Position numbers and translations under genes: made by a program. A DNA stretch of 39,299 nt from an uncultured archaeon (GTDB lineage: Archaea > Micrarchaeota > Micrarchaeia > CABMEP01), in NCBI GenBank assembly GCA_902385155.1, contig CABMEP010000035.1, positions 1-39,299 of the forward strand, given 5' to 3'. Positions 1 through 39,299 of the stretch are shown piece by piece. Position 1 is the stretch's first letter. Every line of letters begins with the position of its first letter. The notes below the pieces were generated by a model that ran no database searches, had not been told where the DNA came from, and worked only from the letters and a program-made list of their open reading frames with translations.

Positions 1-226
1 CCGTGTTCTGGCGGGTGTGGCCGTCCATGCGGATCAGGCCGTGGCCTTCGTCCTGCGGGTGGGCGGGCCATACGACTGCCACCGTGGTCTTCTTCGCCTT
101 CAGCTCTACGATGTCTCCTGTCGTAGCATTCAGCTTCTTCATGGCGACGGAGTCAAGCCTGACGATTCCTCTCGCCACGTCCGTCTTCAATGCCTCTGCG
201 ACCTTCAATTCGATATGTTCTGTCAT
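1..226 (-). CDS. CDC48/VAT-type AAA ATPase, N-terminal fragment
   Basis: The reading frame runs off the left edge, so only about the first 75 residues are visible. They match the N-terminal double-psi beta barrel of the archaeal CDC48/VAT ATPase: a segment reading DVARGIVRLDS, then GDIVELKAKKTTVAVVWP and DEGHGLIRMDG. This domain binds substrates or adaptors, and the two AAA modules should follow beyond the edge. The family unfolds proteins for degradation or remodelling in the cytoplasm. The ATG at 226 is preceded by GGTGAT at a suitable distance. The family call rests on the N-domain alone; the ATPase domains are not in the window. Confidence 0.88.
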   Translation of the reverse strand, partial: MTEHIELKVAEALKTDVARGIVRLDSVAMKKLNATTGDIVELKAKKTTVAVVWPAHPQDEGHGLIRMDGHTRQNT

Positions 227-341
227 GATTATCACCGTTGGATAGGGGTAGCATCGCACGCGCGTACCGACCTTGGACTCCTCGATTCCTACTCCATCCT
301 AAACTTTTTATACGTATTGCATTTCCGGAGTAGGATTAGAG

Positions 342-450
342 CGAGCCCGAAGGGAATTTCGGCGCTGCCGGAATCGTCTTCCGACCGCACGTTCGAACCC
401 TCAGCCTCCTGGTCCGAAGCCAGGCGCTCTATCCGTTGAGCTACGGGCCC
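342..450 (-). tRNA. tRNA-Arg (TCG) with a 36-nt T-loop intron
   Basis: The acceptor strand GGGCCCG (450-444) pairs with CGGGCTC (349-343), leaving G73. The D arm is normal, and the anticodon arm CCTGG-CTTCGGA-CCAGG gives anticodon TCG (417-415). The T stem strands GAGGG (402-398) and CCCTT (354-350) pair, but 43 nt lie between them instead of 7. About 36 nt within 397-355 must therefore be an intron in the T loop after TTCGA. The insert folds on its own: TCGGAA and TTCCGG form a stem around GACGA. A TATA-like AT-rich box lies near 476-487. Exact splice points cannot be fixed by eye because bases repeat at the borders. Confidence 0.85.
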
Positions 451-522
451 ACTGCCGGATGAATAAGGAAAGAGAGGAATAAAAGGTGAACTGAAGCGAC
501 GGCGTAAAAGAAAAATAAAAAA

Positions 523-613
523 TAGCGGGGAGTGGATTTGAACCACCGATCTCCGGGTTATGAGCCCGGCGGGCACTCCAAGCTACCCTTAGGGAACATC
601 TGTTTACCCCGCT
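523..613 (-). tRNA. Initiator tRNA-Met (CAT), 5' part disrupted or intron-bearing
   Basis: The 3' three quarters are a clear archaeal initiator: D-arm bases GGGTAGCTTGGAGTGCCC, anticodon arm CCGGG-CTCATAA-CCCGG (CAT at 562-560), T arm GGTGG-TTCAAAT-CCACT, acceptor CCCCGCT and A73. A1-T72 and the GGG-rich D stem mark it as initiator. The nearest 5' strand, AGCGGGG (613-607), pairs perfectly with CCCCGCT, but 16 extra bases (about 604-589) separate it from the D arm. A second candidate 5' end lies at 1535-1521, upstream of the endonuclease-like gene. The first bases of this tRNA overlap the stop codon of that gene. Which 5' end is used is open. Confidence 0.82.
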
Positions 614-1464
614 AGCTTGGATATTACAAAACGCCTGAATTGAATAGGCGTTAACACTTTAATACCCTTCCGTAAGTAGCGTGTGTATTCTTCAGCGCGG
701 TTTCTTGTTGTTACAACAATCATTTTGACATCAGGGATCTCGTTTTTGATAAGATAGAACTTTTTGTTCAATCTATTTGATTTTTGTTCCGGATCATCCC
801 AACACGTCGCTTCAATAAGAAGATTTGGAGCCTGTTTTATAGAAAAATCTACAGATACATATCCATTTCTATTTTTAACCTTGAAAATCCGTTCATATTT
901 GTAATCAAATCCAGCCACCTGGAGTACAGATGCAACATAAACTTCAAGCCAATTGTACATTTTTTCTCCATTCGGACCGATCGATCCTCTATGGATTTGT
1001 TTTAATGCGCTCAGAGACCATCTCCTTCTTGAATTTACGGATGCGCCATGAATTCCACGTTGTCGTATTGCAAGTGTGGCACCGCCCAATTTGCATTTAG
1101 CACACCATCGATTATAGAATTCATCTCCATTAAGGAGTTCCAAAATCTTTTGTTCGCCTTTTATCGAACCGTGTTTCGCCTTTTTGATCCATTCTTTTCT
1201 AAAGTTAGGGTCTTTCATTAATTCCTTAAGTCGCGTTTTGACACGTATACTCATTTTTGAAGTGTATCTCAATCGATATGTCGGATCCTTTAATTTTTGT
1301 ATGATTGCCTTCGCACCATTTGAACGAATTGTTTTGAGATATGATGTGTTTCCTAACTCTGTCCTTAAACTTTCTTTTAGTTCCCTAAGTTTCATATGGT
1401 GTTTTATAGATAAATCAGCCAAGCGTTGTCCTGACTGGAACTCTTCAACAAGTTTACTGAACAT
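604..1464 (-). CDS. Endonuclease-like protein, probably mobile (PD-(D/E)XK-like)
   Basis: A 286-residue protein, visibly AT-rich against the GC-rich neighbours, which suggests transfer. Residues 1-125 are helical and basic, with two similar segments (KDPTYRLRY near 60, KDPNFRKEW near 85) and a CxxC at 121-124. The C-terminal half looks like a restriction-endonuclease fold: E174 in a helix, D206 in a strand, then E218-A-T220 eleven residues on, followed by a strand-helix-strand. The usual motif Lys is Thr, so the assignment is tentative. A TATA-like box at 1487-1494 sits about 26 bp before the ATG, so it probably has its own leaderless promoter. The last codons and stop lie inside the tRNA-iMet 5' end, which suggests homing or insertion at this tRNA. 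Confidence 0.6.
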   Translation of the reverse strand: MFSKLVEEFQSGQRLADLSIKHHMKLRELKESLRTELGNTSYLKTIRSNGAKAIIQKLKDPTYRLRYTSKMSIRVKTRLKELMKDPNFRKEWIKKAKHGSIKGEQKILELLNGDEFYNRWCAKCKLGGATLAIRQRGIHGASVNSRRRWSLSALKQIHRGSIGPNGEKMYNWLEVYVASVLQVAGFDYKYERIFKVKNRNGYVSVDFSIKQAPNLLIEATCWDDPEQKSNRLNKKFYLIKNEIPDVKMIVVTTRNRAEEYTRYLRKGIKVLTPIQFRRFVISKLAG

Positions 1465-1520
1465 GCTTCAAATCAAAAATTAGTCATATATAAACATTTC
1501 TCTAGTTCATTTCGTGTGAT

Positions 1521-1535
1521 TTACCCTACCCTGCT
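1521..1535 (-). repeat. Duplicated 5' end of initiator tRNA
   Basis: On the minus strand this reads AGCAGGGTAGGGTAA, matching the expected initiator tRNA start (acceptor, bases 8-9 and 5' D stem). It continues in register with GCTTGGAGTGCCC at 583 if about 0.94 kb between is removed. GGGTA is present at both joints. Against the acceptor 3' strand it has one mismatch (A4 against C69). Confidence 0.65.
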
Positions 1536-1557
1536 ACGAGATGTATATTCCAGCTAT

Positions 1558-1566
1558 CTTTATATT
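1558..1566 (-). promoter_or_regulatory. TATA-like box for the initiator tRNA locus
   Basis: The minus strand reads GAATATAAAG centred about 27 bp before the tRNA-like 5' end at 1535. This is the usual archaeal TATA spacing. No comparable box is seen at that distance before the alternative 5' end at 613. Confidence 0.5.
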
Positions 1567-1587
1567 CCCTCGCCGTTTCGGAGTATC

Positions 1588-2325
1588 GTGCGCGGGGTGC
1601 TTTCGTTCCTCTATGCGTTCGCTGCGATCGCTTCGATCCTTTTCGTCTATTCGTACTATTCCTCGCTGAAAGGGGACATCGACTCGACGGAGCATCACCT
1701 CCTTGTCCTCGAAGACAGGCACGCGCGCGAAATGGAGCTGAAGCGGGCCGTCACGGACACGATACGGCACTCCGTGAATATGACTCTGAGTCTAGATCCG
1801 AACGCGGATCCCGAAGCGATACAGGAACGCATCGGCAATGACCTATCCTTGCTCAGGGGCGTCGAGGGCGCGGAGGGATACAAGAATTACTCATACGGCG
1901 ATTTCCGCAGCAGGTTCACTGTCAGATTCTGGTGCGGCAATCCATCGAAAGAAGAGCTTGATCGGGTAGCCGAGACCCATGACTGGTCCAAAAAGAGCGA
2001 TTACATCTGCGAAGGATGCCATTATCTCGACGAGGAGTTCGCGTACATTACCTTCGATTCGGATGGGAACGTCATCGGCGGCGGCACAAGGAACCTGTGC
2101 GCCCAGCTGCTCTCTGTCGATAAGGGCAACAAGATCATCTCGGTCTCCGCGTCCCAGCTGAAAAACGCGATTCTCCGCCACCGTATAATGATCGCGGATC
2201 CGCTTTCCGAAAGCGTCCTGCTTTCCGGCGATTCAATGTTCGGAGTGATGGTCTACGACAGCGCTGAAGACGTGTCATCGGTCGCAGTCATCCCGATGTC
2301 TACTGAAATCAGGTGGATTGGATGA
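1588..2325 (+). CDS. Membrane-anchored surface protein, first gene of prepilin-like operon
   Basis: I do not recognise a family. The GTG start at 1588 follows GGAG; a longer frame from 1516 would run into the opposing tRNA promoter. The 245-residue product begins with one hydrophobic segment (about residues 2-22) and a short coiled-coil stretch, then a mixed outer domain with cysteines (WCGN, YICEGCHY and NLCAQ) that could form disulfides. Its stop overlaps the ATG of the next gene in ATGA, and three more small proteins with N-terminal prepilin-like helices follow. A role in an archaeal type IV pilus-like structure or its anchoring is inferred from this context only. Confidence 0.6.
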   Translation: MRGVLSFLYAFAAIASILFVYSYYSSLKGDIDSTEHHLLVLEDRHAREMELKRAVTDTIRHSVNMTLSLDPNADPEAIQERIGNDLSLLRGVEGAEGYKNYSYGDFRSRFTVRFWCGNPSKEELDRVAETHDWSKKSDYICEGCHYLDEEFAYITFDSDGNVIGGGTRNLCAQLLSVDKGNKIISVSASQLKNAILRHRIMIADPLSESVLLSGDSMFGVMVYDSAEDVSSVAVIPMSTEIRWIG

Positions 2326-2639
2326 GGGGTCAACTGTCGTTGGAATTCCTGGTGGTTCTGGCGGTCTACCTGGCGTTCGTAGGCGCGCTGGTGTCCGTTC
2401 AGCTGCATTACATCGACAGCTCGCGTTTCGCTTCTACAAAATCCCACATGCAGGCGACCCTGCTTTCCATCGAAGGGACGGAGAATGCGGTCAACAACAG
2501 ATACCTGCACGTAGGTTGGGGCCCGGGCGATTGCGCCATACTCGGCAGATTGGTGCTGTGCGGGACCGCGCCGGGCCTGATAGAGATCCCATTGGGTTAT
2601 TCGGAGATGAATGATATTGACAACCGATGCGTGTCGTAA
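2322..2639 (+). CDS. Class III signal peptide (prepilin-like) protein
   Basis: The product is 105 residues and starts MRGQLSLEFLVVLAVYLAFV. This is the archaeal class III signal: a short charged leader, Gly-Gln at the cleavage site, then a hydrophobic helix with Glu at position 5 (QLSLEF). Prepilin peptidase should cut after the Gly. The rest is a small extracellular domain with a GDCAI...VLCG cysteine pair. The start at 2322 is preferred over GTG at 2313 because AGGTGG lies just ahead and the ATG overlaps the upstream stop. A candidate peptidase of the A24 family is at 31612-32463. Confidence 0.75.
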   Translation: MRGQLSLEFLVVLAVYLAFVGALVSVQLHYIDSSRFASTKSHMQATLLSIEGTENAVNNRYLHVGWGPGDCAILGRLVLCGTAPGLIEIPLGYSEMNDIDNRCVS

Positions 2640-2658
2640 CGGCCGGCCGGACGCCGGA

Positions 2659-3078
2659 ATGAAGGGATTCTTCAGCTTCGATGCGGTACTCGCAGTAGTG
2701 GTGCTGATCTCAATGATCTCGTTCACCGCGTTGATGATAAATTCTATAGAGCGTTCAGCGGACGCTCTCGCTGGCCGGGAGAACCAGATGCGACTCCTCG
2801 TTCTGTCCGATATATTCGTAAGGAGAGAGTTTGCGGAAACGACCCGTTCTGCCGTCCATTCGAATGTCATCGATCTAGCATCGATATCCTCCGCTGCCTC
2901 CGCATCGAATTTCTCGGCATTCCGCATGTCAAACGTCAGCATAGAATTGACTGGCGCCGACGGAACAGTTATCGGGTCATCTAGCACCCTCCAGGCCGAC
3001 GCGTATTGCATCCAACGGATAGTGTTCGTGAAAGGACCATATGACGGCCCAGCGGTCCTGAAGGTGTGCGGTTCATGA
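2659..3078 (+). CDS. Prepilin-like surface protein
   Basis: A 139-residue product beginning MKGFFSFDAVLAVVVLISMI. Lys-Gly is followed by a hydrophobic helix with an acidic residue (Asp) at about position 5 of the mature form, like class III signal peptides, although Phe replaces the usual Gln. The remainder is polar and Ser-rich, with two cysteines near the C-terminus (AYCIQ, KVCGS). The frame is open upstream to 2611, but the ATG at 2659 places the signal at the N-terminus and leaves only a short gap from the previous gene. It shares ATGA with the next gene. Probably a minor pilin or pseudopilin; the role is inferred. Confidence 0.68.
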   Translation: MKGFFSFDAVLAVVVLISMISFTALMINSIERSADALAGRENQMRLLVLSDIFVRREFAETTRSAVHSNVIDLASISSAASASNFSAFRMSNVSIELTGADGTVIGSSSTLQADAYCIQRIVFVKGPYDGPAVLKVCGS

Positions 3079-3455
3079 AGGGCCAGGTGTTCACTCTTGA
3101 GGCGCTGATCGCGCTGCTGTTCCTTGCATCATCATTCACCGTGATCTCCGCGCTCAAACAGGAGACGCGATCCGATTTGTATGATTACGTGTCTGTCGCT
3201 GACACGTTCGAGGTCTTGGAGAAGCAGTACCATGTCCAACTTGCGGATTCCTGCAGAACGGGCGCCTTGTCCCCAGATGTAACGGATCTCTTCAGATTCA
3301 TAGAGGGCCAGACTGGAAAGAGGATGTTCGTCGATTGCGGCCGTCTTGCCGTGCCTAACGACTGCGATCCGTCCCTGGCCATCATCAGGATGACTACGTA
3401 CGACGAGTTCGGGACGATCGTCTGGAGGCGGGTGAGCATCGGCATCTGCAGGTGA
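3075..3455 (+). CDS. Class III signal peptide (prepilin-like) protein
   Basis: A 126-residue product starting MKGQVFTLEALIALLFLASSF: Lys-Gly-Gln, then Glu at position 5 of the mature helix, a good class III signal. The mature part has four spaced cysteines (DSCRTG, VDCGR, NDCDP and GICR at the end), compatible with disulfides outside the cell. The ATG overlaps the stop of the upstream gene, so the four genes 1588-3455 are very likely one operon with coupled translation. No specific family is recognised beyond the signal. Confidence 0.73.
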   Translation: MKGQVFTLEALIALLFLASSFTVISALKQETRSDLYDYVSVADTFEVLEKQYHVQLADSCRTGALSPDVTDLFRFIEGQTGKRMFVDCGRLAVPNDCDPSLAIIRMTTYDEFGTIVWRRVSIGICR

Positions 3456-3722
3456 TTATCTCCTGCGCGCCTTGGCCTTTGTCTTCCTTGGCGCCATCGC
3501 AGGGGACTGTTTGCTCCTGATCTTTTCCTGCAGTGCGATTGTTGTCGCGAATCCCGTTCCGATCGCCGAAGCGCTCACCAGCGCGGTGCTCACTTCAGGG
3601 GAGAAGAAGGCCCCGATGGTCATCATTCCGAGGCCGGCTATCGTGCCTCCGAAGACGCCTTCGAGGATGATAGGGACGCTCTCATGCGCATGGAGCTCCT
3701 TCGGAAAGAGGATCTCTTTCAT
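3456..3722 (-). CDS. Small hypothetical membrane protein
   Basis: An 88-residue protein with a soluble N-terminus (about 20 residues), two hydrophobic Gly/Ala-rich segments (roughly 21-42 and 45-62) and a very basic tail ending KTKAKARRR. The basic tail after the second segment suggests both ends face the cytoplasm. It is convergent with the prepilin-like operon and abuts it without a gap. I do not recognise the family. Confidence 0.55.
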   Translation of the reverse strand: MKEILFPKELHAHESVPIILEGVFGGTIAGLGMMTIGAFFSPEVSTALVSASAIGTGFATTIALQEKIRSKQSPAMAPRKTKAKARRR

Positions 3723-3764
3723 CGGACTGGATTCGGATGGTTCTTATTTAACCCTTTCGGTAAG

Positions 3765-3773
3765 TTAAATAAA
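3765..3773 (+). promoter_or_regulatory. TATA-like box for elongator tRNA-Met
   Basis: TTAAATAAA lies 29 bp (centre) before the first base of the tRNA at 3798, the normal archaeal spacing. Confidence 0.55.
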
Positions 3774-3797
3774 CTTCAGCAACACAATAGTGTGGAA

Positions 3798-3917
3798 GCC
3801 AGAGTAGCTCAGCTTGGTTAGAGCGCCAGACTCATAAGTTTCACTCAAGACCCTGTGGAAACAGAACGGTGGAATTAAGAAATCTGGAGGCCGAGTGTTC
3901 AAATCCCTCCTCTGGCA
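3798..3917 (+). tRNA. Elongator tRNA-Met (CAT) with 45-nt intron
   Basis: The acceptor GCCAGAG (3798-3804) pairs with CTCTGGC (3910-3916), with A73 at 3917. The D arm is GCTC...GAGC. The anticodon stem CCAGA pairs with TCTGG (3883-3887), and the anticodon CAT is at 3833-3835. The loop is interrupted after position 37, so the intron is about 3837-3881 at the standard 37/38 site. The G1-C72 pair and Gly-Gly D loop separate it from the initiator near position 600. The T stem GAGTG/CCCTC has one T-C mismatch, an oddity in an otherwise regular gene. Confidence 0.9.
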
Positions 3918-3940
3918 TTTCCTGCGTACGCAGTGGTCTA

Positions 3941-5017
3941 ATGGTCGCCGACATCATATCACGGACTCTATTCAATCTGGATGTGCCGGCGCTCACCGCG
4001 ATTAGCTCCTTTCTGGATATGGCCACGTGGCCGTTCCTGCTGCTCGCATGGCTCTATGTCGTTCTTTCAAAGGACCCCGGGCTGGCTTCATTGCGGAAGA
4101 AGGCGGACGTTGCGTTCATCGCCGCGCTGCTTCTGCTGGCCGCGCTCCAATACACCAAGACGACCGTGGATACGCCGCGTCCGTGCGAAACGGCGGATGC
4201 GGTCGGCAAGGGCGACTGCCCCGGCGACGGGTCGTTTCCGAGCGGCCACACCGCGATAGCCGCGCTGTTCACGGCGTTCGCGCTCGGCACGCCGCTGTTC
4301 ATCCCCTCTCTTGCCTTTTATGGCATGGTCGCGTTCTCGCGGGTGTATCTCGGATTCCATTACCTCAACGATGTGCTGGCGGGAACCGCATTCGGCCTGA
4401 TGTCGTATTTCCTGATCTGGTCCCTCGTGCGGCCAAGAGAACGGCTTCCATCAAACAAGGGAGGATTCTTCCTTCGCGAGATCGCGCACGTGGGATTCGG
4501 CCTGTCGGTGATGCTCCTCGTGGCCGTCGCACTACATTTCGTCGCGTCATGGGGGATCATGTCGGCGGCGCTCATCACATCGGCGCTCCTATGCTTCCTT
4601 CTCGTCATGGACATGAGATGGTCCGGCCGGAAAATCCCGCTTATAGGCCGGCTTTTCGGGAAGATTGGGATCAGGGATACATTCCCGGGCGAGGGCGCGT
4701 TCTGGTTCCTGGCCGGCTCTCTCCTCTTGCTCACCATGGTCACCGATTCATCCAAGGTGATGACATCGATCTTCATAGTGACGGTCGGGGACATCGCTTC
4801 GGCGATGTTCTCGTCATCGAGGACGGAGCGGTCGATATTCAAGAACAAGACGCCCGCGTCCTTCGCCGCTTTCGTGATCTCGACGCTTCCAGCGACATTC
4901 ATCGCGGGGTGGGGCGTTTTCCCGCTTTTGCTGGCGGCCGCCGCAATCGAATCACTGGACCTGAAGGTGAACGACAATTTCCTGATGCTTCTGCTTTGCA
5001 CCGTATTCTTCGCCTGA
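3941..5017 (+). CDS. PAP2 phosphatase fused to dolichol kinase / CTP-transferase-like domain
   Basis: A 358-residue integral membrane protein with two enzyme-like halves. Residues about 55-190 carry all three PAP2 motifs: K73...RP81, PSGH at 100-103, and SR...H140...D144. This family removes phosphate from lipid phosphates or pyrophosphates. Residues about 200-358 resemble the dolichol kinase / phosphatidate cytidylyltransferase group: a PGEGAFWF segment and GDIASAMFSS...SIFKNKTPASFAAF, typical of its CTP-binding loops. A phosphatase joined to a lipid kinase or CTP transferase suggests recycling of polyprenyl or archaeol lipid carriers; this is inference. The start at 3941 is used because any earlier one lies inside the tRNA. 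Confidence 0.8.
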   Translation: MVADIISRTLFNLDVPALTAISSFLDMATWPFLLLAWLYVVLSKDPGLASLRKKADVAFIAALLLLAALQYTKTTVDTPRPCETADAVGKGDCPGDGSFPSGHTAIAALFTAFALGTPLFIPSLAFYGMVAFSRVYLGFHYLNDVLAGTAFGLMSYFLIWSLVRPRERLPSNKGGFFLREIAHVGFGLSVMLLVAVALHFVASWGIMSAALITSALLCFLLVMDMRWSGRKIPLIGRLFGKIGIRDTFPGEGAFWFLAGSLLLLTMVTDSSKVMTSIFIVTVGDIASAMFSSSRTERSIFKNKTPASFAAFVISTLPATFIAGWGVFPLLLAAAAIESLDLKVNDNFLMLLLCTVFFA

Positions 5018-5061
5018 TCCGCCAGTGATCCTGCGGAAAAAAGCCGTTCCTTGATCGATGT

Positions 5062-6882
5062 TCAGATGAGAGAATCGAGCTTTTCGGTTATCTTCGCCAT
5101 CTCGGAGACCACGAATCCGATCGTCTCCCCGCTTTTCACAAGGGCCACAAGCACGATGGTCCTTCCCCCGTAGATGATCGTGTCCCCGCTCGTGCTCTTC
5201 AGCATGACGAACCGGGTCTTTCCTCGCTCCAGCTCCATCGAAGCCATCTCGGCATTGGCGATAACCTTCGCGCTCACCGCGGCGATCATGTTCTGGTCCA
5301 CTTCCTTGGGCAGCATGGCTGCGATCAGGAGGCCGTCCTTCCTCATCGCCGCGACGCCCTCCATCTTCCCTGCCTGCATGAGCCCGTTGAGGAGCTGTAT
5401 CACTTCTTTCTTCTCCACGATCACGGTCTTTATCTTGACCAGCGCGCCGTTGTCTATCGTTATGGCCTCTCCGAGGTGCTCCGCCATGTATCTCGCAAGG
5501 GCCCATCTCCTCCAGCGCTGGGGTATCTTTACGAGCATTTCGGGCCCTACCCTGTCGTTCTCGAGCAGCATCTCGTCTATGGAATTCCGCCATACGGGCC
5601 AGTCAGTGAGCACTTCCTTCTTCCCGGCCAGGCTGTCTACCGCCGTCTGGATATCGGATATCGCTTTCGCTATCTGCGGCATGTACTGCTCCGCATTCTC
5701 GTCGTTCACGTCCTTGATGAGACGCTCGAGCCGCCTCCTTTCCACATCCGCGACGACCTCTTCCGTCTCGGTGTCGATCCCGGACTCGGACGAGGTCATG
5801 ATGCTGTTCTCCAATGAGTCTATCATTCCACTGATGTCCCTCAGCCTGGCTCTGGCGATGTCCAACGGGGTCATGAAGTACCTCTCTCCGAGGAGCATCC
5901 CCTTCACTACGTCGATCGCCGCGTAGTAGATGGATATCACACCTATCGCGATCACGAATGCGCCGATCGTCTTGGGGATGTTGGACCCGAGCCGCAACAG
6001 GGTCTCTAGATCCGCGGAACCCGGCGCCTCAGTAGTCAATAGCGCGATCGCGCTTCCGACCACCATCAGGCCCACGCCCGCAGCGATCCACACGTTGTTG
6101 TCCTTCCTCCCGTGGCCTAGGAAGTTGTACACTTCCGTGGTCAACGGTGTCTTCTTGACCAGGCTCACCACGTAGGCGGCGACCAACGACAGCAGCTCGA
6201 GATAAAGGAGAACAATCACGAACAGCAGCGCGCCGTAGATCCCGGACGCGATGTAGAAATTCATGTTCGTTTTCAGGAGCCCGTAGAAATTGCTTCCGAA
6301 CTGGGTGACGGTCACGAAGAATGGGACGGCGTTCGGGTCGATCACCTGGACCTCTATGTATGGCGATTGCGCGTACCTCTCCACCCAGGTCTTGTCTATC
6401 TCCTGGAATGCGACGGTGCTGTACTCGACGGTCTTTCCGACCTCCTCCCTTCCGCTGAACGTGAATTTCCACGATACCGTGATTGGCGGTTCCCTCCTAA
6501 GGAGCTCGCTGTATTTGGGCGTGAAATTGACCCGTTCCAGCGTAGTGGTCAGGGACGAAGGTATCACTTCTCGCACGGTGACATCCGTTATCTTGTCCGT
6601 CGCCTTGCTGAGGATGTTGAGCCTCACGATCACCGTGTTGCCCACATCCCTTTGGACGAGGAGCTCCCGCTTGATCGTTACCGGCCCCACGTCTTTCGAC
6701 GCGAATACGTATATCGCCTGGTCCGGGACGCCGTCGCCGTTCACATCGACAAGCCGTTCGGTCTCTATCGTCTCCTTCTCTGATGGATAGACGTTCTTCT
6801 GGACGCAACCGGACAGAACGACCGCGGCTATCGCGACGACGAGAAACAGAATCAACATTCGCGATGGATTCCCCGAACTCAT
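5062..6882 (-). CDS. Lipoprotein with membrane helices and C-terminal Roadblock/LC7 domain
   Basis: The 606-residue product starts with a lipoprotein signal (lipobox LSGC, C26), then a calcium-loop-like DVNGDGVPD at 46-54 and an outer beta-rich domain to about 205. Three or more hydrophobic segments follow (about 210-245, 263-285 and 305-330). The last part is cytoplasmic in prediction: a charged helical linker with ERRRLERL, then about 90 residues (515-606) with the pattern of Roadblock/LC7: GLLIAAMLP, helix, DTIIYGGRTIVLVALV, helix. Roadblock proteins regulate small GTPases or dimerise. The combination looks like a sensor linking the surface to an inner GTPase. A TATA-like box at 6901-6910 is about 25 bp before the ATG. 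Confidence 0.65.
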   Translation of the reverse strand: MSSGNPSRMLILFLVVAIAAVVLSGCVQKNVYPSEKETIETERLVDVNGDGVPDQAIYVFASKDVGPVTIKRELLVQRDVGNTVIVRLNILSKATDKITDVTVREVIPSSLTTTLERVNFTPKYSELLRREPPITVSWKFTFSGREEVGKTVEYSTVAFQEIDKTWVERYAQSPYIEVQVIDPNAVPFFVTVTQFGSNFYGLLKTNMNFYIASGIYGALLFVIVLLYLELLSLVAAYVVSLVKKTPLTTEVYNFLGHGRKDNNVWIAAGVGLMVVGSAIALLTTEAPGSADLETLLRLGSNIPKTIGAFVIAIGVISIYYAAIDVVKGMLLGERYFMTPLDIARARLRDISGMIDSLENSIMTSSESGIDTETEEVVADVERRRLERLIKDVNDENAEQYMPQIAKAISDIQTAVDSLAGKKEVLTDWPVWRNSIDEMLLENDRVGPEMLVKIPQRWRRWALARYMAEHLGEAITIDNGALVKIKTVIVEKKEVIQLLNGLMQAGKMEGVAAMRKDGLLIAAMLPKEVDQNMIAAVSAKVIANAEMASMELERGKTRFVMLKSTSGDTIIYGGRTIVLVALVKSGETIGFVVSEMAKITEKLDSLI

Positions 6883-6900
6883 AGAGTGAATTTGTTTAAG

Positions 6901-6910
6901 TATTTAAAAA
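6901..6910 (-). promoter_or_regulatory. TATA-like box for the Roadblock lipoprotein
   Basis: The minus strand reads TTTTTAAATA, centred about 23 bp before the ATG at 6882. No ribosome binding site intervenes, so a leaderless transcript is likely. Confidence 0.5.
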
Positions 6911-6988
6911 GGATTACTCTCTAGACAGAACGCGCGCGTCCTCTGTCCGCAAAGGAAATCTTGATAAATCCGGGGGAGATTGGAGAGC

Positions 6989-8275
6989 ATGGCCCCGATT
7001 GAAGTGAACTCCGATCTGCACCTGCACGGCCAATTCTCCGGAGCCGTCTCCGCTGACATGGTCCCGTCGAGGATAGGGGAGCAGGCGATCCTCAAGGGAC
7101 TGCATCTTGTCGGGACGGCGGACATACTGAATGACCGCTGGCTCCGGATGGTAAAAGACCAGCTGTCGCAAGAGGCGGGCAACGAAGGGGTGTTCATCCA
7201 CAAGAACGGGACGAGATTCATACTGCAGACTGAGATAGAGGACGCGATGAGGGTGCACCATATACTGCTATTCCCTTCCTTGAGCAAGGTGCAGGAAGTC
7301 AGGGAGCGTTTCTCGAGCAAGTGCAAGGATCTCGACACGGAAGGCAGGCCGAAGATACACCTGAACTCTGCAGAGATCGCGGACATCGCATTGGCCGCGG
7401 ACTGCCTTGTCGGCCCGTCCCATGCGTTCACGCCATGGACCGCGATGTACAAGGAGTACAATTCCTTGGAGAAATGCTACGGATCGAACGCAAGCAGGAT
7501 CGCATTCATAGAACTCGGACTGTCCGCGGACACCGACATGGCCGACAGGGTCTCGGAGCTGGGCCGCGTGACATTCCTCAGCAACAGCGACGCGCACAGT
7601 CCCTGGCCGAACAAGATGGGGCGGGAATTCACCACGCTCTCCATGGAAGGGATATCGTTTTCGGAAATGTCGAAAGCGATCAAGCGCGAAGGCGGACGAA
7701 GGCCTATCCTCAATGTCAAGCTCAGTCCGAAGGAAGGGAAGTACCACCGCACCCGCTGCATGGGGTGCCTGACGTTCTTCACCCATGGCGATGCGATGAG
7801 GCTGAGGTGGAGATGCCCGGCCTGCGGCAAGCCGATAAAGAAAGGCGTGCTCGAGCGGATCGACGAGCTCGCCAGCAGCAAGGAGCCAGTCCATCCCGAC
7901 CACAGGCCGCCTTGCGTCCACATCATCCCGCTGTCGGAGATCATCGGGCTTTCCCTCGGGGTGAAGAACGTCTATTCCGCGAAAGTGCAGGAGATGTGGC
8001 GGCTATTCATCAACAAGTTCAGGAACGAGATCTCGGTTCTCACCACGGCGCCGATCTCCGAGCTCGAGTCGGTGGACAAGAGGACAGCGGAGATGATCCG
8101 GCTCTTCCGCGAAGACAAATTCAGTTACATCCCCGGTGGCGCGGGGGAGTACGGGGTGCCGGTCCCGCCCGGAAAGGACGCCAAGATGAAAGTGTGGGAC
8201 GGCGCCAAAGTGGTCACTAAAGACATCAACGCCACGGTGGATTCGAAACAGCGGTCGCTATCCGAATTCCTATGA
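6989..8275 (+). CDS. Endonuclease Q (PHP-domain DNA repair nuclease)
   Basis: A 428-residue protein opening with the PHP motif DLHLHG (residues 9-14), which supplies metal ligands; further ones are seen in NSDAHSPWP. After the PHP core comes a zinc-binding segment with CMGC and CPACG, and then a HRPPCVHIIPLSEIIG stretch typical of EndoQ. EndoQ cuts DNA 5' of deaminated bases (hypoxanthine, uracil, xanthine) and abasic sites. The ATG at 6989 follows GGAG; a TTG at 6980 is possible. A PHP phosphoesterase of other function is the alternative, but the zinc segment and length fit EndoQ. Confidence 0.87.
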   Translation: MAPIEVNSDLHLHGQFSGAVSADMVPSRIGEQAILKGLHLVGTADILNDRWLRMVKDQLSQEAGNEGVFIHKNGTRFILQTEIEDAMRVHHILLFPSLSKVQEVRERFSSKCKDLDTEGRPKIHLNSAEIADIALAADCLVGPSHAFTPWTAMYKEYNSLEKCYGSNASRIAFIELGLSADTDMADRVSELGRVTFLSNSDAHSPWPNKMGREFTTLSMEGISFSEMSKAIKREGGRRPILNVKLSPKEGKYHRTRCMGCLTFFTHGDAMRLRWRCPACGKPIKKGVLERIDELASSKEPVHPDHRPPCVHIIPLSEIIGLSLGVKNVYSAKVQEMWRLFINKFRNEISVLTTAPISELESVDKRTAEMIRLFREDKFSYIPGGAGEYGVPVPPGKDAKMKVWDGAKVVTKDINATVDSKQRSLSEFL

Positions 8276-8299
8276 AAAAGGAAAATTAGTTGAAAAAAA

Positions 8300-8554
8300 T
8301 CAACCGAAGTTCTTCTTGTCAACGATAACGTAGTCGGACGCGGCGAGGATCGCTGTGTATGGAACATACACGAAGCCTTCCTCCTTCCTCATCTTCCTGA
8401 CGGACAGATTGTCGGGGTTAGGTTCAACCACAAGCGTCTCCAGCCTGCCATTCTTTTCGTTGATCACTATGTCAACGAGTCTTCCAACTTCCTCTCCGTC
8501 GTTCGTTATCAGTTTTCTGCCTGCCAATTGTCGCGCTAACAGGAGTTTAACCAT
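8300..8554 (-). CDS. PRC-barrel domain protein
   Basis: An 84-residue single-domain protein. The pattern LAGRKLITNDGEEVGRLVDIVINEKNG-type start, then LVVEP and a strand ending VPYTAI, fits the PRC-barrel, a small beta barrel found alone in many archaea and in RimM and photosynthetic reaction centre H subunit. Archaeal stand-alone versions have no settled function; CdvA of the ESCRT system also contains one. GGTGG lies before the ATG at 8554. The promoter carries a 9-bp inverted repeat (separate entry), so the gene may be controlled. Confidence 0.82.
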   Translation of the reverse strand: MVKLLLARQLAGRKLITNDGEEVGRLVDIVINEKNGRLETLVVEPNPDNLSVRKMRKEEGFVYVPYTAILAASDYVIVDKKNFG

Positions 8555-8570
8555 ACATCCACCTTCTGTA

Positions 8571-8612
8571 TCGGTTTTAGAATGTAACTTTAAAAAGGTA
8601 TCTTAAAACCGA
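8571..8612 (-). promoter_or_regulatory. Promoter with 9-bp inverted repeat flanking TATA
   Basis: TCGGTTTTA at 8571-8579 is repeated as the exact reverse complement TAAAACCGA at 8604-8612. Between the arms the minus strand has TTTTTAAAGT (about 8586-8595), a TATA-like box for the PRC-barrel gene. The symmetric arms could be an operator. Confidence 0.5.
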
Positions 8613-8640
8613 GGGGCGACGGGAGAACGTCGCAGAGTCG

Positions 8641-8650
8641 TATTTTAAAG
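8641..8650 (+). promoter_or_regulatory. TATA-like box for tRNA-Leu
   Basis: TATTTTAAAG is centred about 26 bp before the tRNA start at 8671. Confidence 0.55.
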
Positions 8651-8670
8651 CCGCCGCACATAATATCCGC

Positions 8671-8772
8671 GTGGGGATGGCAGAGCCTGGTCAAATGCGC
8701 GGGACTTAAGACCTGCACGGGAGGACATCCCGTGCCCTAGCGGCTTCGTGGGTTCAAATCCCACTCCCCACA
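8671..8772 (+). tRNA. tRNA-Leu (TAA) with 16-nt intron
   Basis: The acceptor GTGGGGA pairs with TCCCCAC (8765-8771), A73 at 8772. The anticodon stem CGGGA pairs with TCCCG only if 16 bases (8711-8726) are removed after position 37; the anticodon TAA is at 8707-8709. A long class II variable arm follows, then T arm GTGGG-TTCAAAT-CCCAC. Without removal of the 16 bases the anticodon loop would have eight bases and a poor stem, so the intron is well supported. It is among the shorter archaeal tRNA introns. Confidence 0.9.
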
Positions 8773-8850
8773 TTCCCTTGTTTTTGCGTACAACCAATCC
8801 GACGTTAGATCCAGCAGTATCGATGTCTATCTTTCGGCGTCGGGCATATC

Positions 8851-8858
8851 TTTAAAAG
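8851..8858 (+). promoter_or_regulatory. TATA-like box for the 1413-residue exported protein
   Basis: TTTAAAAG is centred about 25 bp before the ATG at 8880, predicting a leaderless transcript. Confidence 0.5.
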
Positions 8859-8879
8859 GTAAGAAACCCTTGAAACAGC

Positions 8880-11800
8880 ATGCCTCGTTCTAGGGGAGTC
8901 AGAGGCCGCATATTTTCGGTTCCTGCGGCGTTCATTGTCATCTTTCTTATATCATTTGCACCATCAGCATGGGCGGACTGCAGGCCGAGCTACAGCGATT
9001 CGATCGCATCCGCGCAGGACATTCCTGGCGGATTCCAATCAATCACATGCAGTGTCGTTCTGCCGGCGAAATATGTGATCAGCGGCTGCCTGGGGCTTGT
9101 CGGCGACACCTGCCTTGAAAGCGTGGTCCCAGACGTCACATCCCTGAATGCGACACTCACAGCAGAGGAGGCGGCGAACTTCTCTAAGGCGGTCAATGAC
9201 CTGAACCGTTCCGCGGATTATATCATACGTGCTCAGAATAAGAGGAATGAGATAATCTACGATGGGATCGTAGCGATACATGGCCGCAGTTGCACGGCGA
9301 CAACCTCTTTCATACTGGGCTTTGAGCAAATAATTGGGAACCCACTCGACAGTTTCATCGGAAGAGATGACAGCACAAGCAATCTCTCTTTGTCTTTGTT
9401 CACGCAGCCCCAGGGATTGGATCAGGCGATAATGGATTGCGTCCTCTCGGGGGTGGCTGCAGACGGGACCGCCGGGGAGATCATCGCCAACGAGCGCAGC
9501 GCGCTCGAGGCGGCGAGCATGGGCCTGAACTCCGCGATGGACGTCCTGCAGAATGAGGCAGATGCGCTCTATTGCGAGGGCGGCGGGTACGGGGATCACA
9601 GCCTCGCCGCAGCAGTCATGTACGACAAGGTCAGGAACTTCATAAACATGTCGAACACCCAGACGACAGACGGTTCCGCGGATTTCGGCATGCGATGGGC
9701 GTCACTCTGCGGCAACATACAATTCCTTAAGAGCGGGTACGGCTCCTCTGGCGTGACTGACTGCAGGACCGCCAGGATACTTAACTCTGCTATCAGCGCG
9801 AACAGCATATTCCCCCTGCTTGTCGACATGTACCGCGAGGTCAGGGACGCAAGAATCCAGTTGAAGGCGGATCTGGCGTCTGCCAACCGCTCCGCGTTAG
9901 AGCAGTTCCAGTACGCGATGCAGGCCAGGAAACGGATGCAGGAGAACCAGTACAATCTGATCAACGCAGACGTGGTCAGCTATTTCACCAACGTGTCGAA
10001 TGATCCGTCCGCAGTCATTCCTTCAGAATCATTCCGTTCCATGGATAATAGTCTCAACAGCACGGGGACATCTCCCGGCGCGAACACCCTCCTCGCAGAG
10101 GCGAACAAGACGCTGCTGCTGAAAGAGCAGTTCTATTACGCCATCGCGATCGAGAAGCTGAATAGAGCGGAACGGCTGTCGACAGAGTCGATTGGAGTGG
10201 CCAACCGTACGGAATCATTCGTATCCTCTCTCCTCGAAAACGCAGAGCGGATAACCGCGGCGAAGAGGGCATCCGCGGAATCCGCGATCGCGAGCTTCAC
10301 CGCGAGAGGCGGCGTCGAGTCCATCCAGCAGCAGCTCGCGGTAAGGAGATTCAACGATACAGAGAAGGAATACCTGAAGGATGAAGGCAGGGCGGGCGTC
10401 CGCCTCAGGACCCTGATGAACGCGTCGATGCGCTATGACGAGGCCGCGGACCTGGTGTCCGCGAAAGGCATAATGATCGCTTCGAGCATCGGCAGCCTGG
10501 GCCAATCCATACAGCTCCTGAATTCCGTGATCAGCCTGGCGAAATCGGACGGAGTCAACGTCTACGACGCCGAGCAGCTCGTGAAGGACAAGTCGTTGCT
10601 GGTCCAGTACGCGAATACCACCGCAGTGGAGGCGGATTCCGCGAAGGCGGAGATAGACGCGATGGCCGCCACGCTCTATGTCCGGGCCCCCCAGCAGTAT
10701 TCGGACCTGTCCGCCAAGAGGAGAGTGGCGCTCCAGACGCTCGACGCGCTCGGCGAGGCCCCCGGCGCTCCGGACATGACTCAGATACGGTCCAACGTGA
10801 GCTATCTGGAGGGGTTCGTCTATTCGAACGGGTCATTCATTCCGGATAATATGCTCGGGCACTACAAGGCCGCGCGGGCGACATATGACAACATCATCAC
10901 GGAGCTGTCGAAGCGCGTATCCGAGGTGCTGAAGAGCTACCTGCCAAAGAAGGCGAAAGTCATAAAGACGTACCAGACCGTTCCCGTTGTCGATTCCGCC
11001 GGGGCCGTCACCACGTCGATAGACATCGTGAACGATCTTCCCGTCAATTCGAGCTCTCCTGTCACGGTGAGCATACAGAACGTCCCGGTCAACGTGAACA
11101 GCAACTTCACGTTCGGGCAGGACGGAGTCAGGGCCGCCGCATCAGGCACAGGCGTCGACATCTACCTCTCGGGAGTCAACGAGATGTCCACGTATTCGAT
11201 ACAGGTAGTCACCCCGTACAGGGTGGCGGAGCTCCAGAAGAAGTCGGTGAGCAGGGTGTCCTTGACGCAGTACGAGCTCATCGAGAAGACCGATTATACG
11301 ATAAGGGTGAAGGACGACCTCGATTCACTCACGCTGAACGACGCCACGAGCGCCGACGACTGCACCGCGTACGTCAACGGCAAGGAGCACTCTCTCCTGT
11401 TTGTCGGGGGCAACTTCAGCGCCCGGTTCTCTCCGGTCTATGCGGGCACGGTACAGGCGAGCGTCGTATGCACGACATTCAACCCGATGGAAGTGATAGA
11501 ATCCAATTCGACGGGCACGGACAACAATCTCGACTACCTTTTGAGCGTGAGGAGCACGAAGTCCAGCCTGGAGAACGTCGGCATGACGCTGACATTGAAG
11601 GCGAACCCGAACCTGATCATTCCGACCTCCATCCGGGTATCGGACGGGTCGGACGCGGCGCCGAAGGACTTCTCATATGCGCTCGTTGGCGGCAACTACG
11701 TGGCCAAATGGACGATACCCATCCTCTCGCAGTCGTTCCAGGTGTACAGGGTGTTCTACACCACCACGGACATCGACCAGTACTACAATGAGCTGAAATC

Positions 11801-13121
11801 GCTGGTCAGCTCCGCTTCCGCGGCGGAGAAAGTCGACGTCTCCGCGTACGTCCGCGACGCGGAGTACAGGGTCGGCGTGGGCCACTACGCCGACGCGACC
11901 GAATCGCTGCGCCGCGCCCAGAGGATCATAGACCAGGGCAGGAACGACAGGCTGCAGAGGGAGGCAGTGGCGAACCGCCTGTCCACGGTCTCGGACAAGC
12001 TGTCCGCGGTAAGGAACGCGTCGTCCGGGATACTGTCCCTCGCTTCCTCGTTGAGCATGCCGGACACCATATTCGAGCTGAACAAGCAGCTGGCGGAATT
12101 CGACTCCAAGAAGACGCAGGCGGACCTCTACCTTTCCATGAATGACACAGGCGCCGCGCTGTCCGCGGTCAAGGAGCTGGAGAAGATGTCGGAGTCCACG
12201 AGCCTGGACAAGACATTCTACTCGAAGCAGGAATCGCTGTTCAAGTCATTGAGCAAGCAGAAGTCGACATCGTTCGCGCTGGGCGCGTTCGGCGACACGA
12301 CAGACCTCATCAACACGATCGAGGCAGCGGAGAACACGCTGAAATCTGTGAGCGTGGACATCGCCTCCGGCGCGTATTCCTCCGCGATCGCCACGATGTC
12401 GAACGTCTCCAGCGGGGTGTCCTCCATGGACAAGACGCTGTCGAACAGGACGGGATCCATGGCATCCGAGGCGTCAGCGATCCTTGCGGAAGCGAAGTCG
12501 GCGGTCGGCGGATGGAAACTGCTGAAGGACGGGGTGGCGAACGCGCTGAAGGTCAATTCGGACAATCCAGGGACGAGGGTGGACACCACGTCATTGGCGT
12601 CCTCCGTCAGCGATACGGACAAGAAGGCGACCGAGCTGTCGGCGCTCTACGACAAGCTGAAACAGTACGGCGCCAACGACATACTCCTCAACATCGCCGA
12701 GTTCAGGCAGCTGAAATCGAAATCATCGGACGTCTCCGACGGCGCGGCCTATCTCGAGGGCATAAAGGACGACTATAAGGCGGTCGCTCAGGAATCGCTT
12801 AACGATACTCGCACGTTCATCGAGCAGCGCCTGGCGAACGCGAGCTCCAATGACGAGAAGCAGGTCCTCACGTCGATGCAGCCCCTCCTGATCGCGGCGA
12901 AGGACTCATACGATTCCGGCCTTTACCTCAATTCCATGATCCTCACAGATCACATAAGGAACAGGATAGCGGGCTTTGTTGCGACACCGCAACCGATCGT
13001 CGACCCATTGGTGATATACGTCGTGATAGTCGTCGTGGCATCCGTCGCCGTAGTGGTGCTGTTGTTCAGAAAAGAAGAGCCAAAGAGCCCAAGGCTGATT
13101 GAGAGGTTCAAGCTGGATTGA
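8880..13121 (+). CDS. Giant exported coiled-coil protein with C-terminal membrane anchor
   Basis: A 1413-residue protein with no family I can name. It has a basic N-terminus and a hydrophobic signal segment (about 14-30, ending in SAWA), a huge outer region and one C-terminal membrane helix (about 1380-1400, IYVVIVVVASVAVVVLLF) followed by a short basic tail. The outer region is Ser/Ala/Asn-rich with many NxS/T sites. It has long helical stretches, probably coiled coils, at about 200-700 and 990-1370, around a beta-rich middle at about 705-980. Cysteines are concentrated near the N-terminus. The layout fits a cell-surface stalk, S-layer-associated or adhesion protein. It is the largest gene in the window. 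Confidence 0.75.
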   Translation: MPRSRGVRGRIFSVPAAFIVIFLISFAPSAWADCRPSYSDSIASAQDIPGGFQSITCSVVLPAKYVISGCLGLVGDTCLESVVPDVTSLNATLTAEEAANFSKAVNDLNRSADYIIRAQNKRNEIIYDGIVAIHGRSCTATTSFILGFEQIIGNPLDSFIGRDDSTSNLSLSLFTQPQGLDQAIMDCVLSGVAADGTAGEIIANERSALEAASMGLNSAMDVLQNEADALYCEGGGYGDHSLAAAVMYDKVRNFINMSNTQTTDGSADFGMRWASLCGNIQFLKSGYGSSGVTDCRTARILNSAISANSIFPLLVDMYREVRDARIQLKADLASANRSALEQFQYAMQARKRMQENQYNLINADVVSYFTNVSNDPSAVIPSESFRSMDNSLNSTGTSPGANTLLAEANKTLLLKEQFYYAIAIEKLNRAERLSTESIGVANRTESFVSSLLENAERITAAKRASAESAIASFTARGGVESIQQQLAVRRFNDTEKEYLKDEGRAGVRLRTLMNASMRYDEAADLVSAKGIMIASSIGSLGQSIQLLNSVISLAKSDGVNVYDAEQLVKDKSLLVQYANTTAVEADSAKAEIDAMAATLYVRAPQQYSDLSAKRRVALQTLDALGEAPGAPDMTQIRSNVSYLEGFVYSNGSFIPDNMLGHYKAARATYDNIITELSKRVSEVLKSYLPKKAKVIKTYQTVPVVDSAGAVTTSIDIVNDLPVNSSSPVTVSIQNVPVNVNSNFTFGQDGVRAAASGTGVDIYLSGVNEMSTYSIQVVTPYRVAELQKKSVSRVSLTQYELIEKTDYTIRVKDDLDSLTLNDATSADDCTAYVNGKEHSLLFVGGNFSARFSPVYAGTVQASVVCTTFNPMEVIESNSTGTDNNLDYLLSVRSTKSSLENVGMTLTLKANPNLIIPTSIRVSDGSDAAPKDFSYALVGGNYVAKWTIPILSQSFQVYRVFYTTTDIDQYYNELKSLVSSASAAEKVDVSAYVRDAEYRVGVGHYADATESLRRAQRIIDQGRNDRLQREAVANRLSTVSDKLSAVRNASSGILSLASSLSMPDTIFELNKQLAEFDSKKTQADLYLSMNDTGAALSAVKELEKMSESTSLDKTFYSKQESLFKSLSKQKSTSFALGAFGDTTDLINTIEAAENTLKSVSVDIASGAYSSAIATMSNVSSGVSSMDKTLSNRTGSMASEASAILAEAKSAVGGWKLLKDGVANALKVNSDNPGTRVDTTSLASSVSDTDKKATELSALYDKLKQYGANDILLNIAEFRQLKSKSSDVSDGAAYLEGIKDDYKAVAQESLNDTRTFIEQRLANASSNDEKQVLTSMQPLLIAAKDSYDSGLYLNSMILTDHIRNRIAGFVATPQPIVDPLVIYVVIVVVASVAVVVLLFRKEEPKSPRLIERFKLD

Positions 13122-13139
13122 TCGGGTCGGAGGGAAGGA

Positions 13140-13253
13140 TCACTCTTCTATGTCGCCTTCGTCTTCCTCTTCGTCCTCCCATTCCTCGCCCTCTTCCTCT
13201 TCGAGGTCGTCTTCCTCATCCTCATCTATTACGTTCTCGTCGCCTGCTGGCAT
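13140..13253 (-). CDS. 37-residue highly acidic microprotein
   Basis: Reading the minus strand from the ATG at 13253 gives MPAGDENVIDEDEEDDLEE and then further Glu/Asp runs broken by one Trp, ending at TGA (13142-13140). About two thirds of residues are Asp or Glu. The start is preceded by GGTGA with seven bases between, and a TATA-like TTTAAAAATATTT lies near 13284-13296, so it looks like a real transcribed gene and not chance. It could bind basic proteins or nucleic-acid-binding surfaces as a DNA mimic or chaperone; this is speculation. It sits next to the exported giant protein and the tRNA-splicing endonuclease. Confidence 0.6.
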   Translation of the reverse strand: MPAGDENVIDEDEEDDLEEEEGEEWEDEEEDEGDIEE

Positions 13254-13335
13254 AGGATTTTCACCTTGCCCAATAAGCACAGTAAATATTTTTAAACCCT
13301 CATCAGGCGGCGTTTCCAGCCGCCAACGTCTGATT

Positions 13336-13842
13336 TCAGGGCACGATGCGGCTGAGCTTGATGTAGGTGACGTCGCCTTCGGTGTCCACGATCGCCCATA
13401 TCATCTTCTTCTTCACGGAGTGGGATATCCTGATCGCGCCCGCGATCTCGTAGACCGACGTCTTCATCTCTTCCGGCACCGGCTGGACGAGCAGTTCGGA
13501 ATGCCCCTCTCCGACGCGTATGCCCTTGTCGTACACGCGGAAGTAGGTGCCGTACTTGAGCCCCGTCCTGACCACGTATCCCTTGGAGCGGAGGTCGCGG
13601 TAGACCGCGTATTTCATGTCCAGTTCCTTCTCCGCCTTCTTGAACGCCAAGAACAACGAGTCGAATGCCATCCGTTTCTTGCCGTCTAGGACCGATATCC
13701 GCTTCTTCTCCACGAGGTAGAGCGCCTCGACCGGAGCGAGCAGCAGCCGCTCTCCGACCTCCTCTCCGAATCCCCTTTCCTTCAGCATCTTCGCCGCAGC
13801 CGGCTCGTTCTCCATCACTTTATTACCTGTGAATATCGCCAT
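13336..13842 (-). CDS. endA: tRNA-splicing endonuclease, alpha4-type length
   Basis: A 168-residue protein that cuts introns from precursor tRNA at bulge-helix-bulge motifs. The C-terminal catalytic domain is clear: YAVYRDLRSKGYVVRTGLKYG, FRVY (Y104), GEGHSELLV (H114) and SVKKKMIWAIVD with the catalytic Lys near 144-146. The length fits the single-domain homotetrameric type and not the duplicated or three-unit forms. The ATG at 13842 follows GGTGG; a GTG at 13848 is possible. It matters here because four tRNA genes in the window have introns, one in the T loop, while the homotetramer is known mainly for strict motifs. Confidence 0.92.
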   Translation of the reverse strand: MAIFTGNKVMENEPAAAKMLKERGFGEEVGERLLLAPVEALYLVEKKRISVLDGKKRMAFDSLFLAFKKAEKELDMKYAVYRDLRSKGYVVRTGLKYGTYFRVYDKGIRVGEGHSELLVQPVPEEMKTSVYEIAGAIRISHSVKKKMIWAIVDTEGDVTYIKLSRIVP

Positions 13843-13948
13843 GTCCACCAGTGTCCGGCGGCCGATTTAAACCCTCGCTTTTCACGTCAGAGCGGACGTC
13901 GTAAAAAGGTTATTAAAGCCTATGAGAAAATAGGTGCAGGTGATCCTG

Positions 13949-14329
13949 ATGGCAGATGATTCTAACGAACCTATCAACGAGAACGGCGAGGCGGAGCTCT
14001 CGCCAGAGATGGACGAGAAATTGCCTTTCCCGACCGCGCGAGTTGTACGGCTGATGAAGGAAGGGATGACCAAGCCGCACCAGATCCGCGCTGAGGTCAA
14101 GGTGGCGGCGAACGAGTTCCTCGGCGAGATCATGAAGGACATCGCCCAGGAGATGGACAAGGAGGAGGTATTCACGCTCACGACGGAGCACTTCAACAAG
14201 GCGGTCAAGAAGTACAAGATGATCGCCTACCAGGCGAAGCGGATAGAGAAGATCAAGAAGCTTCTCGAGAAGCAGAAGACCGAGGTCGAGGAAGTGATCA
14301 TGGAGATCGACCTCACCCGCGAGCTCTGA
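13949..14329 (+). CDS. Archaeal histone-fold protein with C-terminal helix
   Basis: The 126-residue product has an acidic N-terminal tail, then a histone-fold core (about residues 27-95): LPFPTARVVRLMKEG, a long middle helix KVAANEFLGEIMKDIAQEM, and FTLTTEHFNKAVKKY. The opening resembles archaeal histones and NF-Y/CBF subunits (LPxAxVxRIMKE). A charged coiled-coil helix follows (about 96-126), unlike plain archaeal histones of about 67 residues. It could package DNA or act as a transcription regulator. GGTGAT precedes the ATG at 13949. Confidence 0.75.
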   Translation: MADDSNEPINENGEAELSPEMDEKLPFPTARVVRLMKEGMTKPHQIRAEVKVAANEFLGEIMKDIAQEMDKEEVFTLTTEHFNKAVKKYKMIAYQAKRIEKIKKLLEKQKTEVEEVIMEIDLTREL

Positions 14330-14344
14330 TCCAACGGTGCGCAG

Positions 14345-16363
14345 ATGGCTGATGAGCGGAAGAGAGAGTCTGGTCTGGAGATCCTCGGAGCGGTAGCATT
14401 TCTCCTGCTCTTACTGCTGCTCTGCGCCCTCAAGGTGATCTGCCCCACCGGCGAGTGCTCCAGCGGATTTACGAAGTGCCAGAACTGCCCCGGCGGCTGC
14501 TGCCTGCCAGACGGCACGTGTCCTTGTCCTACAGGCTCATCGCCCTGCAAGGACAAATGCCCTTCGACGACCAATTGCGCGAGCGGCTGCTGCGGTGACG
14601 ATTGCAACTGCGTCATCACCCCAGAGTGCCCCCCGGGCAGCCAATGGAGCAGCCAACGCGGATGCTGCGTGATACTCGAAGGAGTCAGGCGCGGCGAATG
14701 CCTCTCTGTCTGCGCTACGGACACGACAAGGCCCGGCGGCTGCCTCCCGAATATCGACGCATGCGACAAGGACGGCTGCTGCCCGCTGGGCTCGTTCGGT
14801 TGGGACTCCAACTCGTTATGCTGCATCGATCAGCAAGGGGTGTGCATGTCGCTGTGCGCCACCGATCCCACGAGGATCTATTGCCCCTCTCCCTCTGTCG
14901 GCTATTGCGGCGCGGATAACTGCTGCCCGATGAATGCGCATTGGGATTACATCCAGCAATGCTGCGCCGACATGTTCGGAAAATGCGTCTCCGGCGATTC
15001 GTCCGGATGCCCGACTGGATCGGTCTACGATTCGACGCTCGGCTGTTGCGTAATCCCGTCTGAGCCGGGCTCATGCACGACCAGTCCGAACAATTGCCCG
15101 GCCGGAACGCACCCGGACGTCACATCCGCATGCTGCGTGTACGACGGCACGAACATCTGTTTCGGATCCTGCGTCGCTCCGCTTTATTTCGATGCGGTCC
15201 TGAAATGCTGCGTCGACCCGTCGGTCCCGAACGCCTGCGCGTCGGATTCCGGCATCACCTGCCCGGACGGCACCACGTTCAACTCGTTGATCGGCTGCTG
15301 CGTCTACGACGGCACCGACATGTGCTATTACAGCTGCATCCCCCCGGCCTCGTTCGATCCCGTCAAGAAATGCTGCGTGCTGCCGGGGACAGACGTCTGC
15401 GTCGATGGCTGCCCCGCCGGCTCTTTCTATGATGACACGCTGAAATGCTGCGTCTATGCCGGGACATCGATATGCTTGGGCGGCTGCCCGCAAGGCACAG
15501 TCCTCGACTCGGCCCTGGGCTGCTGCGTGTATGCGGGTTCCGCCATATGCGTCGGAAGCTGCCCCGCCGGCACCACATACGATGCGACCCTGAAATGCTG
15601 CATCTATACGGGATCAAAGATATGTTACGGGGGCTGCACTCCGCCGGCGTTTTACAACCCCTCGCTGTTCTGCTGCGTTCTTTCTGGGACGCAGACCGAA
15701 TGCACATCGAACTGTCCGCCCGGAACCGCATACAATGATACAATTGGCTGCTGCGCCTACCCCGGGACGACCATCTGTTTCGGGACCTGTCCGGCCGGCA
15801 CTGAATACGACGGCAACCTGAAGTGCTGCGTCTACGAGGGCTCAGACATCTGCTCAGACAGCTGCCCCGCAGACACCATGTACGATGCGACCCTCAAGTG
15901 CTGCGTCTATGCTGGTTCCAACATCTGTTACGGGGGCTGCCCCTACCCCTCGGTGTACAGCCCGGCGCTGAAATGCTGCGTGCTGCAGGGCGATCCCACC
16001 ACATGCATCAACACCGGATCAGGCGGGGTATGCACATTGCCCAACGTCTATGACGAAACGCTGAAATGCTGCGTCCTTCCGTCGAATCCTGGCGTATGCG
16101 CGGGATCTCCGTCGGGTCTGGTGAGTTGCGATTATAGCGGGACCGCGGGCGCCTGCGCGTCAGGCCTGCTATGCAGCTCGCCCAGCAACTGCGTCGACCA
16201 GGGCAGGAAATGCAACGATCTCCGGCTTCCGATGGGCACATGCAAGGGAACCGGGATATCGTGCAGCGCTTCCTCGCAATGCTGCTGCGGCCTGAATTGC
16301 CAGATGTTCGCAGGAAACGGCGTGTGCTGCCCGGGCGGAATCTGGACCTGCTTTACTGGATGA
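14345..16363 (+). CDS. Membrane-anchored cysteine-rich repeat protein
   Basis: A 672-residue protein with a basic N-terminus and one membrane segment (about 13-32) followed by an outer part made almost entirely of repeats. Each unit is about 25-30 residues and contains a CC pair: YDATLKCCVYAGS-type segments followed by ICYGGC or ICVGSC and P-x-G. Roughly 20 units occur, with intact but varied sequence, so the repeats are old. The last about 90 residues are also Cys-rich but differ. The cysteine density implies a disulfide-knotted or metal-binding rod on the cell surface. I do not recognise the family. Confidence 0.75.
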   Translation: MADERKRESGLEILGAVAFLLLLLLLCALKVICPTGECSSGFTKCQNCPGGCCLPDGTCPCPTGSSPCKDKCPSTTNCASGCCGDDCNCVITPECPPGSQWSSQRGCCVILEGVRRGECLSVCATDTTRPGGCLPNIDACDKDGCCPLGSFGWDSNSLCCIDQQGVCMSLCATDPTRIYCPSPSVGYCGADNCCPMNAHWDYIQQCCADMFGKCVSGDSSGCPTGSVYDSTLGCCVIPSEPGSCTTSPNNCPAGTHPDVTSACCVYDGTNICFGSCVAPLYFDAVLKCCVDPSVPNACASDSGITCPDGTTFNSLIGCCVYDGTDMCYYSCIPPASFDPVKKCCVLPGTDVCVDGCPAGSFYDDTLKCCVYAGTSICLGGCPQGTVLDSALGCCVYAGSAICVGSCPAGTTYDATLKCCIYTGSKICYGGCTPPAFYNPSLFCCVLSGTQTECTSNCPPGTAYNDTIGCCAYPGTTICFGTCPAGTEYDGNLKCCVYEGSDICSDSCPADTMYDATLKCCVYAGSNICYGGCPYPSVYSPALKCCVLQGDPTTCINTGSGGVCTLPNVYDETLKCCVLPSNPGVCAGSPSGLVSCDYSGTAGACASGLLCSSPSNCVDQGRKCNDLRLPMGTCKGTGISCSASSQCCCGLNCQMFAGNGVCCPGGIWTCFTG

Positions 16364-16381
16364 GTGCCGGATCGAACGGTG

Positions 16382-17767
16382 TCAGCCCGCCATGATCCTT
16401 TTTGCTATATAGGATGAGTCGAAGGCGACCAGGTCATCGTATCCCTGCCCTATCCCCAGGTACAGGACGGGCACCCCGGTTGCTCTCTTGATGGATATCA
16501 CAGTGCCTCCCTTGGCGTCGACATCCATCTTGGTGAGTATCACGCCATCGAGGCCTATCGCCTTGTGGAATTCGGAGACCTGCGACAGGAGCGCGTTGCC
16601 CGATATGCCCTCTCCGACAAAGACCTTGAGGTCCGGCTGCGCCACGCGCTCTATCTTCTTCAGCTGCTCTATGAGGTTCCTGTTGGTCTCCTGCCTTCCG
16701 GCGCTGTCTATGAGCACGACGTCGATCCCCTTCGCCTTGGCGTATTTCACCGCGTCGAATGCGACTGCCGCCGGATCGGAGCCGTAGTCGTGCTTTATCA
16801 CCGGTACATTGAGCCTTTTCGCATGCTCGCTCGTCTGCTCAATGGCGGCAGCGCGGAACGTATCCGCGGCAGCTATGACGCATGTCCTGTTGTTTTTGTT
16901 GAGCATGTGGGCGAATTTCGCTATGGCTGTCGTTTTTCCGGCCCCATTTGGGCCTATGAATAGTACTCTCAGCGGCTTCTCCTTCTTGGCCATCAGTTCG
17001 AACAGGTCGAAGCGATCCTGTTTCGTCACTTCAAGGATTGAATCGGATATCGCCTTCTTCACGTGCCCTTCCAGCTGGCTTGACTTGACCGAGCTGCCCA
17101 CGAGCTTGGATTTCACATCCTTCGCGATCTCTTCCGCCACGGGCAACGCAACATCCGCCGTCAGGAGCTGCATCTCGAAATCCTCCAGGACGGAACTGAC
17201 GTCTCCCTCCTTTATGGTCACTTCCGGCATCACCACCGATTTCAGCTTGGTGAGGAGGCTCGGCGCGACATTGAATTCCTTCTGCTTCAGCTCGCTCTCC
17301 CTGGGCATGGCTGGCTGCGGGGCGGGGGCCTGCGGGATCGGTGCCGCTTGCTCATGGCGTTTCTCCTCTTTCTGTCCATGCGCCGGTTTGGTGGGAATCT
17401 GGACCTTTGGTTCAGGCCTCTCGAATTTCACCGGATAATGGAACGGCACAGGCTGCGCGTGAGCAGCTGTTTTTCTCTGGACTGTCTCTTGCGGTCTGAT
17501 TTCCGGGGATTTCGGTTCTTCATGAACGGCCGCATGCTGCGGTCTGGCCTCTTCCCTCTGCGGCGGAATCGTGGCGGCCTCGGCTTCCTTGTCCCGTATC
17601 GGCTTGAGCTCCGCCTGCGAACGCTTCGGCAGCTCGAAGACCGCCTTCTCCTCTATCTCCGCCTTGATCTCCGCGGGGGCCGGCTCCTCCGGCTTGCGCT
17701 CGCCCGCCACTTTCTTCGATAATGAGTCTACGAATCCTCCGATCTTCTTCTTCAGGAGGTCGAACAT
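16382..17767 (-). CDS. ftsY: Signal recognition particle receptor FtsY
   Basis: A 461-residue GTPase that docks SRP-ribosome complexes at the membrane. The NG domain fills about 165-461: P-loop GPNGAGKTT (272-280), the DTFRAAA segment, DSAGRQETN, and TKMD near the C-terminus, ending with GxGQGYDDLVAFD. The first about 165 residues are a long charged linker rich in Lys, Glu, Pro and Gln, far longer than in many archaeal FtsY, and may serve as the membrane-contacting region. It is the last gene of a ten-gene minus-strand operon beginning near 21216. Confidence 0.95.
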   Translation of the reverse strand: MFDLLKKKIGGFVDSLSKKVAGERKPEEPAPAEIKAEIEEKAVFELPKRSQAELKPIRDKEAEAATIPPQREEARPQHAAVHEEPKSPEIRPQETVQRKTAAHAQPVPFHYPVKFERPEPKVQIPTKPAHGQKEEKRHEQAAPIPQAPAPQPAMPRESELKQKEFNVAPSLLTKLKSVVMPEVTIKEGDVSSVLEDFEMQLLTADVALPVAEEIAKDVKSKLVGSSVKSSQLEGHVKKAISDSILEVTKQDRFDLFELMAKKEKPLRVLFIGPNGAGKTTAIAKFAHMLNKNNRTCVIAAADTFRAAAIEQTSEHAKRLNVPVIKHDYGSDPAAVAFDAVKYAKAKGIDVVLIDSAGRQETNRNLIEQLKKIERVAQPDLKVFVGEGISGNALLSQVSEFHKAIGLDGVILTKMDVDAKGGTVISIKRATGVPVLYLGIGQGYDDLVAFDSSYIAKRIMAG

Positions 17768-17776
17768 GAGACAACC

Positions 17777-18193
17777 TCACTCGCGCCTTTCCGACTTGAG
17801 TATGCGCCTGGCCTCGTCGTCTATCTCCTTCAGCCGGGAGGAGATCGCGTGCATGCTCTGGAGCAGCTCCTGCCTCGCGTCCGCGAGCTCCTTCTTCTTC
17901 TCGTTGAGGAATTCGGTCGCGCCGGCCGGGTCCTTCTCCACCATCACATTCGCGCCGACATTGAGCATGAGCCTGTTCACCTGCTTCAGCTCGCCCCTTA
18001 CGAAGACGCCGGAGCCGATGTTGAACATGCTGCTCTTGCCGTCCTTCAGGCTCGCGAGCGCCTGGAGCGTGCGATCCATCTCGGCCTCTACCTGGTTGAG
18101 CGCCTGCATCTGGTTCTGGATGTCCTGCGCGTACCTCTGGTGGTAGTTCGCCTCGGCGGCGAGAACCTCGAACTGCTCTTGGTTTGTAGCCAT
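17777..18193 (-). CDS. pfdA: Prefoldin alpha subunit
   Basis: A 138-residue protein with two long coiled-coil helices flanking a beta hairpin region (GVFVRGELKQVNRLMLNVGANVMVEKD, about residues 63-90), the standard prefoldin alpha layout. Prefoldin is a hexamer that holds unfolded proteins for the chaperonin. The ATG at 18193 follows GGTGAC at five bases; a GTG nine bases earlier is less likely. It lies between eL20 and ftsY, the usual archaeal order. Confidence 0.93.
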   Translation of the reverse strand: MATNQEQFEVLAAEANYHQRYAQDIQNQMQALNQVEAEMDRTLQALASLKDGKSSMFNIGSGVFVRGELKQVNRLMLNVGANVMVEKDPAGATEFLNEKKKELADARQELLQSMHAISSRLKEIDDEARRILKSERRE

Positions 18194-18210
18194 GGATGTC
18201 ACCTAGGCCA

Positions 18211-18384
18211 TCAGGCCTTCGTTATCTTCTCTATGATTATGTTCCTCTGCACCATCCTGTACGTATTCCCGAAGTAGGAGAAGACAATGTGTTTCACCAT
18301 GCTCTCCCGCGCTACATCGAATATCTTGGAGAACGGTTTCGTCTTGTTGCCTATCTTGAACTTGCCTGTCACTTTGAACTTCAT
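18211..18384 (-). CDS. rplX: Ribosomal protein eL20 (L18a / LX)
   Basis: A 57-residue protein starting MKFKVTGKFKIGN and containing an RESMVKHIVFSYFGNTYRMVQRNIIIEKI-like run, which matches archaeal LX. GGTGA precedes the ATG. It lies in the aIF6-LX-prefoldin order common in archaea, here separated from aIF6 by a tRNA-binding gene. Confidence 0.92.
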   Translation of the reverse strand: MKFKVTGKFKIGNKTKPFSKIFDVARESMVKHIVFSYFGNTYRMVQRNIIIEKITKA

Positions 18385-18433
18385 GCTTTCACCTTCCTAT
18401 CAATGAACATTAATCCGATGATCAATCGACCAT

Positions 18434-18850
18434 TCACTTAACCTGGAGACCATTATCAACCTTTCTGTCGACCGTCAGGAGCACCACGCCTTCCGCGGAT
18501 TCCCCGACGGCGAGGAGCATCCCGTTGGATTCCACGCCCCTCAGCTTCCGCGGCTGGAGATTCGCCACGATCACGATCTGCTTGCCGACAAGGTCCGCCG
18601 GAGCGTACGATCTCGCTATCCCCGCGACCAGCTGCCTCTTCTCGGTTCCGACATCTATGGTCAGCCTGAGGAGCTTGTCCGCCCCCTGCACCAATTCGGC
18701 TTCAAGCACCGTAGCGACTCTCATCTCGACCTTGCAGAATGCATCGTAATCTATCCTTTGCGGCGTTTCCTGCGCCGCCTCGGGTTTCGTTTCCTGGCTG
18801 GTTGCCGGCTGCACTGCAATGGCCTTGTCAATATCGGAGTTGGATTCCAT
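18434..18850 (-). CDS. Stand-alone tRNA-binding OB-fold protein (Trbp111/MetRS-C-like)
   Basis: A 138-residue protein. After a low-complexity N-terminus (about 1-35), residues 36-138 form a tRNA-binding OB fold: YDAFCKVEMRVATVLEAE, GADKLLRLTIDVG, RQLVAGIARSY, GKQIVIVANLQPRKLRGVESNGMLLA. These are the hallmarks of Trbp111, the MetRS C-terminal domain and EMAPII. It probably binds tRNA in a structure-specific way and may act in trans with MetRS. It sits between aIF6 and eL20 in a ribosomal operon, which is unusual. Confidence 0.88.
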   Translation of the reverse strand: MESNSDIDKAIAVQPATSQETKPEAAQETPQRIDYDAFCKVEMRVATVLEAELVQGADKLLRLTIDVGTEKRQLVAGIARSYAPADLVGKQIVIVANLQPRKLRGVESNGMLLAVGESAEGVVLLTVDRKVDNGLQVK

Positions 18851-18878
18851 CGTCACACCGTTCAGCTATCGATACGCC

Positions 18879-19571
18879 TCACTTGATGAGGCCGAGCGAC
18901 TCCTCTATCCTGTGGAGCTCGAATCCCGTCGTGAGGTCCCCGAACACCACGCTCTTGTCGTTCGCGACGATGCCGAGCGACACGAACGGCATCCCTCCGT
19001 TCGCGGTGCCGACCCCTCCGTCGACCTTGAAGAGGCTCTTCAGGGCATCCATCTCCTCTTCCGTGATGTGCGGATGGGTTATGAATCCCTTGTTCGTCGC
19101 GGCCACCGCGGCCCCCACTGTCTTGTAGCCGGCGATGGTCCTCGCCTCTATGTCCACCTGGAGCACGTCCGATATCTCCTTGGCCGTGTCGTCGTTGGCG
19201 AAGTCGGGATTGATGAGCGCTCCCGAATCGTTCAGCGCGATGTTGTTGCCCAGCGCGGTGAAGTTGGTCCTCATCTTGAGGACGTTGATGTCCGATCCCG
19301 CCTCCTTCAGCGACTTCTTGAGGAGATCGACTTCCCAGTCCTCCACCACTTCGGATATGATTATCCCGTTGCTGTTCATCACGCAGTAGAGGCCGATGAG
19401 CGGGCTCTCCGCGAAAGTGGTCTTGACGATCTTCGTCCCGAGCAGGTCGGCCATGCGCGTGAACTTGTCCGGCGCGGACACCCCGATGAGGGTGACTTCG
19501 TTGTTGGTGCGCGCGTAGAATCCTATGAATGGATTGCCATAGAAGGTGAACTTTCCGAATTGGTCGGACAT
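18879..19571 (-). CDS. eif6: Translation initiation factor aIF6
   Basis: A 230-residue protein that binds the large ribosomal subunit and blocks premature joining with the small one. The pentein repeats are visible: GNPFIGFYARTNNEVTLIG, a conserved NSNGIIIS, RTNFTALGNNIALND and later GTANGGMPFVSLGIVANDKSVVFGD. The length is normal for archaea. GGTGAG lies before the ATG. It is the sixth gene of the operon. Confidence 0.95.
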   Translation of the reverse strand: MSDQFGKFTFYGNPFIGFYARTNNEVTLIGVSAPDKFTRMADLLGTKIVKTTFAESPLIGLYCVMNSNGIIISEVVEDWEVDLLKKSLKEAGSDINVLKMRTNFTALGNNIALNDSGALINPDFANDDTAKEISDVLQVDIEARTIAGYKTVGAAVAATNKGFITHPHITEEEMDALKSLFKVDGGVGTANGGMPFVSLGIVANDKSVVFGDLTTGFELHRIEESLGLIK

Positions 19572-19581
19572 GCGCTCACCC

Positions 19582-19977
19582 TTACTTGGCGCCTTCGACC
19601 TTCTTCTGCTCGAATTTAGGCTTTGGCTGCGCTTTCTCGGGGGCTTTCTCCTGCTTCGGCTCCGCCTTCTTCTCGGCGGGTTTCACCGCCTTGACTGGCT
19701 TTGCCTTCTTCGGCTTCTCCGCCTTCTTCTCTGGCGGCATCGCGAACACCATCCCCTTCTCGTCGGTGACGATCTTCACCTTGATCTTGTGGAGAGGTGC
19801 CATGCCTCCGTGCTTGAACAGCTCCTCGAGCAGCTCATTGTCGATCCTCACATTGGAGATATCGGTCTTGGAGTGCCTGGCGACGAGGCTCCTGATGAGC
19901 TCGACCGCCCTCCTGTGTCTCTTCGTCACCGGCTTGCGGATGACGTCCTTCAAATTAGCGATAAATATCCTTTCCAT
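19582..19977 (-). CDS. rpl31e: Ribosomal protein eL31 with Lys/Pro/Glu-rich tail
   Basis: Residues 1-85 are eL31: ANLKDVIRKPVTKRHRRAVELIRSLVARH, then a strand with KIKVKIVTDEKGMVFAMPPE. The family is usually about 80-95 residues; this one has an extra 45 or so of Lys, Pro, Glu and Ala. Similar tails are found on TFE and FtsY in this window. eL31 lies near the peptide exit. It is separated from eL39 by four bases, in the usual archaeal order. Confidence 0.93.
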   Translation of the reverse strand: MERIFIANLKDVIRKPVTKRHRRAVELIRSLVARHSKTDISNVRIDNELLEELFKHGGMAPLHKIKVKIVTDEKGMVFAMPPEKKAEKPKKAKPVKAVKPAEKKAEPKQEKAPEKAQPKPKFEQKKVEGAK

Positions 19978-19981
19978 GCTA

Positions 19982-20146
19982 TCAATCCTTCTCGGTTACC
20001 TGAAGCCTTCCGCTCCTCCAGTGCCTTCTCGCGGGTGTGGAGGAAACCTTCCTCGCGGTCTTCAACCTGACGAACAGCGGCACAGGCTTCGCTCGTTTGG
20101 CCGCCCTGACCAGGCGAGACTTCTTCTTCGGTCCTTTCTTTCCCAT
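19982..20146 (-). CDS. rpl39e: Ribosomal protein eL39
   Basis: A 54-residue very basic protein starting MGKKGPKKKSRLVRAAKRAK and containing LKTARKV and RRHWRSGRLQV, the eL39 signature (usually NRRVPxWVxLKTxRKV...RRHWRRSKLK). It lines the peptide exit tunnel. The gene is a few bases from eL31 and follows the PDCD5-like gene. Confidence 0.92.
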   Translation of the reverse strand: MGKKGPKKKSRLVRAAKRAKPVPLFVRLKTARKVSSTPARRHWRSGRLQVTEKD

Positions 20147-20147
20147 G

Positions 20148-20444
20148 TTACTTCCTCCTTATCTCGATTGTCCCTGTCTTCCTTTCGACAGAGGCGCTCA
20201 GCAGCGTCAGCAATTCCCGTTCTGTTATCTTCCGTCCTGTCTTCTTGTACATGTATACGAGGCCATTCACTGCCTTCGCGTATACTTCCTGATTTGATAT
20301 CCGGACGTTCATCAGCCTGTCGTACGCGGGCTGCTCCAGTATCCTCGCCAGCACGATCTTGATCTGCGCGTCGGCCTGTTGAGCCTTCTGCGCTTCCTCA
20401 AGGCGCTTCCGCATCTCTTCATGCGGTGTGCTTGCGCCTTCCAT
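20148..20444 (-). CDS. PDCD5-family DNA-binding protein
   Basis: A 98-residue protein with the helical PDCD5 fold: a charged first helix (EEMRKRLEEAQKAQQADAQ), VLARILEQPAYDRLMNVRI, and the C-terminal KKTGRKITERELLTLL. The archaeal family is annotated as DNA-binding, with unclear cellular role; it is often next to eS19 and eL39, as here. The ATG at 20444 is preferred over a GTG nine bases before. It ends two bases before the eL39 start. Confidence 0.93.
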   Translation of the reverse strand: MEGASTPHEEMRKRLEEAQKAQQADAQIKIVLARILEQPAYDRLMNVRISNQEVYAKAVNGLVYMYKKTGRKITERELLTLLSASVERKTGTIEIRRK

Positions 20445-20468
20445 GATTCTCACTTATGATTGCGCGGA

Positions 20469-20885
20469 TCAGGCCTTGCCGACTTTCTTCGCGACTCCGT
20501 TCAACAGCGCGATCCCCTTGCTGGAGATCTTCCTGCCGTCCTTGATCTTCATGACGAGGCCCGCCCTCTCCAGCTGCTGCAGAGGCTTCCTGACTGAGGA
20601 TCCGCCCGCCCTGGTGAAGTGCATCCTTCCGCTCCTGCTTCCCGGCTTGCCGCCGTATTTCTCGCGGAGCGCTCCGACGCCCTGCGGTCCCTTGACATAA
20701 AGGGTCCTCAGTATGGACGCGCAGCGCTTGTACCAGAACTTCGGGTCGTCCGGCGCCCTTTCCTTGTGGGCTCCGCTCTTCACGTACTGCACCCACTCCG
20801 GCGGGGCTACGGTCTTGTCGTCGTTGAGTTTCTCGGCGACGGCATTGATGAGCCTGTTCGGCTCGATATCGTAAGCTGTGATCAT
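20469..20885 (-). CDS. rps19e: Ribosomal protein eS19
   Basis: A 138-residue protein with the eS19 pattern: YDIEPNRLINAVAEKL, WVQYVKSGAHKERAP, FWYKRCASILRTLYVKGPQGVGALREKYGG, and SVRKPLQQLERAGLVMKIKDGRKISSKG. It is a winged-helix protein of the small subunit head. It lies second in the operon after rnp4. Confidence 0.95.
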   Translation of the reverse strand: MITAYDIEPNRLINAVAEKLNDDKTVAPPEWVQYVKSGAHKERAPDDPKFWYKRCASILRTLYVKGPQGVGALREKYGGKPGSRSGRMHFTRAGGSSVRKPLQQLERAGLVMKIKDGRKISSKGIALLNGVAKKVGKA

Positions 20886-20904
20886 TCTTCATCCCTCATT
20901 GGCA

Positions 20905-21216
20905 TTATTTCTTCTTCTCGGTATAACCAAAACGTCGGAGCGCTCCGCATTCGCAGCGGTACTCAACAGTCCTGTTCCGCCGGTTCAATCGGACGGTCAC
21001 GTTATAACCAGGAATCCAGTATCTGCTACATACTTTGCATATTCTTTTTTTAAACCTTTCCGGCATCCTCACGCGGTATCTCGTCGACATCCTCCCCGCG
21101 AGCGCGACGTAGCGCTTGGCCCTGGACGGATTTTTCCTCTGGTTCTCCTCTGCGAGCCCCATCAGCCTTCCGATCCGTTCCAGGATCAGCGCGTGGAGCT
21201 TCGGGTCTGTCTTCAT
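20905..21216 (-). CDS. rnp4: RNase P protein component 4 (Rpp21/Rpr2)
   Basis: A 103-residue protein with an N-terminal helical pair (IGRLMGLAEENQRKNPSRAKRYVALAGRM) and a zinc ribbon with CKVC and CECG, matching archaeal Rpp21. It helps RNase P trim the 5' leader of pre-tRNA. The ATG at 21216 follows GTGA; the frame is open to a GTG at 21225. It heads the operon and lies just downstream of tRNA-Ile. Confidence 0.93.
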   Translation of the reverse strand: MKTDPKLHALILERIGRLMGLAEENQRKNPSRAKRYVALAGRMSTRYRVRMPERFKKRICKVCSRYWIPGYNVTVRLNRRNRTVEYRCECGALRRFGYTEKKK

Positions 21217-21248
21217 CGTTTTCACGTCGTGCAGGATGCGAGCATGAG

Positions 21249-21364
21249 TGGGCCGGCGGAGATTTGAACTCCGGACCTACAGTTGACCTAAGCCTGTCCT
21301 GATATTAGTGTATCAGAACGCGCCATATAAGACTGCCGCTCTGACCAGGCTGAGCTACCGGCCC
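21249..21364 (-). tRNA. tRNA-Ile (TAT) with 41-nt intron
   Basis: The acceptor GGGCCGG (21364-21358) pairs with CCGGCCC (21256-21250), A73. The D arm GCTCAGCCTGGTCAGAGC and the acceptor are typical of archaeal tRNA-Ile. The anticodon stem GCAGT pairs with ACTGT, and the loop CTTATA-[intron]-A gives anticodon TAT (21329-21327). The intron is 21325-21285 at the standard 37/38 site. A T arm CGGAG-TTCAAAT-CTCCG follows. A TATA-like TTTAAAC lies about 29 bp upstream (21389-21396). TAT for isoleucine is unusual in archaea. Confidence 0.88.
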
Positions 21365-21448
21365 CCGGCTGATAGGACGCCGGATAAGAATTTAAACGCT
21401 CCCCGATGCCCGCGCGGCGCCGTTTCGCCGGATATTCGCCGCCGCGGC

Positions 21449-22129
21449 TCATTTCTCGCCGGTCTCGATCTCGTCGCACTCCTTCTTGTAGGCGCAGTAC
21501 TGGCACATCCACCTGTTCTTGCTGGACTGCCTCGCCTCCGGATGCGGGACCGAATTGTTCTTGAGCGATAGATGCAGTTCCCTGAACCTGCTGATGATCG
21601 TCTCCGCGAGCTTGGGGTCGTAATTGGTCGCGAAGCTCTTGCTCTTCAGCGTGTTCTTCTCCACGTACAGTATGACTCCCTTGTGTATTCCTGTGGCGTG
21701 CATGTAGAACTGCAGCTGCATCATGTACTGCTCGGACGGCTCGCGCAGGAAGTCCACCGACTTGGTGGATTTCACCTCGACGAGGAGCTTCTCCCCGTTG
21801 TGTTCCAGCCTGATGATGTCGTCGATCCTTCCGCTGATCTCGAACTCGTCTATCTTCATCTTCAGCGGCAGTTCGCTGTCTATCAATGTGACCTCGGGTG
21901 TCTTATCGCTCTTGAGGACTTCCACCACGAATTCGTGAAGGAGGTTGCCCGCCTCGAATATCTTGGTGACGTTGGGCTCGATCTGCTTCGGCATCTTGAA
22001 TGAGAACCACGATTTCCTGATGCACTGCCCGACCTCTGAAGGGTAGTAGCGGCCGACGGTCTTCGTCCGCGCCTCGCGGTAGAGGTACTTGTCTATGATC
22101 CTGTCGAAGTCTATGCTGTCCCCGTCCAT
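21449..22129 (-). CDS. Cas4-like RecB-family nuclease
   Basis: A 226-residue protein with the Cas4/RecB layout: C36, H65 (LLHEF), D103 (SGRIDDII), E118-V-K120 (LVEVKST), the QLQFYM segment near 138-143, and C209, C212 and C218. The four cysteines should hold an iron-sulfur cluster, and the rest form the PD-(D/E)XK nuclease site. The family makes single-stranded ends for CRISPR adaptation or for DNA repair. No CRISPR array or other cas gene lies in the window; it is one base from a DNA glycosylase-like gene, so a repair role is likelier. Confidence 0.88.
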   Translation of the reverse strand: MDGDSIDFDRIIDKYLYREARTKTVGRYYPSEVGQCIRKSWFSFKMPKQIEPNVTKIFEAGNLLHEFVVEVLKSDKTPEVTLIDSELPLKMKIDEFEISGRIDDIIRLEHNGEKLLVEVKSTKSVDFLREPSEQYMMQLQFYMHATGIHKGVILYVEKNTLKSKSFATNYDPKLAETIISRFRELHLSLKNNSVPHPEARQSSKNRWMCQYCAYKKECDEIETGEK

Positions 22130-22130
22130 C

Positions 22131-22835
22131 TCATCTCCTCTTCCGTGGCTTTGCCTTCTGTTCCAAAGCCGGTTTCTTTGTCTTGCTCTTCACTCTTTTC
22201 TTGCATCTCTTCCCGAGCGGGCAGCTGTCGCATTCCGGCCTAACCTTGCAGTGCCGCTTCCCGAGCTCTACGATCAGGGCGTGGTATTCGTTGAACAGCC
22301 GCTCGTTCCTAGGCAGCTTCTCCTCGAATCTCTGTTTCAGTTCATGGTACCTTATGGTTTCGTCTTCCGCGAGGCCGTATCTTTCCGCCATCCGTTTGGT
22401 GTATGCGTCGATCACGAATGTCGGGACGTTCCCCGCGTAAAGCAGTATGGAATCGCACGTCTCCGGACCGATCCCATCCATGGAAAGTAGTTCCTCCCTC
22501 GCCGCAGGGATCGGCATCGAGTATGCGCCCCTGATCCGTTCGTAGGATCGCGCCATGTCGATTATCCTCCTGCTCTTCACCTTGTAGAATCCCGCCGGCC
22601 TCACCAGCTTCTCGACGAAGGCCGCCTCCGCTTCCGCGAGACGCCTGGGGTCGAGCAGCCCGTGGTCCTTGAGGTTCGCTATCGCCTTCTCGACATTGGA
22701 CCATTGCGCCTGCTGCGTCAGTATCGCGCCGACTATGACCTCGAAATCGGTATCCGCCGGCCACCAGTTCCGTGGGCCGTAGGCTGAATGGAGCTTCTTG
22801 TATACCCACATCAGCTGCTTGCGCGTCGGTTTCAT
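22131..22835 (-). CDS. HhH-GPD DNA glycosylase, endonuclease III-related
   Basis: A 234-residue protein. The helix-hairpin-helix and catalytic region is LLSMDGIGPETCDSILLYA...FVIDAYTKRM, with the conserved Asp in VID. At the position of the catalytic Lys of endonuclease III the sequence has GPETC, so it is probably a monofunctional glycosylase (MagIII-like) and not a lyase. An iron-sulfur motif C-x5-C-x2-C-x5-C follows near 202-217, and a basic tail. It removes damaged bases in base excision repair. It starts an operon with the Cas4-like gene. Confidence 0.88.
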   Translation of the reverse strand: MKPTRKQLMWVYKKLHSAYGPRNWWPADTDFEVIVGAILTQQAQWSNVEKAIANLKDHGLLDPRRLAEAEAAFVEKLVRPAGFYKVKSRRIIDMARSYERIRGAYSMPIPAAREELLSMDGIGPETCDSILLYAGNVPTFVIDAYTKRMAERYGLAEDETIRYHELKQRFEEKLPRNERLFNEYHALIVELGKRHCKVRPECDSCPLGKRCKKRVKSKTKKPALEQKAKPRKRR

Positions 22836-22921
22836 CTGATCAACAATAAGAGATGCAGTCTCGGTATTTTATTGTTGCCCCAGCGGGTTTCGCGTGATCG
22901 CCTTCGGTGCGCGCACCGGGC

Positions 22922-23635
22922 CTACTTGGGGAAAAGCGATTTGATGAAATCCGTGACTCCCTTGGTATCCTTCTTCTTCAGTATGCCCAGCCTCTTCATC
23001 GCGGAGATCACTCTCCCCAGCGCGACGGTGGGCTTGATCCCGCGCTGGGTATAGTATTGGAACAGCTTGGAGGCGACCTCCTTCGTCGGCTCTTTCATTC
23101 CCTTCCTTCTCGCCTCTTCCACGAGCTTCGAGAGCTGCTCTCTTTCCTTCAGCAGTATCTCCTTCCTGATGGCCTCGTCGCGCGCGATCTCCATCCTCTT
23201 CAGCCCTGCGGCCGGCGCCTTGGCCTTCGCCGTCTCGGCCGGGGCGAGCTTCTCCGCCGCCTCGCGTTCTGCCGCGGTTTTCTCCTTGACCGTCTCTTCC
23301 TTGTGGACCTCCTCCTTGCGCGTCTCCTCGGATTTCTTCTCCTCTTTCTTGTGCTCCTCCTCTATGAGCTTGACCGCCAGCTCCTCCTTCACGACAGGCT
23401 CGTATTTCTCGGCGCCGTACACTCCGTGCACCGGGGTCTTCACGAACCTGACTTCCGTCAGCGGCCTCGCCTCGCCGAACGCCATTCCCTTGTCCGCGCC
23501 CTTCTCTATCTCCCCTTTCTTCGACTCCATCTCCGGGCTGCGCTCCTCCTGCTTCTCCCTCTTCTTGCGCTTCTGCTCCCCCTCCTTGCGCTCCTCCTCT
23601 TTCTTCTCCTCTTCCTTGAAGGCGGATTCCGGCAT
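22922..23635 (-). CDS. Highly charged hypothetical protein
   Basis: I do not recognise the family. The ATG at 23635 is preferred, since the longer frame upstream crosses tRNA-Lys. The 237 residues have an N-terminal Lys/Glu-rich region (about 1-55), a middle with short conserved-looking hydrophobic patches (VRFVKTPVHGVYGAEKYEPV), a second Glu/Lys region (90-150) and an ordered C-terminal part (155-237) of basic helices with QYYTQRGIKPTVALGRVISAMKRLGIL, reminiscent of a small winged or helical nucleic-acid-binding domain. Such layout suggests a scaffold or nucleic-acid partner; no function is claimed. Confidence 0.6.
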   Translation of the reverse strand: MPESAFKEEEKKEEERKEGEQKRKKREKQEERSPEMESKKGEIEKGADKGMAFGEARPLTEVRFVKTPVHGVYGAEKYEPVVKEELAVKLIEEEHKKEEKKSEETRKEEVHKEETVKEKTAAEREAAEKLAPAETAKAKAPAAGLKRMEIARDEAIRKEILLKEREQLSKLVEEARRKGMKEPTKEVASKLFQYYTQRGIKPTVALGRVISAMKRLGILKKKDTKGVTDFIKSLFPK

Positions 23636-23719
23636 CGTTCTCGGAGCTATGTCATTTAGGGGGGTTTTAAACCTGACGAACGTCGCTGCGCTCACCGCAG
23701 AGGATGAAAGAATTAGAAG

Positions 23720-23794
23720 CGGGCTCGGTGGGATTTGAACCCACGACATTTCGGTTAAGAGCCGAACGCTCTGGCCAAGCTGAGCTACGAGCCC
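23720..23794 (-). tRNA. tRNA-Lys (CTT), no intron
   Basis: The acceptor GGGCTCG (23794-23788) pairs with CGAGCCC (23727-23721), G73. The anticodon arm TTCGG-CTCTTAA-CCGAA gives CTT. The T arm GTGGG-TTCAAAT-CCCAC is perfect. The length of 75 bases leaves no insert, the only tRNA here without one. Confidence 0.95.
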
Positions 23795-23973
23795 ATTCGC
23801 ACTGATGCAAAATGCGCAGACAGAATATACATCCAATATTTATATAGTCTACGCGCCAGCGATTTTTGTCTTTTTTAGGCCGAAATCCGGTTTCAGCCGC
23901 TGATTTTAACTTCGGTAGGTTTTCGCGAAATCCCGGAACGAAGGTTTTTATAAAGCAAAGAAAAATCCGGAAG

Positions 23974-23983
23974 TAATTTAAAC
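23974..23983 (+). promoter_or_regulatory. TATA-like box for TFE
   Basis: TAATTTAAAC lies about 34 bp before the ATG at 24013; a stronger TTTTTATAAA lies further up at about 23945-23954. Either could serve. Confidence 0.4.
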
Positions 23984-24012
23984 ACTGGAACGATTTATCC
24001 TCGAGGCGCGAC

Positions 24013-24798
24013 ATGGCAGAACGACAAACAAATCCCAACGTCCAGGCAGTATCGAACAAGACCGTCCAGGACTATCTCACTTCTAATTTTGGGGAAGAGT
24101 CTGTCAAGATAATAAGGGCCGCGACGGAGGACATGACCGACGACGCCCTCGCCGTTAAATGCAAGCTCAAGGTGTCCGAGATCCGCATGGTGCTCAACAA
24201 GATGCACAGCATGAGGCTCGCGGAGTACACGAGGATAAAGGACAAGGACACCGGATGGTACTCGTACATCTGGCGGGTGAACCTCGGCGGGATATACGAG
24301 GTGCTGAACCAGTCCATGCAGGGCGAGATCAACCAGCTCAACAACCAGCTCGAGGAGAACACCACCGTGCTCTCGTACATCTGCTCCAAGTGCTCGAAGA
24401 GCAATGTGATCGACTTCGAGATCGCATCCAAGCTCGCGTTCAGGTGCCCGAACTGCAAGAGGCGCCTCTACGAGAAGAAGAACAGCAACGACGAGATCGT
24501 GTCCAGGCTCGGCGAGCTGAAGACCAAGCATACCGCGTTCCAGGGCCACATCCGGAAGCACGAGGAGATGAAGCGCCTGGAGGCGCAGAAGCGCCTCGAG
24601 GAGATGAAGGCCGCCAAGGAAGCGGCAATGAAGCGGGCGGCGGAAGAGGCGGAGGCCGCGAAGCTCGCGAAGATCGCCAAGAGGAAGGCGGCCGTCCAAG
24701 CGAGAGCTGTCGCGAGGAAGGCGCTGAAGGCCAAGCTGATGAGGGCGAAGGCGCCCAAGATGAAGGCCAGGGCGAAAACCGCGAAGAAGAGGCGCTGA
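24013..24798 (+). CDS. tfe: Transcription factor E (TFE alpha) with long basic tail
   Basis: A 261-residue homologue of the TFIIE alpha subunit, which helps open promoters with RNA polymerase, TBP and TFB. Residues about 15-105 are the winged helix (DDALAVKCKLKVSEIRMVLNKMH, WYSYIWRVN). Residues about 120-155 are the zinc ribbon with CSKC and CPNCKRR. Archaeal TFE usually ends near 170-180; here a further 90 or so residues of Lys, Ala, Arg and Glu form a coiled coil then a very basic tail ending KTAKKRR. The tail may bind DNA. RpoK follows on the same strand. Confidence 0.9.
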   Translation: MAERQTNPNVQAVSNKTVQDYLTSNFGEESVKIIRAATEDMTDDALAVKCKLKVSEIRMVLNKMHSMRLAEYTRIKDKDTGWYSYIWRVNLGGIYEVLNQSMQGEINQLNNQLEENTTVLSYICSKCSKSNVIDFEIASKLAFRCPNCKRRLYEKKNSNDEIVSRLGELKTKHTAFQGHIRKHEEMKRLEAQKRLEEMKAAKEAAMKRAAEEAEAAKLAKIAKRKAAVQARAVARKALKAKLMRAKAPKMKARAKTAKKRR

Positions 24799-24837
24799 AC
24801 ACATCACATCTCGACTGCGCCGCGCTCGGCATAAGGA

Positions 24838-24845
24838 TTAAAATA
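24838..24845 (+). promoter_or_regulatory. TATA-like box for rpoK
   Basis: TTAAAATA is centred about 25 bp before the ATG at 24866, so the transcript is probably leaderless. Confidence 0.5.
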
Positions 24846-24865
24846 CTCACCAGCGATAGCTGGCC

Positions 24866-25054
24866 ATGGAAATGACTCGTTTTGAGAAGGCGCGAGTGGT
24901 TGGAGCGCGAGCACTCCAGCTTGCGATGGGAGCGCCACCGCTGATCGAGCTGCCGAGCCACGTGTTCGAGCCGTTCGAGATCGCGAGGCTCGAGTTCGCT
25001 GCGGACGTGGTTCCGCTGACGGTCTACAGGCCGACATCGGCGGCTTCTGAATGA
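24866..25054 (+). CDS. rpoK: RNA polymerase subunit K (Rpb6/omega)
   Basis: A 62-residue protein whose core TRFEKARVVGARALQLAMGAP and EIARLEFAADVVPLTVYRP is the RpoK signature. It clamps the large subunit and aids assembly. The length is normal. The start at 24866 is chosen because of the TATA box 25 bp before it. It lies between TFE and LemA. Confidence 0.94.
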   Translation: MEMTRFEKARVVGARALQLAMGAPPLIELPSHVFEPFEIARLEFAADVVPLTVYRPTSAASE

Positions 25055-25064
25055 GGTGTGATAC

Positions 25065-25613
25065 ATGCTGGAAATAATCGCAGGTCTAATCGTAGTGGTG
25101 GCCATCGTCGGCGTGCTCATGTACAACGGCCTGGTCACCCTCAGGAACAACTCCAAGAACGCATGGGCGCAGATCGACGTCCAGCTGAAGAGGAGGGCGG
25201 ACCTCATACCGAACCTCGTCGAGACTGTCAAGGGATATATGAAGCACGAGCGCGAGACCCTCGAGTCGGTGACGAAGGCGAGGACAGCCCTCATGTCGGC
25301 CACCGGGCCGCGCGAGAAGGCGAAGGCGGAAGGCCAGCTCGCGGGAGCGCTGAAGACGCTCTTCGCTGTCGCGGAAAGCTACCCGACGCTCAAGGCGAAC
25401 GAGAACTTCATGCAACTGCAGGAGGAATTGAGCGGAACGGAGACGAAGATCGCGTACGCGCGCCAGCTCTACAACGACGTGGTGCTGCAGTACAACAACT
25501 CGATCCAGACCATCCCGTCCAACATCGTCGCCGCGCTGTTCGGCTTCAAGGAGATAGAGTTCTTCAAGACCGAGAGCGAGGCGGAAAGGCAGCCTGTGAA
25601 GGTCAAGTTCTGA
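25065..25613 (+). CDS. lemA: LemA family membrane protein
   Basis: A 182-residue protein with an N-terminal membrane helix (about 3-20) and the LemA helical domain: [51 protein letters not shown], and [34 protein letters not shown] near the end. The role is unclear; it is often next to the protease HtpX, as here. GAGGTG precedes the ATG. Confidence 0.95.
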
Positions 25614-25655
25614 GCTGGAACCCATGGTTCCGGCGGCCCCCAGGCCCAGTTCTCT

Positions 25656-25664
25656 TTTTTATTC
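25656..25664 (+). promoter_or_regulatory. TATA-like box for htpX
   Basis: TTTTTATTC is centred about 25 bp before the ATG at 25685. The gene is therefore probably also transcribed on its own. Confidence 0.4.
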
Positions 25665-25684
25665 TTTGTTCATGAATACCTAGC

Positions 25685-26578
25685 ATGACCCTTTACGAAG
25701 AGATAGGAGACAACAACCGCGCGACGGTCGCGATGTTCATCCTCTACGCGATCCTCTACGGGGCGGTGATCTTCGCCTTTCTCGCGGTCATAGGGATATC
25801 TCCTTCGTTCCCGCTGTTCACGGTCTCTACTGTAGCGACGCTGCTGGTGTTCTACCTCATCGTGTTCCCCAACGCGCCGCAGGCGATACTGTCCATGACC
25901 GGGGCTCGCGAGCTGAGGAAGAAGGACGATCCCTACCTGTTCAACATCGTGGGGGCGCTCGCCATCGGGGCGGGCATCCCCATGCCGAGGATATACATCA
26001 TAGAGAGCGACGCGCTCAACGCGTTCGCAACCGGCCCGGACCCGAAGCGTTCGCTCGTCGTGATAACCACGGGGCTCAGGGGCAGGCTGAACCGCCTGGA
26101 GCTCGAGGGCGTGATGGCGCACGAGATGTCGCACATCAAGAACTACGACATCCGCTCCATGCTCGTCGCGACGATGTTCGCCCTGGCGATAGCGCTCGTC
26201 GCGGACATCGGCATCAGGTCGGTGTTCTACAGGCGCAGGGACGACCGTGGCGGCGGCTCCGCCATCATAATGCTGCTGGCGGTAGTCGGCCTGATCCTCG
26301 CGCCGATGATATCCGCGCTCATCAGGCTCGCGATATCCCGGAACAGGGAATACGCAGCCGACGCGAGCGGCGCGATGCTCACTCGCTATCCGGCGGGGCT
26401 CGCGAGCGCGCTCCAGAAGATACAGAAGGAGTACGCGAAGGGGAACAACGAGATCGAAGGCGTCAATGACGCCACACGGCACCTGTTCATATTCGATCCG
26501 GCGAAGAAGAGCCTTCTCGGCCTGCTCAGCACCCACCCCCCTATAGAGGACAGGATCGCAAGGCTGAAGAAGATGTGA
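25685..26578 (+). CDS. htpX: Membrane zinc metalloprotease HtpX (M48)
   Basis: A 297-residue membrane protease for quality control of membrane proteins. Two N-terminal membrane helices (about 15-37 and 42-62) precede the catalytic HEMSH (146-150), with two more helices and the third ligand in NREYAADASGA. The C-terminal STHPPIEDRIARLKKM is also typical. The catalytic site faces the cytoplasm. The LemA/HtpX pair is common. Confidence 0.95.
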   Translation: MTLYEEIGDNNRATVAMFILYAILYGAVIFAFLAVIGISPSFPLFTVSTVATLLVFYLIVFPNAPQAILSMTGARELRKKDDPYLFNIVGALAIGAGIPMPRIYIIESDALNAFATGPDPKRSLVVITTGLRGRLNRLELEGVMAHEMSHIKNYDIRSMLVATMFALAIALVADIGIRSVFYRRRDDRGGGSAIIMLLAVVGLILAPMISALIRLAISRNREYAADASGAMLTRYPAGLASALQKIQKEYAKGNNEIEGVNDATRHLFIFDPAKKSLLGLLSTHPPIEDRIARLKKM

Positions 26579-26620
26579 AATCAGCGGCTGTCGCTTCGCC
26601 GTTAGGGGGAATCCATTTTT

Positions 26621-27496
26621 TCAGAGAGTGAGCGTTTGGAGCAGCAGCCTCACGCTGCTCTTCTCTATCAGGTTCAGCATCGCGGCATGCGCCAGTTCCG
26701 CGTCATCGAAAATCCCGAACACCGCGCCGCCAGATCCAGCCAGGAGCGCTCCCAATGCGCCGCTGTCGCGCATGGTCTTCTTGACATCAGCCAATTCGGG
26801 ATGTAGCCTGAACGCCACGAGCTCGAAGTCGTTGCGCATGTGCTTGGCTATTCCGGCCCAGCTGCCGGACCTTAGCGCCGCGAGCATCGGGCGCTCGTCC
26901 GCCTCGGTTCTTTCGATCCTGTCGATCTCCTCGTATAGGAACGCTGTTTTCCTGCCGTTCATGTTGCTGAGGTAGCTGTTCGGGACCGCAATGCACGCAT
27001 GGATCGGCTTGAGCGCAAACTCCTCGATTATTTCGTCTCCTCTTCCTTCCGCGTAGCACGTCCTCTTCCGCAGCGCCTGCGGGACATCCGCTCCGATCAA
27101 TGATCCTATCTCATCCATCCTCGCCCGATTAAGCCTCATCCTCCACGCCTCGTTGAGGGCTCTTATCACCGGTGCGGCATCGATGGCGCTGCCCCCGAGC
27201 CCGCTCGAGAGGGGAACATTCTTCTCTATCGCTATGCTGATGCCCGTCATTGCCGGATCCCTCCCAGCAGCCCTCATCATCAGCTCCGCTGCACGATAAG
27301 CGGTGTTGCGCCCGTCTTTGGGCACGAGCGGATTGTTGCACTTGACGTGTATGCCGGGCTCCTTCGACTCCTCCACCAGGACCTTGTCGTGCAGCTCCCT
27401 TATGGGCTGGAACACCGTCTTCAGCCGGTGGTAGCCTCTTTCGTCCCTCGGTCCTACGGACAGGAACAGGTTGACTTTCGCATGGGCCTTGATCAT
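26621..27496 (-). CDS. IspE-like GHMP kinase (CDP-methylerythritol kinase type)
   Basis: A 291-residue kinase most like bacterial IspE of the MEP isoprenoid pathway. The start AHAKVNLFLSVGPRDERGYHRLKTVFQ, the loop PLSSGLGGSAIDAA (95-108), GADVPQAL (136-142) and a C-terminal LLAGSGGAVFGIF are the GHMP and IspE motifs. IspE adds phosphate to CDP-methylerythritol. Archaea normally use the mevalonate route, so the substrate may differ; other GHMP kinases are the alternative. The ATG at 27496 lies just after the stop of the PH-domain gene, indicating coupled translation. Confidence 0.72.
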   Translation of the reverse strand: MIKAHAKVNLFLSVGPRDERGYHRLKTVFQPIRELHDKVLVEESKEPGIHVKCNNPLVPKDGRNTAYRAAELMMRAAGRDPAMTGISIAIEKNVPLSSGLGGSAIDAAPVIRALNEAWRMRLNRARMDEIGSLIGADVPQALRKRTCYAEGRGDEIIEEFALKPIHACIAVPNSYLSNMNGRKTAFLYEEIDRIERTEADERPMLAALRSGSWAGIAKHMRNDFELVAFRLHPELADVKKTMRDSGALGALLAGSGGAVFGIFDDAELAHAAMLNLIEKSSVRLLLQTLTL

Positions 27497-27498
27497 GG

Positions 27499-28158
27499 TC
27501 ACAGTGCCTCCTCGAACGGCCTGAGGACGAACTTCTTCTTCGGCCTCTCCCCTTCCCGGGCCGAGCGTTCCTTCTTCTCGTTCTCTTCAAGCTTCTTCCT
27601 GAGATCTGTGACTTCGGTCTTCAATGCGGTGATCTCCTTCATGACCAGCTCCATCGGGTCCGCCTTCTTCTCCTTCTTGGCGGCGGCGCGGTCGCTGATC
27701 TCCTTCACTATCTGCGATGCGTTCTTCACCCCAGGGAAATTGACTGTCCGGTCCCCGTGCACCACAACGGTCGCTATCCCCAGGTAATCGTCTATGAATT
27801 TCAACCCCACCTCTCCGACATGCGCGCTCTTTATCCCGCTGTAAGGAACTATGGTCTGGTTCTTGCCTATGAGCCCTGACGAGAGCGTCACTGCCGTGTC
27901 GTCGTACTTCATCGATATGGTCCTCTTCAGGAGGTTGACGTAGAGGAACTCCAGTATCGCGAGCAGCGCGAACGATCCGGCCGCGAGGGTCATGATGACC
28001 GCGCCGTTGTCGCTTCCGGCCGCGAGCTCCACCCGCATCCCTGCGAATTCCAGGAATCCTATCAGGACGTTCACCGTCGTCCAGAATACAGCCAATACTA
28101 TCGCCGTCTTCACGATCAGCGACAATGCGTAGTTCTCACTGATTGCAACGTCCGCCAT
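27499..28158 (-). CDS. Membrane protein with bacterial-type PH domain and coiled coil
   Basis: A 219-residue protein. Two membrane segments (about 12-40 and 52-75) precede a PH-like domain (about 80-150) with RTISMKYDDTAVTLSSGLIGKNQTIVPYSGIKSAHV and DDYLGIATVVVHG, typical of the YdbT/bPH2 group. A charged coiled coil (about 160-200) follows. Function is not known. It is one base from the upstream gene and overlaps toward the IspE-like gene, so they form an operon. Confidence 0.75.
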   Translation of the reverse strand: MADVAISENYALSLIVKTAIVLAVFWTTVNVLIGFLEFAGMRVELAAGSDNGAVIMTLAAGSFALLAILEFLYVNLLKRTISMKYDDTAVTLSSGLIGKNQTIVPYSGIKSAHVGEVGLKFIDDYLGIATVVVHGDRTVNFPGVKNASQIVKEISDRAAAKKEKKADPMELVMKEITALKTEVTDLRKKLEENEKKERSAREGERPKKKFVLRPFEEAL

Positions 28159-28159
28159 G

Positions 28160-28792
28160 TCATTCCTCTCCTTTCAGCTGGTTGTAGTATATGTTGTTGA
28201 ACTCGTATATGTTGCGCTCGTCCCCGAACCATTCCTTGAGCAGCGTCTCCTTGTCTCCGCTCACGCTCGCCTTGCTAGTGGTGTCGAGCAGGCGCCACTG
28301 CTCCCCGAATTTGTAGCCGACCGCGACCTTGATTCCGCTGTCCACTCCCACGATCACGTACGAGTCCGGGTTGTCCAGCGCGATCAGCAGGGAGCAGAGG
28401 AAGACCGCCTTGTCCATGGGGTCGCCGCCCCTCAGGTTCATCATCTCCTTGGGCGTGAGCCAGAAGTCTATGAGGGACTTCACTGTGCGCATCTCGCGCA
28501 CCGTCTTGTGGGCCGCCTCCGCAGCTATATCGAAGTGCTGGTCATAGATGTACGGCCTCATGGCCGACGTGATCTCCTCCTTCGCCTTCTGGACCGTCTC
28601 GTCGTTCGGCCTGATCATCGCCTTGAGGTCAGCGATCGTCTTCGACTCGCTGTGCTCTATCATCTGGCGGTACCTTCCCAGCACCAGCTCGTATAATCGT
28701 ATCTTGTCCTGGAGGATGTTGGCTTCGCTCCTCCTCTCCACGAACTCGTTTCCCTCTCCCTTCCGGAAAGGCAGGAATTCCCTCGGGGCCAT
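28160..28792 (-). CDS. Transglutaminase-like protein, predicted inactive
   Basis: A 210-residue soluble protein. Residues about 80-205 fit a transglutaminase-like core: GGDPMDKAVFLCSLLIALD is the usual GDC.DKAxLLxxLLRAL helix, and QWRLLDTTS is the usual WxLLDPT. The catalytic Cys position is Pro125, and no His is seen in the strand before W166, so catalysis is unlikely; Asp170 remains. The N-terminal about 75 residues are helical. A TATA-like TTTAAAT at about 28814-28820 is 25 bp before the ATG. It heads the operon with the PH-domain and IspE-like genes. A binding or scaffold role is inferred. Confidence 0.6.
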   Translation of the reverse strand: MAPREFLPFRKGEGNEFVERRSEANILQDKIRLYELVLGRYRQMIEHSESKTIADLKAMIRPNDETVQKAKEEITSAMRPYIYDQHFDIAAEAAHKTVREMRTVKSLIDFWLTPKEMMNLRGGDPMDKAVFLCSLLIALDNPDSYVIVGVDSGIKVAVGYKFGEQWRLLDTTSKASVSGDKETLLKEWFGDERNIYEFNNIYYNQLKGEE

Positions 28793-28882
28793 GTAAATAG
28801 GGCCATTTCCGGCTATTTAAACAATGCGGACGTACCTCTTCCAGTATTGTCTTAGCAAAGGCCGCGGTTGCCTATTTCCGTA

Positions 28883-29863
28883 TCAGCACGCGCCCATGCA
28901 GGACTCGGTGCACGCCACGAACGACGGCTTCGCCATGCAGTCGTCTATGCATGAGGCGTTGATCGCCATCTTGCATGTGGAGTTGTCGCTCTTCCTGGTC
29001 TTGAGGCAGTCCAGTTTGCACTGCTCCTGGTCGCCCGTGTAGCAGACGTTGTTCGGGCAGTTGCAGTCCACCATGCATGTGGTGGTTGCGTTCATGTCGC
29101 AGTCGCGGCTCTTGTCGAGCGCGCACGAAGTGAGGCATTCCTTGTAGACGTCATTGGTCTTCGCGCATCCGGCCACGCAGTCGGGCATGCATTGGGAATA
29201 CATCTTGACCATGGTTGTGGCGGACGATGCATCGAACGACTCGACTGCCGCGGGGTCGACCTGGTTGATGTCGAACACGATCGTTACGGAATACGTCTCG
29301 CTTTCGTTCGTCATGTTGAGGCTTAACGGGATCTCCACGATGCTGGAGGGTATCGTGAGCGGGGTCGCCTTCTTCTCGGACACCACCCCAGGTATCGCCG
29401 TGCTGGTCACGTACACCGATTCCGCGCTTATGATGTTCATCCTGATCTTGTCGTAATTACCGAGCGTGGTGTTCGCTGAAGAGAGGGGCTCCTTTCCGCC
29501 GCTGACCGCCGCGAGGTCCACTGTCGTCGCGTTGTCGGAGACCGTCGTCCATCCTTCCGATCCGTGGATTTCTATCTTGCCCAGGACCACGTTGAAGGAA
29601 TCCAAGCCCTTGCCTATGGGCGAGGACGCCGAGGACGAGAATCCGGTATTGAGGATAGCCTTCCTGGTCTCCAACGGGATGACTGGCGTTGTCGTCAGGT
29701 TCTCTTCCTGTGTCTGGTTTATGGCCGGGCCCGTGCTCTCGTTGACGACGGGTGATTCCGGTGCGCTCTCATTCTTCTGCGGCGCCTGCTGCGTGCAGCC
29801 GAACAGGAAAACCGCGCCCACGAGAAGGAGCGCCACCATCATGAATCCGAATTTAGTCGCCAT
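28883..29863 (-). CDS. DUF4382 lipoprotein with cysteine-rich C-terminus
   Basis: A 326-residue surface lipoprotein. The start at 29863 gives a short signal ending LFGC (C23); an ATG at 29881 is possible. A Ser/Asn/Glu-rich linker with many NxS/T sites (about 25-65) leads into a DUF4382-like domain (about 70-220): FNVVLGKIEIHGSEGWTTV, VDLAAVSGG and GNYDKIRMNI. The last about 95 residues hold around 20 cysteines in short C-x3-C spacing (MPDCVAGCAK, CLTSCALDK). Disulfides or metal binding are likely. It is the last gene of the Pus10 operon and its cysteine pattern differs from that of the 672-residue protein. Confidence 0.72.
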   Translation of the reverse strand: MATKFGFMMVALLLVGAVFLFGCTQQAPQKNESAPESPVVNESTGPAINQTQEENLTTTPVIPLETRKAILNTGFSSSASSPIGKGLDSFNVVLGKIEIHGSEGWTTVSDNATTVDLAAVSGGKEPLSSANTTLGNYDKIRMNIISAESVYVTSTAIPGVVSEKKATPLTIPSSIVEIPLSLNMTNESETYSVTIVFDINQVDPAAVESFDASSATTMVKMYSQCMPDCVAGCAKTNDVYKECLTSCALDKSRDCDMNATTTCMVDCNCPNNVCYTGDQEQCKLDCLKTRKSDNSTCKMAINASCIDDCMAKPSFVACTESCMGAC

Positions 29864-29907
29864 AACATCACGTTCCATCATATCAATGTCAGTTCACTCT
29901 TACGCTA

Positions 29908-30795
29908 TTACACTCCCGCAATCAGTCTTAAAACATTGCGCAACCCGGGCGCCAGCCCGAACACGATGATCAGGAGGTATATGAAATTCATCTCATGCCC
30001 GTCCGCGCTCTCCTTCTCTATCACCCAGGACGCGACGATCGCGAACAGCACCTTTATCGCGAGGTAGAGCCCCGTGCCGTACACGATCACCTCGCCGAAG
30101 AACCGCTCCACAACGTGCTGGCCGAAATAGCACAGCCCCTTCTCCAGGCATTCTGGCGACATCCGGTTGAACACCTCTATCGCCACGAAGCTCGCGGCGC
30201 CGTCCAATGCGTGGGCGAACACGGCGATCCTGCTCTGCATGCTGCCTATCCCGTACCTGCTGAATATCTCGTTGGACAGGTAGTAGAACACCATCACTAT
30301 CACGAAGATCATCGCGGCGTACGGCCAGTTCACCATGAGCGGCGACAGCAGCAGGAGATGCGGGAGCCAGAGCGCGAGCCCGATCGCCGGATATAACCTC
30401 GGCTTTTTCAGTGCCGCGCTGACCAGTATGGCTGCGATCGTTATCGCCGCCGTCATTATGTATATCCCAGGCGTGACTGTCAGCGGCCCGTAGTTGTACG
30501 CTCCCGAATCGACGACCTTGCCGACCAGCCCGAACAGGGCGTCCCTGTGCTGCTGCATCGCCCCCGAGTCGATCGAGTCCGTGACCACCCGCATCGTCGA
30601 GCCGAGAAGGACGAATGGGATGGTGTAGAGTATGAATTCCCTGGTGAATCTCCTCTTGAATACCTTGAACAGGAAGTAGGCGGCCGCCATGGCGATGACC
30701 GCGTAGACGAGCGTGTTAACTATGTTGTAGCCGCTGTGCTCGGCTATGGGCTGCATGAAATACTGGTTGATCATGTCGCTGATGGGGTCCGCCAT
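29908..30795 (-). CDS. DUF63 family membrane protein
   Basis: A 295-residue protein with about eight membrane helices. The first part, YNIVNTLVYAVIAMAAAYFLFKV, then FVLLGSTMRVVTDSI, and the middle FAHALDGAASFVAIEVF plus a conserved-looking QHVVERFFGE fit the archaeal DUF63 family, whose function is unknown. Charged residues inside the membrane part (Arg, Asp, His, Glu) suggest an enzyme or transporter. It lies between DtdA and the DUF4382 lipoprotein. Confidence 0.78.
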   Translation of the reverse strand: MADPISDMINQYFMQPIAEHSGYNIVNTLVYAVIAMAAAYFLFKVFKRRFTREFILYTIPFVLLGSTMRVVTDSIDSGAMQQHRDALFGLVGKVVDSGAYNYGPLTVTPGIYIMTAAITIAAILVSAALKKPRLYPAIGLALWLPHLLLLSPLMVNWPYAAMIFVIVMVFYYLSNEIFSRYGIGSMQSRIAVFAHALDGAASFVAIEVFNRMSPECLEKGLCYFGQHVVERFFGEVIVYGTGLYLAIKVLFAIVASWVIEKESADGHEMNFIYLLIIVFGLAPGLRNVLRLIAGV

Positions 30796-30818
30796 TCAAT
30801 CATCATCCCGATGCGGTG

Positions 30819-31580
30819 TTACGCTTTCCGCCATTCCGCTCCTGCTTCACTGGTGAGCTTCAATACCTTTTCCTTCTGCGGAGCCTTCAGTCCCTTCCAG
30901 TCTATCAGCACGACATCTATATCCTCCGTGGTCCGTTCGAATGCCTGCATGAACGCGTCAGCTGTGACGGCGTCAGCGGCGTAATTGGGCAGCACGTGCG
31001 CCACCGCGATGTTGCCTTCCAGTTCCATCCTGTTGAACGCCGGGCAGTAGTGCCCCCCGCCTATGCAGAACGCGACCTCCTTCACTTCGATCTCTTTCCT
31101 TGCGTCGTCTATCCGCTCTATGGCCGCGGCGACCGCTTCGGCGTGTCTCTCGGTCTTCCACTCCTTCTCCGTGCTTCCTATCTCGGTGAAGCAGCACGGC
31201 GTCATGCAGAGCGGCCCGTGGTGGTCCACCTCCATCCCGATCCCTATGTCGATCCCCGCCTTTTTCTTCTGCGTGTCGAGCGCGACCGCCATCGCCTTCA
31301 TGCTTATCGGATCGCTTTCGGATATCTGCCCCGGCTTCCCGCCCATCTCGGCGGCGTTCCAGTTTCCCGGCACATGGACAGTGAATGTCGGGGTGCCGCT
31401 TTCGCTCCTGTGCTTGCTGGCGAAAATGAGGAAATCGGCCGTCATCCGCTCCACGTCTTTCTCCGCGTAGAGCAGGCCGGATTCCGTCCCTGTGATGGTT
31501 ATCCCTGCCTCGTCCTTCTCCAGCTGCTTCGCGATGTTGGTTCCGGCCGGATCCTGCGTGGAGTATATGACTGCATCCAT
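30819..31580 (-). CDS. dtdA: D-aminoacyl-tRNA deacylase (DtdA/GEK1 type)
   Basis: A 253-residue protein that removes wrongly attached D-amino acids from tRNA. Conserved segments are YSTQDPAGTNIAKQL at the start, FLIFASKHRSESGTPTFTVHVPGNW, EVDHHGPLCMTPCCFTEIGST and CIGGGHYCPAFNRMELEG, which together are the archaeal/plant DTD2 signature. GGTGAT precedes the ATG. It adds to the tRNA-centred theme of the operon led by Pus10. Confidence 0.95.
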   Translation of the reverse strand: MDAVIYSTQDPAGTNIAKQLEKDEAGITITGTESGLLYAEKDVERMTADFLIFASKHRSESGTPTFTVHVPGNWNAAEMGGKPGQISESDPISMKAMAVALDTQKKKAGIDIGIGMEVDHHGPLCMTPCCFTEIGSTEKEWKTERHAEAVAAAIERIDDARKEIEVKEVAFCIGGGHYCPAFNRMELEGNIAVAHVLPNYAADAVTADAFMQAFERTTEDIDVVLIDWKGLKAPQKEKVLKLTSEAGAEWRKA

Positions 31581-31611
31581 TCGATCACCGTATCAATCGG
31601 CCGGCTTGGCA

Positions 31612-32463
31612 TCAGAACATGGAGTAAAGGAGCTGGTTCCCGAACAGTATGTAGATCACGAGCGCAACCAGGACGTAAGGGAGGAACATCGGCAGGTCGA
31701 GCACCGGCCATTTCCTCCTGAGCTTGCTCATCCTCTTCAGCTGGCCCTTGTCGACGAGCCTGCCTATCGAGTGCCTGCTGATTAATCTGCTGTCAAGGAG
31801 CTCGACCGCGAGCACATCCTCTCTTTCCGGCCTCCTCGTCCATTTCACCATCGATCCCATTATGACATCCTTGTAGAGGGTGAAGAATATCGCGGAGACG
31901 AACAGTATCTCCATCAATGCGATCAGGTTGACGGAGAACGTCGGCAATTGGGAGAACATGTAGACGAATGCGCCGAACGACAGGAGGAGCATGAACGATT
32001 GGCCCAGCTGCATCGCGCTGAACTTCACCTCTCCGCGGAACGTCCTCCTCAGCGCGTCGGGCGCGTACCTCACGACGATCCATATCGCGAACAGCAGCAC
32101 CGCGATGGAAGTCACGACCAAGATGGACGGCATCTGGAATTGGCTGAATATCGTGTCCTCCTGCGTTCCGAGAAGCGGGCCGCTGACGACCGGTATAGAC
32201 GCGTATATCGCGGCGAGCACGAGCACATCCGCTCCGCCGAGCTGGCCGATGCGGTAGAGGAAATACATCGACCCTATCATCACAGCGGCGATCGGCAGGT
32301 TCTGCAGGAAGGCGGACGGGTCGAATATGTTCACCACGACCGCGATCCCGAGGAATGCATACAGCAGCATGTCCGGGACGTTCTTCCTGTTGAACACGTC
32401 GTAGTATGCCGCCGCGCCCGTTCCTGCGACCGCAATGAGCATCCTGAGCAATTCGAATTCCAT
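31612..32463 (-). CDS. Prepilin peptidase-like A24 aspartic protease
   Basis: A 283-residue polytopic membrane protein. Two Asp motifs of the A24 family are seen: AAYYDVFNRKNVPD at about 21-34 and GQLGGADVLVLAAIYASIPV near 80-99, the second being the GxGD-type motif with Gly-Ala-Asp. Several membrane helices follow. The enzyme cuts class III signals of pilins and archaellins. The prepilin-like operon at 2322-3455 offers candidate substrates. The ATG at 32463 follows GTGAT; a longer start exists at 32487. The long C-terminal part (about 190-283) is unusual and charged. Confidence 0.85.
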   Translation of the reverse strand: MEFELLRMLIAVAGTGAAAYYDVFNRKNVPDMLLYAFLGIAVVVNIFDPSAFLQNLPIAAVMIGSMYFLYRIGQLGGADVLVLAAIYASIPVVSGPLLGTQEDTIFSQFQMPSILVVTSIAVLLFAIWIVVRYAPDALRRTFRGEVKFSAMQLGQSFMLLLSFGAFVYMFSQLPTFSVNLIALMEILFVSAIFFTLYKDVIMGSMVKWTRRPEREDVLAVELLDSRLISRHSIGRLVDKGQLKRMSKLRRKWPVLDLPMFLPYVLVALVIYILFGNQLLYSMF

Positions 32464-32514
32464 CAGATCACATATCGTCGCGATCATTCGCGCTGACTCT
32501 GCTTTGTATCCATC

Positions 32515-33606
32515 TTACCAGAACTCTTCAAGCCACTCACTGTGTATCGCGGTGACCGTGAGGTCGGAGCACTTCGCCTTCCGGTTCAGCATGGATGAGA
32601 CGCTGGGCTGCGTCCTGCCCTCGTCGCCGCTGATGAATTCCTTGATGTAGGTGCCGGACTGCGTAGTCATGATGAGCTTGAAATGGGACTTGTCGATCCA
32701 TATCGAATCAAGGCGCTTCACAGTCCTCTTGCGGATGAGATCGGCCCTGCGGTTGGCCACCCTCAGCGGAGTCCTCTGCGCGAGAGGCACACTGCCAGGC
32801 AGCTTCTGGAGGTCCGGCTTGGATATCGGCTTGTCCAGCTCCACCGTCGCCTCGTATGTCTTGTCGAACTTGGCGCGCTTTATCACTTCCACCCTGTTCT
32901 TGTCGCAGAACCTGAGCGCTTCGACCGCAGCGATGCCCTTCGCTGACTTGTTTATCGCCAGCTGCGCCTTCCTGGCGTCGAACTTCCTCACCTGCGGCCT
33001 GACCACTTCCATCACGAACGGCCTTCCGCCGCCCGCCATGAGGACGTCTATGTCCTCCCTTCCCGCGCCATGGAGGACCGCCTTCTGCCCTTTCGTTATC
33101 CTGAGCAGCGGAGCCTCTATCTCCGCTTCCACCGACTTCTCATCGGAATCCACCCGTTTGGTCTGCCTGACGTTGCGCTTGAGCTTCCTGTACCTTCCGT
33201 ACAAATAGACGGATGCGACCTGGGTCTCTATCCCGCCGGTGACGACATCGATCATCGCCCTGACGTGCGGATCCAGCCTGAACTTGTATTTGGAATTCTT
33301 CTCCACCCACTTGCCTATCTCCCTGTTGAGCTCCCCTTTCACGCTCTCGGCTTTGGCGAGGTCGACCATGTCCCAGATGCCCTCCTCGTACCGTTCGCTG
33401 TCCTTGGTCAGCCGGGTGCCCACCGAGAATGTCTCGGCGCCGGGAACCTTGTCTATCGCAGTGACTATCTTCCCGCCGAGATCGGCCACCCGCAGGAAGC
33501 TGCCAAGGCATAGCTTGCAGTCCCGCTCCTTCACCACTTCGGCTTTCGCTGGCTTGGCTATTCCGTTGCGTTTCCAGCATCGCTTGCACAATGAGACTGC
33601 GGCCAT
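32515..33606 (-). CDS. pus10: tRNA pseudouridine synthase Pus10
   Basis: A 363-residue enzyme that makes pseudouridine 54 and 55 in the tRNA T loop. The N-terminus has two CxxC pairs (7/10 and 30/33), a zinc site, followed by a THUMP-like region. The catalytic segment GREDIDVLMAGGGRPFVMEV holds the Asp near residue 187. The C-terminus ends with GTYIKEFISGDEGRTQPSVSSML, typical of the family. It is of interest because tRNA-Arg here has an intron in that very loop. It heads a minus-strand operon. Confidence 0.94.
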   Translation of the reverse strand: MAAVSLCKRCWKRNGIAKPAKAEVVKERDCKLCLGSFLRVADLGGKIVTAIDKVPGAETFSVGTRLTKDSERYEEGIWDMVDLAKAESVKGELNREIGKWVEKNSKYKFRLDPHVRAMIDVVTGGIETQVASVYLYGRYRKLKRNVRQTKRVDSDEKSVEAEIEAPLLRITKGQKAVLHGAGREDIDVLMAGGGRPFVMEVVRPQVRKFDARKAQLAINKSAKGIAAVEALRFCDKNRVEVIKRAKFDKTYEATVELDKPISKPDLQKLPGSVPLAQRTPLRVANRRADLIRKRTVKRLDSIWIDKSHFKLIMTTQSGTYIKEFISGDEGRTQPSVSSMLNRKAKCSDLTVTAIHSEWLEEFW

Positions 33607-33681
33607 GGAGCAATATCCTCTCATGGTTTAAAATGGCTACCAGCGTGCAGGTTTCCCCGTTGTCAGCGGTCCAGCGTCTCA

Positions 33682-33712
33682 TTTTTTAATATTCGCTGAG
33701 TATTCAGCGAAT
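33682..33712 (+). promoter_or_regulatory. LysRS promoter with palindrome over the start codon
   Basis: TTTTTTAATATT (33682-33693) is a TATA-like box about 25 bp before the ATG. ATTCGCTGA (33691-33699), GTAT, then TCAGCGAAT (33704-33712) form a perfect 9-bp inverted repeat that ends inside the start codon. It may be an operator over the transcription start or an RNA hairpin that hides the ATG. Confidence 0.55.
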
Positions 33713-35246
33713 GGAAACCGGGAACGTGGAGATAAACGAGAACGACCACTGGGTGGACCTGCTCGCCAGACGCATCGTCAACGAGAAGAAGCCCCCATAC
33801 GTGATCACCTCCGGCATCACCCTCAGCGGCCCGATGCATCTCGGGACGCTGTGCGAGGCGTTCTTCCCGGTAGCGATAGGCGCAAAGGTGGCCGAATCGG
33901 GCAAGCCGGTCAAGAACTACTTCATATCGGACGACCTCGATGCCTTCGATTCGGTGCCGGCCGTCCTTTCGCAATACACCGCGGTGCTCGCGCCACATCT
34001 CGGGAAACCGTTGGCCCACGTTCCGGATCCGACCGGCAAGTCGAAGTCGTTCGGGGACTACTTCCTTGACGAGATGAAAGGCGTCATGAGGAAGTTCGAG
34101 GTCGCGCCCGAGATAAGGCGGATGAGCGAGGAATACCCGTCAGGAAGGTTCGATTCGTACGCGCGCCTCTATCTCAGGGAAGTGGAGGAAGCGAAGAGGA
34201 TAGTGGCTGAGTCATCGCAGAGGGATCTGCCGAAGGACTGGAGCCCGATAATGCCCATCTGCGAGAAATGCGGCAAGATAGCGACCACCATGGTCACCTC
34301 GTTCGACGAGGAATCGTACAGCTACACCTGCGGCCGCGACGTCAAGTACACCAAGGGCTGCGGATTCTCCGGCAAGAACAGGATTTCCGATCACAAGTAC
34401 AAGATCACATGGAGGCTGCATTGGCCGTCCTGGATGGACTCGTTCGGCACCAGCGCGGAAGGCGCGGGCATGGACCATCACACCAAGGGCGGCTCGTGGG
34501 ACACGCTGGTCCAGGTGTTCAAGGAGATGTTCAAGAAGGAGCCGCCGATAGGGTACAAGTTCGGGTTCTTCCTCCTCCGCGGCGCAAAATACTCCAAGTC
34601 CAAGGGAGTGGGCATGGGCGTGGCGGATTTCATGATGCTGGCTCCCCCGGAGCTGATCAAGTACTTCCTTCTCAGGGCGGACATAGACGAGAACAAGGAT
34701 TTCGATCCCACCGGCCAGTCTCTGATGAGGCTTTACGATGATTACGAGACCGCGAGCGAGGTCGACCTCGCCAACACCGACCGGGCCGGCGAGAAGAAGC
34801 ACGCCGCGTTCCTCATCGCGGGGAAGAAGAACTGGAAGGCGAAGTTCCTCGATGTGCTCCTGCACTACCAGATCTACCGCGACTGGAACAAGGTCGGCGC
34901 GGCGCTGGAGGACCCGGCCGGAGTGAAATACCTCTCCCCCTACATATCCCAATGGATAAAGATCGGATTCGTGCCGGAAGACTACTCGTTCACGATCAAC
35001 CCGACAAAGCCGGAGTCGATGGCCGGCGTCATCGAGTTCGCAGGCAAGCTCGACGACAGCCTGGACGCGTTGGCGATACACAACCTTGTCTTCGAGGTCG
35101 CGAAAGAGAAGAGCATCCCTCCGGCGGCGCTGTTCGGGTCGCTCTACATGGCGATCATCGGCAAGCCGAAAGGGCCGAAGCTGGGCAAGCTTGTCAAGGC
35201 ACTCGGGCCGAATCTTGTCAGGGAGATGCTGAACAAGTTCAAGTGA
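33711..35246 (+). CDS. lysS: Lysyl-tRNA synthetase, class I
   Basis: A 511-residue enzyme that charges tRNA-Lys. The class I signatures are PMHLGTL (41-47, HIGH-like) and KYSKSKG (KMSKS-like). A zinc-like segment CEKCGKIATT and the CGRD...KGCGFSG segment lie between. Most archaea and some bacteria use this class I form. It is divergent from Pus10 and its start carries a palindrome. Its tRNA-Lys(CTT) is at 23720-23794. Confidence 0.95.
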   Translation: METGNVEINENDHWVDLLARRIVNEKKPPYVITSGITLSGPMHLGTLCEAFFPVAIGAKVAESGKPVKNYFISDDLDAFDSVPAVLSQYTAVLAPHLGKPLAHVPDPTGKSKSFGDYFLDEMKGVMRKFEVAPEIRRMSEEYPSGRFDSYARLYLREVEEAKRIVAESSQRDLPKDWSPIMPICEKCGKIATTMVTSFDEESYSYTCGRDVKYTKGCGFSGKNRISDHKYKITWRLHWPSWMDSFGTSAEGAGMDHHTKGGSWDTLVQVFKEMFKKEPPIGYKFGFFLLRGAKYSKSKGVGMGVADFMMLAPPELIKYFLLRADIDENKDFDPTGQSLMRLYDDYETASEVDLANTDRAGEKKHAAFLIAGKKNWKAKFLDVLLHYQIYRDWNKVGAALEDPAGVKYLSPYISQWIKIGFVPEDYSFTINPTKPESMAGVIEFAGKLDDSLDALAIHNLVFEVAKEKSIPPAALFGSLYMAIIGKPKGPKLGKLVKALGPNLVREMLNKFK

Positions 35247-35263
35247 GCCGACGGCAAGGGTCG

Positions 35264-36046
35264 TCAGAGCGCGGCGAACAGTCTCTTTATCTCGTCCAGG
35301 GTGAGAGTGAACACCCTCCTCTCGCCCAATCCCAGCCGTTCGGCCGCGCTGTCCGCCTTCGGATAATTGGTCTCAAGCTCCCCGGCCCTCAGCGCGGAAT
35401 GGACTGTGTTCTTCCTGTGCGAGAAGAGCCGTTCTATGAACTTGTCCCTATCCGCATCGCGCTTCTCGTCGGTCTTGGTGAGCATCACCATCGCCGAATC
35501 CACCTGCGGCATCGGCCTGAACGAGCCGCGCTTCACGGATCGGAGGTAGATCGGCCTGAAATAGAGCTGGGTCATCACGCTGAGGCGCGACCAGTCCCTC
35601 TCGCCGGGCTTCGCCACCATCCTCTGCACGAATTCCTTCTGCAGGCAGAGGAGCGCCTGCTCGAAACTGAACTCGGGGAGCTTGAACAGCAGCGGGGATG
35701 AGATCACGTACGGCACGTTGCTGATTATCAGGTCTATTCTCTTGGCTTTGGCCCGCTTCATTATGTCCGCTTCCGATAAGCCAAGGAAATCGGCGTGTAT
35801 CACGCGGACGTCCTTGTCCTCGTCGAATTCGAACAGCTCGGTCAGGGCCTCCACCATGACCTCGTCCTTCTCCACGATGATGAGCTTCTTGGCCGTCTCC
35901 GCGATCCGCTTGCTGAGGTTGCCTGTCCCCCCGCCTATCTCCAGCACTGTCTTGCCTTCAGGCCCGAGCATCGCCGTCTCGTAGTCCAGCGCCTTCTCGT
36001 CCATGAGCATATGCTGCCCGAAACGCCTTGTCCGTTGGTGGGTCAT
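35264..36046 (-). CDS. rsmA: rRNA adenine dimethyltransferase KsgA/Dim1
   Basis: A 260-residue methyltransferase that dimethylates two adenines near the 3' end of 16S rRNA. It starts RTRRFGQHMLMD, has the SAM motif VLEIGGGTGNLSKRI, an acidic VEKDE, HADFL and the catalytic NVPY in IISNVPYVISSPLLF. It ends with the helical C-terminal domain. The eL21-RpoF-DUF655-KsgA order is common in archaea; here a Yip1-like gene is inserted before it. Confidence 0.95.
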   Translation of the reverse strand: MTHQRTRRFGQHMLMDEKALDYETAMLGPEGKTVLEIGGGTGNLSKRIAETAKKLIIVEKDEVMVEALTELFEFDEDKDVRVIHADFLGLSEADIMKRAKAKRIDLIISNVPYVISSPLLFKLPEFSFEQALLCLQKEFVQRMVAKPGERDWSRLSVMTQLYFRPIYLRSVKRGSFRPMPQVDSAMVMLTKTDEKRDADRDKFIERLFSHRKNTVHSALRAGELETNYPKADSAAERLGLGERRVFTLTLDEIKRLFAAL

Positions 36047-36103
36047 ATCATCAGCGCTATCAGCTATCCTTCATCCTATTAAACATGGAGCTTCCGCTCG
36101 AGC

Positions 36104-36149
36104 GGAGAGGATAAAGAAAAAGGAGAGAAAAGAAAAAGAAACGGAGCGT
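36104..36149 (-). terminator. Probable T-rich terminator after Yip1-like gene
   Basis: On the minus strand this region is a run of T-rich tracts (CTTTTTCTTTTCTCTCCTTTT) directly after the stop of the Yip1-like gene, as usual for archaeal termination. Confidence 0.4.
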
Positions 36150-36713
36150 TCAGCCGAAAGAGCCGGCCTGGGTCAGACCGTACATCACGAGCATCGCGGC
36201 TATCGCGGCGCCCACGATGAACGCGACTATCGCCAGGACGATTCCCGGGATCAGCCACGCGAGGACCGCCTTCACCGTGTCCAGCTTGTGCACTTCCTTG
36301 ATGGAGAGCGTGAGCGGATAGAGCATGTAGAGGCTCAGAAGTCCGTTCAGTATCCCTCCGAGGACGGGCACTATGTTGAGCACGCCCGCTATCGCGATCG
36401 GGGCTCCGAACAGCGAGTAGAGGCAATACTGCTGGGAGAACTCTCCCTTTCCGCCCAGTATCTTCGCCATCACCCACACGACGCCGTTGCCGAGCAGGGA
36501 CATGAGCAGGGTGGCTATCGCGCCGCCTATCGCCCCGCCTATGAGGCCCATCGGTCCAGCCATGAGGCCGACCACGGCACCGCACACCGCACCGGCGAGG
36601 GTCATGACGATCGCGGCGTCAACCAATGACGCCTTCTTCTTGTTCGCCTTTGCTAATGTTTCAGCCGGCTTCGTGAGGGCCGGAATCCACATGTCAGTCG
36701 GAATGTCTACCAT
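36150..36713 (-). CDS. Yip1-domain membrane protein
   Basis: A 187-residue protein with a soluble N-terminus (about 1-32) and five hydrophobic helices rich in Gly and Ala. The pattern FSQQYCLYSLFGAPIAIAGVLNIVPVLGGILNGLLSLYMLYPLTLSIKEVHKL-like run (about 92-145) resembles the Yip1 family. The function in archaea is unknown. TTTTTAAAC (about 36733-36741) lies about 24 bp before the ATG, so it seems to have its own promoter, although it sits among translation and transcription genes. Confidence 0.75.
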   Translation of the reverse strand: MVDIPTDMWIPALTKPAETLAKANKKKASLVDAAIVMTLAGAVCGAVVGLMAGPMGLIGGAIGGAIATLLMSLLGNGVVWVMAKILGGKGEFSQQYCLYSLFGAPIAIAGVLNIVPVLGGILNGLLSLYMLYPLTLSIKEVHKLDTVKAVLAWLIPGIVLAIVAFIVGAAIAAMLVMYGLTQAGSFG

Positions 36714-36779
36714 GACAGACGTTCCACTAGGGAGTTTAAAAACCTCACTACGACGTGGCCGGATGGCGGGCCCGGGCAG

Positions 36780-37388
36780 TTATCTCCTGAATCCGCCTGG
36801 CCGTCCGCTGTAGCCGCCGTACCCGTGCTGCTCATGCGGCGGGGTCGGGGGCCTGGTGAACAGGAAATACCTCTCCTCGCCGTTGAGCTCGGCCACCACC
36901 CGTTCGGTGATGATGTCCGCGGGGTTCAGCATGTGCGGTATGCGCTTCAGCATTTCGTCGAAGGACTCGAACGGCTTCTTGTCGCGCTCGTCGAGTATCT
37001 CCGCGAGGTGCTTCTTGCCCACCCCTGGCAATAATTCGAGCTGGTGCTGCCTGATGGTGATCGGGCCGCACTTGTTGATGAACGTGACGAACTCGGGCTC
37101 CCTCATCCTGACTATCTTCTTGATGACCGCCTTCAGCTCGCTCCTCGCCGAGCTGGATATCTGAGGCATCTCGATCCTGCCGCGGATCCTGTCCACCTCC
37201 TTCCTCAGGCTGAGCTCCTTGCCTATGTAGAGCCTGTCGCCGATGGATATCTCCAGGTCCTTCTTGGTGACCGCCTCGAGCAGGGTGAAGAAATTCTCCC
37301 CCACCATGAACACCGTAGGCTCGCGGCGTATGTCATCGGACTTGCCCGATGGTAAATAGTCTAGCACGAAACCGTATTCTTCCATCAT
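36780..37388 (-). CDS. DUF655 RNA-binding-type protein
   Basis: A 202-residue protein. The N-terminal OB-like part (EEYGFVLDYLPSG, VFMVGENFFTLLEAV, IGDRLYIGK) and the central helix-hairpin-helix (HQLELLPGVGKKHLAEILDERDKKPFESFDEML) are the DUF655 family. A Gly/Arg/Tyr-rich tail (GYGGYSGRPGGFRR) suggests RNA contact. The family lies between RpoF and KsgA in many archaea, as here, and probably acts in rRNA or transcription-linked processes. GAGGTGA precedes the ATG at 37388. Confidence 0.9.
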   Translation of the reverse strand: MMEEYGFVLDYLPSGKSDDIRREPTVFMVGENFFTLLEAVTKKDLEISIGDRLYIGKELSLRKEVDRIRGRIEMPQISSSARSELKAVIKKIVRMREPEFVTFINKCGPITIRQHQLELLPGVGKKHLAEILDERDKKPFESFDEMLKRIPHMLNPADIITERVVAELNGEERYFLFTRPPTPPHEQHGYGGYSGRPGGFRR

Positions 37389-37398
37389 GGAGGTCACC

Positions 37399-37740
37399 TC
37401 AGGCTTTGGCGTACTTACCTACGATCTCCAGCACCTTGGACACCTCGTCCTCGGTTAGGGCGAACGTCTCCTTGGCGAAGAGGGGCGCCACTTCATCCGG
37501 AGTCTTCGGCATGAGGTCAGCGAGCTTGACCGCCTTGGCGCGGTTGATCTTGGCGACCGCCGCCATCAGCTCGTCTATGAGCTCGTATGCCTTCTTCTTG
37601 TCCAGCTTCGCGACCTTCTTGGAATAGTCCAGTGTCTTGGTCTGCTCGAAGCCGGCCTCCATGTCGCTGGGCATCTCGAGTATCTCCTTCACGTCCGCGA
37701 GGGGGACCTCCTTTACATCAATAGTCCTTCGTCCTATCAT
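37399..37740 (-). CDS. rpoF: RNA polymerase subunit F (Rpb4)
   Basis: A 113-residue protein with the Rpb4 layout: VPLADVKEILE at the start, a helical middle with LDYSKKVAKL, and the C-terminal HRDC-like helices (MPKTPDEVAPLFAKETFALTEDEVSKVLEIVGKY). With RpoE it forms the stalk of the polymerase. It is flanked by eL21 and DUF655, the common order. The ATG at 37740 follows GTGAT. Confidence 0.93.
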   Translation of the reverse strand: MIGRRTIDVKEVPLADVKEILEMPSDMEAGFEQTKTLDYSKKVAKLDKKKAYELIDELMAAVAKINRAKAVKLADLMPKTPDEVAPLFAKETFALTEDEVSKVLEIVGKYAKA

Positions 37741-37758
37741 ATGAATCACGCCCAATGA

Positions 37759-38043
37759 TCAGCAGCTCTTGAGGTGTATGGCTGTGGTGATGAACCTCTT
37801 TGTGAGGCTGCCGTCCTTCAGCTCGACGACATACGCGCTCCCCTGCTTGCCCACCACGGTGCCGACACGGCCGGCGTACCTCGGGGACGGGAAATCCTCG
37901 TACTTGGCGTTCGGCACGAGCTGCACCTTCGTTCCTACTTCCAGCTTGTGCATCCGCTCCGACACAGTGACGTCTCGCCTGCGCGCGTTCCTCCCGAGGA
38001 GGCGCGACCTGCGGTTCATTCTTCCCTTCGATGATCTCGCCAT
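37759..38043 (-). CDS. rpl21e: Ribosomal protein eL21
   Basis: A 94-residue protein with the eL21 pattern: SSKGRMNRRSRLLGRNARRR, GTKVQLVPNAKYEDFPSPRYAGRVGTVVGKQGSAYVVEL. The ATG at 38043 follows GTGGT. It starts the operon that contains RpoF and DUF655 and is divergent from TBP. TTTAAAAAAC at 38111-38120 and TATAAT-like bases at about 38094-38099 are possible promoter boxes. Confidence 0.94.
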   Translation of the reverse strand: MARSSKGRMNRRSRLLGRNARRRDVTVSERMHKLEVGTKVQLVPNAKYEDFPSPRYAGRVGTVVGKQGSAYVVELKDGSLTKRFITTAIHLKSC

Positions 38044-38131
38044 ACATACCACTGATGATTATCCAACGTTCTCTATCTTCAAAAGAACTGTCATTATAGT
38101 ACATCTCGCATTTAAAAAACCAACGTTCGGG

Positions 38132-38168
38132 TATTTAAATGGCCTTTAAATACTTTTCTTTATAAATA
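38132..38168 (+). promoter_or_regulatory. Three tandem TATA-like boxes before the TBP gene
   Basis: TATTTAAAT (38132-38140), CTTTAAATAC (38144-38153) and TTTATAAATA (38159-38168) follow one another. The last predicts a transcript start near 38189-38191. Confidence 0.55.
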
Positions 38169-38186
38169 CATACAGAGTTCTGCAGT

Positions 38187-38206
38187 GGCGCACATAGCGG
38201 TGCGCC
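38187..38206 (+). promoter_or_regulatory. 7-bp hairpin before the TBP start
   Basis: GGCGCAC (38187-38193) and GTGCGCC (38200-38206) are perfect reverse complements around ATAGCG. The hairpin lies right before the GGTG ribosome binding site and the ATG at 38219, so it could affect translation or act as an operator. Confidence 0.5.
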
Positions 38207-38218
38207 GAAGGTGTATGC

Positions 38219-38497
38219 ATGGTAAGAGATGTTCCTTTCAGGATAGAGAATATCGTCGCTTCCGCGAATCTGGGCATAGAGCTTGATCTCTACACGCTCG
38301 GAAGGAAGGTGCCAGACATCGAATACGAGCCGGAGCAGTTCCCGGGCGCGATCCTGAAGCTGAAGGACCCGAAGGCGTCCCTCCTGCTCTTCAAGAACGG
38401 CAAGATCATCTGCACCGGGTGCAGGACCGAGCACGAAGTGAAGCTCGCCATCAGGAAGGCGCTCACCATCCTCCTCAAGGCGCAGAAGAAGAGATAG
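38219..38497 (+). CDS. Single-repeat TATA-binding protein (half-length TBP)
   Basis: A 92-residue protein that matches one of the two repeats of TBP: IENIVASANLGIELDL (9-24), YEPEQFPGAILKLKDPK (36-52), LLLFKNGKIICTG (55-67) and a final helix. Both Phe residues that pry open the TATA minor groove (F41, F58) are present. Normal archaeal TBP is about 180 residues with two such repeats. The stop is followed by a T-rich terminator and no second repeat is seen in the 800 bases downstream, so it is not a simple frameshift. A homodimer could replace the two-repeat saddle. A second, full TBP elsewhere is possible. Confidence 0.85.
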   Translation: MVRDVPFRIENIVASANLGIELDLYTLGRKVPDIEYEPEQFPGAILKLKDPKASLLLFKNGKIICTGCRTEHEVKLAIRKALTILLKAQKKR

Positions 38498-38501
38498 CAC
38501 C

Positions 38502-38520
38502 CTTCTTTTTTCTTTTATTC
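38502..38520 (+). terminator. T-rich terminator after TBP
   Basis: CTTCTTTTTTCTTTTATTC directly follows the TBP stop, typical of archaeal intrinsic termination. Confidence 0.55.
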
Positions 38521-38642
38521 CGCACGGCCTAGCCTCCGGCCCGTCGTTCCCGGCCGCGTCCGTCCCCGATCCGCCGCACGTCAGGGCCGCTTCCAGCAAA
38601 GGATTTAAACCATGGATGGGTCAGCTAATCGTGGAGAGGAAG

Positions 38643-39299
38643 ATGGAACTGCAGAAAAGCGCCGAGCAGAATCCGATCGCGAGACAGAAGCAGATGGAAC
38701 GGATAGTGGATGCGGTCTTCCTCAACGAGGCCGCCGCCCTCAAGTATCCCAATGACAGGATGAGCGACCTGAGGTCAAAGTACGACGACTATGTCTCCTC
38801 CATAACCGCGACGGTGCGCGACCACGTCTCCAACCCGAGGAACGAGCGAGAGGTGTTCGACCATCTCGCCAGCATCTTCTATTCGAACTTCGATTATTCC
38901 GAGCGGAAGCTGGTCCTGACCGGCCTTGAGTCGAAGCCCCCGGCAGTCAACTGCTACGGCTCATCTCTCATGTTCGCGGACGTCATGGCCAGGATCGGCC
39001 TCGAGTTCCGGGTGGCGATAGCGCCGAACCACGTCTTCCTCGTGGGCAAGGAGTACCGCTTCGAGACCACGTACGACGACGGGGACGTCCTGCTGAATGT
39101 CAAGGACATCGGCAAGACCTATCCGCACTATTCCATCGGCGGCCTTGATTTCCTCCTCGCGGCGTCGTACAGCTCGGCGGGCCTGCATCTCATGGACGAG
39201 AGGCGGAACAAGGAGGCGATAGGGCTGTTCAGGAAGGCGCTCGAGATCAATCCGAAGAGCTCCGATGTCCAGTACAACCTCGGCCTATCCTACTGGAGG
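38643..39299 (+). CDS. Transglutaminase-like protein with TPR, 3' end missing
   Basis: The first 219 residues are in the window and the frame is open at the right edge. Residues about 70-175 resemble the SirB1-like transglutaminase core: C104 in NCYGSSLMFADVMARIGL, H130 in NHVFLV and E141 in FETTYD, all placed as in active members. From about 185 a TPR unit begins (NKEAIGLFRKALEINPKSSDVQYNLGLSYW), and more are likely beyond the edge. Such proteins may be proteases or protein-interaction factors. The ATG follows GAGAGGAAG. The other transglutaminase-like gene at 28160 lacks these residues. Confidence 0.78.
   Translation, partial: MELQKSAEQNPIARQKQMERIVDAVFLNEAAALKYPNDRMSDLRSKYDDYVSSITATVRDHVSNPRNEREVFDHLASIFYSNFDYSERKLVLTGLESKPPAVNCYGSSLMFADVMARIGLEFRVAIAPNHVFLVGKEYRFETTYDDGDVLLNVKDIGKTYPHYSIGGLDFLLAASYSSAGLHLMDERRNKEAIGLFRKALEINPKSSDVQYNLGLSYWR

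Follow-up and report, generated by a model that had tools for sequence, protein, structure and literature searches.

A nuclease-like gene fused to the 5′ end of an intron-bearing initiator tRNA gene in Micrarchaeota, and a proposed homing system at tRNA genes

The window, i.e., the whole 39,299-nt stretch of Micrarchaeota DNA analyzed here (genome G000), contains on its reverse strand an initiator tRNA gene that has an intact 3′ part and two 5′ ends, as an earlier sequence-only reading of this DNA had reported. The proximal 5′ end, which is the rebuilt one, forms exon 1 (605..613, minus strand; nt 1-9, AGCGGGGTA), and its acceptor strand AGCGGGG pairs 7/7 with CCCCGCT at 530-524. Sixteen extra bases follow nt 9 (589..604, minus strand; AACAGATGTTCCCTAA) and are in turn followed by exon 2 (523..588, minus strand; nt 10-73), which carries the anticodon CAT at 562-560 and lies in a region recognized in its unspliced form by the Rfam tRNA model (33.8 bits for 531-589). 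When the insert is removed, ARAGORN calls a tRNA-Met(CAT), and the intronless initiator tRNA sequence begins AGCGGGGTAGGGTAGCTTGG. The gene composed of 613-605 and 588-523 is probably the functional initiator tRNA gene of G000, judging from its sequence; a second complete initiator tRNA, a possibility raised by the sequence-only reading, was not found in this 965-kb, 83%-complete genome. Four further tRNA genes are present in the window, at 394-450 (minus), 3798-3917 (plus), 8671-8772 (plus), and 21249-21364 (minus); the first of them seems to be interrupted past the T loop, and the other three probably contain introns, since their matches are 102-120 nt long.

The distal 5′ end is a displaced copy of tRNA nt 1-14 (1522..1535, minus strand; AGCAGGGTAGGGTA) with one substitution (13/14 nt), and it is the sole match within the window to the intact 14-mer at one mismatch or fewer, with a chance expectation of 0.00 in shuffled sequences. 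It shows an A4:C69 mismatch, runs exactly into the D stem, and is preceded by TATAAA (1559..1564, minus strand; positions -29 to -24 relative to the displaced 5′ end), the putative TATA box of the original tRNA promoter; all three properties had already been noticed in the sequence-only reading. As over 900 nt separate this upstream native TATA box from the rebuilt 5′ end, expression of the rebuilt gene would need either transcription through the intervening ORF or an unrecognized promoter in the end of that ORF. On the other side of the displaced copy, a divergent neighbor ORF (1516..2325, plus strand), whose true start is probably a GTG near 1588, has a homolog beside the empty initiator tRNA gene of G002, a genome of the same family.

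Between the two 5′ ends lies the nuclease-like ORF of 286 aa (604..1464, minus strand), which encodes a PD-(D/E)XK-like C-terminal domain. Its stop codon, which the sequence-only reading had located in the proximal 5′ end, is the TAA at 606-604 and consists of tRNA nt 8-9 and the first intron base; the first bases of tRNA exon 1 thereby double as the last codons of the ORF. A putative TATA-like box (TTTATATA; 1487..1494, minus strand) is positioned 23-30 nt before the nuclease ATG and would fit a leaderless nuclease mRNA. The family profile matches T7 endonuclease I over the catalytic domain (E = 0.001), and E174, D206, E218, and T220, which the sequence-only reading had compared with the residues of a nuclease, are invariant among eight homologous sequences. 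The lysine of the PD-(D/E)XK motif, which varies in some members, is absent here and is represented by threonine 220 in 8/8 homologs. The model of the C-terminal domain has a pLDDT of 92.6; nevertheless, fold searches with the nuclease-like protein gave no match at E ≤ 0.001, the weak Foldseek matches (E ≥ 0.012) being headed for the domain by McrC (E = 0.012) and including R2 endonuclease and I-Bth0305I for the full model. A Pfam search of the ORF returned no useful family, with matches to GerD and Relaxase_M below the cut-offs. The ORF product is thus a probable PD-(D/E)XK-type nuclease with an altered motif, whose activity is predicted from these sequence features. No relatives of the ORF were detected in phage, plasmid, or viral-contig collections, and a scan of genome contigs with one strict peptide pattern yielded matches in Micrarchaeota only.

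The most plausible interpretation of the 16 bases at 604-589 is a bulge-helix-bulge (BHB) intron, for which splicing is predicted, in an unusual place, between nt 9 and nt 10 (position 9/10); the sequence-only reading had recorded these extra bases correctly but missed their character as a short intron. The central helix in the window is formed by nt 4-7 (GGGG) and the bases CCCT near the end of the insert, the splice points fall within the 3-nt bulges TA^A and AA^G, and the inner hairpin is short and relaxed. Among the 15 genomes in which we found an insert at this position (see below), its length ranges from 14 to 42 nt, and the central helix is paired 4/4 in 13 of them, with deviations in G081 and G114; in 20,000 shuffles, the corresponding null averaged 0.94 and did not exceed 6. 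In G067 and G038, the acceptor stem reads GAGG, with an A at nt 5, and the respective inserts provide CCTT and CTTC, which keep the pairs. Removal of the insert gives a tRNA-Met(CAT) according to ARAGORN in 14 of the 15 genomes, the uncut genes not being called as tRNA-Met, and the remaining genome, G087, carries another insert, at the anticodon. Four loci have a second insert in addition to that at 9/10, located within the anticodon arm or 3′ of it: L003 (G081), L006 (G087), L030 (G125), and L043 (G031). G000 encodes two tRNA splicing endonuclease domains, one of them in the window (PF01974; 13363..13620, minus strand; E = 5.6e-31, above the curated cut-off), and this host enzyme would be expected to excise the 9/10 intron; a broad substrate range has been described for the splicing endonuclease of Micrarchaeum (PMC12397907).

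The search for homologs of the nuclease-like ORF in 301 Micrarchaeota genomes identified strong homologs in eight genomes from six families (G000, G007, G034, G067, G081, G087, G114, and G118), in addition to one very distant homolog (G109) and one cut by a contig end (G141). The distant homolog in G109 (locus L074, 1440-2259), which has a PDF...IIECT motif, adjoins a tyrosine recombinase gene and not a tRNA gene. The sequence-only reading had proposed looking for the protein next to tRNA genes elsewhere, and all eight strong homologs are indeed located directly 5′ of the initiator tRNA gene, in the same direction; moreover, each of these eight tRNA genes carries an insert of 16-42 nt at the identical position 9/10, with the nuclease gene always outside the intron and beside the intron-bearing gene. 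The ORF of G034 has an internal stop, and its intron arrangement is intact. In two tRNA pattern surveys that scored 119 of the 301 genomes (about 180 being unscored), the initiator tRNA gene is uninterrupted at 9/10 in 104 genomes, none of which has the ORF, and interrupted in 15, namely the eight with the PD-type nuclease gene, G125 with a different nuclease gene, and six without a nuclease gene at the site (G031, G012, G035, G083, G298, and G038). The 9/10 intron is therefore found in 8/8 genomes with this putative homing endonuclease gene (HEG) versus 7/111 without it (Fisher p = 8e-9, for genomes that are not independent). The contrast repeats in all six families, each of which includes uninterrupted relatives: G002 in f1, G017 and G039 in f6, G010 and G074 in f9, G111 in f12, several genomes in f14, and G030 and G071 in f15. 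Alleles lacking both HEG and intron thus occur in same-family and even same-genus relatives. The six genomes with an intron and no HEG nearby indicate that the intron can exist or persist alone, and the clustering of the HEGs from three f14 genomes suggests that some inheritance may be vertical.

Empty sites in related genomes, which the sequence-only reading had recommended as a check, were found in the same families (G002; G017 and G039). The displaced copy in the window lies near the start of the divergent gene, the homolog of which in G002 is about as far from an initiator tRNA gene that is uninterrupted and has no ORF. A perfect 18/18-nt copy of the genome's own tRNA 5′ end (AGCGGGGTAGGGTAGCTT; 0/500 shuffles) stands ahead of the ORF in G007, at the place where the tRNA gene starts in G017 and G039, its relatives, directly following a NUDIX-type gene (named by eye). 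These empty-site comparisons indicate that the extra DNA entered inside the tRNA gene and brought a new 5′ end with it. The second of two explanations offered in the sequence-only reading, namely a tRNA-restoring homing element that entered the D stem from the 5′ side and brought a substitute 5′ end with it, thus gains support from the homologs at tRNA 5′ ends, the empty sites, and the two displaced native ends. No upstream 5′ copy was found in five of the seven PD-type loci with upstream sequence (G034, G067, G081, G114, and G118), G087 having been left out of this check as its contig ends inside the ORF; hence the displaced copy is dispensable and probably decays.

Other details at the junction vary among the genomes. 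In G000, G034, G007, and G114, the ORF closes with codons that belong to the tRNA (GCG GGR TAA/TAG), and a leftover GCGGGG stands just before the working copy in G081 and G087, as though the end had been replaced again. In G125, the tRNA 5′ end is present twice in tandem. In G118, a stretch of about 27 nt ahead of the tRNA gene corresponds to native flanking sequence of G124, an empty genome, so that the nuclease gene is situated a little upstream. Given the flank of G118 and the distribution of one intron family across HEG types in genus g28 (see below), the insertion does not have the same form everywhere.

The other explanation in the sequence-only reading placed the gene within a very large tRNA intron, so that the working 5′ exon would be 1535-1527 and everything down to 589, including the ORF and the proximal 5′ end, would form an intron of roughly 940 nt. 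A good TATA box does precede the displaced exon, the displaced nt 4-7 (AGGG) form 4/4 Watson-Crick pairs with the same CCCT that is used by the short intron, and in G007, owing to its perfect displaced copy, distal splicing would give the same tRNA. Nevertheless, we consider this reading unlikely for the window, where the distal exon brings the A4:C69 mismatch into a product that folds more weakly (-28.3 versus -34.5 kcal/mol), and a perfect exon is available just 16 nt away. As the general form of these loci it is not supported, given the five homologous loci that keep the ORF and the short intron and have no upstream 5′ copy. Distal splicing as an extra splice choice in G000 and G007 is formally possible.

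The same site is also occupied by nuclease genes of another type. G125 carries an unrelated LAGLIDADG gene (Pfam LAGLIDADG_3, E = 3.9e-9) together with a 9/10 intron, and G126 likewise has a LAGLIDADG gene 5′ of an initiator tRNA gene with a 9/10 intron. The introns of G125 (L030) and G126 (L091) are related, as they start with ACAAATTC and end with TTTGCCC plus 3 nt, and G118 shares this intron beside a PD-type gene; one intron family is thus common to genomes of genus g28 that have different HEG types. A search for the LAGLIDADG family of G125 returned 43 genomes, and 20 loci were inspected: a complete tRNA lies within 100 nt of the end of the LAGLIDADG ORF in 9/20 loci by script and in about eight more by eye, in a sample that is biased because the query itself is tRNA-docked. 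The stop codon is often located within the tRNA 5′ end (L083, L089, L082, and L093). In G000, two out of four LAGLIDADG_3 ORFs end inside intron-bearing tRNA genes (L100 on C59 and L101 on C51). LAGLIDADG ORFs that end within or beside other kinds of tRNA were seen at L079, L080, L082, L083, L085, L086, L087, L089, and L093, some of the tRNA genes at L079-L093 having introns and some not. At L077 (G069) and L078 (G137), the initiator tRNA gene directly adjoins, at its 3′ end, a convergently oriented LAGLIDADG gene, and both of these tRNA genes are uninterrupted at 9/10 and have inserts elsewhere, near the anticodon. At L081 (2177-2397), a LAGLIDADG gene closely follows the archaeal RNase P RNA gene and precedes a tRNA-like sequence.

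The presence of different HEG families at one spot could also mean that the 9/10 intron arose independently and that the intergenic position upstream of tRNA genes is no more than a place tolerated by HEGs, a view to which the six intron-bearing genomes without a HEG and the commonness of tRNA introns in the phylum lend some weight. We hold it to be improbable, given the 8/8 association across six families versus 104 genomes with neither intron nor HEG, the displaced 5′ tRNA fragments, which in two genomes mean insertion inside the tRNA gene, and the ORF ends fused to tRNA sequence. Site-specific integration of a plasmid or virus at a tRNA att site, with a remnant left behind, is the explanation advanced for Caldiarchaeum tRNA-Thr (PMC3293823). 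Such an event would place a second tRNA 5′ part on one flank and the rebuilt tRNA on the other, which is classic att anatomy and that of the Caldiarchaeum insertion (PMC3293823), yet it is very improbable here, where the sole ORF is nuclease-like, no integrase or recombinase gene lies between the tRNA copies in any homologous locus, phage, plasmid, or viral-contig relatives are missing from the collections searched, and the duplicated length varies (14 vs. 18 nt), in contrast to the constant core of an att site.

From the anatomy of the locus, its recurrence, the empty sites, the displaced copies, and the intron pairing, we infer that the nuclease-like ORF is likely a HEG that uses the initiator tRNA gene both as its target and as its dock, rebuilds the 5′ end of that gene, and is probably protected by a co-inserted BHB intron. 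The encoded enzyme would cut an intronless initiator tRNA gene within the D arm or close by, downstream of nt 14-18, a placement based on the surviving length of the old 5′ end. The right-hand broken end would then copy the donor tRNA leftwards, first the short intron, next a new nt 1-9, and finally the HEG, and the left-hand end with the old tRNA 5′ part would be joined upstream; with the new 5′ end supplied by donor copying, the tRNA would keep a working 5′ end. The host splicing endonuclease would remove the 14-42 nt BHB intron between nt 9 and nt 10. Since an intron at 9/10 would split the recognition site, the chromosome carrying it would be protected from the nuclease, and the intron would probably make the rebuilt tRNA gene immune. 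Over time, the displaced copy and subsequently the HEG can decay and leave an intron-only tRNA gene, the state of the six HEG-less genomes above; the ORF of G034, with its internal stop, would be one in the course of decay. For the phylum as a whole, we see an even chance that Micrarchaeota harbor a broad class of tRNA-docked HEGs from at least two unrelated families, which enter from the 5′ side, end in tRNA sequence, and spread short introns or select for them as immunity, in which case non-canonical archaeal tRNA introns would at least partly be footprints of past homing.

These observations bear on the old question of why archaeal tRNA genes carry introns. That such introns protect against invading elements was suggested by Randau and Soll, as cited in PMC4390854, and little direct evidence was noted for this idea (PMC3293823). 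Here, an essential initiator tRNA gene, single-copy as far as detected, has a candidate invader fused to it, and a comparison of close relatives reveals the gene in three states: occupied, intron-only, and empty. The open-licence literature that we searched yielded no account of tRNA-docked HEGs from Micrarchaeota or DPANN, nor of the combination of a tRNA 5′ end, a protein-spliced BHB intron, and two nuclease families across a phylum.

Individual components of the locus have counterparts in known systems. With T7 endonuclease I and the PD-(D/E)XK nucleases, the window protein has in common the profile match over the catalytic domain and the conserved E, D, and E; it differs in the change of lysine to threonine and in an added N-terminal helical half. 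Archaeal BHB tRNA introns (PMC4390854; for the ARMAN-2 endonuclease, PMC12397907) have a 4-bp central helix and 3-nt bulges and are cut by the host endonuclease; the helix and the bulges recur here, whereas the position 9/10 in an initiator tRNA and the link to a neighboring HEG set the present introns apart. The insertion in tRNA-Thr(GGU) of Caldiarchaeum subterraneum (Sugahara et al., 2012; PMC3293823) likewise comprises a displaced fragment, an 813-bp ORF, and a rebuilt tRNA with an extra intron, in that case at 24/25; however, it involves another tRNA and another intron position, is known from one locus in one population, and was explained by a recombinase or an integrative element, with no homing nuclease identified (PMC3293823). 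In the mobile endonuclease ORFs (mORFs) of the fungal mitochondrial genes atp6, cox2, and nad3 (PMC3630166), a nuclease ORF sits in the gene, the native end is displaced, and a supplied copy replaces it. The window and G007 show the same order, with the nuclease ORF between the displaced native end and the supplied end, and would be predicted to be mobile; mORFs differ in affecting the 3′ ends of protein genes in mitochondria, without intron-based immunity, whereas here the 5′ end of a tRNA gene is involved (PMC3630166). Collaborative homing by F-CphI and the psbA group I intron of cyanophage S-PM2 (PMC6083498) shares with the present loci a nuclease gene that lies outside the intron, beside the intron-bearing gene. 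In that system, the intron interrupts the target of the neighboring nuclease (PMC6083498), as it is thought to do here; the differences are the archaeal chromosome, the tRNA target, the protein-spliced BHB intron, the fusion of the ORF to the gene end, and the displaced fragment, with cleavage predicted for the window protein. If the proposed model is true, collaborative homing extends from the group I introns of phages to the BHB introns of archaea.
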